In this document: piece after piece, positions 1 through 64,000 of the stretch
How positions within the stretch are numbered: the first letter of the stretch is position 1
Layout: each line of letters opens with the position of its first letter
NCBI RefSeq assembly: GCF_000003815.2
Contig: NC_049983.1
Span: 6,831,840 to 6,895,839, forward strand
DNA from: Branchiostoma floridae
Taxonomy: Eukaryota > Chordata > Leptocardii > Amphioxiformes > Branchiostomatidae
DNA: 64,000 nt
Reading direction: 5' to 3'
Position numbers and translations under genes: made by a program
The notes under the pieces: model-generated
Database searches by the model: none
Told to the model about the DNA's origin: nothing
The model's input: only the letters and a program-made list of their open reading frames with translations

Positions 1-418
1 ACTCCTTTTAAGACTTGGTCCATGCAATAATTTGACTCAGTCGATATAAATCCATCCCAATTAACGTTAGTTCACCTTTATCCGCGGGGTGACCTTTATC
101 CGTTGTCTTTAAAACCAGCACATTAAGGAGTACTAAGGAGTTTCAAATTTGTAAGATTTTCAAAAATATTCCGATTTGAAACTACAGTCCGTTGCATCAC
201 ATCCCTAAATTCACTTTTTGTAAACAAACAACGGATATAGGTTACCCATGAATAAAGGTGAACTACTGTTACAAACGTACAGCACTTTCAGGAACGGTAA
301 TTATTTTGCTATTGTAATGACATTCAATAGATCTACTGTATATACAAAAAATGCGAAAGGAATTAATACCATTACGATGCCAAAACAGCAATGCCTGTCA
401 TAAATGACATCATAAAAT
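1..418. other. AT-rich non-coding stretch
   Basis: No ORF with recognisable content, no RNA gene and no clear repeat was seen here. Confidence 0.5.
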
Positions 419-1003
419 CAGCTACGTATAAATTAATCATACATATGAAATATTGTAAAACAACTCGAGTGTTTAAGACAATCATATAAAAAGATCATAA
501 GATTCTCACTTCCTTTTGTAATGAACTATTTAGAAAGACCTGAAAAATTCAACAAGACGTATTGTAAGAAAAAAAAGCCATGTGTATTTAATTTTTACAA
601 GCTTCTTCAGTATTTACTTCTTGCTCGTCTCTTAAACATCTACACCTACCATTTATGATGTGAATTGTCTTAATTTGTTGGAAACTCAATAAGATCCCTA
701 TGAAAGTATCAGCTACGTAGAAATTAATCATGCACATGAAATATGGTAAAACAACTCGAGTGTTGAAGACAATCATAGGAGAAATTACAAGATCCTCACT
801 TTCTTCTATAATGAGCTCTTCAGAAAGACCAGCATACAGCTTAAGTCGTGAAAAAATTCTATAAGACGTATTGTAAGAAAACAAAAAGTCCTGTGGATTT
901 CATTTTCACAAGCTTCTTCAGTGCCTACTTCTTGTTCGCCTCTGAAACATCTACACCTACTAGTAGTTAAAATGTGAATGGCCTTAATTTGATGGAAATT
1001 TGA
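419..1003. repeat. Two-copy tandem duplication, about 291-bp unit
   Basis: The sequence beginning TCAGCTACGTA at 419 recurs at 710. Both copies then carry matching segments, for example AAACAACTCGAGTGTT at about 457 and 749 and CATCTACACCTACC/T at about 638 and 947. The copies differ by scattered substitutions, so the duplication is not recent. Neither copy is coding. Confidence 0.8.
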
Positions 1004-1161
1004 TGACCAATGCCAATAGCTTTTATTACAAATCTTTGAACTGGATTTTCAACGTTTAGGAGTGGGCTTTTTGGTTTTACGTAATATGTAGCCGCTAGCA
1101 TTTTGTAGTCTTTGTTGGTGGTTGACAGTAGTCTTGGCTGTCATGGCCATCTATGGGTATA

Positions 1162-1678
1162 NNNNNNNNNNNNNNNNNNNNNNNNNNNNNNNNNNNNNNN
1201 NNNNNNNNNNNNNNNNNNNNNNNNNNNNNNNNNNNNNNNNNNNNNNNNNNNNNNNNNNNNNNNNNNNNNNNNNNNNNNNNNNNNNNNNNNNNNNNNNNNN
1301 NNNNNNNNNNNNNNNNNNNNNNNNNNNNNNNNNNNNNNNNNNNNNNNNNNNNNNNNNNNNNNNNNNNNNNNNNNNNNNNNNNNNNNNNNNNNNNNNNNNN
1401 NNNNNNNNNNNNNNNNNNNNNNNNNNNNNNNNNNNNNNNNNNNNNNNNNNNNNNNNNNNNNNNNNNNNNNNNNNNNNNNNNNNNNNNNNNNNNNNNNNNN
1501 NNNNNNNNNNNNNNNNNNNNNNNNNNNNNNNNNNNNNNNNNNNNNNNNNNNNNNNNNNNNNNNNNNNNNNNNNNNNNNNNNNNNNNNNNNNNNNNNNNNN
1601 NNNNNNNNNNNNNNNNNNNNNNNNNNNNNNNNNNNNNNNNNNNNNNNNNNNNNNNNNNNNNNNNNNNNNNNNNNNNNN
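1162..1678. other. Assembly gap (517 N)
   Basis: A run of N. Apparent reading frames crossing it are artefacts of untranslated N. Confidence 1.
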
Positions 1679-1682
1679 TTGA

Positions 1683-1978
1683 ATAAGACGTTTAATGGAG
1701 GGTCTCGTGTTTGAGGAGAGCCACACTTGGGGCACGTTAAAGATCCCACCATACTTATCGAAAAGAGTAGGGGTCCTTCCCGGTGTGAGTGGTTTTACAC
1801 CTACAGTACCATGGCCGCACCTGGGGCAATAACTGGTGTATTGAGGTCACCTGAGTCCAGACACTTGCCATTTAGCCCCGCCTATTGTAAGCTCAAAATT
1901 CTGTTGAATCATTATCATCTGGCTGCGAAGAGAGAGTAGTCGGCCCACCCAATAACAATAACCAATAACAATAACAAT
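1683..1978. mobile_element. Probable SINE-type 3' fragment
   Basis: The segment contains GGCACGTTAAAGATCCCACC followed by GAAAAGAGTAGGGGTCC and ends in an (AATAAC)n-like tail at about 1949-1978. Similar conserved cores followed by short tandem tails occur in many metazoan SINEs, which is why I call it one. The 5' end lies in the gap, so neither promoter boxes nor target duplications can be checked. Confidence 0.4.
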
Positions 1979-1979
1979 T

Positions 1980-4229
1980 TCAACGACTATTTGCCGGCAT
2001 CTCGTACAGGACATCTTCTGTTTTCATGTATAGGCCACCGTCTGGCCCCACATTATCATCATGACGGGGAGGGGAGGGGCAGTGAGGGCCATTTTCAGGA
2101 GGAGACTTTCTGGGTGGAGCCCAACGACTGTTTGCCGGCATCTCGTACAGGACATCTTCTGGCTTCATGTATAGGGCACCTGGCCCCACATTATCATCAT
2201 GACGCGGAGGGGAGGGGCAGTGAGGGCCCTTTTCAGGAAGTGGCTTTCTGGGTGGAGCACTACTGCTATTTGCCGGCATCTCGTACAGGACATCTTCTGG
2301 CTTTATGTATAGGGCACCTGGCCCCACATTATCATCATGAGGGGTAGGGGAGGGGCAGTGAGGGCCATTTTCAGGATGGAACTTTCTGGGTGGAGCGAAG
2401 GACACGGCTTTGATTGGCTTCCCTGTACCTGTACTTTCATGTTTGGAGGGGTTTGGTGGTGTGTCCGCATCTACATAGTAGTGAGTCTGCGAGACACCTC
2501 TAATGTGCGGTAGATGTTTGGTACCAAACTGGCCCTGTGCTGTCTGATTATGACCTCTTGTCATGACAGTAGCTGTGGCGTTAGTGTTACTCAAGGCAAT
2601 GTTGGAAGTTGGGTCTGAAGAAGCGTATGCCAGAGGATTCTCGGTCCTCCATTTGCGCCAGATTGCGCCAACAATCGCAACAACGACTAGCGTGGCAGCT
2701 ACCGAACCACAGACAGAGGCAATGAGAACAGGAAGGGAGACACTGGGAGCAGATTCATTAGAAATTAACTTGCTTTTTGGCTTGTCCAAAGTGGTTGAGG
2801 GCATTGATGGACTTGTTTTTCCCATACAACCTACTGTTGAGCGCATTGCTGTTACATTGTAACAGTTCTTAGATGTTACTTGGGTGTCAAAATGGGTACT
2901 GAAGTTGCTTTCTGGTTTCTCTGAAGTGGTTGCAATGAGTGCTGCACTTGTGTTTTCTACATGTCCTACTGTTGAGCGCATTGTTGCACCATTATGACGG
3001 TCGTTAGGGGTTACCTGGGTATTGACATGGGAACTGCTGCTTTTTGGTTTATCTGGAGTTGTTCCAAGGGGTGTAGTTATCACCACTCTTATTTTGCCTG
3101 CAGGACCTACCTTTGATCGAGCTGTTGTGACATTGCAACAATTGTTAGAGCTTACTTGGATGCTAAGAGGCAGAGTGGCCATGTTCGGTTCTTCACAAAT
3201 CAGTTCTTTAGGATTGACATCTGTAAGCTTTTGTCCCCGGAATTTGGCGGGTTGGGCACAGATTATCTGGTCTTTAAACGAAGGAAATTTTAGCCTGAAA
3301 GGAACCATCCTACAGTCACACAGCCAAGGGTTACCGTCAAGTTTTACGACAGGAATAGATGTGAACAAGCCATCTAAAGGGGGACGTGCAGACATCTTGT
3401 TTGACCTCAGGTCCAAAATGAGGAGCTTTGTCGGATATGCAAATGCACCAGGCTGAATCATTGTTATCTGGTTGTTGGAAATGTACAATCGTTGTAGCAG
3501 GGGTAGGTTTGCAAATGTACCAGGCTGAATCACTTTTATACGGTTGTATGCTAAGTCCAACTCTCGGGTCCGAGGTATACTTGCAAATTGACCGATTGCA
3601 ATTAGTTTTATTTTGTTTTGAGCCAAGAACAACTTTTCTAGTCGGGGTAGGTTTTCAAATATACCATACTGAATATATGAAATACGGTTGTAAGACAGGT
3701 CTAGCAGACGTAGTTGGGGTAGGTTTGCAAATGTACCTGCCTGAATATTTCTTATCTGGTTGTTGGACAGATACAATATTTCTAGCCGGGGTAGTTTTGC
3801 AAATGTACCAGACTGAATATTTGTTATCCGGTTGTTCCTCAGGTTCAAGTAATGTAGCTGGGGTAAATTTGAAAATGTACCTGCCTGAATATTTCTTATC
3901 TGGTTGTTGGACAGATACAATCTTTCTAGCCGGGGTAGGTTTGCAAATGTACCAGACTGAATATTTGTTATCCGGTTGTAGGACAGGTCTAACAGACGTA
4001 GCCGGGGTAGATTTGAAAATGCGCCGGCCTGAATATTTGTTATCCTGTTACCTCCTAAATATAACTTGTCCGTGGATCTTGGGAGGTTCTTAGGGATGTC
4101 GATGAGGCCCTGGTTACGGCATTCGCAGCGTGCTGAAAATGGCTCACAGCTGCAGCCGGCTTCTGGCATGTTGGGCTCCTTCAGGATGATGAGAAGGAAC
4201 ATCAGCAGGTGTCGCAGCTTTCTTCCCAT
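1980..4229 (-). CDS. LRR type I transmembrane receptor with repeated tyrosine motifs
   Basis: A single uninterrupted exon of 749 aa. I start at the ATG at 4229 because upstream in-frame codons are TTG and because TTTTGCTCAG just upstream looks like a splice acceptor for a 5' UTR intron. Order of parts: hydrophobic signal peptide (about 1-25), cysteine-rich LRR N-cap (about 27-50), roughly ten 24-residue LRRs (about 53-290, with LxxLxLxxNxI cores), LRR C-cap with NPWLCDC (about 299-345), a Thr/Ser-rich stalk of three degenerate repeats of about 47 aa (357-490), a membrane helix (about 498-523), and a cytoplasmic tail of three repeats of about 43 aa. Each tail repeat ends with LYxKxEDVLYEMP, giving repeated YxxP motifs. 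The extracellular plan resembles animal LRR immune or adhesion receptors; ligand and pathway are unknown. The intronless LRR-to-tail arrangement suggests a member of an expanded lineage-specific family. Confidence 0.9.
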   Translation of the reverse strand: MGRKLRHLLMFLLIILKEPNMPEAGCSCEPFSARCECRNQGLIDIPKNLPRSTDKLYLGGNRITNIQAGAFSNLPRLRLLDLSYNRITNIQSGTFANLPRLERLYLSNNQIRNIQAGTFSNLPQLHYLNLRNNRITNIQSGTFAKLPRLEILYLSNNQIRNIQAGTFANLPQLRLLDLSYNRISYIQYGIFENLPRLEKLFLAQNKIKLIAIGQFASIPRTRELDLAYNRIKVIQPGTFANLPLLQRLYISNNQITMIQPGAFAYPTKLLILDLRSNKMSARPPLDGLFTSIPVVKLDGNPWLCDCRMVPFRLKFPSFKDQIICAQPAKFRGQKLTDVNPKELICEEPNMATLPLSIQVSSNNCCNVTTARSKVGPAGKIRVVITTPLGTTPDKPKSSSSHVNTQVTPNDRHNGATMRSTVGHVENTSAALIATTSEKPESNFSTHFDTQVTSKNCYNVTAMRSTVGCMGKTSPSMPSTTLDKPKSKLISNESAPSVSLPVLIASVCGSVAATLVVVAIVGAIWRKWRTENPLAYASSDPTSNIALSNTNATATVMTRGHNQTAQGQFGTKHLPHIRGVSQTHYYVDADTPPNPSKHESTGTGKPIKAVSFAPPRKFHPENGPHCPSPTPHDDNVGPGALYIKPEDVLYEMPANSSSAPPRKPLPEKGPHCPSPPRHDDNVGPGALYMKPEDVLYEMPANSRWAPPRKSPPENGPHCPSPPRHDDNVGPDGGLYMKTEDVLYEMPANSR

Positions 4230-4257
4230 AGTGTCTGGCAACCTGAGCAAAAATTGA

Positions 4258-5540
4258 GAAAATCAAAAATCCCATGTATTAATTTCCAAATATGTCTGAT
4301 TATTCTGTTTTTCTAAAATGATATTTTTAAAAGTCGGAATGACCTGTTTGATATTTCATGCTGATTGCTTTTTCTCCCTCTTATAGGACTGGTTTTTATT
4401 TTACTATACAATACCGTAGGTATTTTATGGACTGAAATTTTGTTGTGGTTACGTCTCTTCTTCTTCTTCTTCTTCTTTTTCTCCTGGCATATATTCAAAT
4501 GGACTCATCCCCATCGTTTCTGGACCAAACGACCTGAAATTTGGCACAAGGGTAGAGTGGGCCAATACTCCCAGACGAATCTTTTATAAATGCCTTTAAA
4601 AGAAAGTTTTAGTTTTTGGGCCATGTTCAGACCAAAACTGTATAATTTTCTCCGATGACCTTGTATTACCTGAATGACACAAAATTTTGTATAGGTGTGT
4701 ATGGGATATTTATTCAAGGGAGCCAGAAATCCGACATACTTTTGCTGCCAAACACGTAAATGTTTTAGTTGCAACCAACGTTTTAGTATGACTATATTTC
4801 GTAAAGTGTCAGCAATTTTTTTCATTCTAAAAGAATCCTCGAATTCTTAAACAATCCGTTTGCCATGGAAATTTTTGCAATGCGTGCTAGAATCTTTGCT
4901 TTAAGATAAGTACTGCTCTTGAATTGAGTAAATAAGCACAAAAAATCAAAACCATGTCATTGTCTGCTATAGGTACGTAATACCAACGTTTACGGTCGTA
5001 TAACTTGAGGCATCTGTAGAACAAAAATACAACACAATTTCTGGTTGTAAAATAAATGTCTGTTGTTTGCATGTTTGCTCTTATGTGCAAGAATGGTAAT
5101 GGAATACAGACAGAGGTAAGGGTTGCATGTGCTTGTGTCTGTTAATGTGGATATAGAAAGAAAGAATAACTTCATCCCAATCACTTAGGACTTCATCCAT
5201 CTAAAGTGATGTATGCCAAAAACAGATTTGCGAGCATGTATAGCACAGGCATGGTATTTCCATACCAACTTTCAGGTCATTTGGTTCAAATTTCATGGCA
5301 GAGGATCCAGAAACCAAAAAAGGCCAATAAAAAGGTTGAAGTGATGTATGCCAAATCAAAGGCACCCCTATACCAAATTCCAGGTTATCCTGTTGTAATA
5401 CGCTATATTTTTGGAATGTTCCATTTTTTCAAAGGCTGGGACACTTGTGCAGCATTATTGCTTAGGGAGGAAGGTGGGGTGAAATATGCCGTATTTGGTC
5501 ATGAGCAAACGCCAGCCTTTCTAGCTTATTGTTGATTTTA
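4258..5540. other. Intergenic, no gene seen
   Basis: Contains a CTT microsatellite at about 4456-4480 and AT-rich sequence with small chance ORFs. Nothing else was recognised. Confidence 0.5.
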
Positions 5541-8500
5541 TAACGCTAGGTAGAGAATTCAATATTCCTTTTGTTGCCGAGAGAAAATTTATTGTCGGCA
5601 GACTATACAATACAACCCACTCAAATACATTTCAAACATGCAAAACATCATAGCAATGTCACCATTGTATAAATTATAAGAGCTTTGTGATTGATGTGCT
5701 TATAGAATGTGCTTTGATAGCTAGTCAGTAATATTTGATAATTAGTTTTATTGATATGGCCGTGTTGATTTTCTGACGCCGTTCTTTTACACTAACATGA
5801 AGGTTTCTATTTTAACTACTTTAACTTTTTTTTACCTTTCATTTAAGTTAAGATCAGACCTTTCAGATAATGAACAGGCCACGTCAAGCAATTCAATTGT
5901 TGCAAAACATTGAAAACAACATAACAATATCGTCATTGCATAATGAATAAGCGCGTGGTTACTGATGTGCTTATAGAATGTGTTTCAATAGTTACAATAT
6001 TTCAGTAATGTTTAATTATAAATTATTTGATATGGTTGTGTTAATTGTCTGAAGATGTCTTTTTATATTAAAATTGAGTCTTTCAAACCTTTTTCTTTCT
6101 TTTCACTGACTCCCGATCTTTCGGATAATGAACAGGCCACGTCAAACAATTAAATCTCCATGGATACGATTAGGAAATTTTCTTCCGGACTTTTCGAGTG
6201 ACATCCAGTAATCTTCTCCAGACGTTTCGAGTGGTATCCGTCACAATTATCATAGATATCTCCAAATTTTGTAGAGAGCGTACACAGGATTGTCAGTATG
6301 TAACATAAGGTAAAAATCTAGTGTGGGCAATTTATTCAAATACGATTAAACAACATTGTCATCATATAGCTAGAAGAACAGAAAATGTAATGTCGGCAGA
6401 CGACTGCCCACGCAAACAAATTGCAATGGAAAACAACAGACCAATATCACCATTTATAAGCGCGTGGTGACTGATGTGCTTATAGAATGTGCTTCAATAG
6501 CTATTCAGTAATGTTTAGTCATTATTTTTCATATGGCTGTGTTGATTGTTGAGATGTTTTTTTCATGTTGAAATTGAGTCTTTCAAACCTTTTCTTTTTT
6601 TTCTTTTCACTGACTCCAGGATTTTCAGAAAATGAACAGGCCACGTCAAACAATAAAATCTCCAGAAATGGGTAAACTTAAGAGATTTTCTTCCAGACGT
6701 TTCGAGTGATATCCGTCACAATTTTTTTATAGACATCTCCGAATTTTGTAGAGATTGCACACGATCGTCATTATACAACTAAAAGTAAAAATTTAGTGTG
6801 GGCAATTTATACAAATTAATAAATACGATTAAACCACATTATCATCACGTAGCTAGAAGAACAGAAAATGTAATATCGGTGGGCTGCCCACGCAAACAAA
6901 TTGCAAAACCTTTAAAACAACATAACAATATCACCATTGTATCAGAGCGTGGTGATTGGTATGCTTATTTAATGTGCTTCAGTAGCTTTTCAGTAATATT
7001 TAATCATTAGTTTTGTTGATATGGTAATGTTGATTGTCTGGCGCTGATCTTTGATAATAACATGTTCGCTTTTTTTTACTATTTTGTTTGCTTTTTATTG
7101 AAGGCCAGACCTTTAAGAAAATGAACAGGCCACGAGAATATTTCTTGGTCCTTGATTTTTCATATGATAAGGGAGAGCAGGATATAAAACAGAGGATATG
7201 AAATTCAAAAGAGGAACAGACAACAGTGTAACCAGTAATTAAACCCAGATATACTAAAGAAATACAAACGGTCAACATTTACATATGTATACTGGGCTAG
7301 TCGACATTAGTCTCATAGATGTATTACTCCGAGTGGGTACTGAACGCGCCCATCTAAAACACATATTTTGCTTTGCCTTCAATGCATTAAAAAAAATCAT
7401 CAATGAGACTTTCAAACAATGAATTTTAAACTTCAAAATAGTCTCTTCGATTGTTGATACGAAAATCACAGCATTCGGAGTCCCGACCCAAAAGTAAAAA
7501 AAAATCAAAGCATTTGAGCTCATTCATATGCCGCGTGGTGCATGTGATTCTTTTCATTTTTCAAATCTATTAACAAGAAAATGAAGTGGCGACCTAAACA
7601 ACAAAATATCTAAGTGGTGTGAACTTACCATGAGAATATAAAGAGTTGAATTATTTTGGTATTATCGCCATCTTGGGTCCTTTTGCCTTGTGCTTTATGT
7701 AGGCACATGCAGACCTTTCGTACTTTTATCAAACATTTATCAATTTTCTTTGTTTTTTTTAAAGAACGGAAAACATTATTTTTATTACTTCTAAACGACA
7801 GAAAGAGAGTTCCGAATGATATTTTTAGACGTCTTATAATCTTAAAGTCCATAATCTACAGTTCAATTCTGTGATTCATTTTGCACAGATGGAAACTGGA
7901 GTGAAGATGCGTATATTAAAGAGCGCACTGACCAGACGTTCTCTCCCAACGTGTACCGGGTAACATACAACATGCATTTGTATGTGATTTTATACCGTGA
8001 AAATCTCAATGAAGTAACATTATTTGAATTATTTTTTTACAACCATTAATAGCATTTTCTCTGCTTTTAACTGCCTTCATAGGGCATGAAACGTTAACTT
8101 ATTGTCGCGACGTGTTTTCATTTGAAAGTCTAAACTTACCTTTCAAGCTTTTTAGAATATCTTCATTTGGCAGTTTCTCTCTCGGTAAGGAAGTCACGAA
8201 GGACTGCCCTGTCTCTTGTTGCAGTTGTACCACCCAGATGTGAGCTCCATGTGGCCGTTACGAACGGATTGTGGCAAACAATGTTTGATTAGTCTTACTC
8301 ATATGGGCGTGTTGATTGTCTGACTCTGACGTTACGAGTGGTACGAAGGTGCTCTAATGGAAAATACAAACGCGCTATTTGTCGAGAAATTGACGAATTG
8401 CAGAGCGTCTCTTATGAGGAGCCAATGGCATACGATTAGAATGACGACATCCACAAGGTTTCAAAACTCATATTTAGTCATCTTTAGTCCATTGAGATTA

Positions 8501-9780
8501 ATATTAAATACACGGCGGTCGGTTACTAGGGGCAACGTTCCACTGTAAGGGCCCTTCGTATCAGGTTACCGAGCTCCAGCGCGGTCCCCCGGCAACCTAA
8601 CTGTAACTGTTTCTTCTTCTTAAAGATCATGATAGTTAGAAAAGTAACGTTCGCACGTATCTCACTAAAATTGAAATAAAATTAGTTCGTGTGGTGCAAA
8701 ATCTTGTCTCATTTTCTGTCAGAAAGATGTCTAGTTGTTTGATTTAGAAAAGGTATTCGGAGGACAAAAAACAAATACCATTTTTAAATTGGTCCTAAAT
8801 TTGACCGAAAATCCAAAACTCTTATATCATATACATGTCAACTGTAAGATAAAACTTTCTGTCATAGGGATTTTTAAACTTCTACTTTAAAAACTATTTT
8901 TTACAGCCCATATGATTTTAACTCTTGTTTCACACTCAAAGACCAGTAAGTCAAAATTGCCTCCATGTTTGAAAGATCTCCAAGACACAAATCTAGAGAT
9001 ATACGTTGTCTATCATTTAAGTACTGAAAGAGTTTTCACGCGTTTTGTAAGGGATTTAAATACCATTTTGGTCGTATGTCGTGTCGCACTGATAGGGACA
9101 GATGTTATTTTGTTAAACATCTAGGTAAACAATATTCAAAGCACTTGAATTTCCACAACTGGATAAGATGAGGATATTTTCTTCCAGACTTTTTGATTGA
9201 CACCCATCACTCTTCTTCATAGATATCTCCGAATTTTGTAGAGATTGAACATGATCGTCATTATACAACTAAAAGTAAACATTTAGTGTGGACACTTTAT
9301 ACAAATACGATTAAATAACATTTATCCGATCTAGAAGAACAGAAAGTGTAATATCGGTTGGCTGCCCACACAATATGCAAAACAACATATATTAACAACA
9401 TTACCATTGTATAAGAGAGTGGTGATTAATGTGCTTATTTAATATGCTTCAATAGCTATTCAGTAATTAGCTTTGCTCATATGGTTCTGTTTATTGTCTT
9501 AAACTGCTTTTTTTATAGTAACATGGAGTTTTTTTGTGGCCTTTACTGACGGTTCGACCTTCCAGATAAGAAGCCCTGGATCAGGCCACGTCATCTACTT
9601 TTCTTGGTCCTCGGGTTTTTGTATACATGTATGCTGATAACGGAGAGGAGGATATAAAATGGAGGATATGAAATATATATAAAAGAGGAGTAGACAACGC
9701 TGTAACCTGTAATAAACTCAGATACACTAAAGATATACAAAAAGGCAACACATACATATGCATACTATTCTGGTCGACAT

Positions 9781-10071
9781 TAGCCCCCGTGGCAGTCTCC
9801 GAATGGGCCTTTTTGGGCGGGGGGGGGGGGGTCTTTCCAATGTTGGTTTGGTTCTCTTATGCCGGAAAAGGAAGGAAGTTTGCCGAGGGATGGATTTTGT
9901 TCCGTGGAAGGGAGATTTGCCCCGTTTTGGATTAACCGAAATAACGGAGGCTCCGAAACGGGGCAAAACTCCCTTTCCCGGAATACGAGAACCTAGCCAA
10001 CGCTGACAATCACGAACCAGCACCCCCCCCCCCAAAAAAACGGATTGGCACGGAGACTGCCACGGAGGCTA
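9781..10071. mobile_element. MITE with 9-bp target duplication
   Basis: A 291-bp element begins TAGCCCCCGTGGCAGTCTCC and ends with the matching inverted sequence ...GACTGCCACGGAGGCTA. It is flanked by GGTCGACAT on both sides (9772-9780 and 10072-10080). The paralogous block at about 7298-7306 carries AGTCGACATTAG without the insertion, an empty site. The interior has a G-tract near one end and a C-tract near the other, in inverted positions. Confidence 0.85.
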
Positions 10072-11250
10072 GGTCGACATTACTAACAATGAATTTTAGA
10101 CTACAAAATAGTTTATTCTATTGCTAGTACCAAAATCACACAATTCGGAGCTCATTCATATGCCGAATGGTGAATGCGATCCTTTCTAATTTTTTATTGG
10201 TTAAATAAAAAATGAAGCAACAAAATCCAAAGAACAAAATATTCAACTGGTGTAAACTTACCGTGAGAATGCCAAGAGTTCAATTGGTTTTGGCATTCTC
10301 ATCATCTTGGGTCTTTAGGCATTGTGCTTTTATGTTAATCTCCAACCAGATCCACGGTGCGTTATCTATAGTATCAAACTTCCCGTAGGTGCCTGTTTGA
10401 CTCCCTTAACCGGCTATACTCCTTGGCCAGCTTTGAAACTATCTTATGGCACCGTAGGATCTGCTTGGAGATTACTTTTATGTGAGCACATGGCATGAAT
10501 ATGTTTCGAACTTTTACCCCTTTCGTTTTATTCAATGCCAACTTTTGTTTCTTGTTTTAAAGAACGGAAAACATTGTTTTACTATGTCTAACCGACAAAG
10601 AGAGAGTCCCCAATGATATTTCTAAGGCGTATTCATATTTTAACTCTATAATCTATAGTGCATTTTGCAAGGATGGCAGCTCGGGGGGTGTTGTGTATAT
10701 CAAGCCAAGACTGGCAAGACAATCTTTCTTGACCAGACGTACGCGTTCTCTCCCCACGTATACTCGTGGTAACTTACAACATACATTTGTACGCGATTGT
10801 TTACCGTGAAAAGCTCCATCAAGTTGATAACTCATTTGAGAATTCATTTCTTTTACAACCATTGATAGTATTTTCTATGCCTTCATCAGGCATTATAAAC
10901 GTTAACTGATTTCCGCAAGGTGTTTTCCTTTGAGAGTTTATCAAAACTTACCTTTCAAGCTTTTCAGAATATCTTCAGTTTTCTTTCGGTAAGAAAGTCA
11001 TAAATGTCTGTCCGGTTTCTTGCTGCAGTTGTACCTCCCAGATGTGAGCTCTGTGTGGCCGTTACGAACGGATTGTGACAAACAATGCTTGATTAGTCTT
11101 ACTCATATGGGCGTGTTGATTGTCTGACGCTGACGTCACGAGTAACACGAAGGTGCTCTGATGGACAATCCAACGGCGCCATCTTCCGAGAACTTGACCA
11201 ATTGCAGAGCGTCTCTTATGAGGGGCTAATGGCAAACATACGATTACGAT

Positions 11251-11398
11251 TAGCCTCGCAAAGACTCGCTTTCACGGCAAACTCCCTTCCTCGGCAAACT
11301 TCTTTTCCCAGCGGAAGAGAACCGCGAAAATCGCGACACCCCCCCCCCCCCCCGCTAAAATAAAAACTAGCCCCGTTCGAAGACTGCAACGGAGGCTA
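11251..11398. mobile_element. Short MITE of the same family, 10-bp target duplication
   Basis: A 148-bp element begins TAGCCTCGCAAAGACTCG and ends CGAAGACTGCAACGGAGGCTA in inverted form. It is flanked by CGATTACGAT at 11241-11250 and 11399-11408. Its interior (TTTGCCG..., C-tract) matches the reverse complement of the 9781 element, so it is a shorter family member. The paralogous site near 8435 lacks it. Confidence 0.85.
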
Positions 11399-11408
11399 CG
11401 ATTACGAT

Positions 11409-13449
11409 GGCGTCATCCATAAAGTTTCGAAACTCATATTTGGTAATAGTCCTTTTCTATCAATATTTAGTGCTTTATTGTCTGAGCCGATTTTTTTAAA
11501 TAAGAGTTTTTTTAATAAATATGAGTTTTTTTTAAATAAGAAACTCATACTTGGTAATCTTAGACCTTTGCTTTCAATATTTAGTACTTTATTGTTTGAG
11601 GCGATTTTTTAAATAAAAAAGATTTTAAATTTAAAATAATGAGGTATGTCAGTTTAGTGTTACGTTTCACAGTCATGACAATTTTTTTCCAAAATCAATG
11701 ACGTTTTTCTTGGCTTTCAAAAATGGCGGAAGACGAAAACACTTTATTTGGCATTCTAAATCCGCCCTTATGTCTCTTTTATTACAGACAAAAAGAAACT
11801 ACTACTCCGCCCCTAACATCACAGAAACACAAAAGAGTCGAACTCAGTAAATAAGAATTTAGAGTTATCTTTTAGACTAGAGTAGGATAACTCGAAAGCG
11901 TATAATTCTGTGTCTCACTGGGCCGAGCCTGTACGTTGGTGACTGCTTGCTAAGGGCGCGGTCACATAGGTCTTGCGATCGTCGAACGATTAATATAAAC
12001 GCTAAGTAATAAAGAAATAATGAACAAAACAAAATTAAGATGCCAAGCAAATGACTGGGTTTTAAAGGGGATGGCGAAGATGTTACCAGTGTTGGTTCTC
12101 ATGTCCAGGTACTTGGACACTTGATATGCGTGCGTGAGGTGTTCTTGTAACTTGTGAGCCTGTTCAAGGCATTTCTTTCCACCGACAAAGTTTTGCGGGG
12201 CCAATTTTTCAACCGTCCTCTGTTTTGTACGCGGTAATTAAGTAACAAAATATGTTGACCTGCCTGTGTTTATGCTGCCTATAAAGGCCATGTCCTATAT
12301 GCAATAATATTGCCACAGCACTGCGGTCTGATTCACGCCCCGTGCCTTCCCTGCAACGTTCCGGAACGGAAGACATCGTTTAGCAAACTTCACGGAGGTG
12401 AACGTGAAAAACACGTATTATTCTCACTAACACCATACATATATTAGGAGGTATCAAGTACACGAGTTGAGTAGTTGCAGCCAGGTTATAGTCCGTGTAA
12501 CACAAACTCCGCTGTCCGGCTGAAGTTTGGTGGGTCGCTTTAACCGAGCCCGGTCTGGTAGTTTGCCGCCTGAAGCCTGAGAGTGTTGTTTTTATTTGGT
12601 AACACGCGAAGACACGTCAATATCACCTTGAAGATCGTTTTGCCAACTTTGCGGCACTGAACGTGGGAAAAGTGTGGTGGCCTCACTTAACCGCTGCAGT
12701 AGGGAGCACGGACAATATAGTTGAGGCCCGCTGTCCACTGTTTACGTTCTTGAGAGCCCGGCCTTGAGTGTTTTTCGGGACCAGGTGAACAAGCGAAGAT
12801 ACGTCAACACCAAGATCACCTCGCATTCTACGTAAATCGTCCTGCAATGTCCAAGGTAAGATCTTTCTTCTCATTCATTCTCATAAGTTCATCTTTGTCG
12901 ACTTGAAACCTTATCTGTGCTGGAGTAAATCATCACTAAGAAACGTTTAACAGTAATTTCTATCATGAAAATTTGACCCCCATTAGAAACGAATTTAATA
13001 GAAGCGGTGGGTTCCTCCTAATTCGCTGACAAGGCCTGGAGTTAGACGGTCGGAAATTCGGGTGTCAATTTTTGTGTAGAGACTTGCATATTCAAAGGGG
13101 TTCATTGTTGTTTTGATGTACTTACAAGAAGTAGTCTACTGTGTCTTGCTGGGAACGTCAAGACTTGTTGGCGTTACTACGAACAACTTTACTGATCCAG
13201 ACTTCAGTGCTCCCGTTCTCACGACAGTTGTCAAGTTGTCCATGAGGTTCGATTTGCCGCCATACTGCCTCATTCAGCAACTTTATAATCCGCAAAATTG
13301 CAGATATACCCCGGACATACATCCCAATCCGCGAAACTGCCGTGCAACTAAGAAAATTTTGTTTTCATTGTCATGTCCAAGTTTATTACACAACACCTCT
13401 TACTGTCAAAACGATGTTTTCACGTGTTACTCTCGAACGCGTACAGAAA
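11409..13449. other. Intergenic, no gene seen
   Basis: Short ORFs only, none with recognisable domains. It contains one copy of a dispersed repeat (12327-12870). Confidence 0.5.
12327..12870. repeat. Dispersed repeat, copy 1
   Basis: Sequence around CTGCAACGTTCCGGAACGGA, TTTAGCAAACTTCACGG and TTCTCACTAACACCA is repeated with substitutions at 14955-15330. Later parts (GATACGTCAAC, ATCACC, TTTTGCCAACTTTG) also correspond. Probably an old non-autonomous element; the ends are not defined. Confidence 0.6.
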
Positions 13450-13458
13450 CGAGCTCAG

Positions 13459-13707
13459 GCTGTGGCGTCGGGCGTGGCGTAACTGGTAGAGCGTTCGGCT
13501 CGGAATCTATGGGTTCTGAGTTCGATTCCCACCGTGCCCCCGACGTTGTGCCCTTGGGAAAGGCACTTTACACGACTTTCTTTCTGTCTGTACCGTGTAT
13601 GTGGCATTGTTAATATAAGTCACAAAACTTGAGTGCAGTGCCACATCGTCCTCGTATGTACAGGCCTCGTCTGTCCAAAAGCAAATAGAAAAAAGAAGCT
13701 CAGCTAG
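13459..13707 (+). mobile_element. tRNA-derived SINE
   Basis: The 5' part is tRNA-like, with an A-box-like TGGCGTAACTGGTAGAGCG and a B-box GAGTTCGATTCCC. It continues into a conserved body containing CCCTTGGGAAAGGCACTTTAC. The element is flanked by CGAGCTCAG (13450-13458 and 13708-13716), a 9-bp target duplication. Related copies are at 26437 and, in reverse, at 44501. It is not a functional tRNA gene: the acceptor arm and anticodon stem are not conserved and the body is fused downstream. Confidence 0.85.
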
Positions 13708-13716
13708 CGAGCTCAG

Positions 13717-14954
13717 CGTAACATCTACGGACACAGCAGCAACCCAGCGTCGTTAACTACCTTCCCCACCCTGCAGTCCAGACGAGAAAATGCTGCAAGA
13801 TCGTTATACACACAGATGCTGGCCAGTGACCATCCTTTGCACTTTATGGTCCCTGACGACAGGGAGGTTGCGACAGGACGAACATTGCGTAACTCCAGTC
13901 ACCGAACACTACCTAAATGCAGGACCGAAGGACTCAAACCATCATTCTTATACCGAGCCACAGTGCTCCACAACAACTCGTTTTAATCTAATCTTACAGA
14001 CAGTTTGAAATGTTCACAAACTGCAATTTCTAATTCTTTTAGAAATGAATGACTACATGTGTCTGTATTTTATATACGTAGTTTTAAGCATGTTTCATAT
14101 GTCAATTTCTCTCCTTCGTTATGATTTTAACACCTCCATTTTAAACACTGTAAATTAGCGACCTATTCAAATCATGTCTCCATGTACATGAAATCTGCTA
14201 CGCTAAATAAATTCTTTGATTGATTGAAAAAATGTTCAACTGCACGGGTATGTACAGGGCTAGTGGTGAATGCATGAAACAGGCACCGAAAACTGCCTAG
14301 GTTATGCATAGTTTGCGTGTAGACATTTTCTGTTGATTGTAATAGAGTTTTTGATCCAAGCTATAGATTCGTTGGAAATCATCATGTGTTGCCACTGAGA
14401 CTATGACATATAACATATAACTGAGACATATAACATGCTAGAAGAGTTAGCTGGCAAAAAAAAAAAAACACGGTGACCTATGTCGCAAACTGTAGTTTAG
14501 GGCTGGCTAACTCGTCTGGTGTGCTTGTGTTTGTGTGTGCTTTGTCTATTTGACCAATTTCTACCGTTCCGAGCGACATCTGGAGAGTAGAGGCACTTCA
14601 CTGTAGCCTTGTTTTCATGAGTGTACGAAAGGTGCTCTGATTCAGGTTTGCCCACTCTACTGCGTTTTACTGCATGAAAGCATTTTGTATGTCCTGCACT
14701 GAAAGTGAAAGCACTATTTCAATGGTAGCAGGTGATGTTGATGATATCTATAACTTTTACTTTGTACTTCCTGGGGGATATTTACCTTTCCCATCGCCTT
14801 TAATTGTGTACACACACAGATATTGGGAACACAGATGTCGAATTCACACGTGCTAATTGTTGACAATGTTGCATCAACAATCAGGAAGCCATCTGAGAGC
14901 GAATCAAACTTATATACACAAGGGCCTATACATGGCTGCTAGCTGAACCAAAAA
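13717..14954. other. Intergenic, no gene seen
   Basis: No recognisable coding, RNA or mobile sequence. A short A-run lies at about 14456-14469. Confidence 0.5.
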
Positions 14955-15380
14955 ACTCTGATTCACGCTCCATGTCTTTCCTGCAACGTTCCAGAACGGA
15001 ATAGAATGTTTAGCAAACTTCACGGCGTTAAACGGGAAAAACACACATTGTTCTCACTAACACCAAATAAACACGAGTTGAGTACTGGCGGTCCGTGTAA
15101 TGGAAACACCGCCGTCCCTTGGCTCGATATCAGATGTCAGACAGTTTATCGTTTGAAGCCGGTCTTGGGTGTTTTCGGTAACAGGTGAACGGGCGAAGAT
15201 ACGTCAACTGAGATCACCACGGAGATAGTTTTGCCAACCTTGAGGCAGTGAACGTGTAAAACGAATACCATTACCACTAACACAATAATCGGAAGCACCT
15301 ACTACACCTGGTACCGATGACCCGATAACTGAAGCTGGCATTGAGTGTTTAACTTATTACCGACATAACCACGGAGGCAG
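14955..15380. repeat. Dispersed repeat, copy 2
   Basis: The counterpart of the repeat at 12327, sharing CTGCAACGTTCCAGAACGGA, TTTAGCAAACTTCACGG and GTTCTCACTAACACCA. The copies are diverged. Confidence 0.6.
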
Positions 15381-15804
15381 TTTTGCATGCTTATTTGATG
15401 ATCGAAAACTTCATCCGATACATGACGTATTTTGGGAGTTGAAATCTGTTACTTGATAGCATGTATCCTCGAGGGCAGCTGCCATGCATGGCAGACCCTC
15501 TGGGTGGCTGGCGGGTTCTATGACTTTGGGGGTAATTTTCACTCTTCTCTGTATGACTTAATGTAAGCAATACGCCCACCCAGGCACTGCCGTGGAGCGT
15601 GATAAAATGTGATGAGGAAAAGCAGAGGCTACCGGCATGCTAACAGGTGCAGGAAACACACCTGCGAAATGACGTCATCCTCGCATCAAGTGGCTTCCTT
15701 GTGTATTGCTCGTCACTGATTGGCTGCCAAGTGACGGTGCCCGGTCAAGGTGACACGTGAAACTGCAGATTTCTGAACTCTGGAAGCGCATCAGGGTGTT
15801 AGAG

Positions 15805-17190
15805 TTAGACCCCGTTCACACTCAAAAAAATGAAGCGGCTTCAACGTAGAAGCCGCTTGATCCGGATCGTTTTCTTGAGTCTGAACGCTCCAAGCGGCTT
15901 GGATTTTCGCCGATCCGGCTCGTTTACAATCCAACCCTGGGAGGTAGTTTGAGACACTTGTGAACAAGCCGCTTGGCTGAAATCGCGATCTGTGGCTAGA
16001 TTCTAAGACCCCGTTCACACTCAAAAAAATGAAGCGGCTTCAACGTGGAAGCCGCTTGAACGTGCAAGCCGCTTCAAAAAAATTACGTTCACACTCATTT
16101 CAGACAATCCGATTAATCGCACACAATTCCGTACCTGGACTTCAGGTACTTTTTTACAACATTGTTTGTAGGTTTTCTCAAACCCACTCTTAATAGTGTT
16201 ATACCATGATCCAGAGAGAAAGCTGTTCAAAGATATGCTTGTTTTTTGTGATTTTTTTAGCTTGCTGTGTTTCCTCTCTCTTCGCGTGATAAAAAAAAAA
16301 GCTTTGTTTGCTTCCCATTCCACTTGCCTTGACCCTACAGCGATTTTTTTCTTCCCAGACATTATCATTGGGCACAAAAATCAGTAACGTGAGCAAACCT
16401 GTCAGTGTGGCGTGTGTTCCTGCTCCCGATACCTGGATATATAACCTCCAACAGGGGGCAAATCGGAAACTTGCATAGAATCTATCCCGCGTTGCGTTCA
16501 CACTCGCGATTTCAGCCAAGCGGCTTGTTCACAAGTGTCTCAAACTACCTCCCAGGGAAGGATTGCAATCGAGCCGGATCGGTGAAAATCCAAGCCGCTT
16601 GGAGCGTTCAGACTCAAGAAAACGATCCGGATCAAGCGGCTTCCACGTTGAAGCCGCTTCATTTTTTTGAGTGTGAACGGGGTCTATGTAAATTTCCGAT
16701 TTGCCCCCTGTTGTGTTGGAGGTTATATATCCATGTATCGGCGGGAGCAGGAACACACGCCACATTGACAGGTTTGCTCACGTTACTAATTTTTGTGGCC
16801 AATGATAATGTCTGGATAGAAAGAAAAAAAAACGCTGTCGGGTCAAGGCAAGTGGAATGGGAAGCAAACAAAGCTTTTTTTTATCACGCGAAGAGAGAGG
16901 AACCACAGCAAGCTAAAAAATCACAAAAAAACAAGCATATCTTTGAACAAATCTCTCTCTGGATCATGATATAAGACTATTAAGAGTGGGTTTGAGAAAA
17001 CCTACAAACAATGTTGTACAAAAAGTACCTGAAGTCCAGGTACGGAATCACAATCAGCTTGGATTGTGTGCGATTAATCTGATTGTCTGTAATGAGTGTG
17101 AACGTAATTTTTTTGAAGCGGATTGCATGTTCAAGCGGCTTCCACGTTGAAGCCGCTTCATTTTTTTGAGTGTGAACGGGGTCTTAGGCT
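15805..17190. mobile_element. Nested palindromic MITE cluster
   Basis: The end sequence GACCCCGTTCACACTCA occurs forward at about 15809 and 16010 and inverted at about 16666 and 17168. The segment 16010-16480 is the inverted repeat of about 16690-17188, making a fold-back element of about 1.2 kb. Its centre is interrupted by a 190-bp copy (about 16495-16686) of the same sequence that precedes it at 15805-15990, in opposite orientation. Internal palindromes such as GAAGCGGCTTC/GAAGCCGCTTC add local hairpins. There is no transposase ORF, so the elements are non-autonomous. Confidence 0.8.
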
Positions 17191-17470
17191 CACGTCGCAT
17201 TTCCAAACGGGGGGTCCGGTCGGGCTGTTTGTGGAAACGAAAAATAGAAATTTATACCTAAAAATATGCACAAATCATGCTCATGAATCTCATTTTGGAA
17301 TGTTGTACATTTTGGTGCCTTTTGTATCAATCATTTCGCTCCCTAAAGCTACCCGACCAGGCCCCGGCTTGGAAATGTGACCTAAGTCTTACACGGAATT
17401 TAGCGGACAAGAAAGAGACGGGCAAAAGAAAAAGCAACCTCGGATCTCTGTCTGTTATTGTATAATCTCA

Positions 17471-20400
17471 ATGGCAACGCGGTCACAGCTAAAACTATAT
17501 TTTTACTTCACGCAGAGCATGGTGGGAATGTCTGTGACGCTTCCTGTACTCGCGGTGCTTGTCGGGATCGCCCTGCCCACTGCATGTAAGTTATGGATTG
17601 TACACATCGAAATTCTGAGCTATCAAATAATATCTACTAGGGAAAAATCGAACTTTCATGTCAAACATGATTTCTAAGCTGACAAGGGCTTTTGGTAACA
17701 GCAAGGGGAAAAGACCAGTATTGTAAGATGGATTTATCATATCATTGCGATCAACAATCCTCCCTCTTTGGTGTTTTGTCCCCCAGCTGCAGCAACCACG
17801 TCAGCTCCCTGGTGGTGGACAACAACCCCTCCCACAGGTGAGTTCTCATTCATACCTTTACAAAGTGGGCTATATCAGGAAATTAAGGCTGGCTCCGGCT
17901 TGTTTATAGCATGTTTTGCTGTCCTGGTAGATCGCGGAGGTACATACCCAACAAGTCGCCGTCGTTGAGAATATAATAGGATGTCAAATCAGGAAGCGTG
18001 TATCACTTAAACAGTTAACGACATTCGTCCCTGCCATCAATCATTCTCAGGAATTCCGTGTTTCCCCTTGGGATGCGTATAAGAGTTGTCGTCGGAGATG
18101 TCCCATCCGCTTTAGCTTTCGCGATTCGTACAAAAGAAGTTCCGTCTTTTCCACACAAAAGATCCTGCGACATTGTTGTTTTCAAATAAGATCGAAGGCG
18201 AAGCAAGTGTTTGGACTTGGCTGTCTACACTGCACGAGGGCACGGTGGGGTGGGGGTGGGGTTGGGGTGGTGGTAGCTGGCGGTTATTAGGTGTTTACAG
18301 TCGATAGGACTTGAACAATGACCAGAAACCGTGTTCTATTCTCTCAACAGTACCAATGCCGTAGGTCTTATAAAAAGACATTTCTTTAACACGGATCAAA
18401 TGGAAATGTCATTTTCTGATTTCGTGATGTTTATGATTAACGGCACTGAGCGCAACTTTAATCCAACAATTTTCAGAACCTATCTGTTAGTCAAAAACTA
18501 GCTCCGGTATGCAAATTCTTTTAAGTGTTTTACAAAACCAGTAAGGTAGATCTATACGACTTAAAACCTTGTAAGTTTGAGCTCACAAAGATTGCACGTT
18601 GCAGCGACAAGTTAATCAATCTTCCGGTATGTTTTCCTTCCCTAATCAAGCCATGGAAGGGGGGCAGCGATCGTAATTTCAAGCAATTCTACTTTTCGTC
18701 CTCACATTAAACATTCATCATCACAGTGAAATATAAAACAGATTAATCAACTGTCCATCCAAGACAACCAACATGCCTTGGTGTGTCCCTCTTTCAAGTA
18801 CTGATCCAGGCTTTGTTACATTTATTCAGCGGAAATCCGAACATCCGCCATTTTGAATCATGCCTTAGCACGCCCCTATTCTTGAAAGTGCTCACATCCA
18901 AAGGCTAGCAAGATGGATCTCAGCGGCGATACCAACAGCCCCACATGGGGGACGTAATGTAGGCAGTTTGTAGTGTGTTTTGTGGGTATATTTTTGGAGA
19001 GCCATTCACAAAACAATATATTTTACCACCATTTGCTTACCAAACAACGTACGAAAAATTTCATAGAACGTCATAACTGTGTAGTGGAACAGCAGAACGG
19101 ATTTGCCGCTGGTTGATGTATTTTCGGGCCGTTTTTTGATCGCTACTATCAGCAGTTTCCCGACATGCCGATTTTCCAATTTAACCATGAGTAAGTGCCT
19201 GCCGATTGATACAAATTTGTCGTTGTAAATATGAAATCCATAGATAAACAGCCTTGTTATATGATTGTGTTGGATTAAAGTTCCACTGGGAAAAGCATCC
19301 CAAAGGACTTGCTATCAGTTACACTGTCCTGAAATGTTATTTTCTCGCGACACAACAGAAAGTGGCAGACCAATGCACGTGTAGCAATGGCCGGGGAAAC
19401 ATTGTAAACAATGCACTAAACAGTTTCCAGAATGCGCAAAAGCCCGCTTGTTTATTCATGGTTCAGTTTGGAGTTTGCTGGAATGTGTTGGATTAAAGTT
19501 CAGTGCCGTTACCTTTTTACTTTTCCCTCTGGATGTTTACAAATACGTGAGAACCAAAACGCTTCACCAGAAACATTGATCTAATTCCTTTCTTTGTGGA
19601 AAATGTTACCTGTGTGTTATTCGTATGAATTATGCAAATCTTTCTATTGGTCCAATCCCTCCCCGCAGCGAGGCCATGTGGAGACTTCCCCTGGAGCCCT
19701 GAAAACGCCACAGTGGACTGTGACTACAGCTACTACAGGTCCAGCAGCCTCTACGACCTCATCACCGGTACACGGTACTATGGTGATTTCAGAGGGCGTT
19801 GTGCGGTCAACTGTGCCGATAACACGATGATAGGGTCGCTGGTTACTTCCTACAATGGATCTCACAACTACTACTACTGCCATGTAGACTCGTCAACATG
19901 GCTTGGAACCGAACCTCGGTGCGAAGGTAAGGATTTTAAGTAGGGCAAGAAGTCACAAATTTTGATTGAAGATGAATTAATGTCTTCGTCTGATTTATCT
20001 GATCGATTTTAGCAATCTGTCTACATGCCTTTTTCAGGTGAAAAATACGCGCAAACCCTCTGTCGATCTTAAATATGGCCGACCTTTCATCGATACGCCC
20101 GGAGATCGTCGATAATATGACAGGGGTATTACGAAGATATCGCCAAAAATTGAAACCTTTCCACCGCATAAACACATTTTTTGACCAAATGAAACAGCGG
20201 GGTCCAAACGGACGCGTCGTGTTCTCCATAGTATCTTCTTTTTAGATATCAAAGTAATAAGAGAAGAAATATGTTGACATGTATATCTTCTTCTGTGATT
20301 AGTTCCCGCTAATAAATCGTCATAATGTATGCCAGAAACAGATGAAATGAAGCGCGTTTTGATCCAACTGTCCACACACATGCCGAAAACAATGTCTCTA

Positions 20401-23400
20401 CCTTTTAAGGTTGCTAACAAGATCAAACGTATATGTGACAGAAATTTGACGATTGTCTCCCACAGCGAAGCCATGCGGCGAGTTCCCGTGGAGTCCCGCT
20501 AACGCCACAGTGGACTGTGACTACAGCTACTACAGTGCCGGGTACTACCAGGACCGCGTGTCCGATACCGTACTGTACGGCGGTCTCATGGGCCGCTGTA
20601 AGGTCTGGTGCTCGCTTCCGTTATTTACGACAGGGGCGCCATATCTGTCCCCTGACGGAGAAGGTTACTTCTACTGCCACATACCAACCGCAACCTGGCT
20701 GGGACAAGAACCTCAATGTCAGGGTAAGAATAGAGCATCTGTAGCATGCTGAGGCACAGACGTTCTTACATAGATATTGCCGATTATGATGGTGATNNNN
20801 NNNNNNNNNNNNNNNNNNNNNNNNNNNNNNNNNNNNNNNNNNNNNNNNNNNNNNNNNNNNNNNNNNNNNNNNNNNNNNNNNNNNNNNNNNNNNNNNGCCT
20901 TTGGATGTACCCTGGCTTTCTCAACCATCACCCTTAGTTTCTGACCACCCTGCTTCTAAATATTACTGAGCTTACGCGAGAGACCCCTTATGAAAACTGT
21001 AAGCCCTATTCCCCGATTGGCTCTTTTTTTTTGGGGGGGGGGGGTGTATATGTCCACAGGAACTAAAAGTGACCGTTGAGAAAGCCGGTTACATCTACAG
21101 GCGATTTTGCTGTTGGAGGGTTCTTAGTCGGCACCTTATTCGCTTCACTTCTTGGGGACATTCTCTCTATCCTACGCAGGGACATCCAACAGCCAAACCG
21201 CCTTTATTTTTTTTCTCTACAGTTGTCTCCAGGTATGCGTGTATTCAGCGTGTATTCAGCGTTCGCTGTCTTCAATAGCCTGGTATCAGTGTCCAGCAAA
21301 GCTGCGGAGAGACCTGGCAGCAATAACGTATTTGAATAACATGTAACAGACTTCATGTACTTCTTCAAGCGTTTAACTTACAATTTCCTTCATCACAGAC
21401 GACCCGTGTGGCCCGTTTCCGTGGCAGCCCACCGACGCCACAGTCGACTGTGACTACGCGTACAACAGTTCGGTCAGATACTTCAACCGACAGACCTGGT
21501 CATATTTCTACCCCGAAGGACGCTGTTCTGTCACCTGTTTTAACAACCAGACGGTGATCGGGGCGTCATACCTTTCTCCTGATGGAGGAAACTACTACTA
21601 CTGCCATCCTGAGGCCTCAACGTGGTTAGGGATAGAACCGTCTTGTCAAGGTAACAAGATCTACTTAACCAAAAGGAAACTACCGTGGTAGCATATTGAA
21701 GTGGTAGCATATTGAAGTAGGTACGAGTATTTGATGCTTGTAAAGCAGCGACGGGAAGTGTGGAAAACTAAAATTTGACACGATAAGCTAGGCTTGTTGT
21801 GCCAGATCAAGTATCCGTCGCTTTACCATTAGAAGAAACATTCAATCGGCTATTGCCGAACACAGAAGATTAAGCATATCCTAGCAGATCCAAGCAGATC
21901 CTACAGAAGCATAAGATAGAATCAAAAGCTGCCATAGAAGTAAAGCCAGCCTAGGAGTGTGTTTGGCCAACGCACCTGATTAGGCTTCACAGTATTTATT
22001 ATGAGTGCATGCGCATGTCAACTTTGTACATAAAAGGTGTTCTTGACCAGAAAATCTTGTCTCGGCCTCTAGTTTACCCGTTTGAACCAGGAGGCTTTGA
22101 CTGTTGGATTAAACAAAGCAATAATGACCCAAATTACACATTACTGACATTACTTCTCCACAGAGAAGCCGTGTGGAGACTTCCCGTGGAACACCGTTGA
22201 TGTAACGGCAGACTGTGACTACGATTTCCGTGAAACATGGACCTGGCCCAGCCTGCTGTATATCCGCGGCCGCTGTCGTATCTCCTGCCTTAACGCTGTG
22301 CTGCTAGTCGGTCCACCGGCAGATCATAGCAGATATTACTCCTGCAGCGTCAACAACGCCAGCTGGACCGGTAGTGAGCCTGTCTGTATCGGTAAGTTTC
22401 CCATTGAACGTACTTTTAAGTTTTGTTTCTAAGTGGTTTTCTTGCACGTGTACTTAATTTCTACATATCTCTAATCGACCATTAGGGTCCATAGAGTTAA
22501 AAAAGACAGAAATAGGAAAAATTTTGAAAACATAACTTCGACTCTTTATGACCTTCAAAACTAAGATATGACACGATAGACAAGGCATAAAGATGAATGA
22601 TAAGCTTTTGTCCTTATTTCAATACCGAATTTTGCATATAACTGCCATCCAAACACCCATCTACCGGCAGACAATCTTACAAACAAGGCAGGTCGGATGC
22701 CATCTTACTGCAGATTCTTTTAGCATTGGCTTGAATACTAGTACTTCAAAACCGATTAGTGATCTGAAGCCTTCCATGCATTATGACTAGACCATGGCCT
22801 ATAAGATGTACTAGTTTATCTTGTCCTTACTTGGTTCCAGGTGGGTTCAACCAGTCGTCGGTAACAGAAATGGAGACGAACCGAGTCCGACTGGTGGGGG
22901 GAGACTTCTACGGCTGCATGGAGCTGTACGATAACGTCACACAGCAGTGGGGACCTGTCGTCGGGTTCACTGTTTTCCCGAACATAGATGACTCCAGAAT
23001 GGCCTGGGCCGACCTAGCCTGCAGGGACGTAGGGTTTGCTGGAGGTTTGGCCACTCAAGCGTTCCCCAATGGTGGTACCTGGCTTCAGACGATATCAGAC
23101 CGCTTCTATACGTCCTACTCCAGACCTAACGAGACAGGTCCGAACTTCTTCCTGGACACGAGTTATCTCGCCATGTCTGTCGTGTCCGCGGGAGGAGTTC
23201 AGCACCTGTACGACACCGTGGAGAGAGTGGTCAGGGGGGAATGCACGGCGACAGAGAGCAGATGGTACTGTGATCAATACCTGATGTGTTTGGCCTGTCA
23301 GAAGGAGCCAGAAAGTAAGTCCGTAATCCTATGGTCATTGTATCTGAATTACTATGGTATCTCAAACTATGTGGTGTTTCATGCAAACTGCAAGCAATGT

Positions 23401-26400
23401 AAGATAAAAGTAAGTATGAACTTATTACAAGCTAGTTGTAACTGCAACTAGACTTTCTCTTCCCCAGTCCAGTGTGACGTGTCTGTAACTCCCCATGTCC
23501 CTCCCCAGTCCAGTTTGACGTGTCCCGTATCTCCCCATGTCCCTCTCCAGTCCAGGGTGACGTGTCCTGTAACTCCCCATGTCCCTCCTCAGTCCAGGGT
23601 GACGTGTCCTGTAACCCCTCATGTCCCTCCTCAGTCCAGGGTGACGTGTCCTGTAACTCCCCATGTCCCTCCTCAGTCCAGGGTGACGTGTCCTGTAACC
23701 CCTCATGTCCCTCCTCAGTCCAGGGTGACGTGTCCTTTAACTCCCCATGTCCCTCCTCAGTCCAAGGTGATGTGTCCTGTAACTCCCCATGTCCTTCCCC
23801 AGTCCAGGGTGACGTGTCCTGTAACTCCACCTCCATGTGGGTCAGCTTCCGCCGGGAGGATCTAGTCCACCATGACGAGTCCAGCATGCACCTGCGGGAC
23901 CCATCATGCACTGCGGATGTCAACGTCACTCACGTGACCTTCAGCACTGCTCTTGACGAATGTGGGACAACAGCGGTGGTGAATTTTAAGACCTTCACGT
24001 TATCAATGTCGATGTGCGAGCATTAAAGATATATGTTACAAAGGCATAATTGCTTTGGTCGCTGGGGAAGAAAGCTCAAGAAGCTGATAGAACTGTACAA
24101 ACTATAGAAGATTCATCCCCCCCCCCCCACTAATAGAGTCTCTCCATTTAATACTTTATTCCGCGGCAATCACAGAAACCTCTGATGTCCAGCATCTAGA
24201 GATGTAACATTATCAATGAAAGCAGAGAACTTTATTGCACGACATTTGTACATGGTACAATGTATGGCAACAACTATTACACAAAGTACAAAATAGGAGT
24301 ATAGAATAAGAGTCTTAATTAAGACAATGATACGTGATGATTATATTCACAGGAAAACGTCACAACCAACAAGATCGTCTACACCAATAACGTCTTCGCA
24401 CCGTTGCTGCAAAGTACCCGGGCCCAGGATGGAGGTGACGTCATCACCAGGACTACAAAAAACCGCTGGACGTTCAGCTGTCATTACGTCAGAGATGACT
24501 CCGTTGCCGTCGGTTCCCTGTTTCCGGTTCCGGCTCCGAGGTGGGTTATCTCTAGCTTCATGGAGTACGTCTTTTTGAAGAAACGGAACTTTCCCTCCGA
24601 CGAAGTATAAAATGTTTCTTACTGATCCCCCCCCCCCTAATGTAGTGTGGTGGTCCTTCACGGAGACGGCACCTTCACCTTCAGCATGAACCTGTACCTA
24701 TCTGACAGCTTCTCCCAGCCGTACGCACAGTCGGACTTCCCTGTTGAGGTATGTATGAACCCGTACGTACAGTCGGACTTCCCTGTTGAGGTATGTATGG
24801 ACCCGTACGCACAGTCGGACTTCCCTGTGGAGGTATGTATGAACCCGTACAGTCGGACTTCCCTGTGGAGGTATGTATGAACCCGTACGCACAGTCGGAC
24901 TTCCCTGTGGAGGTATGTATGAACCCGTACGCACAGTTGGACTTCCCTGTGGAGGTATGTATACACCCGTACGCACAGTCGGACTTCCCTGTGGAGGTAT
25001 GTATAAACCCGTACGCACAGTCGGACTTCCCTATCGAGGTATGTATGAACCCGTACGCACAGTCGGACGAGGTATGTTTGAACCTGTATGCACAGTCGGA
25101 CTTCCCTAATGAGGTATGTATGAACCCGTACGCAGAGTCAGACTTCCCTGTGGAGGTATGTATGAACCCGTACGCACAGTCAGACTTTCCTGTGGAGGTA
25201 TGTATAAACCCGTACGCACAGTCGGACTTCCCTATTGAGGTATGTATGAACCCGTACGCACAGTCGGACTTCCCTGTGGAGGTATGTATGAACCCGTACG
25301 CACAGTCGGACTTCCCTGTGGAGGTATGTATGAACCCGTACGCACAGTTGGACTTCCCTGCGGAGGTATGTATGAACCCGTACGCACAGTCGGACTTCCC
25401 TGTGGAGGTATGTATGAACCCGTACGCACAGTCGGACTTCCCTGTGGAGGTATGTATGAACCCGTACCCACAGTCGGACTTCCCAGTGGAGGTATGTATG
25501 AACCCGTACGCACACCTGGACTTCCCTGTTGAGGTACGTATGAACCCGTACGGACAGTCGGACCTCCCTGTGGAGGTATGTATGAACCCGTACGGACAGT
25601 GTGACTACCCTGTGGGGGTATGTATGAACCCGTACGGACAGTCTGACTTCCCTGTGGAGGTATGTATGAACCCGTACGCACAGTCGGACTTCCCTGTGGA
25701 GGTATGTATGGACCCGTACGCACAGTCGGACTTCCCTGTGGAGGTATGTATGAACCCGTACGCACAGTCGGACTTCCCTGTGGAGATAAGAGCCTGTACA
25801 CACAGTCGGACTTCCCTGTGGAGGTAAGAGCCCGTACACACAGTCGGACTTCCCTGTAGAGGTAAGAGCCCGTTCACACAGTCGGACTTCCCTGTGGAGG
25901 TAAGAGCCTGTACACACAGTCGGACTTCCCTGTAGAGGTATGTATCAGTGAATGATGACGTGTACTTCGTATCTTGGTGGAGTGACATTTTTTTTGTAAT
26001 GCACAACTTATTATTATTTTTTAATCATTGAAAAATCTGACCAATGACATTTTGTCCAATTTACTACATGTTTTATCCTCATCCCAGGTATCGGTGACGG
26101 ATGACGTGTACTTCGGCATCTCTGTGGAGACGACCGGCTCCGGTCTGGTCCTGTTTGTTGACAACTGCAGAGCGACGCCGTCCACCTCCCCTGGCGGATC
26201 TACAGAGTACTACATCATACAGGACGGGTATGTAGGTAGCAAAGTGCTTTAGCCAGTTCGATTTTTTTCCGGCAGCTCATGTCCCATTTACGGACAAATC
26301 CCTGTGAAGATAATTTTTTTCCCGTCGTCGTGAACAAATTTCGGTCACCGATTATAAAACAATTAAGCAGGAAAAATACTCCACTGCTTTTCTTGTAAAG

Positions 26401-29400
26401 GGACGAAGTAGAAAGGTCCATTTAAAAACGCGTTGCGTAGTGTGTGGCGTAACAGGTAGAGCGTTCGGCTCGGAATCTAGGAGTCCCGAGTTCGATACTC
26501 GCCGTGGCTCCGACGTTTTGCCCTTGGAAAAGGTTCTCCAAGCAGAGGTTGAATCGCTCAGATATAGTAGTAGAGCGCCCGTGTAATTTTTCCGACTACT
26601 ACTTTATCTGCGCGATTCAACCTCTGCTTGGAGAGTAGTGAAAGGCACTTTACATGACCTTCTTTACTTCACACAGGTATAAAATTGGGTACCCGACTTC
26701 GGCCGGTCGGTGAGGTAAAAAGAAAAGACTACTGTTACCGTCTGTTTGTAGTGTGTATGTGGCACTGTTAATTTGAGTTACTAACTTGACTGTAGTGTCA
26801 CATTGTCCTTGTCTGTCCAAAGGCAAAAAAAAGGAAAGATATAACATAATAAAGTATTTGGCTTTTCCGAAAGATAACTGAACACCACTGGTACAGGGAC
26901 AAGACTCAAAAAGTCATGGGAAACTGTTTAGCTATTACCCATCCCGTCATTCCAGTTGCCATCGGGACGACACCCTTCAGGCGTTCACCACCGCCTCGGC
27001 TACTTCTGCGCATTACGGCATCTCTGCCTTCAAGTTTACCAACGAATCACTGGTATGTTTAGATTTACATCTGTTCTGTTATTAGATGTGCTTTGAGCTT
27101 TTAAGTTTGTTTCATTTGATAGTTGATGCGATTTTTATGGTTTATGCTACCTGTGTTAACACCTATTATCATATAGCCAGGCGCCGCGGGCCAATCAGAA
27201 GGCCCCGTTCCACGTTGGTAATGACGCCGTAATACATAGATTCCCACCAGCCCGGTCGTGTATCGCCTTTCTGATGGTCAGAATGAATCAACACCGGCAC
27301 CGGTGTCGATTTGCATCGACACCGACACCAGTTTGGATGCAAATCGCAATTCATTCTAACCAATCAAAATGAGCGATACACACAGGAAATGAAGGCATTG
27401 GCCAATCAAAAGGAGCGAAACATATTCCAGAGCAGAGAGAATAAGTACAGACTGCAAGAAGGGGGGGTGCCTTCTGTTAACATTGATAATGAGTTTTGTT
27501 GTTCTAAAGAGCCAAAGACTACAATGTTTCGAATATTTTCTGTGGAAATTTTGGTTTCAACATGCAATCTGTAATCTCCTTTTAAATGTATGTACCAAAG
27601 AACAAATGTGAATTTTCAGAAATTCAACAAAGGAATTCACACGTAAAGTACCAAGGGATCTATGCGTCATACAGGAGTTTGCAAGTTTGGGTAGGCTATA
27701 TGATAATAACGATAATGACCAGCCTCATAAAACCACTCGGTGGTTTTATTTGGTGGTTATAGCAAAGGACCAGGTGTTATGACACCATATACACCTCGGG
27801 GTGGGTCATTAACCCTTAATTCACTATACTGTTTCGGTTGAAAAACATTGCGCACATTATACGTTAAAGTTATTTGAAGGTAGGTCGACGTGGTATAACA
27901 GGACCAACAGTCTGTGATGGTGTTCCAGGTTCCCTCTGACCTGTCATAGTGTATGGGAGAGAGAAATACACTAATATACATCCTTTACTTAATTCGTGGT
28001 TTAATGTATGAACTCGAGGTATTGTTTAGACAATCTTGTTTCTAATCGTGATTGGCATATACATTGTTCTTGTGTAGAAGACGAGGAATACAAATGGCGA
28101 CTAAACTTTTGTCAGTAAGAACATGCATGCTTAGTGCAAATCACGCGAACTTTTGCCCAAGATTCACGGTCATACGCGGACCAGGGCCTTCGGGATCTTG
28201 ATAGAGTATTGCTGGTGTACGCGACGACACAGCAATGCAATAACGTCGTCGAGATATGACAGACTTAAGTCCAATCCAACAGACGCTGCACTAGGCATTG
28301 AAAAAGTTGCGGGTGAATTTGATGATCCAAATGAAAGCACCTTTAACTTGTAAACTCCGTATGGAGTACCGAAGGCTATTTTGTCCTTATTAGACGGATG
28401 TATTTGCATTTACTAGTATGCCAATACATCCGTCTGGAGTCATGTCTGGGGTCTGAAAAAAAGACGCACCAGCTAGTGCATTAAATATGTGTCGAACGTG
28501 AAGAGAGATCGCCATGGTAAGAGTTTCGTCTTCGATAATCGACCCAGAAACACACAGTGACGTCATGATATTTTCCCCAGCCATACGTGTACCTGCACTG
28601 TGACGTCATGGTGTGTCTGGAGAACAACCCCGGCTCCAGATGTGACCAGGGCTGTCTCGGCGCGCGCAGGCGCAAACGGGCCGCAGACGGCGGTGTGGAG
28701 GAACGCGCTACCCTGGTGCAGGGGCCCATCTTAGTCTTAGTGCCTGATGAGACTCCTGACGGTAGGAAATTATATATTATTATACCTTATCTTGATTAAA
28801 CCCTCAGTACCGCTTTAATTTTCAACCTAACTAAAATAGTCTTCTGTCTGAAGATTATTCACCACTTTAACATTCTGGTTCCGGGTGAGTCTTCCCGTTT
28901 CAGGGGCCAGTCGTCATGATTCCTATAATGATGAAGGTTCTTGGAAATAAAAAAGCATCTTCTTTAAACATAGGCGTTTTCCCACGTTACGAGTTCCATG
29001 AGTATTCCTGCCAAGCGACAGTCTTCTTACATCTCTGAAGAGAAACTTGTCTGTTGTTAAAGCCCCGGTCACAAGAATCGTACGATTGACTGCGATGGAG
29101 GTTTTATGCGCGGCATAAGCGCAGTACGTCGTAAGTCGGGGAAGAATCGGAAGCAATGGTTTAAATATATAAAGTTGTGGTCACAAGAATCGTAATGCAT
29201 CGTACGATGAGGTCATTAGAGCGTATCTGCGTCAATCGCAGGTAAATCATAGTAAATCGGGGAGCCTCCTATGACGAAAATAGAGCTGAAATGGATTTTG
29301 AACATGTTCAAAATTTCGCTATCGTCGTAAGATTTTATTTGCCCCCAAAGCAGACTTCATTACGGCAATTTTTGTCTACTGATGAGGTTTTCATTTATGA

Positions 29401-32400
29401 ATTTTTAGTATGTTGTGATGGTTTCAGTTTTCCCTGATATTGTCGATATTGACGAAAAGGGAAAATATATCAGTCGCAACTGCCACAATCGCAACCAGAG
29501 AACAGCGCGCCACGCACAGGTGATGCAGACAATTGTTTGATCGCTTCATGCACGTGAGTTTATAATTAGATCAAATCTCAGCTCTCGTCGGTCTTGGGTC
29601 AGCTTACCATAATCGTAATAACCATGGGGACAACTCAAACATAAAGGCAGGCTCTATGAGTCGGAAATATATATGATATAATGCTTATGATATGATTTTT
29701 GTATGATGGCATCTTTTTGTTGATAGCATATCATGATACAATCTTCGAAAGAGCCTGACACGCAGAGCCGGCAAGCAGGCCGAGATAACCATACCAGTAC
29801 TCACGCTTGATTTGAACTTTTGCTTGTAATACTCTTGTTGTCATGGTCTTTTTTAATTCATTTTTACAGCTAAAGATATTATAGGAAGGTATTCAACAGC
29901 TATGTCCACATTTTGTTGGTTAAAGAAGCACAAAAACGGTCAGACGGCTATACAGAAGAGACACAAGTGAAAAATCGTACGACGCTAGAAAAATTTTGAA
30001 CATCATCCGATGCTATGCGATGGCTGATTTTGCTTACGATTTAGCTGCGATCCACTGTGATCATCGTGCGATAGGCGTAATATGCCATCGCAAGGACGTC
30101 GTACGATTCTTGTGACCGGGGCTTTAAGACAACAAGAGTATTACAAGGAAAAGTTCAAATCAAGCGTGAGTACTGGTATGGTTATCTCGGCCTGCTTGCC
30201 GGCTCTACGTGTCAGGCTCTTTCGAAGATTGTATCATGATATGCTATCAACAAAAAGATGCCATCATACAAAAATCATATCATAAGCATTATATCATATA
30301 TATTTCCGACTCATAGAGCCTGCCTTTATGTTTGAGCTGTCCCCATGATTATTACGATTATGGTAAACTGACCCAAGACCGACGAGAGCTGAGATTTGAT
30401 CTAATTATAAACTCACGTGCATGAAGCGATCAAACAATTGTCTGCATCACCTGTGCGTGGCGCGCTGTTCTCTGGTTGCGATTGTGGCAGTTGCGACTGA
30501 TATATTTTCCCTTTTCGTCAATATCGACAATATCAGGGAAAACTGAAACCATCACAACATGCTAAAAATTCATAAATGTAAAACCTCATCAGTAGACAAA
30601 AATTGCCGTAATGAAGTCTGCTTTGGCTGCAAATAAAATCTTACGACGATAGCGAAATTTTGAACATGTTCAAAATCCATTTCAGCTCTATTTTCGTCAT
30701 AGGAGGCTCCCCGATACACTATGATTTACCTGCGATTGACGCAGGTACGCTCTAATGACCTCATCGTACGATGCACTACGATTCTTGTGACCACGGCTTC
30801 ATATATTTAAACCATTGCTTCCGATTCTTTCCCGACTTACGACGTACTGCGCTTATGCCGCGCATAAAACCTCCATCGCAGTCAATCGTACGATTCTTGT
30901 GACCGGGGCTTAAGTCACGTTACAGTGCGCTGAATCCTCACCACTGTCTAATCTTGTCCATTTTAGCATGTACTCAGAGTTGTCACCTGCATGCCGACTG
31001 CAACCTAGAGGCACGGAGATGTGTGTGCGAACCTGGGTGGGTTGGAGACGGGGTTCACTGCCAGGGTGAGTACGGATATGTGTGTGCGAAGCTAGGTGGG
31101 TTGGAGACGGGGTTCACAGCCGGGGTGAGTACGGATGTGTGTGTGCGAACCTGGGTGGGTCGGAGACGGGGTCCACTGCCACCGTGAGTACGTAGATGTA
31201 TGTGCGAACCTGGGTGGGTCGGAGGCGGGGTCCGCTGCCAGCATGAGTACGGAGATGTATGTGCGAACCTGGGTGGGTCGGAGACGGGGTCCACTGCCAG
31301 GGTGAGTACGGAGATGTATGTGCGAACCTGCACTGGGTGGGTCGGAGACGGGGTCCACTGCCAGGGTGAGTACGGAGATGTATGTGCGAACCTGGGTGGG
31401 TCGGAGACGGGGTCCACTGCCAGCGTGAGTACGGAGATGTGTGTGCGAACCTGGGTGGGTCGGAGACGGGGTCCACTGCCAGCATGAGTACGGAGATGTA
31501 TGTGCGAACCTGGGTGGGTCGGAGACGGGGTCCACTGCCAGGGTGAGTACGGAGATATGTGTGCGAACCTGCACTGGGTGGGTCGGAGACGGGGTCCACT
31601 GCCAGGGTGAGTACGGAGATGTATGTGCGAACCTGCACTGGGTGGGTCGGAGACGGGGTCCACTGCCAGCGTGAGTACGGAGATGTATGTGCGAACCTGG
31701 GTGGGTCGGAGACGGGGTCCACTGCCACCGTGAGTACGGAGATGTATGTGCGAACCTGGGTGGGTCGGAGACGGGGTCCACTGCCAGCGTGAGTACGGAG
31801 ATGTGTGTGCGAACCTGGGTGGGTCGGAGACGGGGTCCACTGCCAGCGTGAGTACGGAGATGTGTGTGCGAACCTGGGTGGGTCGGAGACGGGGTCCACT
31901 GCCAGCGTGAGTACGGAGATGTATGTGCGAACCTGGATGGGTCGGAGACGGGGTCCACTGCCACCGTGAGTACGGAGATGTATGTGTGAACCTGGGTGGG
32001 TCGGAGACGGGGTCCACTGCCAGCGTGAGTACGGAGATGTGTGCGCGAACCTGGGTGGGTCGGAGACGGGGTCCACTGCCAGGGTGAGTACGGAGATGTG
32101 TGCGCGAACCTGGATGGGTCGGAGACGGGGTCCACTGCCAGCGTGAGTACGGAGATGTGTGCGCGAACCTGGGTGGGTCGGAGACGGGGTCCACTGCCAG
32201 GGTGAGTATGGAGATGTGGTGTGTGACTCTTGAGGCATATATTCTGATCATCTCTTAACAACGGCAGTAACAATAAACCGCCTACCCCCTCTGCACATTA
32301 CTTCGTTCGCATCATCTCTGATATACATTTAGAACCGTAAGATACATATCAGAAATCTTTAGTAACCTAACTGCCCCCCCCCCCCTCCCAGATTTTGACG

Positions 32401-35302
32401 AGTGCACGATCGTGTCCTGCGGGGTCCATCAGCGCTGCGTCAACACGCCGGGAAGTCACGTGTGCGAGTGCATGCCGGGATACATAGAGGTGGATGGAGG
32501 CTGCCAGGGTAAGACGGACTTTTTTTGGATCTTCCCATGGTACGTAGCCATGGACTTTATTTTTTTTCATTTTGTTACAGAGATGTTACAGAGAATGAAG
32601 AAACACCTCTCAGTGCACACTTATTGTTCCAACATACTTTCCGCATCTGTATTTTGAAATGTTGTGTTTTCCAATCGTCATACTGCAATGTGACAATGTT
32701 GTAGAGGTTATAACCTACCATGACTTCATGTAAGTCTAAAATGAGGAAGTGTCCTAATTGATATAATACAATTTTTCGACTTGTGCCCATATAGGCTTTA
32801 CACTTTTACACTCGTAACATATTTTCCACGTAGTCTTCATAGTCACATGACAAGGCGGACAGGTGGTCTGCACATTTGTGCCACCTACTTTTCACAATGT
32901 AGATATTGTTGTTTAACAGCTGCCCATGCCTGCAATTAATGCCAATGTTGTTTAACAGCTGTCCATGCCTACTATTCCACCTACCGTCTGCTGGCCCGAA
33001 GCTTCTCCGCGGCACTGCAGGATCCTGAAAGTCTGGAGTACATTGACCTTGTCGCAGAGGTCGTCAACACGGTAAGCATGGATGCCACGTATTGGATTAA
33101 GTGTCATGCACATTTTAGAAACAAACTTAAGATATAGATTTAAGTAAGGTGAAACAATATCAATATCAGCAAACACCTTTTAAGTATCAACAGTTTCTGT
33201 GAGAAAGAATTTTTTAAGAGTCCGTTTCATCAGAATGGTACCGTTAAGTCACTGAATATAGGGACACTTTTTCGCAACCCTTTCTTTGCCTTGCACGACG
33301 TTCCTCTACGTTTGGGACCGCATTGTAAACATCGTTTAAACATCACTGTTTATATGCTGATACTTAACGTTTGCGTCCGCATCTCCAAGCAGCGAGTCCT
33401 ATAGCTGCAGTAGAATGAATCAGAATGCCCCGATGAGGGTGTAAATAAATCAAGGGCTGTGAGTCTCAATAATGTTAAATAGTCTTTACTCAGTAAACAA
33501 TAAACCAGCATGCATCACTTTTGACACCACCGCCCCCACCCCAACCCTTAGCTGGAGTCCCTGTACCGCCGGACGAGTCTGGCCGGAGACTTCTTCAGCG
33601 TCACCATCATCGCCTTCCGACCCGGCAGCGTCCTCGTGGATCACGTGATCAACATCCGGGCTTTCGCGGACTTCTCTTCTGCCATGACGTCGGAGGAGGT
33701 CAGGGTTCTTGTAGAGAAAGCCAACGGAACAGTACTGGGCATCGACGTGGATCAGATCGTCATCACAGGTACATAGAAAAAAACAATCAAACTGCCGACC
33801 GACACCATTTGGCTTGCTTTATTTACTTCCTTAGGGGTAGCTCTTTCTTGAACCAAACTTGAGATGGTTTTCCCTGAATGCCACCCTCCCTTACGCTTTT
33901 AATGTATCCCACTATTCGAACTGTCGTCGACTTGTCAATGTAGTTGTTGGACTCCCTAGATGTTTTGTAGGTTTCCCCAGCAGAAGTGCACAACCTGGGC
34001 ATCCAGAACACGTATATCTTAAGCTAACGTCATTCTTCCACAAAGAGGCCCGGCCGAGTAGGGTAGGGACTGATTTTTGCACTTTCGGGCGGGACCCCGT
34101 GAGACCCCCGGAGGCTGCCGGGAAATTTTGGGGCTCGGGTGGGCCCCGGTTGATTTTGTGTCTTACAATCAACCAGGGCCACCGAAAGCCACCGGAATGC
34201 AGCCGGAGACCCCGGGAACCTCTAACGGGACGCGTGGAGAAAAATTTAATTGTGACTGTGTGAGCCGATGACAACTCGGCTTCAGAACGCCGTTAGACAC
34301 CATTCCCCGATCCCTAGGTAATGTGAAGACGGCCTTACCGGTAACATGTTTCACCCCCCTTCCCCTAGACCATGACGAGTGCTCGGAGCCGGAGAAGACC
34401 GACTGCTCCCCACACGCCGCCTGTCTCAACACCGTCGGCTCCTTCTCCTGCAGCTGCATCATGGGATACCAGGACAAGTCCCCGGATGTGACCTCGCGGC
34501 CCGGGAGGGTCTGTGAACTGGAAGGTAGTCAAACAGCGTAATTCTCAGTATACCATGAAACAAGGCAGATTGTTGCTTTATGCAGTGATTTGAGCCAACT
34601 TCTTAAATCTCAAAACTTTTTTTGTGATCTCAGCTCAGTTCCTGTCTCTGTGGTAAATCCCAGAAACCACCATGTCATGTTGTTTGGTTTCCTGCTGCAG
34701 GTGTCTCGGACAGCTGGGTCCCGGCTGCGGCAGGTGCAGGAGCTGCAGCAACTGTTGTTATCATCGCCATAGCAACTGCCAAGTTCCTGTACCGCGCCAA
34801 GCGCAAGAACCGGGTCAAAGATGTGGGAGGTCAGATATAGCAGAACATGTAAATAATTTTACCACAAAAAATTATGAGTAACAGCCATTGAGCAGTCGTT
34901 TTTGGTTTTACAACGTTTGTTTGATGCATGTTAATCATGTTTTTTCATGGAAGCACATTTGTGTTGGCAGTAATCATAGTACAAAACTAAACTTTCTTCC
35001 AACACAAAAGTACAAACGGATCAATTTTTCAACGGCCACTGTCGTCTTCTTCAGGATCAATACTGATCAATAGTGTTAGTATTGATTTGATTTCATTTCA
35101 GTATTGATCCTGAAGAAGGCGACAGTGGTCGTTAAAAACTTGATTTGTTTGTACTTTTGTGTTGAAAGAAAGTTTAGCTTTGAACTAGTAATTCTGTTTG
35201 TTGCATGCAGGGCAAGACAATCTGGCCTTTGTGCAGGCAGCAGCCGAACCGGGGGAAACGGCAAGCAGCGACCCCTACCGGACTGGCGACAGCAGCTGCT
35301 GA
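17471..35302 (+). CDS. ZP/SRCR/EGF/SEA single-pass membrane glycoprotein, 20 exons
   Basis: Exons: 17471-17585, 17787-17837, 19669-19926, 20466-20723, 21399-21650, 22164-22391, 22841-23314, 23803-23978, 24353-24540, 24646-24748, 26088-26227, 26956-27052, 28581-28761, 30967-31065, 32392-32508, 32959-33071, 33552-33768, 34369-34524, 34701-34829, 35211-35302. All junctions are GT-AG and phase-consistent, giving 3444 nt (1147 aa) ending in TGA. Order: signal peptide, Thr/Trp-rich spacer, four six-cysteine CCP-like repeats, SRCR-like domain, ZP-N and ZP-C, basic cleavage site, EGF, EGF, SEA, EGF, membrane helix, tail of about 50 aa. ZP modules polymerise into extracellular filaments, and EGF/SEA stalks are typical of mucin-like membrane proteins. 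This suggests an epithelial or egg-coat surface protein, possibly defensive; the role is inferred. Four junctions lie inside tandem repeats, so isoforms may differ. Confidence 0.85.
19669..22391 (+). CDS. Four tandem six-cysteine CCP-like repeats (exons 3-6)
   Basis: Four symmetric phase 1-1 exons of 258, 258, 252 and 228 nt each encode one repeat: PCGxFPW, a TVDCDY segment (TADCDY in the fourth), GRC, a second C, YYxC and TWLGxEPxC-like ends. The closing WxGxEPxC resembles the end of sushi/CCP domains, but six cysteines rather than four are present, so the fold assignment is tentative. Equal exon phase explains spread by exon duplication. A 100-N gap lies in the intron between repeats 2 and 3, so a further repeat exon could be missing. 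Confidence 0.75.
20797..20896. other. Assembly gap (100 N)
   Basis: A run of exactly 100 N inside an intron; the true length may be different. Confidence 1.
22841..23314 (+). CDS. SRCR-like domain exon (exon 7)
   Basis: One 474-nt phase 1-1 exon. It reads RVRLVGGDFYGCMELYDN, QWGPVVGF, then DLACRDVGFAGG, which follows the scavenger-receptor cysteine-rich pattern of G-x-V-E-V, QWGTVC and VVCRQLGFGGA. It has six cysteines, with CTATE, WYCD and CLAC at the end. It is divergent from consensus, so confidence is moderate. Confidence 0.7.
23468..23830 (+). repeat. Minisatellite spanning a 3' splice site, 42-bp unit
   Basis: About 8.5 copies of a 42-bp unit, each holding a pyrimidine tract, CCCCAG or CCTCAG, then TCCAGGGTGACGTGTCC. 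The last copy supplies the acceptor of exon 8 (AG at 23801-23802). Because 42 is a multiple of three and most copies are open in the exon frame, an upstream acceptor would add 14-residue blocks with the core QGDVSCNSPCP. Confidence 0.9.
23803..28761 (+). CDS. Zona pellucida domain with polybasic cleavage site (exons 8-13)
   Basis: Exons 23803-23978, 24353-24540, 24646-24748, 26088-26227, 26956-27052 and 28581-28761. ZP-N features include MHLRDPSC, FSTALDECGT, NKIVYTNNVF, DVITRTT and WTFSCHYVRD. ZP-C continues with FTFSMNLYLSDSF, DVYFGISVE, LFVDNCRATPS, IIQDGC, AFKFTNES and YLHCDVMVC, closing with DQGC. The following RRRKR is a consensus furin-type site as at the end of most ZP modules. Exon 10 is followed by a minisatellite of 5' splice sites. 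Confidence 0.9.
24722..25940 (+). repeat. Minisatellite spanning a 5' splice site, 42-bp unit
   Basis: Roughly 28 copies of a 42-bp unit that contains the end of exon 10 plus its donor: GACTTCCCTGTGGAG then GTATGTATG. The first donor is at 24749. The array is open in the exon frame for over 1 kb, reading PYAQSDFPVEVCMN per unit, so use of a later donor would lengthen the protein by multiples of 14 residues. Some units are partial (near 24850 and 25070), and the last few carry GAGGTAAGAGCC instead of GTATGT. Confidence 0.9.
26437..26834 (+). mobile_element. tRNA-derived SINE interrupted by a MITE
   Basis: Matches the SINE at 13459 (TGGCGTAACAGGTAGAGCG, GAGTTCGATACTCG, CCCTTGG...AAAGGCACTTTAC, GTGTATGTGGCACTGTTAAT). 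A 107-bp foreign segment interrupts the conserved body. It lies within an intron of the ZP gene. Confidence 0.8.
26534..26640. mobile_element. 107-bp MITE nested in a SINE
   Basis: The insert has inverted ends CTCCAAGCAGAGGTTGAATCG and its complement at 26613-26633. It is flanked by AAAGG on both sides (26529-26533 and 26641-26645), and removal restores the uninterrupted SINE core. It has no coding capacity. Confidence 0.75.
27180..27400. mobile_element. Small fold-back sequence in intron
   Basis: TGTATCGCCTTTCTGATGG at about 27257 pairs with its diverged complement ending at about 27385, and TCAGAATGAAT pairs with ATTCATTCT. The centre contains GATTTGCATCGACACCG and another short inverted copy. 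The short palindrome resembles a MITE; no target duplication was resolved. Confidence 0.5.
28170..28409 (-). pseudogene. Retrotransposon reverse-transcriptase remnant
   Basis: On the minus strand the frame reads KIAFGTPYGVYKLKVLSFG, SNSPATF and later LSYLDDVIAL, which are reverse transcriptase motifs of Ty3/Gypsy type (normally AFxTxxGxYxWxxxPFGLxNAPATF and YLDDI). The spacing between motifs is shortened and there are no flanking RT domains or LTRs, so it is a fragment lying antisense in an intron of the ZP gene. Confidence 0.65.
29058..30914. mobile_element. 1.86-kb palindromic element with arms of about 800 bp
   Basis: The left end AAGCCCCGGTCACAAGAATC at about 29060 is matched in inverted form at the right end near 30911. 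The arms remain complementary through about 29850 and from about 30125, for example GAGAACAGCGCGCCACGCAC at 29501 against GTGCGTGGCGCGCTGTTCTC near 30455. A central spacer of about 275 bp holds a third copy of the end sequence at about 30092-30126. No ORF is present. It lies in the intron between the ZP and first EGF exons, so the pre-mRNA could form a long duplex. Confidence 0.85.
30967..34829 (+). CDS. EGF-EGF-SEA-EGF-transmembrane exons (14-19)
   Basis: Exon 30967-31065 encodes an EGF-like unit (CHLHADC, RRCVCEPGWVGDGVHC). Exon 32392-32508 encodes a calcium-binding-type EGF starting DFDECTIVSC. Exons 32959-33071 and 33552-33768 encode a SEA domain including FRPGSVLVDHVI, where GSVLV matches the GSVVV-type self-cleavage site. 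Exon 34369-34524 encodes another calcium-binding EGF starting DHDECSE. Exon 34701-34829 encodes the membrane helix AAATVVIIAIATAKFLY followed by a basic stop-transfer sequence. The final exon 35211-35302 adds the acidic tail. Confidence 0.85.
31006..32210 (+). repeat. Minisatellite spanning the EGF exon donor, unit about 59 bp
   Basis: About 20 copies of a unit containing GCGAACCTGGGTGGGT, GGAGACGGGGTCCACTGCCA and the donor GGGTGAGTACGG. The first copy is the true end of exon 14 (donor at 31066). Three copies have a 5-bp insertion (CCTGCACTGGGTGGG). Unlike the 42-bp arrays the unit is not a multiple of three, so use of a downstream donor would usually shift the frame. Confidence 0.9.
32909..32990 (+). 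repeat. Two-copy duplication of the SEA exon acceptor, 39-bp period
   Basis: GTTGTTTAACAGCTGCCCATGCC at about 32909 recurs as GTTGTTTAACAGCTGTCCATGCC at about 32948. The second copy supplies the acceptor of exon 16 (AG at 32957-32958). The period of 39 bp is a multiple of three, but the first copy includes an in-frame TAA (GCAATTAATGCC), which should block its use. Confidence 0.75.
34981..35182. repeat. Inverted repeat of about 90-bp arms in intron 19
   Basis: AAACTTTCTTCCAACACAAAAGTAC at the left pairs with GTACTTTTGTGTTGAAAGAAAG at the right, and CAGGATCAATACTGATCAA pairs with TCAGTATTGATCCTG in the middle. It is non-coding and probably a fold-back MITE remnant. Confidence 0.7.
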
Positions 35303-35394
35303 GCTGTCTAATTTGCAGATTTGAACAGAAATAGAAGCATGTAAGACTGTAGAAAGATCAGTACAGAAAAGAGCAGGGCCAGATAATAGGAGTG

Positions 35395-35445
35395 TGTTTG
35401 TGCGTGTGTGTGCGCGCGCGTGTGTGTTTGTTTGTGTGCGCACGC

Positions 35446-35477
<32 letters not shown>

Positions 35478-35478
35478 A
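35395..35478. repeat. GT/GC-rich microsatellite
   Basis: Alternating (GT)n with GCGC interruptions, purely simple sequence. It makes spurious His/Thr-rich ORFs on the minus strand. Confidence 0.9.
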
Positions 35479-37472
35479 GTTGGTGTGCCTTTTATTGGAT
35501 GATTTTTGAAATACATGTATACAGTTACAGTGAGAAGCTGAAAGCATAACAGTTTGTTGATTTATGAAAAGCTATAAAATGTGTCAAAGGTAAATGTAAC
35601 GGTAACTGTTGTTACTTGCCAGTATTGACTTGAAACTGAGAGATGCGATGCATTGATTTCTTGCAATTGTTGTTGACTTTTCGATTTAGCAACGTTTATG
35701 AAAAAACTTTATTGCGCATCAATTGTACAAGGTACTGATTATAAGTATGGCATCTACATAACTACAGTTCTATAGCTTTACTTAAAACTATAAAAATAAA
35801 AGGCAAATCTAACTAATAACAGGAGTGAATAGTATGGGATATGGTTTTTTACAATCATTGGAGGAAGTTCTAAGAAATTGTTTGATATGTTTTAATATAT
35901 CAGCCATACAGGTCATTATGTATTTACATTTGCACTTCAGGTTCATTGAGATATATCCATGTGTGAAATGAAATTACAGCCTTGTGTATAGAGAATTGCG
36001 TAAATCAAAATATTTTTGACATGATTACTACTTCCAAGAAATAAAGTTCACTCAGCGCAAGGAGGCACGTTGTCGGGAAAAAGTTCATTTTGATTGCCTC
36101 AACTTAAAAACCGCGGCATAAAGATATTTGAGTTTGAAATGCTGTTTCCTTTGTGTGTCATTTGCCGCGGAGTCTGCTTCGTTAAAGAACAACGCGTGAA
36201 AAGGGAACGTTTTGCACATCCTTTTAGCCACGTTTTCGTCTGTAACAACAACGTTTGGTTTAGAGGATATACATGATGGACTTCAAAGCTCTGATAGATT
36301 AGCAAAGCTGACAGAATTTCTTGGAATCGACTTGTTTTTTCCAACACCAGTTTGATCGTTTTTTGTTTAAGTAGCTATATCACTATGTCTGTTTTCTTGT
36401 GTGATTTTAAGATTGCTATCCCTGTGTTGGTTTTTGTGTGTGTGGTTTTTAGATTGATTGCAATAAAGGTAATATTACAACCCACGCACTCTGGTTCCTG
36501 AGCGAATGTTGATTGGCTCTGATGCACTAGTAAATCTCCCGAGACGGGGACCGATTCCAAGCACCTTTGACCCATTCCTGACGTCCACCGTCACACTTCC
36601 GGTCTGAAAGTGTGTGACATATGCTTTGAGTCATTTCAACTTGATAAGGAACAGAGGACTGATCAAAAACCTGTTGGTAAGTGCTTTATAATGTTTATCC
36701 CTTAAACACCTGAGTGGGGTCCATTTGGACCCCAGGCGTAAATTCTGAAGTACCATTTTAATCCGAAGAAAAATTCCTTCCGTGACTTTGTCAGCTGATC
36801 AGTCAATATCTTCTATACCTTCTCCTGCGTTTTTACGAAGATTGGTACTATACTGTGGAAACTATGAGGAAAGTCTGTGTTCAGTCCGTCTGTGGTCCAA
36901 GCGGACCCCAGCAAAAAAGTGTAGTTTTTGAAACAAACTTTTGGGACTAACTCCTTAACTACTTATCGTATGACCGCCAAACGTTCAGAGAATAATAAAC
37001 ATGTAAAGTTAAATCCTCATAAAAACTTCTGTGTCATTACCATATAATATGACGATATTATGACGTCATTTAGCTTATAAGGGCGGCCATCTTGGATTTT
37101 GACTAATAACGTCTTGAAATTTGCATAAATCATAAATTTCGAATCATGAAAATAACATCGAGTTTCAAAGAATTTAATTGTCGTAAGAAAACAAGTGTAG
37201 TTTACCAAGAAAACCTTGTTTAAATCTACATTGGCAAATTTTGACAAAAATATGCCTGTCATTATTCCGTTGCCATGGGACCCCCAAAAACTTATCTTAT
37301 CGACAAAATATATTTGCGAACAATATTTTGTGATCTATCACCAAATTTCGTAGCTTTTAAGCACTAGCCATGAGTTATGCGACATAAAAGTTGCTGAGAG
37401 CCTCAATATTGCACACTCTGATTTAGTGCAAAAAGTGGTCCTTCTGATCTTTTGCATAAATTATGATGATGA

Positions 37473-38255
37473 GTTGGAATGGACCGATCCCGATCGAACG
37501 TCATATCAAACAAATAGAACCAGGTAGAACCCCCTATTCTATTTCGAACACCTCCGTCAAAAGCAGCCTCAGTTGAACAGAAATGACCAAAGGGAAATGC
37601 CATGCTATTCTTTGTTGAAGACTACACCCACCGAGTATTGTTGTTTTGGGAGGGAGAGCCACTGCATAGCATTACATTGATAGGTAGCACGTGTAGAGCA
37701 GGGTATGTATAAGACACGGGACTCTGCACTGTCAGACTTTGTAAAAGTGTCCCATTAGCTGGCGTGTAGTACAAGTTCCCTCTTCACGGTGCCTGAGCTG
37801 CTTTCTTCTTGATTTCGCTTTTATCATGAGCATGCATGCAGCTGTTATGCATGCAACAAAGCGTCAGTAGAAACCCAGTCACAGATATATGTACCCTGGT
37901 TTTTATGTCCATCGATAGTATGTCAGGAACTGGGCACTCCTGTCCACCAACAAGGTTAGGATATGCGGTGCCTCCCGCTTCCGCTTTGATTGAAATTATA
38001 ACGCCCGTACCACAACTATATCAGCCCCTCCTCAGATGACTGTTCCCAGTGGATGTAGCCTTCAACAAAGAAGTATATTTTTTTCGGCCCGGTCTGAGAG
38101 GATTTCAGGGTCAAAAAAGCTAAACCGAAGTCAGTCGTTGATTTCAACTAAACAGCGGCGGCGGTCAGTTCTGTCCGACAAGCGCTGTTTTTGACGGAGG
38201 TGTTCGAAATAGAACATGATCGAACAGGGGGCGGGGCTACGGGATCGGTCCATTA
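37473..38255. mobile_element. Inverted-repeat DNA element of about 780 bp
   Basis: AATGGACCGATCCCG at about 37478 is mirrored by CGGGATCGGTCCATT at 38240-38254, and GAACACCTCCGTCAAAA at about 37547 by TTTTGACGGAGGTGTTCG at about 38189. The arms contain small differences and the interior has no transposase-like ORF. The target duplication is not clear. Confidence 0.6.
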
Positions 38256-38609
38256 GCAACACCTAAACATGTCAAAATATTTCTCTTACATTGACGAAGC
38301 AATGTATGTACAATGACCGCCGATAAAAATTAGAGCTGAGATTTTATGAACAAAACATTTTGAGTCCGTTTGGAACCCACACAGTCACTTTAGTCGCAAA
38401 AAAAATGTCAGGTGCATGAGGGTTAAAGGTGTCATATAATGTTGACTACCGTCACAGATGTACTAACATGCAAAAAGGCTTAGACCCTGAGGCGCCGCCA
38501 AAAAAGGTTAAAGGTCAGAGTGTTTGGGCGCCATTTTGAAAATTGTTCAGAATCTGATGTTATTTCATTCACTTCATGGATTTGTTCCTTTCGCCTTTCT
38601 CTTTAGTAC

Positions 38610-38843
38610 TGTAACAAAGGAGTAGTCCTACCTGTATCTCTTGGCACTTCTCCTTAGGCCTCGGTGATTCTCCGCTTCTCGTAACTTGTCGCGTAATGGC
38701 TAAGTCTAACACTACCTACTCTAAGCGTGCACGCTCAACTAACTCCTGGAACTTTCTAACATGAACTCAACTCGAACTCAACATCCGGGGTCTTCTCCTT
38801 GACCTCTTTGACCCCTTTTCAACTCCTGATTATCCCGGTTACA
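38610..38843 (-). repeat. 3' LTR
   Basis: 234 bp, TG...CA type. Identical by eye to the copy at 43870-44103. Confidence 0.95.
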
Positions 38844-38845
38844 CT

Positions 38846-38858
38846 GTTCCCCCCCTTG
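38846..38858 (-). promoter_or_regulatory. Polypurine tract
   Basis: On the minus strand AAGGGGGGGAACA directly precedes the 3' LTR, the expected place for the plus-strand DNA primer of an LTR element. Confidence 0.75.
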
Positions 38859-38883
38859 ATGAGACACGTCCTCGTGTCTCGCG

Positions 38884-41800
38884 TTAAATGTTCAATCTGT
38901 CCGGTGGCCTTCCCCGCCTCCTGGACCGGGTAAGCTCTTGAGGAGGTGATGGTGCGTCACCCACGTTCTGCCCTGGACGTGCCGGTGTGTTACACACATT
39001 CTGCCCTGGATCCCCATGCATGTGGCAGAACCACTCCTCCTCAGTGTTTACTGCGGCAGCCTGTTCTTGAGTTAGCTTCCTCCAGGTACCACAGCCATCA
39101 CACTGTACCCAATCCTGGTGCTCTACCTCCGGCTCCAACTCCTCCTGCACCTCTCTCTCCGCCACCTCTCTCTCCGCCACCTCTCTCTCCGCCACCTCTC
39201 TCTCCGCCACCTCTCTCTCCGCCACCTCTGCTCCTGCTTCCTCCTCTTCCTCAGGCTGTGCCTTGCAGGCTTTCAGCCTGTTGAAATGTACTATTACACG
39301 TTTCCTGCCTCTCTCTTTTTGAATTCTGTATGTCACCAGTGAGAGTTTCTTGACAACCCGGTATGGCCCCTGCCACTTGGGGTAGAACTTCTTGCTTAAA
39401 CCCCGAGGGGTTGCTGGTGCGGTAAGCCATACTCGATCTCCTACTTCAAACCCTTTTCCATGACTCTGACGGTTGTATACGTCTTTCTGGCGCCTGTGTG
39501 CGGCTGTCATGTTTTTCCTCGCTCTATCATAGGCCAGTGCCAGCTCGTCTCTTACTACTTTTGCCTGGCTGTTAACATTGCCTGCCTCTCCCAACCTTGG
39601 GACCGGCCACATTACGTCGGCGGGTATTCTTGCCTCCTCGCCGTAGGTTAAGAAGAAAGGGGTATATCCCGTGCTGGTGTGAACACTTGTCCTATAGGCG
39701 AACAGCGCGGGTTGCAACCTGGTGTCCCAATTGTTGTGGCTATCATTCACATACATCTTGAGAATCTGACAGACTGTGCGGTTAAATCGTTCTACCATCC
39801 CATTCCCCTCCGGATGGTAGGCGGAGGTTCTGCTTTTGTTGATGCCCAACTCTTCACACAAAGCATGAACTATTTTAGAATCAAAATTCCTTCCTTGATC
39901 GCTATGCAGCTGGTAGGGAATGCCAAACCTGGTTATCCAGGTATCTATCAGAGCTGCGACTACTACGGGTGCTTCCTGATTTGGGAGGGCAACCGCCTCA
40001 ACCCACTTGCTTGCATAATCCGATATGACAAGAATGTGCTTGTTTCCCTTTTTCGTCGGTGGAAACGGACCCATGAAATCCATCGCAATTCTCTCCCAGC
40101 GAAACCCTGGAGCTGATGGTACCAATGGAGCTCGGCCTCTCTGGCCTCCTGATTTTCTCCTGGCACATTTTTCACACCCTTTGACATGTACTTCCACATC
40201 ATTGCCCAGTCCGTACCAGTAATATCGTGCTCTCACCCGTAGAAGTGTCCTGTCAACTCCCAGGTGTCCACTAAGTGCTCCCCCATGACATTCTTGGAGC
40301 ACCCGTCGTTGGAGCTTTCTCGGGACCACTAGTTGTAGCTTGTTCGTGTTATTTGTGGTAAAAAACTTCCTATATAGCACCCCATCATGGACCTCCATCC
40401 GGTCCCGGTCGTTCCAGTAGTGAGTAGCCTGCTTACTCAGTGGTGTGGGACGAGCGGTCTCTTCGGTGTCGCCGGCTTCCAATACTCTGAGAACAGGCCC
40501 GATGTCTGCATCGGCTAGCTGTAATACTCTAAGATCCTCACCCGCTGCGAGGGGTTCCACTACAGAGTCCGTAGGAGAGGTCTGAACTGACATGACCACA
40601 GCTTGCTCGTCTGACAAGCCACACTGCCGGCATGGCAACCGTGATAATGGGTCCGCATTGTTATGACTCCGCCCAGGTCGGTGTTGTACAGTGAAGGGAA
40701 AAGACGCCAGCTTTTCCAACCATCTTGCGACTTGACCTTCAGGCTCCTTAAAGGACATAAGCCATTGTAGGGCATGGTGATCTGTTCTGACAGTGAACGG
40801 AGTCCCGACTAAATAGTGACGGAAATGCCATACTGAGTCCACGAGGGCGAGCAGTTCTTTTCTGGTTGTGCAGTACTTCCTTTCCGCTTTGGTCAGTGTT
40901 CGGCTGTAGTAAGCTATAGGATGTTCACTCCCATCCACCTCCTGAGATAATACTGCACCAAGCCCCAAGTCGGATGCATCTGTGTCCAGAATGAATGGAC
41001 GGTGGAAGTCGGGAAAAGTCAATATAGGTGCACTTGTCATAGCTTCCTTGAGCCGCCTGAAGGACTCCATCTCCACTCCAGAGAACACAAAGGGGCCCTC
41101 ACTGCTGGTCAGTTTGTGAAGTGGGGCGGCAATACTAGAAAAGTCTTTTACAAACCGGCGGTAATAAGAGCAAAATCCCAGAAAAGATCTCACTTCTCTT
41201 CTGTCCGATGGAACTGGCCAATTCTTGACCGCCTCTACTTTCTTGGGGTCCGTCCCCACCCCCTTCTCGCTCACAAGGTGACCAAGGAACGACACCCTCT
41301 CTCTCAGTAATTGGCACTTAGACGTCTTGACCTTTAGACCAGCAGTCTGTAGTCTCTCTAAGACGGCTTCTAGTCTGTCCCAATGCTCTTCGAACGTTCT
41401 CCCAAAAACGATAATGTCGTCTAAATACACCAGGCATGACGACCAACATAATCCCGCCAGTACAAGGTCCATGAGACGCTCAAACGATGCTGGCGCGTTG
41501 GTTAGTCCCATCGGGAGAGTATTGAACTCGAACAAGCCTAGGTGTGTACTGAATGCTGTCTTCTCCTTATCTTGCTCTTCCAATTCTACCTGGTGATATC
41601 CACTGATCAAGTCAAGTGTACTGAAATATTTTGCTCCACCCAGGGCATCTAAGGCATCGTCAATCCTTGGCAAAGGATAAGCATCCTTCAATGTCACATC
41701 ATTCAATCTTCTGTAGTCTACACAGAACCTAGTAGAGCCGTCAGGTTTCTTTACCAGTACCACGGGTGCTCCCCAGGGCGAAGATGACTCCCGGATGATC

Positions 41801-43008
41801 CCAACATCCTTCATCCCCTGGATACAACGGGCCATTTCCTCCCGCTGCTGAGGTGAGTAGCGTCGGGGTGGTAGTTTAATTGGTCTGGCACTGCCCGTGT
41901 CGATCTTATGCTTGACCCTGTCTGTTCTACCCAGATCCAGTGGACCTCGCGAGAAGACACCCTGGAATTTGCAGACTGACTGGTTCACTCTCCGTCGTTG
42001 CTCGGGACTCAAGTCAGTCTTGTCGAGTCCGAGCTCTTGTAAGATTTTCTCCACATCTTCATCTGTAGCTTGGACAGAGGAGACAGGGTTTATGCCCCTC
42101 ATTCTGAGGACTCTCTCGGCTCTCGGCCGTCGCTTCTTCTTGCTTCTACTCGCCAGCTGTGCCCTACCATGCACCACTTCAGTGTCTCCATCCTCTAGTA
42201 TGGGGATCAGGTGTCCAACTTTAGTTCCCCGGAATAAAGTTACCGGTTCTGGGGACTTGTTGATTAGTCTGACTGGAACAGTCTCTGCTGATGGGCAAAC
42301 TACTGTTCTCGCCCCTTGAACTTCCCCCTTGTGTACATCCGTGGGTTCAAAGGAGGCCGACAACCTGACATTTTTCCAACTGTCGTTGGCGTCTTGCATA
42401 CAACCCGGGGCAAGAACCTCGTGACGCCCAGGGATGGTGACATCTTCCATCAGGCCTATCCTACACACATTTGGTTCCACAGACCTGACAGTCAACTTGC
42501 ACTGTTGACCCCGGACAGAGATGGTTTCACCCACAGTGTCTAACACAGCTTGAACAGAACACATAAAATCTAGGCCCAGGATACATTTCTCCTGCAGTCC
42601 ATGCACAACAAAAAGTCTCTTGCGAACAACTGATCCATCAATCATTAAAGGTGCCACAACAGATCCCAGGACCTTTAACATGCCCCCTCCAGCGGTAACA
42701 AATTTTTCCATACACGGTTTGAGAGGTACTTTTCCCGCTTGATCCCACAACGAAATGTCCAGACAGGATGGCCCCGCCCCTGAATCAAGTAAGGCATCAA
42801 TGTGAAAGTCCCACAATGTGACCGGTAAATATAACATCTGTCGTCTCACAGTCAAATCATCATCAGAGTCTTCATGATCAGGTGTAGTTGGAATGTTGTA
42901 CTTACTGTTGTTGAAGGATTTTGTGTTATTTCCGAGCGTACGCGCTGGAGGGCCCTTCTCATCTCCAGCGCCGACTAGTTTAAATTCTGCTGGCGCTTGT
43001 GTGGGCAT
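38884..43008 (-). CDS. pol: Pol polyprotein (PR-RT-RNaseH-IN-CW) of the Gypsy element
   Basis: Open frame of 1374 codons from the first ATG, but the true entry is by frameshift from gag, so the ATG at 43008 is probably not used. Visible parts: aspartic protease DSGA at about 75; reverse transcriptase with YLDD at 528-531; RNase H starting LDTDASD at about 674 and including TDHHALQW; integrase HHCC zinc region from about 913 (HLGVD...CEKC) and the DD35E core (MDFMG about 976, HSDQG about 1035, VERFN 36 residues on); GPY motif (WQGPYRV). Then five copies of a five-residue EVAER repeat, and a CW-type zinc finger at 1299-1339. It makes and integrates the cDNA copy. The CW finger is atypical for the family and sits where a chromodomain would be. 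Confidence 0.95.
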   Translation of the reverse strand: MPTQAPAEFKLVGAGDEKGPPARTLGNNTKSFNNSKYNIPTTPDHEDSDDDLTVRRQMLYLPVTLWDFHIDALLDSGAGPSCLDISLWDQAGKVPLKPCMEKFVTAGGGMLKVLGSVVAPLMIDGSVVRKRLFVVHGLQEKCILGLDFMCSVQAVLDTVGETISVRGQQCKLTVRSVEPNVCRIGLMEDVTIPGRHEVLAPGCMQDANDSWKNVRLSASFEPTDVHKGEVQGARTVVCPSAETVPVRLINKSPEPVTLFRGTKVGHLIPILEDGDTEVVHGRAQLASRSKKKRRPRAERVLRMRGINPVSSVQATDEDVEKILQELGLDKTDLSPEQRRRVNQSVCKFQGVFSRGPLDLGRTDRVKHKIDTGSARPIKLPPRRYSPQQREEMARCIQGMKDVGIIRESSSPWGAPVVLVKKPDGSTRFCVDYRRLNDVTLKDAYPLPRIDDALDALGGAKYFSTLDLISGYHQVELEEQDKEKTAFSTHLGLFEFNTLPMGLTNAPASFERLMDLVLAGLCWSSCLVYLDDIIVFGRTFEEHWDRLEAVLERLQTAGLKVKTSKCQLLRERVSFLGHLVSEKGVGTDPKKVEAVKNWPVPSDRREVRSFLGFCSYYRRFVKDFSSIAAPLHKLTSSEGPFVFSGVEMESFRRLKEAMTSAPILTFPDFHRPFILDTDASDLGLGAVLSQEVDGSEHPIAYYSRTLTKAERKYCTTRKELLALVDSVWHFRHYLVGTPFTVRTDHHALQWLMSFKEPEGQVARWLEKLASFPFTVQHRPGRSHNNADPLSRLPCRQCGLSDEQAVVMSVQTSPTDSVVEPLAAGEDLRVLQLADADIGPVLRVLEAGDTEETARPTPLSKQATHYWNDRDRMEVHDGVLYRKFFTTNNTNKLQLVVPRKLQRRVLQECHGGALSGHLGVDRTLLRVRARYYWYGLGNDVEVHVKGCEKCARRKSGGQRGRAPLVPSAPGFRWERIAMDFMGPFPPTKKGNKHILVISDYASKWVEAVALPNQEAPVVVAALIDTWITRFGIPYQLHSDQGRNFDSKIVHALCEELGINKSRTSAYHPEGNGMVERFNRTVCQILKMYVNDSHNNWDTRLQPALFAYRTSVHTSTGYTPFFLTYGEEARIPADVMWPVPRLGEAGNVNSQAKVVRDELALAYDRARKNMTAAHRRQKDVYNRQSHGKGFEVGDRVWLTAPATPRGLSKKFYPKWQGPYRVVKKLSLVTYRIQKERGRKRVIVHFNRLKACKAQPEEEEEAGAEVAEREVAEREVAEREVAEREVAEREVQEELEPEVEHQDWVQCDGCGTWRKLTQEQAAAVNTEEEWFCHMHGDPGQNVCNTPARPGQNVGDAPSPPQELTRSRRRGRPPDRLNI
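38992..39114 (-). other. CW-type zinc finger encoded at the Pol C-terminus
   Basis: Residues about 1299-1339 read DWVQCDGCGTWRKL, about 12 residues, then EEWFCHMHGD and a final C six residues on. This matches the CW pattern WxQCDxCxxWRxL...WxC...C, with both tryptophans and all four zinc cysteines present. CW domains of known chromatin proteins bind the histone H3 tail methylated at lysine 4. Use as a target-site reader here is inference. Confidence 0.85.
39156..39235 (-). repeat. 15-bp coding minisatellite in pol
   Basis: Five tandem copies of a 15-bp unit (plus-strand CTCTCCGCCACCTCT phase) encode EVAER repeats, an acidic/basic helical linker between the integrase and the CW finger. Confidence 0.9.
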
Positions 43009-43784
43009 TTGGCAACGAAATGCCCCTCCTCATGGCAAAAGAAGCACTTTCCTTTGTTGCTAACCGGGGCTTCGACCCGTGGCTTGTTGGAGACCGCGGC
43101 CTCGACTCGTGCCAGGCAAGCTTCCATGCTCCGCATACGAGCTTCCAAACCATCCACGCGAGCCGCCATGGCGTCGGCAGAAGACCTTGCTCCGGCCCCT
43201 TCTCCGGTTTCGCGGTTGTTCACCATGTGCACAGGTGGAGGGGGGTAAGTAGTCGCCTGGCTTTGACGGAGGTTATCTCCAGCAGCGAGCTGGGCTGCTG
43301 CACGACCGGCATCGGCGATGGTTTCCGGACGGGGAAAGATGTCTCCCAACTTCTCAGCTAGCCGGGGTGGTTTCATTCCGGTGACGAAAAAACTAACTCC
43401 CATTTTTTCTCGTTCATCCTTGTCTGTGTTGGGATATCCCGCCAACAACAGTCCCCGGAGACGGACTTCGTAATCGAGAAGGGACTCCGTGCCACCTCTG
43501 GTGAAATGAAACAGTTCGTCCAAAGCCCGCTGTTGCTTTATTCCGGCGCCAAATCTTGCCCTCATGGCCGCGGTCAGCGTGGCGTAGTCGGCCGTCGTTG
43601 TCTCCCCCAAGCTCTCCGCATACTCCAGAGCTGGACCATCCAGGTGCAGCATGAGGTACGAGGCCTGGTTCTCCGGCTTCCACTTCCGAAGCCTGGCCAG
43701 CCGGCCAAACTGCGACAACCACGAATCGAAGTTGGCACTCCGCCCTGAGAATTTGGCCAGAAGAGAATCAACCTTTGCCGCCAT
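42975..43784 (-). CDS. gag: Gag of the Gypsy element
   Basis: 269 aa from the ATG at 43784 (MAAKVDSLLAKF). The frame stays open upstream through the primer-binding site into the LTR, but those codons are unlikely to be translated; an upstream in-frame ATG at 43907 lies inside the LTR. It contains a capsid-like helical region (LHLDGPALEYAESL, LDELFHFTRGGTESLLDYE, GMKPPRLAEKL) and one zinc knuckle CFFCHEEGHFVAKC (CX2CX4HX4C). It forms the particle and binds RNA. It ends with UAG immediately after the slippery heptamer. Confidence 0.93.
   Translation of the reverse strand: MAAKVDSLLAKFSGRSANFDSWLSQFGRLARLRKWKPENQASYLMLHLDGPALEYAESLGETTTADYATLTAAMRARFGAGIKQQRALDELFHFTRGGTESLLDYEVRLRGLLLAGYPNTDKDEREKMGVSFFVTGMKPPRLAEKLGDIFPRPETIADAGRAAAQLAAGDNLRQSQATTYPPPPVHMVNNRETGEGAGARSSADAMAARVDGLEARMRSMEACLARVEAAVSNKPRVEAPVSNKGKCFFCHEEGHFVAKCPHKRQQNLN
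42978..42984 (-). promoter_or_regulatory. -1 ribosomal frameshift heptamer U UUA AAC
   Basis: Gag codons TTA AAC preceded by T give a canonical X XXY YYZ site, followed at once by the gag stop TAG. Slipping back one base enters the pol frame (reading F K L V G A G). The pol frame is offset from gag by -1, as required. A downstream stem or pseudoknot was not modelled. Confidence 0.85.
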
Positions 43785-43852
43785 TTTTCCTAGAACTTGA
43801 ACACAACTAGACAGCTTCCCGCTCGCTCGCGTTGACCGTGTCCTCCGCTGTG

Positions 43853-43868
43853 CCCACCTCTGACACCA
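43853..43868 (-). promoter_or_regulatory. Primer-binding site, probably tRNA-Leu type
   Basis: One base after the 5' LTR the minus strand reads TGGTGTCAGAGGTGGG. The leading TGG pairs with the CCA end of a tRNA, and the following bases fit a leucine tRNA acceptor/T arm from general knowledge. The tRNA identity is not checked. Confidence 0.65.
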
Positions 43869-43869
43869 G

Positions 43870-44103
43870 TGTAACAAAGGAGTAGTCCTACCTGTATCTC
43901 TTGGCACTTCTCCTTAGGCCTCGGTGATTCTCCGCTTCTCGTAACTTGTCGCGTAATGGCTAAGTCTAACACTACCTACTCTAAGCGTGCACGCTCAACT
44001 AACTCCTGGAACTTTCTAACATGAACTCAACTCGAACTCAACATCCGGGGTCTTCTCCTTGACCTCTTTGACCCCTTTTCAACTCCTGATTATCCCGGTT
44101 ACA
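43870..44103 (-). repeat. 5' LTR
   Basis: 234 bp, same sequence as 38610-38843 by eye. It should contain the element's promoter and polyadenylation signals; these were not resolved. Confidence 0.95.
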
Positions 44104-44500
44104 GTACCATGCACCAGGGAGGCCACATGAGGACAACTGAGGTAGCAAAGAACAGAAGCACCGCATCGGAATCGCAGTACGTTTGAAGACAGAGCCATTT
44201 TAATACAGCTTTAAATTTGTGCTTGAGTGTTATGCAACCAAACGTTCAGCGAACGTTTATCTTTATGAACAACAGAGGGTTGACGGACGGACACCGTGTA
44301 TGTGTGTTTGGTAAAACGCACAAACGGAGGTAAGAAGGAAGACCCGTTTCCTTAACGTTACAATCCCGAGTAGTTTTCTGTTCTAAAAGGAGTTCCACCA
44401 TGCAAAGTTTAACGTTCTGAGTCATAGCGTTGATAATGAGGCTCTCTTTCACACTTCCGAGTACGCATGAGCGCGCAGTAACCCACTAGTGAGGAATTGT

Positions 44501-45011
44501 TGTGGTTCTCCTGTCGATTGGACAGATGAGGAGGCAGACAGGCTTTTTACCTGTTTGCCTGACCTGCACATGACTTTTTTTTTATGGTGAAGGAGGGGTG
44601 TGCAATTCCTTCTCCACCCTCTCGTCTACTGGAGCACTGAGTTTCACAGGGGCAACTGTATGCAACGTGTGAGGCGGCTCCAGCAGATGCAGCTTTGTTG
44701 TTTGGAGTATCCGTCTCCTAGGAGGACTTCCAACCGAGGATGTAAGGGGTTCCTCCTACCCCCGACTCGTGTGCCATGGCGGGTGCCGCTCATGCCCGAA
44801 CATGCCCCTAAGGCCTGTCTCGGCCACAAAGCCCCACCAAGGCCACACAAGGCCGCAGCTAGATACTCATTTACACCTGAGTTAAGTGAGGAAAGTCGTG
44901 TAAAGTGCCTTTCCCAAGGGCACAAGATCGGTGACACGGAAGCTGGATTCGAACCCGCAACCTCTCGGTCTCGAGCCGCAAATGCTGCCACTGCGCCGCG
45001 CGGTCCCACTT
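44501..45011 (-). mobile_element. tRNA-derived SINE with 12-bp target duplication
   Basis: On the minus strand it starts GTGGGACCGCGCGGCGCAGTGG, has a B-box GGTTCGAATCC and the shared body CCCTTGGGAAAGGCACTTTAC found in the copies at 13459 and 26437. It is flanked by GTGAGGAATTGT at 44489-44500 and 45012-45023. The tRNA-like head differs from the other two copies, suggesting a different subfamily sharing the central body. Confidence 0.85.
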
Positions 45012-45230
45012 GTGAGGAATTGTAACAGTTAGGTTATATGTCAAAAGTAAATACCCATGAGAGTTCCTTTCTCGACCATAGTTTTGATTTGAATAACAAT
45101 GTCCGGAACGCAGTGGCGCCTGCAAAATGACGCAATGGGCTGTTCCAAAAAATAACTGTAGAGGGGGGGGTGGAAGAGGCTGGATTGGAGGGGGGGGGGT
45201 AGGGTTCAAGCGTCTGGATTTGGAATGCGG

Positions 45231-45425
45231 TCTCACTAAATACCGAAAACAACCGAAAACAACCGAAAACAACTTGACATCTACCGAAAACAACCGAAAA
45301 CAACCCGTAAAATACGGAAAACAATGAAAACAATATGATATCTACCGAAAACAACTCCATAAATACGGAAAACTCCTATATAAATACCGAAAGCAACTCA
45401 ATAAATACCGAAAACAACTCGAAAC
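45231..45425. repeat. Left-arm array of 10-bp units
   Basis: Repeated CCGAAAACAA with spacers such as TAAATA and TTGACATCTA, starting CTCACTAAATACCGAAAAC. It is the inverted counterpart of 48126-48376. Confidence 0.85.
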
Positions 45426-45956
45426 CTCCTAAAACACGCATGAACATCCGATCAGAACTCCAAACAGCCGGAAAATGACTCTTAAACAACTACTTATTGC
45501 TATTTTATTTTCATCTACTCGTTACTATCCCTTGCATTATTTTCTCCTTGGCCGAGGGAGAGAATGGGGTGATTCTGGAGGATTTTTGCAGCAAAGGGGA
45601 AGTAGACTGTGGAAACACCTTTCTATCACACACTGTTTTATTTTGATCATTTAGTTTAATCCAGAATAAGGGGCCTCTGTGGTGATACACGTTTGCGGTT
45701 TGTCCATTTAAACCGATTTGTTTTGATAGCGGAATGCGTTAAAATTGAGCAAGAAATGTACTAGATTGTTTTGGTTGCTACTAGTAGAAGAAAATGTAGT
45801 ACACATGAGGTAAATGCGCAGCAGGCAGATTCAACAATAATTGATAAGCAAACCCATTTTCGAAGCAGTTTTGTCGGGGGATAGTAGTGACTGCGATTTA
45901 CTGCTCCACCGTAACCTCTGCTTGGAGTTACACAATAGATGCCAAGTAGTATATCT

Positions 45957-46005
45957 TCTTGATCTTGATCTTGATCTTGATCTTGATCTTGATCTTGATC
46001 TTGAT
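45957..46005. repeat. (CTTGAT)n microsatellite, LINE 3' tail
   Basis: Eight CTTGAT units. It stands just 3' of the LINE coding end on the minus strand, as expected for short tandem tails of some LINE families. Confidence 0.85.
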
Positions 46006-47112
46006 TGGGTACTGGACAACGCCCCTCAGTTGGGGCAAAGCGTCCAGGGGGAGTGCTGCGCCTTAATGTCCCCTGAGGCGTCGGAGAACTGCCTCCTTGA
46101 ACTTTGGAGCGTCTGTGATCTCCGTGACCTCGTACGGTAGAGAGTTCCAATCTCTCACGGTTTGTGGGAAGAAGGAATGTTTGTAGCAGTCTTTGTGAAA
46201 AGGTAGAGCCTTGTAAGAATTTGGGTTTGAGTGTCGCGATTGGCGCGGTACAGGCTTTAGATGAGTTTCGACCGGTAGGGCTACTTTATGGTGTCTTGCT
46301 TTCTGTAAAATTGTTAATCTATTTGCTGTCCTTCTGTTGCGTCAAGTATCCCACCCCAAATCAGAGACAAGTTTGGTGACACTATCATAACTATGATACG
46401 AATTTGTGACAAATCTGGCCGCTCTTTTTTGAACGGACTCTAACTTAGCAATGTGCTCTTTGTGGTATGGATCCCAGGCAGCGCTGGAATACTCTAAATG
46501 TGGTCTAACAAGGGATGTATATGCATTTGATTTGACTGATTTGGGGCAGTTATAAAGATTGCGTCTCACAAAGCCTAACGTCTTGTTAGCCTTGGAAGCA
46601 CTGTACTGTATGTGTTGTGACCAAGAGAGCTGGTTGTTGAGTGTGACTCCTAAGTATTTGTGGTTGTTAGTCTCGGCTAGAACATGACTTCCTAGTTTGT
46701 AGTCGTAGAGTTTAGGTTTACGTTTGTGGGTATAACGCATAACAAAACATTTGTCCGGGTGTAATGTCATCTGCCATGTGTTTTGCCATGTATCTAATGT
46801 ATTGATGTCCTCTTGTAAGAGGGTGTGATCTCTGTCACTGTTTATCTCCCTGTAAATGACGCAGTCATCCGCAAAGAGACGGATGTTAGAGTTGAGGTTG
46901 TCGGCTAAGTCATTAATGTACACTAAGAACAGTAGTGGTCCGAGCACGGTACCCTGGGGCACTCCAGAGACTACCTCTGCCCACTCTGAGTGCTCTCCCC
47001 CAACTACCACTCTTTGTTTACAATTTTTGAGGAAATTAGATATCCAGTGAAGTACCTTACCCCTAATACCATAATTTTGGAGTTTTAGGAGTAAGCGATC
47101 ATGAGGTACTTT

Positions 47113-47618
47113 TGTAAGAGGGGTAAAAATACACTGTTTGGAAGAATTTGTTGTATCATTTAAAGCAAGATGTTATGGTTATCATTTTGTCATGTACATG
47201 CTCCGAGAAGCTACAGACAGCCCATCTGGTAACTGTAATTAGTCTGTTATTGTTGTGTGATAACTGTTGACAAGGTGTTATCCTTTGTATTGTTCTTTGA
47301 TGAACTGAAGATGAAAAGAACAACAAAGCCAATAGCAGGTACATGTTATAATTATTACCATATGCATAGCTCGTTCAGTTGTAGACAATGTCTGGATATG
47401 TGTCTGGGATTTTGAAATAAAGAAGCCAGGAGTTGTTGGGTTGGGGACAGTTGGAGCGAGAACAGAACAGAGAGAGGGTCCCAACACACAGCTCCCGTGC
47501 GTGTCAATGGCATGCCCTGTGTCTTGCGTGTGTTTCTTTAGTCCTGTAGTTTAATAGTCCCTCGTGCAGCATTCTAAAGAACCTGGGGTCCACAACATCG
47601 GCCCCACCACTTCTTACA
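47113..47618. mobile_element. Solo LTR, 506 bp
   Basis: The segment starts TGTAAGAGGGG and ends CTTCTTACA, and is flanked by CTTT at 47109-47112 and 47619-47622. Removing it with one CTTT restores the LINE reading frame (AFDKVPHDRL), proving it is an insertion. AATAAA occurs at about 47416 on the plus strand, suggesting plus orientation. There are no internal retroviral-type genes. Confidence 0.88.
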
Positions 47619-48125
47619 CTTTGTCAAAAGCTTTTGCGAAGTCGGTTATAATCATATCTGTTTGCGACCTGGTATCTAAAGAATGGGCTAAGTCAGTTGT
47701 AGTTAAAATAAGTTGGGTTTCACATGAACGCTTTTTCCTAAACCCATGCTGCTTGTCAGATAATATAGAGTATTTGTCAAAATGATCCATCATCTGTGAT
47801 TGCACTATGTGCTCCATAACCTTACTACAAACACATGTGAGAGAAACAGGACGGTAATTTGCAGGATCAGTCCTGTCCCCCTTTTTATCCATTGATGAGT
47901 TTGCGAGTTAACCAAGCAGTCCCCGTTTATAACATACAGGATACTTACAGGATCCGTGAATCTGAATTCGAACATTAATATATTCCAAAAGGCAAAGGAG
48001 ATCGTTGACTCTATTATTACTAATATTGTATTAATAACATGGGTTGTCGTAGCCTAACTTCTGTCCAAAATAAAATCAAAATTATTAAATAATAACCCAT
48101 TGAAATGATTGTCATTTGTTTATGG

Positions 48126-48376
48126 TTGTGTCGAGTTGTTTTCGGTAGTTAAAAGTTGTTTTCGGTTGTTTTCGGTAGTTAAAAGTTGTTTTCGCTTGTT
48201 TTCGGTATTTAGTGAAAGTTGTTTTCGGTTGTTTGCGGTTGTTTTCGGTAATTAGTGAAAGTTGTTTTCGGTTGTTTTCGGTATTTAGTGAAAGTTGTTT
48301 TCGGTTGTTTTCGGTATTTAGTGAAAGTTGTTTTCGGTTGTTTTCGGTTGTTTTCGGTATTTAGTGAGACCCCTAG
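48126..48376. repeat. Right-arm array of 10-bp units
   Basis: Repeated GTTGTTTTCG with ATTTAGTGAAA spacers, ending TTCGGTATTTAGTGAGACCCC. The same units are found inverted in the left arm. Confidence 0.85.
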
Positions 48377-48654
48377 GGAGGGTTTGCGACAATTTGGACT
48401 TGGAACTAGGGAGGGTTTTGGCAATTTTGGATTGGAACTAGGGAGGGTTTTGGCAATTTTGGATTGGAACTAGGGAGGGTTTGGGGCATTTTGGAGGCGC
48501 CACTGCGTTCCGGACATTGTTATTCAATGTTACCCAACTTTAGAAGCACTCTGTGAACGTGGATGCTTTTAATACGTTTGTCCACCCATATTTCACCACA
48601 CCTCTATATCCATCTACAGGAACATTCTAGAATACAGAGGAAGACACATTCAGC

Positions 48655-51600
48655 ATGTTGCTTGCTGTCAGTGCAGAACCCCACCAGAAACCAGGCATTC
48701 CAACCAAAATGGCCAATGAATTGCCAGGTAAGGATGGAACTTCATTGGAAGTCATACATTTCTTGCCTTAGCTAGAAGGTTTGGGCCTCATGGGGACTTT
48801 TCTTGGAACTGCAAGAGCTCATTATTCTTTGTTTTTAGATATTTAGACTGGTTTTTGTAAGCATTTTTGTGGAATTTCTTGAATCCAATTTATCAATTTC
48901 TTTGTTGTTTGATATGATGTACATCTAGAGAAGATTCCGCCATTTTGTCTGTTTTTTTAAGCACAACGAACACTTCATCTTCTCCCTGCTGTGAAATCAA
49001 AGTCCAGTGAACTTAAATGTATTTACAGTACTGAAGTCATAATTTGTGCTTTAATAATACCTACAGGTGAAGATATGCATCACACCAGCATATTGAAGGG
49101 GATTTGCAGACGGTGCGGACAGCATATCAAGGATCGCCCAATACTCAGTACCAAGTATGCGTCTGAATTTCGGGACCTGTTTGGCATCGATCTTTCCACT
49201 GACAATCCCAACATCCACCCACCAAATATCTGCCACAAGTGCCGGTGCAGGTTTGACTGGTATAAGAAACACCCAAAGAAGGAGACTTATCAACCAGTGA
49301 GATCTCCATATGTGTTCATGCAGCATAGTAATGAGTCATGTGAAATCTGCAATGATCACGCAGCACGTGAAAAGAGTCGCCATCTACCCGTAAAACGAGG
49401 TCGGAAACGCAAAAGGACAGGACATGCGGGTCCAGGTCGAGGAGGAAAGAAGATGGCACAGAAGACAGGTGTGGACACCATTTCTTCTTTCTCATATAGT
49501 CACATGGTACGTACTGTTGACCAATCAGAGGGCCCCATTCTTCCCCATAACCTTAGAGCAGAACGTCCTACAATCTTCCACAGAACATGTTAAAAAGTCT
49601 GGACGTCCCAAAATCATTCGCCAAACTTGTAAGATGTTATGCAAGATGCCAGAAGCTTCCCGCAATAGACATAACAGGACTTTTTTCTGCATACCTGCAC
49701 GGGAGCAGGTAACATTGAAAATTACCTGCACCAGACAAATTTTACAGGCACCAATCTGAATTTAGGAAGTATGGATCATATTAAAATTGGTCAGGAACCA
49801 TTGCTATTTTTTCTTTTATTATACTTTATTGTCATTCTCACATAGGGCTGTTTAGCCACAGTCGACGCTGTAGGGCTGATATCAATTAGGATTTTACCAT
49901 GGTCAATATTGACCAAAGGAGGCCATATAAAAAAAAAACTTTATAGTCATGGTAACAGTCAATACAGCTAATAACATTCCACATGCACCTACATCATAGG
50001 ACATTTATGTATAAAACCCAGTACATGGACCAGTGCAGGTTAGGTGCAGGTCACTATGCACATGTACCGCAGCCGTGCGATTAAAACAAAACCAGCTCAC
50101 AAAACTACAATCTCTGCATTTTCCATAAGATTTGAGCACAATGCATAGGCACACCAGATGTTGGTACTCCTTCCACTAATGCCAGTAATTGTCTTCTAGG
50201 TTATGAATGCAGACCGATGAAAAATGATACCGCAGTGAAGAGCATCATTACATTTTGTACACCCACCAAGCATGCTCATTTTCCAGACAGTTTACAAGGT
50301 GGTGGCAATGACTTCACTAGGGACCATATCACTGAAGGGGTAAGTTGTTTTGGAAATTATTATCAAGCCATACCATCACAGAAAATTTAGTAGTTGGAGC
50401 TCTAATAACGTTATTGACTTATGAACATGATGAAAAAAAATTAAAAAGAGACTGTATGTGTGTGCTGTGTGACCTGAGAACAAGTGACCACCAAACCTAA
50501 ACAGTCTCGGCTAGGTGTTTGTGTGTGTTTGTGTGTGTGTGTGTGCGTCTGTGTGTGTGTGCTGTGTGACCTGAGGACAAGTGACCACCAAACCTAAACG
50601 GTCTTGGCCAGCTGACAAAGCACTCCTTGTCACACTGATAAATAGAGACCCCATATGCACATTTATCATGTTGGTCATAAGAGGGATTATACCACGAGTG
50701 CTGAACTCAGCAAATCTAAACCTCTAGGTCCAGAGGCAGGGTTACTTACCCGAAAACAACATACACAACTTGTTTGTTTATTCAGACCCTTTGAGTACAT
50801 AGTGGAAAATAGGGCAGCAAATTTCCTTGCTATTTCAATAGCAGGGAACTATTAGTACATTTCTACAGGAAGGCATTGCTAGCCCTCCTCTTTAAACATG
50901 CTTGCGGTTCATACATGGGATTCACATTTTCGGTCCCATCCAAAAAGCAGGTGCAGCGCCAACCGAGATGCCCAACACAGGAATAAACCAGGGTCACCTT
51001 GTTTTGATTGACAACAGTAAACTGTACATGTAAAGATGCTGCCAGTTTAGCCACAGTGACAGCCTTCAAACACAATTAATCATTTTTTTTAAAATATTGG
51101 TTTTACAGGACAGAAACCCACCAATGACGGGTGTCGTAGGCTTCTCCAAGGAGACGACCCTTGCCGTCTTACCCAGGATGCACATGGAAGAACTACTGTC
51201 CGAGCTGAATCGGAGAAACATTGTGGTGAAACTAGCAGGTGAACACCAGAGGGGTAGGGGTGACTTGGAACATGTGCTGAGAGAGGTCATGACAAGGGAG
51301 TATGAAGTAGAGGAAGGTGAGGGAATGGACACAAGTAACACAAGCTCTACATTCGAGCACAGCTGTAGTAACACTAGCTCAGCATTCCAGCACTGTTCTC
51401 AGCTTAAAGAGGGTGGCAGCAGCGAAGTGCTTTCCAGGCCAAACAATGACCAAGCTTCTTCACAAAATCTTCAAGAACTTTCTCAGTTCACAGAAAATGA
51501 AGGAGCATCTAGTAGGCAAGCACCAGACATCCCCGAGACTTCAAGTACTGAGACAAGCCCTGAACAGGTCCAGGTAAAGAAAGAGCCTAAGATCGAACTT

Positions 51601-54600
51601 GACTTTGAACAGCACACAAACAGTGTTGCAGGTGTGACAGGACCATCTACAACTCAAACACAGTACCCTGGCATTGTATATGGGCCACAGCCTAACTCTG
51701 CAAGTTCACAGCCTAACTCTGCAAGTGCACAGCCTAACTCTGCAAGTTCACAGAACTTGACAGTAAAATTCAAGACAGAGCCTGGTTTGGAAGAAGAGAC
51801 AGAAGATGAACAGCTGCAGGACCTGCGGAGTGAGCTCTGTCCTTCCTCACCTGGACAACTGTCTCAAGAACTGGATAAGGTGGATGTCTCCTTAGAAGAC
51901 GAAGGATGTGGTATGCCTCCATGTGAAGAACCTGTAAAGGTGGGCTAGATACTATTGGGATTCAGACACTACACCCAGGGGTACAGACACTACTGGGGGT
52001 ACGGACACTACTGGGGGTACGGACGCTACCAGGGTATGGAAACCACAGGGGGTACAGGCTCAAGGGGTGTTGGCAATTACAGGGGTAACAAACACTCAAG
52101 GGGTTACAGACTCGACAAGGGGGGTGGACAATACAGGGGTACAGACATTACGGGCGGGATGGACAAAAAGGGGTACAAAAGGGTACAAGCAATTCAGGGG
52201 CTACAAACACTAAAGAGGGTATGGACAATATACAAGAGGTGTGGACTATACAGGCACTACAGGGGAAACTTCAGGGGGTACAGAAACTACAGGTTTATGG
52301 ACACTAATGGGGTGTATGGACACTACAGGGGCACTAACACTTAACTTTAACTGGGTAAGGACACTACAGGGTTACATATACTACAGTTTGTGCAGACAGG
52401 ACAGGGGATACATGGACATTACAGGCTAGGGGGTACAGACATTTCAGGGATAGGGACACTACAGGGGTTATTGACACTCATGTCATAAATGTGGACACTG
52501 CAGGGGTACGGACTGTTTTGGGGGTATGAACACTACAGGGAATACTGACACTTCAGGGGGTACGGAGTATGCCTATGGGGTTACAGACACTTACCTCAGT
52601 TCTTCTATGAAAGAAATATGATATAGATTTCGACTCTTTTTTTTCCAGTTGTGGGAATCACAGGAGCAACAGCTTGACCAGGGAGAACCGGAAACTGAAC
52701 CAGAAGTGCCACAGCGACAAAAGCGTTTTGCTTCAGAATCTCTACATACAAAACAGCTCGTCGAATTACAAGAAGGGAGAGTAGACAGCAGAACAGAAAG
52801 AGCAACTAGATGGGGCACAAAGCTTTTCAAAGGTGGGTACTATACATTTTCCATTGCATTGGATGATGAGCCCAATTATGTCATACCTGTGACGTGAAAA
52901 CGTTCGATACGGGTGTGACAGACCATTGCATGTATCTCACACCAAAGTTCCTCCCGAGCAAGGGGAAACTTCGGTGTGAGATGCCAATGCATTACAGGCG
53001 GATTTTTCAGCAATGCCTCACAGACTTAACTCAACTGTTTGTAGACATTCAAATATCTCTATGGTATTCTGAAAAACTGATAACATCATTATTAACAGCC
53101 TAATATGTACTGAATGAAGTGGAAAATAAATAAGAATTTTAATTGTCATTTCAGAATGGCTACAGTCAAGAGGCCTTGACACAGCATTTGAGGAGCTTCC
53201 ACCTCGAGATCTGGCAGTACTACTGAGACAGTTCTATGGAGAGGCACAGAAAGATGACGGCACTCCATATGCTAAAGCGAGCCATTCATGTCTGAGAGCA
53301 GCTATTCATCGCCATCTCACAGGACCCCCCTTCAACTGCAAGTACAATATTTTTAAAGACAAAGAGTTTCAAGCTGCCAATAAAGTGTATAACAGTGTGA
53401 TCAGGCAGCTTAAGAGAGATGGAATAGACACTAGCAAGAGCTATCCACCCATTCTAGCGTCTGACATCACTAAAATGTTCGAGACCAAAACGTTGAGTGT
53501 CGATAATCCGGTGGCCCTCCAACGACTGGTTTTCTTCTACCTTGCTTTTTTCTTCTGCCAAAGAGGGAGGGAAAATCTGAGGGACTTTAAGGTCGGTGAC
53601 TTTATCCCCAACACCGAAGGAGGAAGGAGGTACTATACTCTCAGGTACTACAAACACCAGAAGGACCACCGTGATCATCTACCCGGCAATGTTCAACCAT
53701 CACCAAGACTGTATGAATCTCCCAATAACACACGCCCCTGCCCAGTCCAGGCGTTTGAGCTGTACTGTAGTAAGCTGCACAACAGATGCCCGTACCTCTT
53801 CCAAAGACCGAGTACGCAGTGGAAGCCAAGTTCACCTGCTCCATGGTACTACGGTCAACCCGTCGGCCAGAACAAGCTTGGTGCGATGATGCGAGATATA
53901 TCCCAAGCTGCAGGGCTGAGCAAAGTCTACACTAACCACAGCATCACGTGTACTGCTATACAGGCTCTGGACAAGGCTGCAAGTTCACAGCCTAACTCTG
54001 CAAGTTCACAGCCTAACTCTGCAAGTTCTCAGCCTAACTCTGCAAGTTCACAGCCTAACTCTGCAACTTCACAGCCTAACTCTGCAACTTCACAGCCTAA
54101 CTCTGCAAGATTACAGCCTAACTCTGCAAGTTCTCAGCCTAACTCTGCAACTTCACAGCCTAACTCTGCAACTTCACAGCCTAACTCTGCAAGATTACAG
54201 CCTAACTCTGCAAGTTTACAGCCTAACTCTGCAAGTTTACAGCCTAACTCTGCAACTTCACAGCCTAACTCTGCAACTTCACAGCCTAACTCTGCGAGTT
54301 CACAGCCTAACTCTGCAAGTTCACAGAATTTGATAGTGAAAATCAAGACAGAGCCTGGACTGGAAGAAGAGACAGAAGATGAACAGCTGCAAGACTTGAG
54401 GAGTGAGCTCTGTCCTTCCTCCCCTGGACAACTGTCTCAAGAACTGGACAAGATGGATGTCTCCTTAGAAGACGAAGGATGTGATATGCCTCCATGTGAA
54501 GAACCTGTGAAGGTGGGCTACCAAATAACTTCATTATTAAGAACCTTATGCGATTTGCATGAATCACTATGTGAAAATGTAGTACCTCATGTGATACGCA

Positions 54601-57600
54601 CGAATCTTACGTGATGCACACGAACACTATGCGATTTGCACGATCCTCCGAAATCAGCCAATTACTGCTGGGTCCCGTGGCAGGCGGAGCGGGATTTTCA
54701 AAATTGTGGCTTCGGTTTTCAACGACAGAAAAATATGATGTGACGTGCAGAAATGAAGAAACATAAGTATCTCACATGTTTTTGAATATGTCTTCATTAT
54801 GGCATACATATCATGGGTAGAAACACTCAGAAACATGCCTTCTCCCAACATAGCGGCAGCGGTCGGTTTGCATAAGGTTTATACAAATCGCATAAGGTTT
54901 GTGCAAATCACATAAGCTTCGTGTGTGTCACATAAGGTTCATACATTTTTGCATCATGATTCATGCAAATCGCATAAGGTTTGTGCGCTTTCACACTGTG
55001 ATTCTTGTGTATCCACATAATGTTCGCACAAATCTCATAGGGTTCATGCAAATGCTTAGGCACCCCTGAATAACACCTGGGGGGGTACAGACACTTTGGG
55101 GTTACAGACACTACAATTGCTAGACACGACACGAGTTTAGACATTGCACCTGGGGGTTCAGACAGTGTTGGAGCTACAGATGCCCCAGGCTTGCAGACAC
55201 AACAGGGGTACAGACACTACAGGAGGTACGGACACTATAGTATGGGTTACAGATTCTGCAGGCTCGCAGACACACGAGGGGTACGGACACTACAGGAGGT
55301 ACGGACACTATGGGGTTACAGATGCTGCAGGCTCGCAGACACACGAGGGGTACGGACACTACAGGAGGTACGGACACTATGGGGTTACAGATGCTGCAGG
55401 CTTGCAGGCACAACAGGGGTATGGACACTACAGGAGGTACGGACACTATGGGGTTACAGATGCTGCAGGCTTGCAGACACATGAGGGGTACGGACACTAC
55501 AGGAGGTACGGACACTATGGGGTTACAGATGCTGCAGGCTTGCAGACACATGAGGGGTACGGACACTACAGGAGGTACGGACACTATGGGGTTACAGATG
55601 CTGCAGGCTTGCAGACACACGAGGGGTACGGACACACTGCAGGAGGTACGGACACTATGGGGTTACAGATGCTGCAGGCTTGCAGACACACGAGGGGTAC
55701 GGACACTACAGGAGGTACGGACACTATGGGGTTACAGATGCTGCAGGCTTGCAGACACACGAGGGGTACGGACACTACAGGAGGTACGGACACTATGGGG
55801 TTACAGATGCTGCAGGCTTGCAGACACACGAGGGGTACGGACACTACAGGAGGTACGGACACTATGGGGTTACAGATGCTGCAGGCTTGCAGACACACGA
55901 GGGGTACGGGCAGAAAAGGGGTAACATACAACTTACAGGGGTACAGATACTGCAGGGGGTATGGAGTAGACACTGTAGGATACTGATACTACAGACCCTA
56001 CTGGGGGTATGAACACCACAGGTGATAATGATACCTCAGGGTACGGACACTATTAATAGGGTTACGAACACTACAGTTGGTACAGACACGACATGGGGTA
56101 CAGATGCTTACCTTAGTTCTATAAAAGATATTTCTGATATAGATTTCGACTCTTTTTTTCCGGTTGTGGGAAACACAGGAGCAACAGCTTCACCAGGGAG
56201 CAGCAGAAACTGAACCAGAAGCGGCACAGGGAAGCCAAAAGCGTTTAGCTTCTCTAGATACAAAACAGCTGGATGAATTAGAAGAAGGGAGAGTAGACAG
56301 CAGAACAGAAAGAGCAACTAGATTGGGCACAAAGCTTTTCAAAGGTGGGTATACATTTTCCATTGCATTGGATGATAAGCCCAATTATGTCATACCTGTG
56401 ACGCGAAAACGTTCGATACGGGTGTTCCAGACTGGGCCATAACTTCCGTATCGCACAGGTTCGAAAGGCGTATCACACAGGCTTTCTTTGAGTAAATCGA
56501 ACCATTTCGAATGGGCCGAATACGGCACAGTTGGCAATTGGAATACCTGATTCGGACGTTGGAACATTGCTGTTGCAGCACTTTTTGTTCGAGGGCACCA
56601 AATTTGTTCAACTTCTGGTGCATTTCGCATCAAAACATGGGTTTTCTCAGGTGGGTCGGGCTGATACCTCGGGTGACACGGAATACACCGTGTTGTATTC
56701 TATATATACACAATACATGCACTGTATTTCTATGAATAAAGGTAAATGCAGTTTGTGCTGCATGTTGTTGTATTGTGTTGCACATGTGGACAGACCATTA
56801 CATGTATGTCACCAAAGTTCCTCCCGAGCAAGGGGGAAACTTTGGTTCTCACACCAAAGTTCCTCCCAAGCAAGGGGGAAACTTTGGTTCTCACACCAAA
56901 GTTCCTCCCAAGCAAGGGGGAAACTTTGGTTCTCACACCAAAGTTCCTCCCAAGCAAGGGGGAAACTTCGGTTCTCACACCAAAGTTCCTCCCGAGCAGG
57001 GGGAAAAAGTTCCTCCCAAGCAGGGGGAAACTTTGGTGTGAGATGCAAGTGCATTGCAGGGGGATTTTTCAGCAATGCCTGACTTAACTGTTTGTAGATA
57101 TTCAAATATGTGTATGGTATTATGGAAAACTAATAACATCATTATTAACATCCTAATGTACTGAATGAAGTGGAAAATAACAATTTTGATTGTCATTTCA
57201 GAATGGCTACAGGCAAGAGGCCTTGACACAGCATTTGAGGAGCTTCCACCTCGAGATCTGGCACTGCTACTGAAACAGTTCTATGGAGAGGCACAGAAAG
57301 ACAACGGCACTCCATATGCTAAGGCGAGCTACGCATATCTGAGAGCAGCTATTCATCGCCACCTCACCGGACCCCCCTACAACTGCAAGTACAACATTTT
57401 GAAAAACAAGGAGTTTAAAGCTGCCAATAAAGTGTATATTGGAGTGCTTAAGCAGCTGAAGAGAGATGGACAGGATACTGGCAAGAGCTATCCACCCATC
57501 CTTGCGTCAGACATCAGTAAAATGTTCAAGACCATTTAACGTTGAGTGTTGATAATCCGGTGGCCCTCCAACGACTGGTGTTCTTCTACCTCGCTTTTTA

Positions 57601-58351
57601 CTTCTGCCAAAGAGGGAGGGAAAATCTGAGGAATTTTAAGGTTGGTGACTTTATCCCCAACACCGAAGGAGGAAGGAAGTACTACACTCTTAAGAACAAC
57701 GAAAACCAGAAGAACCACCCTGATCGTCTACGTGAAAATCAACCATCACCAAGACTGTATGAATCTCCCAATGACACACGCCCCTGCCCAGTCCAGGCGT
57801 TTGAGCTGTACTGTAGTAAGCTGAGCAAGAAATGCATGTACCTCTTCCAAAGGCCGAATATGCAGTGGAAGCCAGGTTACCATACTGACCAGTGGTACTT
57901 TAGTCAACCTGTCGGCCAGAACAAGCTCGGCGCGATGATGCGAGACATTTCCAAAGCTGCGGGGTTGAGCAAACCTTACACTAACCACAGCATCACCGTT
58001 ACTGCTATAAAGGCTCTGGACAAGGCTGGGTTTGAACCAAGAGTTATAATGAGCCTATCCGGACACAGGACTGAAACGTCAGTCCGTAGGAACATGCGGG
58101 ATTCTGAGGGGAGGCAGAGAGAGAAATGTTCGGATGCGTTAGGAGCTGCACTCGATCCTCTCTCTTCTGACAAGATGGATGACTCTGAGGAGGGATGTAA
58201 GAACACTTTGCAGACTCCAACAGTGCAGCAACAGGTCAACCTGATCCAGGTACATGTGCCCAGGCAGGAGACAGGTCTTGTAACAGTCTACAGTCCATGC
58301 CACATGTTGATACAAACACAATTAACAACTAAAGGAGTTAATGAGCAATAA
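48655..58351 (+). CDS. RAG1-N-like zinc module joined to Crypton-type recombinase (DUF3504-like) gene, partly duplicated
   Basis: Proposed exons: 48655-48727, 49067-49468, 50200-50339, 51109-51939, 52649-52832, 53155-54512, then duplicated exons 56164-56344 and 57202-58351. Phases agree at every junction up to 54512, which is again phase 0 and could splice to the duplicate. Parts: short N-terminus; zinc module like the RAG1 N-terminal region; basic KRGRKRKR, probably nuclear; disordered acidic linker with QPNSASS repeats and KTEP motifs; SAM-like core-binding region (WGTKLFKG|EWLQ...FYGEAQKDDGTPYAKAS); catalytic-like DUF3504 region. The first recombinase copy lacks the C-terminal part; the second has a frameshift at about 57532. 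Likely a nuclear DNA-binding protein derived from mobile elements. Joining the zinc exon to the recombinase exons is inference from phase and order, and needs transcripts. Confidence 0.65.
49067..49468 (+). CDS. RAG1 N-terminal-like zinc-binding exon
   Basis: Phase 1-1 exon of 402 nt. Sequence marks: ICRRCG; then a Tyr/Phe-containing helix leading to FGIDLSTDNPNIHPPNICHKC; then W-poor spacer and SNESCEIC; then KRGRKRKRTGHAG. The order CxxC, F.ID..D...IHP..xC..C and C.IC follows the zinc-binding region of vertebrate RAG1 that precedes its RING/ZnF dimerisation domain. That region has been reported in other invertebrate mobile elements apart from the RAG1 core. There is no RAG1 catalytic core (DDE) in the window. 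If left unspliced, the frame ends 42 codons past the donor. Confidence 0.8.
50200..50339 (+). CDS. Linker exon 3 of the RAG1-N/DUF3504 gene
   Basis: 140-nt exon, acceptor TCTTCTAG and donor GTAAGT. It begins YECRPMKNDTAVKSIITFC in the phase set by exon 2 and leaves phase 0. No domain was recognised. It is supported only by splice signals and an open frame. Confidence 0.6.
51109..51939 (+). CDS. Linker exon 4, acidic and disordered with QPNSASS repeats
   Basis: 277 codons, phase 0-0 (acceptor TTTTACAG, donor AAG|GTGGGC). An N-terminal conserved-looking part (TLAVLPRMHMEELLSELNRR) is followed by low-complexity Ser/Thr/Glu sequence, three QPNSASx repeats (51692-51751), VKKEP and FKTEP (matching the sumoylation consensus hydrophobic-K-x-E), and a conserved tail LRSELCPSSPGQLSQELDK to CEEPVK. 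The tail recurs at the end of the 53155 exon. Confidence 0.7.
51957..52590. repeat. Intronic degenerate minisatellite, about 18-22-bp unit
   Basis: Irregular repeats of GGGGTACAGACACTACAGG type, starting 18 bp after the exon 4 donor and ending before the exon 5 acceptor. It is non-coding. The duplicated intron at 55080-56110 carries a related but more regular array. Confidence 0.85.
52649..52832 (+). CDS. Exon 5, start of the recombinase core-binding region
   Basis: 184 nt, phase 0 to 1. It encodes LWESQEQQLDQG, an acidic part, then LVELQEGRVDSRTERATRWG and TKLFKG, which with exon 6 forms the first helices of the SAM-like domain. The acceptor is TTTTTCCAG. A close duplicate lies at 56164-56344. 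Confidence 0.7.
53155..54512 (+). CDS. Exon 6: DUF3504-like recombinase domain fused to linker repeats (chimeric copy 1)
   Basis: 453 codons' worth, phase 1 to 0. It covers EWLQSRGLDTAFEELPPRDL, LASDITKMFET, FFYLAFFFCQRGRENLR (conserved Arg), PCPVQAFELYCSKL, GQNKLGAMMRDISQAAGLS and YTNHSITCTAIQALDKA. There the recombinase sequence stops and about 16 QPNSASS-type repeats plus the exon-4 tail (KIKTEPGLEEETEDEQLQ...CEEPVK) follow. The expected GHRTET segment is missing. The junction looks like an unequal crossover between exon 6 and exon 4. The known domain is tyrosine-recombinase derived (Crypton; vertebrate ZMYM, QRICH1 and KCTD1 relatives). Confidence 0.8.
53977..54330 (+). repeat. Coding minisatellite, 21-bp unit (QPNSASS)
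   Basis: About 16 tandem copies of CAGCCTAACTCTGCAAGTTCA-type units (Ser, Thr or Arg-Leu variants), in frame throughout. Exon 4 has only three copies at 51692-51751, so the array expanded in this copy. Confidence 0.92.
55080..56110. repeat. Intronic minisatellite, 69-bp higher-order unit
   Basis: About nine near-identical 69-bp units (55258-55915) built from three shorter units: GGGGTACGGACACTACAGGA, GGTACGGACACTATGGGG and TTACAGATGCTGCAGGCTTG. Irregular related sequence lies on both sides. The unit is a multiple of three, which creates long spurious ORFs on both strands. Confidence 0.92.
56164..56344 (+). pseudogene. Duplicate of exon 5 with a mutated splice acceptor
   Basis: Closely matches 52649-52832 (LWETQEQQLHQGAAETEPE..., ERATRLGTKLFKG), but the acceptor CCAG is CCGG here (56160-56163). 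The next AG, in ACACAG at 56173-56178, would drop only five codons and keep the frame, so the exon may still be usable. The donor AAAG|GTGGGT is intact. Confidence 0.65.
56808..57045. repeat. Intronic minisatellite of imperfect palindromes, 42-bp unit
   Basis: About 5.5 copies of a unit in which ACCAAAGTTCCTCCC is followed by GGGGGAAACTTTGGT, so each can fold into a hairpin. The equivalent intron of the first copy has only one such unit (52946-52979), so the array grew after the duplication. Confidence 0.9.
57202..58351 (+). pseudogene. Exon 6, second copy: complete DUF3504-like domain with a frameshift
   Basis: Parallel to 53155 but it keeps the C-terminus: KALDKAGFEPRVIMSLSGHR, TETSVRRNMR. 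Two extra bases (ACCATTTAACG versus ACCAAAACG) at about 57531-57540 shift the frame and create TAA; the frame resumes at 57542 and runs to 58351. The possible donor GTACATG after ATCCAG (58247) could end the exon earlier. Where active tyrosine recombinases have HxxR and a late Tyr, this reads HSIT and lacks the Tyr near RRNMR, so catalysis is unlikely even if repaired by sequence correction. Confidence 0.75.
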
Positions 58352-58379
58352 ACAATAAACAATAAACATGCCCCAGTAG

Positions 58380-59360
58380 AACTGAATGCTTCGTAGTCTC
58401 TAGTCCATTTCACATGTTGATACAAACACACATGCCCCAGCAGAACTGAATGCTACTGTAGTCTCTAGTCCATGTCACAGATTGATAGAGACACATATGC
58501 CTCAACATAGGGGACACTTAGTTCAGCTTACAGTGTCACGGGTTGACACACATGCCCTGTCAGAAGGGAACACTTTGTACAGCCTACAGTCTATTAATTG
58601 TCACAGGTTGATAGAGGCACACATGCCCCAGCAGAGGGGAACACTTTGTACAGACTACAGTCCATGTCTTAGGTTGATAGAGACACACATGGCCCTATCA
58701 GAAGGGAACACTTTGTACAGCCTTAAATCTATTAATTGTCACAGGTTGATAGAGGCACACATGCCTCAGCAGAGGGGAACACTTTGTTCAGCCTACAGTC
58801 CATGTCTTAGGTTGATAGAGACACACATGCACAGCAGAGGGAACACTTCGTTCAGCCTACAACCTATGTCACAGGTTGACACACAATCAGAAGGGAACAC
58901 TTTGTACAGGCTGCAGTCCATGTCTTAGGTTGATCATGATAGAGACACACATGAACAGCAGAGGGAACACTTTGTTCAGCCTACAGCCAATGTCACAGGT
59001 TGACACACAATCAAAAGGGAAGACTTTGTACAGTCTACAGTCCATGTCTTAGGCCGATAGACACACACATGCCTCAACAGAGGGGAACACTTTGTTCAGC
59101 CTACAACCTATGTCACAGGTTGACACACAATCAGAAGGGAACTAATACAGTCTACAGTCCATGTCTTAGGCCGATAGACATACACATGCCTCAGCAGAGT
59201 GGAACACTTCATTCATCGTACAGTTCATGTCACAGGTTGACACACATGCCTATCAGAAGGGAACACTTTGTACAGGCTACAGAGCTTGTCATAGGTTGAT
59301 AGAGACACATCCCCCAGCTGACGGGAACACTTCATACTGTGTACAGTCCATGTCACCGGT
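58380..59360. repeat. Degenerate minisatellite, unit about 60-70 bp
   Basis: Repeats of CTACAGTCCATGTCACAGG, TTGATAGAGACACACATGCC and CAGAGGGGAACACTTTGT type in varying order and length. It begins within the end of the preceding ORF (from about 58283). It is non-coding. Confidence 0.85.
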
Positions 59361-62251
59361 TGATAGTTTGTTGAATGGATCGAAATTTTGTTGTTCAAGT
59401 TCACTTGGTCAGTTTGTTGCTGTAATTATATGCAACATTGTTGAAAATATTGGATATGCCAATGTTTTGAAATACTGGAAATCTCGGTTCATAAAGAAAG
59501 TTTATTATCTTCTGGATCAGTAAACAAAAGGACAAATGTAAATTAGACTATATTTGTCAAAAACTATATCTGTCAAGAACCATATTTGTCAAAAAATGGC
59601 AAAATGTGATTACCAACTGCTTACATGTATAGTTATTAAAGGATCTATGGATTTGCAGGAGTTTGTCTCTCTTATATGGGTCTGTTTGTTATTAGGCTAT
59701 ATTATAACATAATGGAACACAGTGTATTACTACCACTACTATATGATGATATTGCTAATGACCTTTCTGTTCCTCAGTGAATATGGAGTCATAAGGCCTT
59801 CATTGTACTCCATTCACTCATGTCTTGGAGTTTTTCTGTTGTTTTAGCAAATGACCAGTCATTGTGCCTTACATTTGTATTCAACTCGGATGGATAATTA
59901 TCCCTTAACGGATGGATAATAAACCATCAATTGTTCGGAAAGTTTGCATATGTTTGACCACTTCCAGAAACATTGAAAATTTGAAGACTGCTCAAATCTG
60001 CTTGCATGTGCAGAAGAGACATCTTGCAGGATGCACAAGAGCTGCAACAGACGGTAACCTCCTGTGCATTCATAATCCATTTTTAATGGAGGTAAAAAGA
60101 ACAAAGAGACACACATAGTGTATAAAAAGACCAGTTTGTTCCAGATCACTTCAGTGTCAGTGATGGAAGATGAGTGGATACTATCAGAAACGTCTGACCG
60201 TTTCCAGAATAATATCCAGTTGCTTGAGTAACTGCTTTTTTGGCATATCTTATTACCTGGATGTCTAATCTTCATCGACGTAGACACGCACGCGCACACA
60301 CACACCAACACACACACACCAACACACACACACACACACACATACACGCACACACACACAGAGCTCTTCTGTGAAAACTTGAATGTCACACAAAATAAAG
60401 TACACAAATGATGAGCATCAATTTCATATTGGTAGTCCTTTATGTCCAATTATGACATGCCATGACATAATCTATTTCTTTATTTATTACAGTATATTGA
60501 ATTACCAAATGTTCTGTTGAAAATATCCGCCAGTATTACCTATAAAGCCATAGTATAGTCCTGGAAATCCCCAGACCTTGCCCGTTACGCTGTATATACA
60601 TGCTCACTTGTAGTGTGACTATCTGGACCTGCCATCTGGCAAGCGTTTCCGGAACTCCAATTTCCATTAAGTGAAATTGACGACCTCGTAGTTAAACCAT
60701 ACACATACTCATAGAAGCGTATACGCGTAGCATGCCCAACGAGAAAGAGTTACAGTCTCATTGATGAATTACTCTTAAAAGAGATCCGAGCCAAAAACTG
60801 AACGGCTGCATGGACGCATGTTTTTAGCGGTGAGAAATTCCCTTTTAGCCAGCCGAACTGATATCAAAAGTTAGATTGGTAAAAGCTTGCTTGTAACAGT
60901 TACTGAAGAAATCAGCAGGTAAAGTTTGACAGTTGCGCGCTAGGTCGGAGGTACACAGTCGTGGGTTCTGAGTGGTGCGGTTGTACACTAGCAGGGAAAA
61001 AGTGCCCTTTGTGGGGATTGACTAATTGTAGCTTGTAATTGCTATAAACAACAAACCTATGGATTTTAGTCATTGGCATTTTTTCCATTATATAGAGTAA
61101 ATTGCTTAACATAGAATGAAAAATCTGCTGACATTTCATGTAGCTTCATTATAAACACCAACATTTAAAACACGAATTACAACATAGAAGTCTTTGGGAA
61201 GAAGATATTCACCAATAAGACCCTAATCGAACTATATCTTGGTGCATTTACTTTGAACCTTAGAGCCATATGCGTTTTTCTGCTGTTCCTTGTATTCCTA
61301 TAGGGATATTGCTGGTATCTAGTCGGTGAATTCATTATGCACTTTGTTATCTACAATATGTGCAAACACTATAACGGATATGAAAGAAAGTAGATATCAT
61401 TATTGCTGGCTCATAGCCATAACCTCTAAATATAATATATCTATTCTCTCTCTCTCTATATATATATTATATATACATGTATAATCTCTTCTGGATAAAT
61501 CCATCTGGATACATACATATTCACATCTATCGCAACTTAGTTACTTGACACAGTTACTGTTCGAAGTCAGGCAAGTTTAGCTACGAAACCTGCAATGAAA
61601 GCATATCAGGGTGACATCCTTTTTGGCGACGCCTCAGGGGCGAGCCTAATTTTACAACAGTCACAGCTAGTGAGTCCACACATTGTCAGTCACGTACTAG
61701 TATTTATTTCCCTTTTGCTCATGGTTCCTCTTCATGGCACAGCTAACCACTTCTAGGGCGGAGATCAGTAATACACGCCTGCGCCTGGGGTCCATTTTAG
61801 CCTAAAAACAACAACAACAATGTTCTATCTAAGACTTGTTGGTTCCCTTCTCGTAGAAAAAGAGAGAAATTATGTACAGATGAAACAGTACTAGGTATAG
61901 ACTTTTAGATTTGGTAAAAGAAACCACTTAGATTTATGGTCCATTTGTAAGCCTGTTTAAGCCCATTATTTGAAGTGGTGAGTCACTTAATTTCCGTCAT
62001 TGACCAGAAACCAAAATGGCGGCATTTTTTGAAAGTGCGAAATCTTCCACCGTATAGAAATTGTTGAAACTATACCTTTTTGTACACTTGAGATAGCGGA
62101 CTACTATATGGGGTAAGCTGTTCTGACCTGGAATGTTCACGGATAAGATCATGATCATGACACCCCAAGTTGCCTATTTTTACATTGCCGACAAAACATA
62201 TTTTCGTTGATGTACTGTGCCCTCGTGCCTCCAAAGTTACAACGGGTAGCT
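59361..62251. other. Intergenic, no gene seen
   Basis: AT-rich with simple repeats at 60287-60361 and 61441-61480. No recognisable ORF, RNA gene or transposon. Confidence 0.5.
60287..60361. repeat. CA microsatellite
   Basis: (CA)n with CAACA and TACG interruptions. It generates a valine/cysteine-rich spurious ORF on the minus strand. Confidence 0.9.
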
Positions 62252-64000
62252 TTACTCAAAGATATGTTCACCTGCGACCTCCCCGTTTGCGTTTGGAATC
62301 GTCGGTCTTCTTCGAACGCTCTTCATCTTGTACGTTCCGTGATCCGGAACCTCAGTCCGGAACGTTTGAATGAAACCTTTCCGGTTCCGGTAAGAGTCTT
62401 CCGGACGATGCCAGCACGCGCAGCAGATTTTGTAGAAGATCTCGCTGAAGTTAAGACTGAAGAAGCCGTAGATGATGGGGTTTAGTGCGGAGTTGAAGAG
62501 GGCCATGGTCTCGGCGACGACGTAGGCGACCTCGGGAAGACCCTGTCCGGCGTACACATCGTACAAAGTCACGACGAAGTACGGCGTCCACGTGGTCAAG
62601 AAGCCGATCACAATACACAGGGTCATCCGTATGGTCTAGAAAGAAGAAAATGTGTACTGTTTTTTAAATGATAACTTGCATGTACCTAACTGGCTGGTTA
62701 AATCAGTAATATAGCAATGTAATATAGTGATTTTACTGTTAAGTTCAAATTAAGTCTTAAATTTCGTACATGTAGAAACGGTTAGTGAAATGTTTCAATC
62801 TAATGAGTAGCAATATGGTGTTATTTTTATGGTTAGAGTACACCCACCCCCTTTTTACACGTGGAGTGAAACCCACAAGCCTGGCAGCCTGTGACGTCCC
62901 CCGTCTCGGAACCACTACTCAAGACACGTGATCATGAAAAAACTTATACTGCAAGCAATGAGTCATTTTACCCTTGAAGAAGTCTACAACCCGTCAAGCT
63001 AGGATGGTGACTTAGCTGCGACCGAGCGACTTGCCAAATTTCTATAGATTAAGATGAGTCTTCTTTTAAATTTTCTCTCAATTTATACATTTTAGACGAT
63101 ATTTTGATTATGAAGTCAAGAGTTTCGCAAAATCCAATTTAAGCCACAGTGCGTTAACGTTCGCCTTTTAATGGTATAGGGGTGTCTGAGATCTACAGCC
63201 GAAAATGTCTTTTTCTTTCTTTACTTAAAACTGCAATGTACTCCGAACTACGAGTAACTTTACCAACGCAGTGTTACTTTCACGAGTCTTACCTTGACTT
63301 TGGCCTTCATGATCTTCTCATTATCTGAGCGCCGTAGAGCCGACTGGATGTCTGCCTTGCCCGACCCCTCTCGTCCGAGGGTCAGCACAATCCGGATGTA
63401 GCAGTACGTAATAATGACGCCAGGGGCCACCATGACGTAAAACGCCAGCCAGGTGACGTACACCTTCCGTTGCCACTCCGCAGTGTACCCCTTACTCTGG
63501 CACGCGTAGGCCGTATGGCCATTTTCCCTCTGGACTTCTCTTTGCACGAATATCAAGAGTTGCGGGATGGCTAGCATGAAAGCAGCTACCCAGGCGACTG
63601 CGACCATCCTGTGAGCGAGTGTCCGATGTTTGGTGGACATCTGGAGAGGGTTGGTGATGGCCATGTAGCGGTCAATACTCATGGCGGTCAAGATGAAGGT
63701 CGCGCTCGCCAAGGTCACGATCTGACCGTACACTATCAGCTTACAGAGCACAGCTCCCAACACCCATTGGTCAAAAGCCACGAACAAGATCTCCGTAGTC
63801 ATGGTTACGACGCAGACGCAGAGGTCGCCAATCGCAAGGTTTAGGATGAAGATGTTGACGCGGCTGAAGCGGCGTTTTTGCGTCAGTACCGCAATAATAG
63901 TTCCGTTGCCTACAAGTGTTATGAACATGATGATAGCGATAGTGATAACACGCTGTAGAACTGGCGCCGTCCAAATGAATCCCTCGGGTGTAGTAATATT
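62252..64000 (-). CDS. Class A neuropeptide-type GPCR, 3' two exons (partial)
   Basis: Exons on the minus strand: 64000-63291 (open to the window edge) and 62635-62252, joined in phase 0 (KVK|TIRMTL) across a GT-AG intron. The first exon gives an extracellular NITTPEG (N-glycosylation site), TM1 with GNGT, TM2 NLAIGDL, TM3 with LCK and SIDRY (the DRY motif), and TM4-5. The second gives TM6 (CIVIGFLTTWTPYF, TWTP in place of CWxP), TM7 NSALNPIIYGFF (NPxxY) and a tail with ICCACW, a likely palmitoylation site. The look of TM2-TM3 and TM6-TM7 is closest to the vasopressin/oxytocin, CCAP and neuropeptide S receptor group; the ligand is not assignable. The start codon is outside the window. Confidence 0.88.

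What the first reader, a model, noticed from the sequence alone, without database searches (positions are those of the whole stretch)
48655..58351. RAG1-N-type zinc module apparently fused to a Crypton-type tyrosine recombinase domain
Seen: exon 49067-49468 carries the ICRRCG / FGIDLSTDNPNIHPPNICHKC / SCEIC pattern, and downstream exons on the same strand encode a DUF3504-like domain. All junctions between them are in agreeing phase, with no other gene between. Known: the RAG1 N-terminal region has a different history from the RAG1 transposase core and occurs in other invertebrate mobile elements; Crypton recombinases gave rise to vertebrate ZMYM/QRICH1/KCTD1-type genes. I know of no description of the two together. 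If real, the RAG1-N module also travels with tyrosine recombinases, not only with DDE transposases.
Basis: partly seen in the sequence, partly recalled or inferred. Interest (0 to 1): 0.9.

Follow-up and report, generated by a model that had tools for sequence, protein, structure and literature searches.

The report
RAG1-type zinc exon beside recombinase gene
In what looks like a lancelet genome, a zinc-binding piece related to the front end of the antibody-recombination protein RAG1 lies, as an in-phase exon, ahead of a gene derived from a mobile element's tyrosine recombinase; the recombinase part has lost catalytic residues, so this is probably a captured, non-cutting DNA- or chromatin-binding gene rather than a new transposon, and transcripts are needed to prove that the two parts are really joined.

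Summary
The observation mostly holds. Exon 49067-49468 is a RAG1-N ("Chapa") zinc module: Pfam RAG1_imp_bd above cut-off, RAG1 the only PDB match up to E 10, 0 of 20000 shuffles as good. Exon 53155-54512 is DUF3504 (1.3e-14). Six exons from 48655 to 54512 agree in phase. Beyond that the model fails: in a tandem duplicate, eB' lost its acceptor AG and eC' is frame-shifted.

The window's own genome changes the interpretation. The gene belongs to a C5 family (e3-eA-eB-DUF3504) whose recombinase lacks the HxxR arginine and the tyrosine; relatives on C12 and C2 that keep both show no RAG1-N nearby. So RAG1-N is not shown to ride with a working tyrosine recombinase. The zinc exon is symmetric (1-1) and nearest (52%) to a module heading an unclassified, repeated and largely decayed ORF. 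At C19 the module shares one ORF with a P-element-like transposase; at C11 the same two parts lie in different frames. The module thus has several partners in one genome. Splicing of e2 to e3 is inferred; no transcripts were available.

The parts
48655..48727 (+). e1, possible first coding exon (phase 1 out); weakly supported, may be untranslated because an ATG lies at 49075 in e2
   Evidence: donor ranks 1 of 521 GT sites; no homologue with E below 1 in the C5, C11 and DUF3504 loci searched
49067..49468 (+). e2, RAG1-N / Chapa zinc module, symmetric phase 1-1 exon of 402 nt, ends in a basic KRGRKRKR stretch
   Evidence: PF12560 E 1.2e-5 above cut-off; mouse RAG1 E 0.0018; shuffles; nine shared C/H columns in 15 rows; donor rank 7 of 521, acceptor rank 26 of 760
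50200..50339 (+). e3, linker exon; homologous exons with the same splice sites upstream of eA in two other C5 loci; contains an ATG of its own
   Evidence: 44% aa identity E 1.6e-5 to C5:7256354-7256217; shared acceptor and donor, open frames in all three
51109..51939 (+). eA: ~60-aa N-terminal domain of a large family in this genome, then acidic/Ser-rich region, SQPNSA repeats and VKKEP/FKTEP motifs (SUMO-site-like, recalled)
   Evidence: 73 matches genome-wide, 47 on C19
52649..52832 (+). eB, short exon before the recombinase domain
   Evidence: homologue E 5.9e-13 at C5:7245 kb, 4.7e-9 on C12
53155..53977 (+). eC, Crypton-derived recombinase: QRICH1-like N-terminal part plus DUF3504, cut off after NHSITCTAIQALDKA
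   Evidence: PF12012 1.3e-14; PF25561 0.0012, below cut-off; alignment
53978..54512 (+). duplicated tail of eA (eA') in frame with eC through expanded SQPNSA repeats
   Evidence: 54259-54520 is 94% identical to 51686-51947; 92.9% over 182 aligned bases
56164..56344 (+). eB', duplicate of eB with lost acceptor (GG)
   Evidence: 91.6% identity; acceptor
57202..58351 (+). eC', duplicate of eC with the C-terminal part present but a +2 frameshift; followed by AATAAA signals
   Evidence: 88.6% identity, frameshift; AATAAA at 58347, 58354, 58361

Best explanation
The window holds a lancelet-type chimeric gene made by exon shuffling between mobile-element parts. A RAG1-N (Chapa) zinc module, whose nearest relative heads a repeated, largely decayed ORF of unknown class, was taken in as a symmetric 1-1 exon in front of an existing C5 gene family (e3-eA-eB-DUF3504). 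The DUF3504 part descends from a Crypton-like tyrosine recombinase that lost the HxxR arginine and the tyrosine, so it should not cut and rejoin DNA. Most likely it works as a nuclear DNA- or chromatin-binding factor: zinc module and basic stretch for nuclear entry and partner binding, eA for protein contacts, dead recombinase for DNA binding. Shown: domains, phases, exon homologies, lost residues, tandem duplication. Inferred: the e2-e3 splice, capture rather than chance neighbourhood, and the molecular role. This copy is itself damaged at its 3' end.
For: RAG1-N and DUF3504 above curated cut-offs. Six exons in phase, 996 codons open; the chain e2-e3-eA is third of 31 in-frame chains by site score, and its e3 and eA borders recur in the paralogues. 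e3 has homologues before eA in two other C5 loci with the same splice sites; one of them has no Met, so if translated it needs a preceding coding exon ending in phase 1, the phase in which e2 ends. Similarity of e2 to the C11a module stops at 49452, 16 bases before the e2 donor, and no other part of that ORF matches the window. eC against C12: Ka/Ks 0.15, simulated neutral 5% bound 0.57; eC against C5:7243 kb 0.42, bound 0.54. Within the window: Ka/Ks 0.357, simulated neutral 95% range 0.54-1.31, no stop where 5.4 are expected, P 0.006 (389 codons, the frameshift spot left out). Changed residues: window HSIT and RRNM, C5:7243 kb HSVT and HRW; C12 HSVR and RKY, C2 HSIR and RRY; the C2 ORF also passes the Phage_integrase cut-off. 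That these are catalytic positions is recalled plus PMC3212892.
Against: No transcript was seen. The gene at C5:7243-7256 kb shows no RAG1-N upstream of its e3, so the exon is not shared by the family and could be an unspliced insertion. e3 in the window has an ATG of its own (so does the L048 copy), so translation could start there without e2. e3 shows no purifying selection (Ka/Ks 0.84 and 0.70; neutral medians 0.76 and 0.79), eB gives 1.13 and eA against L048 2.36 on few changes. Intron B-C pieces of the duplicate are 92% identical, so Ka (0.085) is no lower than intron divergence there. The chain ranks 32nd of 660 when frame is ignored. PMC4967905 (abstract and outline seen) argues that many novel lancelet domain combinations are gene-prediction errors. 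The copy is truncated and partly broken.
Confidence: 0.5

Rival explanations
1. e1-e2 are a fragment of a C11a-type element that landed upstream of an unrelated eA-eB-DUF3504 gene; the phase match is luck and no fusion protein is made (the downstream gene may start at the ATG in e3).
For: Nearest relative of e2 is a repeated, largely decayed ORF (52%; 30 further partial matches, all on C6 and C165). The kin locus at C5:7243-7256 kb lacks e2. e3 has an ATG. At C5:7237.8 kb another RAG1-N exon, 54% identical to the C9a module, lies between an eA copy and a dead DUF3504, showing that such pieces reach this family separately.
Against: No other part of the C11a ORF matches the window; e2 is bounded by good splice sites, is symmetric in the needed phase, and keeps nine C/H positions and an open frame.
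Confidence: 0.34
2. The whole locus is a decaying pseudogene after the tandem duplication, once a fusion but no longer making a protein.
For: eC lacks its C-terminal part, eB' lost its acceptor, eC' is frame-shifted; Ka about equals B-C intron divergence.
Against: First copy open over 996 codons; no stop where 5.4 expected in the compared duplicate exons.
Confidence: 0.12
3. A mobile Crypton that carries RAG1-N as an N-terminal domain.
For: RAG1-N plus DUF3504 in one open frame.
Against: Catalytic positions lost in both C5 genes aligned; the relatives that keep them lack RAG1-N; among the places found, RAG1-N and DUF3504 lie within 10 kb of each other only on C5.
Confidence: 0.03

Closest known systems
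Domesticated Crypton genes with DUF3504 (KCTD1, KIAA1958, ZMYM2/3/4, QRICH1, WOC; PMC3212892, passages seen)
   Same: DUF3504 derived from a Crypton recombinase, incomplete catalytic tetrad, domain embedded in a much longer protein, often with other DNA-binding domains
   Different: No RAG1-N module is mentioned for them in the passages seen; this one is a low-copy C5 family with an eA domain abundant in this genome
RAG1, RAG1-like proteins and ProtoRAG (PMC7204232, PMC4411706, passages seen)
   Same: N-terminal zinc module with the same C/H pattern and a following basic stretch
   Different: No RING and no RAG core found here
Chapaev transposons (Chapa domain, PMC4411706, passage)
   Same: Chapa domain near the N-terminus; ORFs of this look, some with RING, occur in this genome
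   Different: e2 groups with C11a, not with the Chapaev-like modules (support 94/98, flagged for long branches); partner is not a DDE transposase
N-RAG-TP of Aplysia (known here only from PMC8355894, passage seen)
   Same: RAG1-N-like sequence in a transposable element without a RAG core; could be akin to the C11a ORF

Membership tests
RAG1-N / Chapa zinc module | profile match above curated cut-off | tested here: met
   PF12560 25.4 bits vs 23.3
RAG1-N / Chapa zinc module | C/H positions shared with RAG1 and other modules | tested here: met
   nine C/H columns invariant in 15 aligned rows, 14 of them different; the mouse row is two pieces
RAG1 / RAG1L protein | RAG1 catalytic core downstream | tested here: not met
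   no + strand ORF over 121 aa lies between the e2 and eA frames; no such profile in the 15 ORF stretches scanned; other ORFs were not scanned
RAG1 / RAG1L protein | RING (ZDD) | tested here: not met
   no RING profile in the ORFs holding e2, e3 and eA; also absent in echinoderm RAG1L (PMC7204232)
DUF3504 | profile match above curated cut-off | tested here: met
   55.0 and 48.4 bits vs 29.7
Crypton transposon | complete R-H-R-Y tetrad | tested here: not met
   HSIT in place of HxxR, and no Tyr in eC'; eC lacks the last region
Crypton transposon | mobility (copies at unrelated sites, terminal repeats) | tested here: inconclusive
   close eA copies on C5 and C8, but not shown to be whole copies; ends not defined
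Domesticated Crypton gene | recombinase domain without full tetrad inside a longer open frame | tested here: met
   sequence level only
Domesticated Crypton gene | conservation between species and expression | not testable with these tools
   no relatives of G000 held, no transcripts; protein database switched off

The most novel reading that the evidence does not exclude
The RAG1-N/Chapa module is a general, promiscuous N-terminal zinc domain of animal mobile elements: in this one genome it heads RING-bearing Chapaev-like ORFs, a P-element-like transposase, an unclassified repeated ORF and probably a Crypton-derived gene, so the RAG1 N-terminus was one of many captures rather than an old companion of the Transib core.
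Probability: 0.4. Interest if true: 0.8.

Novelty: new variant of a known kind. Interest (0 to 1): 0.6.

Why it matters
The origin of the RAG1 N-terminal region is debated. PMC4411706 (passage) states that the Chapa domain was not encoded in other known transposable elements and infers an ancient fusion with the Transib-type core; PMC8355894 (passage) cites an Aplysia element made of RAG1-N-like sequence and favours later joining. Here the same module shares one ORF with a P-element-like transposase, heads an unclassified repeated ORF, and lies in phase before a Crypton-derived gene. If confirmed, this argues for repeated capture and gives concrete loci in which to test it.

Tried and rejected
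AlphaFold2 models of e2 (mean pLDDT 49.1) and of the catalytic part of eC' (36.8) were too poor for a fold search; none was made. Viral contigs was scanned with eC and with e2 and genome contigs with e2; none gave a relative, as expected for an animal gene. NCBIfam gave only matches far below cut-off. A direct e2-eA splice at the reported sites is out of frame; a direct in-frame chain through another donor scores low. The first chain search missed e3 because its acceptor threshold was too strict and was repeated. An RFX-like look of an ORF upstream of e3 in L048 was a guess by eye; Pfam gave no match. An assembly artefact as cause of the duplication was judged unlikely because the exon copies differ by 7-11%, but was not tested with reads. 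For the selection test the bases around the frameshift were left out. On re-checking, odds were lowered slightly (main reading 0.55 to 0.50, novel case 0.45 to 0.40): e3 has its own ATG, and at C11 (17.08 Mb) the module and the P-like part are in different frames.

Literature searches for the fusion: 'DUF3504'+'RAG1' (1 paper, PMC3212892, which does not mention it in the passages seen), 'Crypton'+'RAG1'+'tyrosine recombinase' (12 papers listed, one read in passages), 'Chapa domain' (1 paper). No RAG1-N with DUF3504, and no Chapa with P-element-like transposases, was seen in the listings and passages; most listed papers were not opened, subscription papers are not held, and Kapitonov and Jurka 2005 was not held.

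Full report
What was checked. The ORF 48961-49593 matches Pfam RAG1_imp_bd at 25.4 bits (cut-off 23.3, E 1.2e-5), and among 177635 PDB sequences three match up to E 10, all RAG1. Its local alignment score to mouse RAG1 153-259 is 96; the best of 20000 shuffles is 65 and the next best of 358 window ORFs of 60 aa or more scores 40. The first CxxC motif, tested apart, is reached by 23 of 20000 shuffles. The DUF3504 match of the later exon is secure (1.3e-14).

Gene structure. Exons e1 48655-48727, e2 49067-49468, e3 50200-50339, eA 51109-51939, eB 52649-52832 and eC 53155-54512 join in agreeing phase with no stop, 996 codons. If the last donor is not used the frame runs on to a stop at 54612-54614. 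Donors of e1 to eC rank 1 to 8 of 521 GT sites; acceptors of e2 to eC rank 1 to 48 of 760 AG sites. Beyond 54512 lie duplicates of the eA tail, eB and eC: spacing 2573, about 3512 and about 4047 bases, 92.9, 91.6 and 88.6% identical. The joint lies at about 53978, between the recombinase exon and the SQPNSA repeats, so the first copy lacks the end of the recombinase. The second copy keeps it but has lost the eB' acceptor AG and has two extra bases near 57533-57540. AATAAA occurs at 58347, 58354 and 58361.

Selection. Between the copies Ka/Ks is 0.357, below the 95% range of a neutral simulation (0.54-1.31), and there is no stop where 5.4 are expected (P 0.006; 389 codons, frameshift spot left out). 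Against this, B-C intron pieces are 92% identical, so Ka (0.085) is not below intron divergence there; A-B intron pieces are 84 and 67% identical. eC gives Ka/Ks 0.15 against C12 (neutral 5% bound 0.57) and 0.42 against C5:7243 kb (bound 0.54). e3 (0.84, 0.70) and eB (1.13) show no constraint by this measure, and eA against L048 gives 2.36 on few changes, other eA pairs 0.24-0.48.

The window's genome. The window is C5:6831840-6895839 of a 513,431,437-base, 431-contig assembly. That it is a lancelet (Branchiostoma) is recalled from size and gene look, not tested. DUF3504 has 14 matches at about ten places, the e2 protein 14 matches up to E 0.01, itself included. Among these, both lie within 10 kb of each other only in the window and in a cluster at C5:7.24 Mb. 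By plain arithmetic, 14 modules and 10 places within 5 kb on one strand would be expected by chance about 0.0007 times, but the counts are lower bounds and the two C5 loci are kin.

The C5 family. At C5:7243-7256 kb (minus) the order e3', eA, eB, DUF3504 recurs; e3' matches at E 1.6e-5. A third e3 precedes an eA copy at C5:7203 kb (L048), where no DUF3504 match was listed. The three e3 copies share the acceptor TAG|GTT, the donor GAAGGG|GTAAGTTG and an open frame; the copy at 7256 kb has no Met, so if translated it needs a preceding coding exon ending in phase 1, while the window and L048 copies do hold an ATG. e2 begins and ends in phase 1. No e2 match lies upstream of e3' as far as 7275 kb, apart from unread runs of N; an ORF upstream looks like an SLC45-type transporter by eye. 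So e2 seems an addition to the window copy. At C5:7237.8 kb another RAG1-N exon, 54% identical to the C9a module, lies between a second eA and a dead DUF3504; whether it is spliced to eA is unknown. Such modules reach this family more than once, and simple insertion is possible.

The recombinase. C12 and C2 relatives (73.6% and 61.5% to eC) keep HSVR/HSIR, SGH and Y; the window has HSIT and no Tyr, C5:7243 kb HSVT and no Tyr. No match to e2, e3 or eA better than E 0.1 was found in the 9 kb upstream of either. So the C5 genes look like catalytically dead derivatives.

Partners of the module elsewhere. Besides e2 and the exon at C5:7237.8 kb there are 12 modules; nine of their ORFs were scanned and all nine exceed the RAG1_imp_bd cut-off. 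C15 carries a RING above cut-off and C9a one just below (20.7 vs 21 bits); C6, 95% identical to C9a, C3 and C9c were not scanned. C10 and C9c share a short C-terminal motif with C9a, and C3, whose ORF runs into N, has the C9c module. These are called Chapaev-like from this look and the literature, not from a transposase match. C9b and C9d have RING matches above cut-off and end in a CxxCx3GHx4C motif like that of RAG1L (by eye; PMC7204232), with no RAG core profile in the ORF. C19 holds the module and a P-element-like transposase in one ORF (TNP-like_RNaseH_N 8.6e-22). At C11:17.08 Mb (C11b) the module is followed by a stretch 51% identical over 478 aa to the C19 transposase part, but in another frame. 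C17 has a similar module with no such partner found in the 10 kb read. C11a, nearest to e2 (52%), heads a 1060-aa ORF with no other Pfam match; the last 600 residues of that ORF have 30 further partial matches, all on C6 and C165, 17 of them with stops, consistent with a mobile element though not proof. In a tree of 15 modules e2 joins C11a with support 94/98; the program warns of long branches.

How it probably works. The zinc module and the KRGRKRKR stretch would bring the protein to the nucleus and to partners, as the RAG1 N-terminal region does (recalled for RAG1, inferred here); the dead recombinase would bind DNA or protein, the role proposed for DUF3504 in PMC3212892. eA, a domain with 73 matches, 47 on C19, is of unknown function. 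None of this was measured.

Verdict. The wider result, that the RAG1-N module has several unrelated partners in one genome, is the more interesting one.

Noticed in passing
window 38884-43913 (-): LTR retrotransposon of Ty3/Gypsy type with a CW-type zinc finger (PF07496, 2.4e-12) at the end of its Pol ORF, residues 1307-1350; possibly a chromatin-reading module comparable to the chromodomains of chromoviruses (recalled).
   Followed up: no
window 45089-48527: Inverted repeats (47 nt, 94%) bound a stretch with inner TTTTCGGT arrays in opposite orientation and reverse-transcriptase remnants inside; no clear target-site duplication by eye.
   Followed up: partly
L041:5191-7491 (C19); L042 (C11:17.08 Mb): RAG1-N module and P-element-like transposase in one ORF at C19; at C11 the same two parts lie side by side in different frames, 51% identical in the transposase part.
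   Followed up: partly
L026:5322-8501 (-) (C11:3.63 Mb): 1060-aa ORF: RAG1-N plus an unclassified body with 30 further partial matches on C6 and C165, 17 with stops.
   Followed up: partly
L036, L037 (C9:2.71-2.73 Mb): RAG1-N plus RING plus a CxxCx3GHx4C tail like RAG1L, but no RAG core profile in the ORF.
   Followed up: no
eA domain, window 51109-51340; C19 clusters: A ~60-aa domain without Pfam match has 73 matches, 47 of them on C19, in ORFs of up to 1248 aa.
   Followed up: no
L038 (C10): The Chapa module of this ORF also matches the zf-AD domain weakly (4.9e-4, below cut-off), hinting at kinship of the two zinc domains.
   Followed up: no
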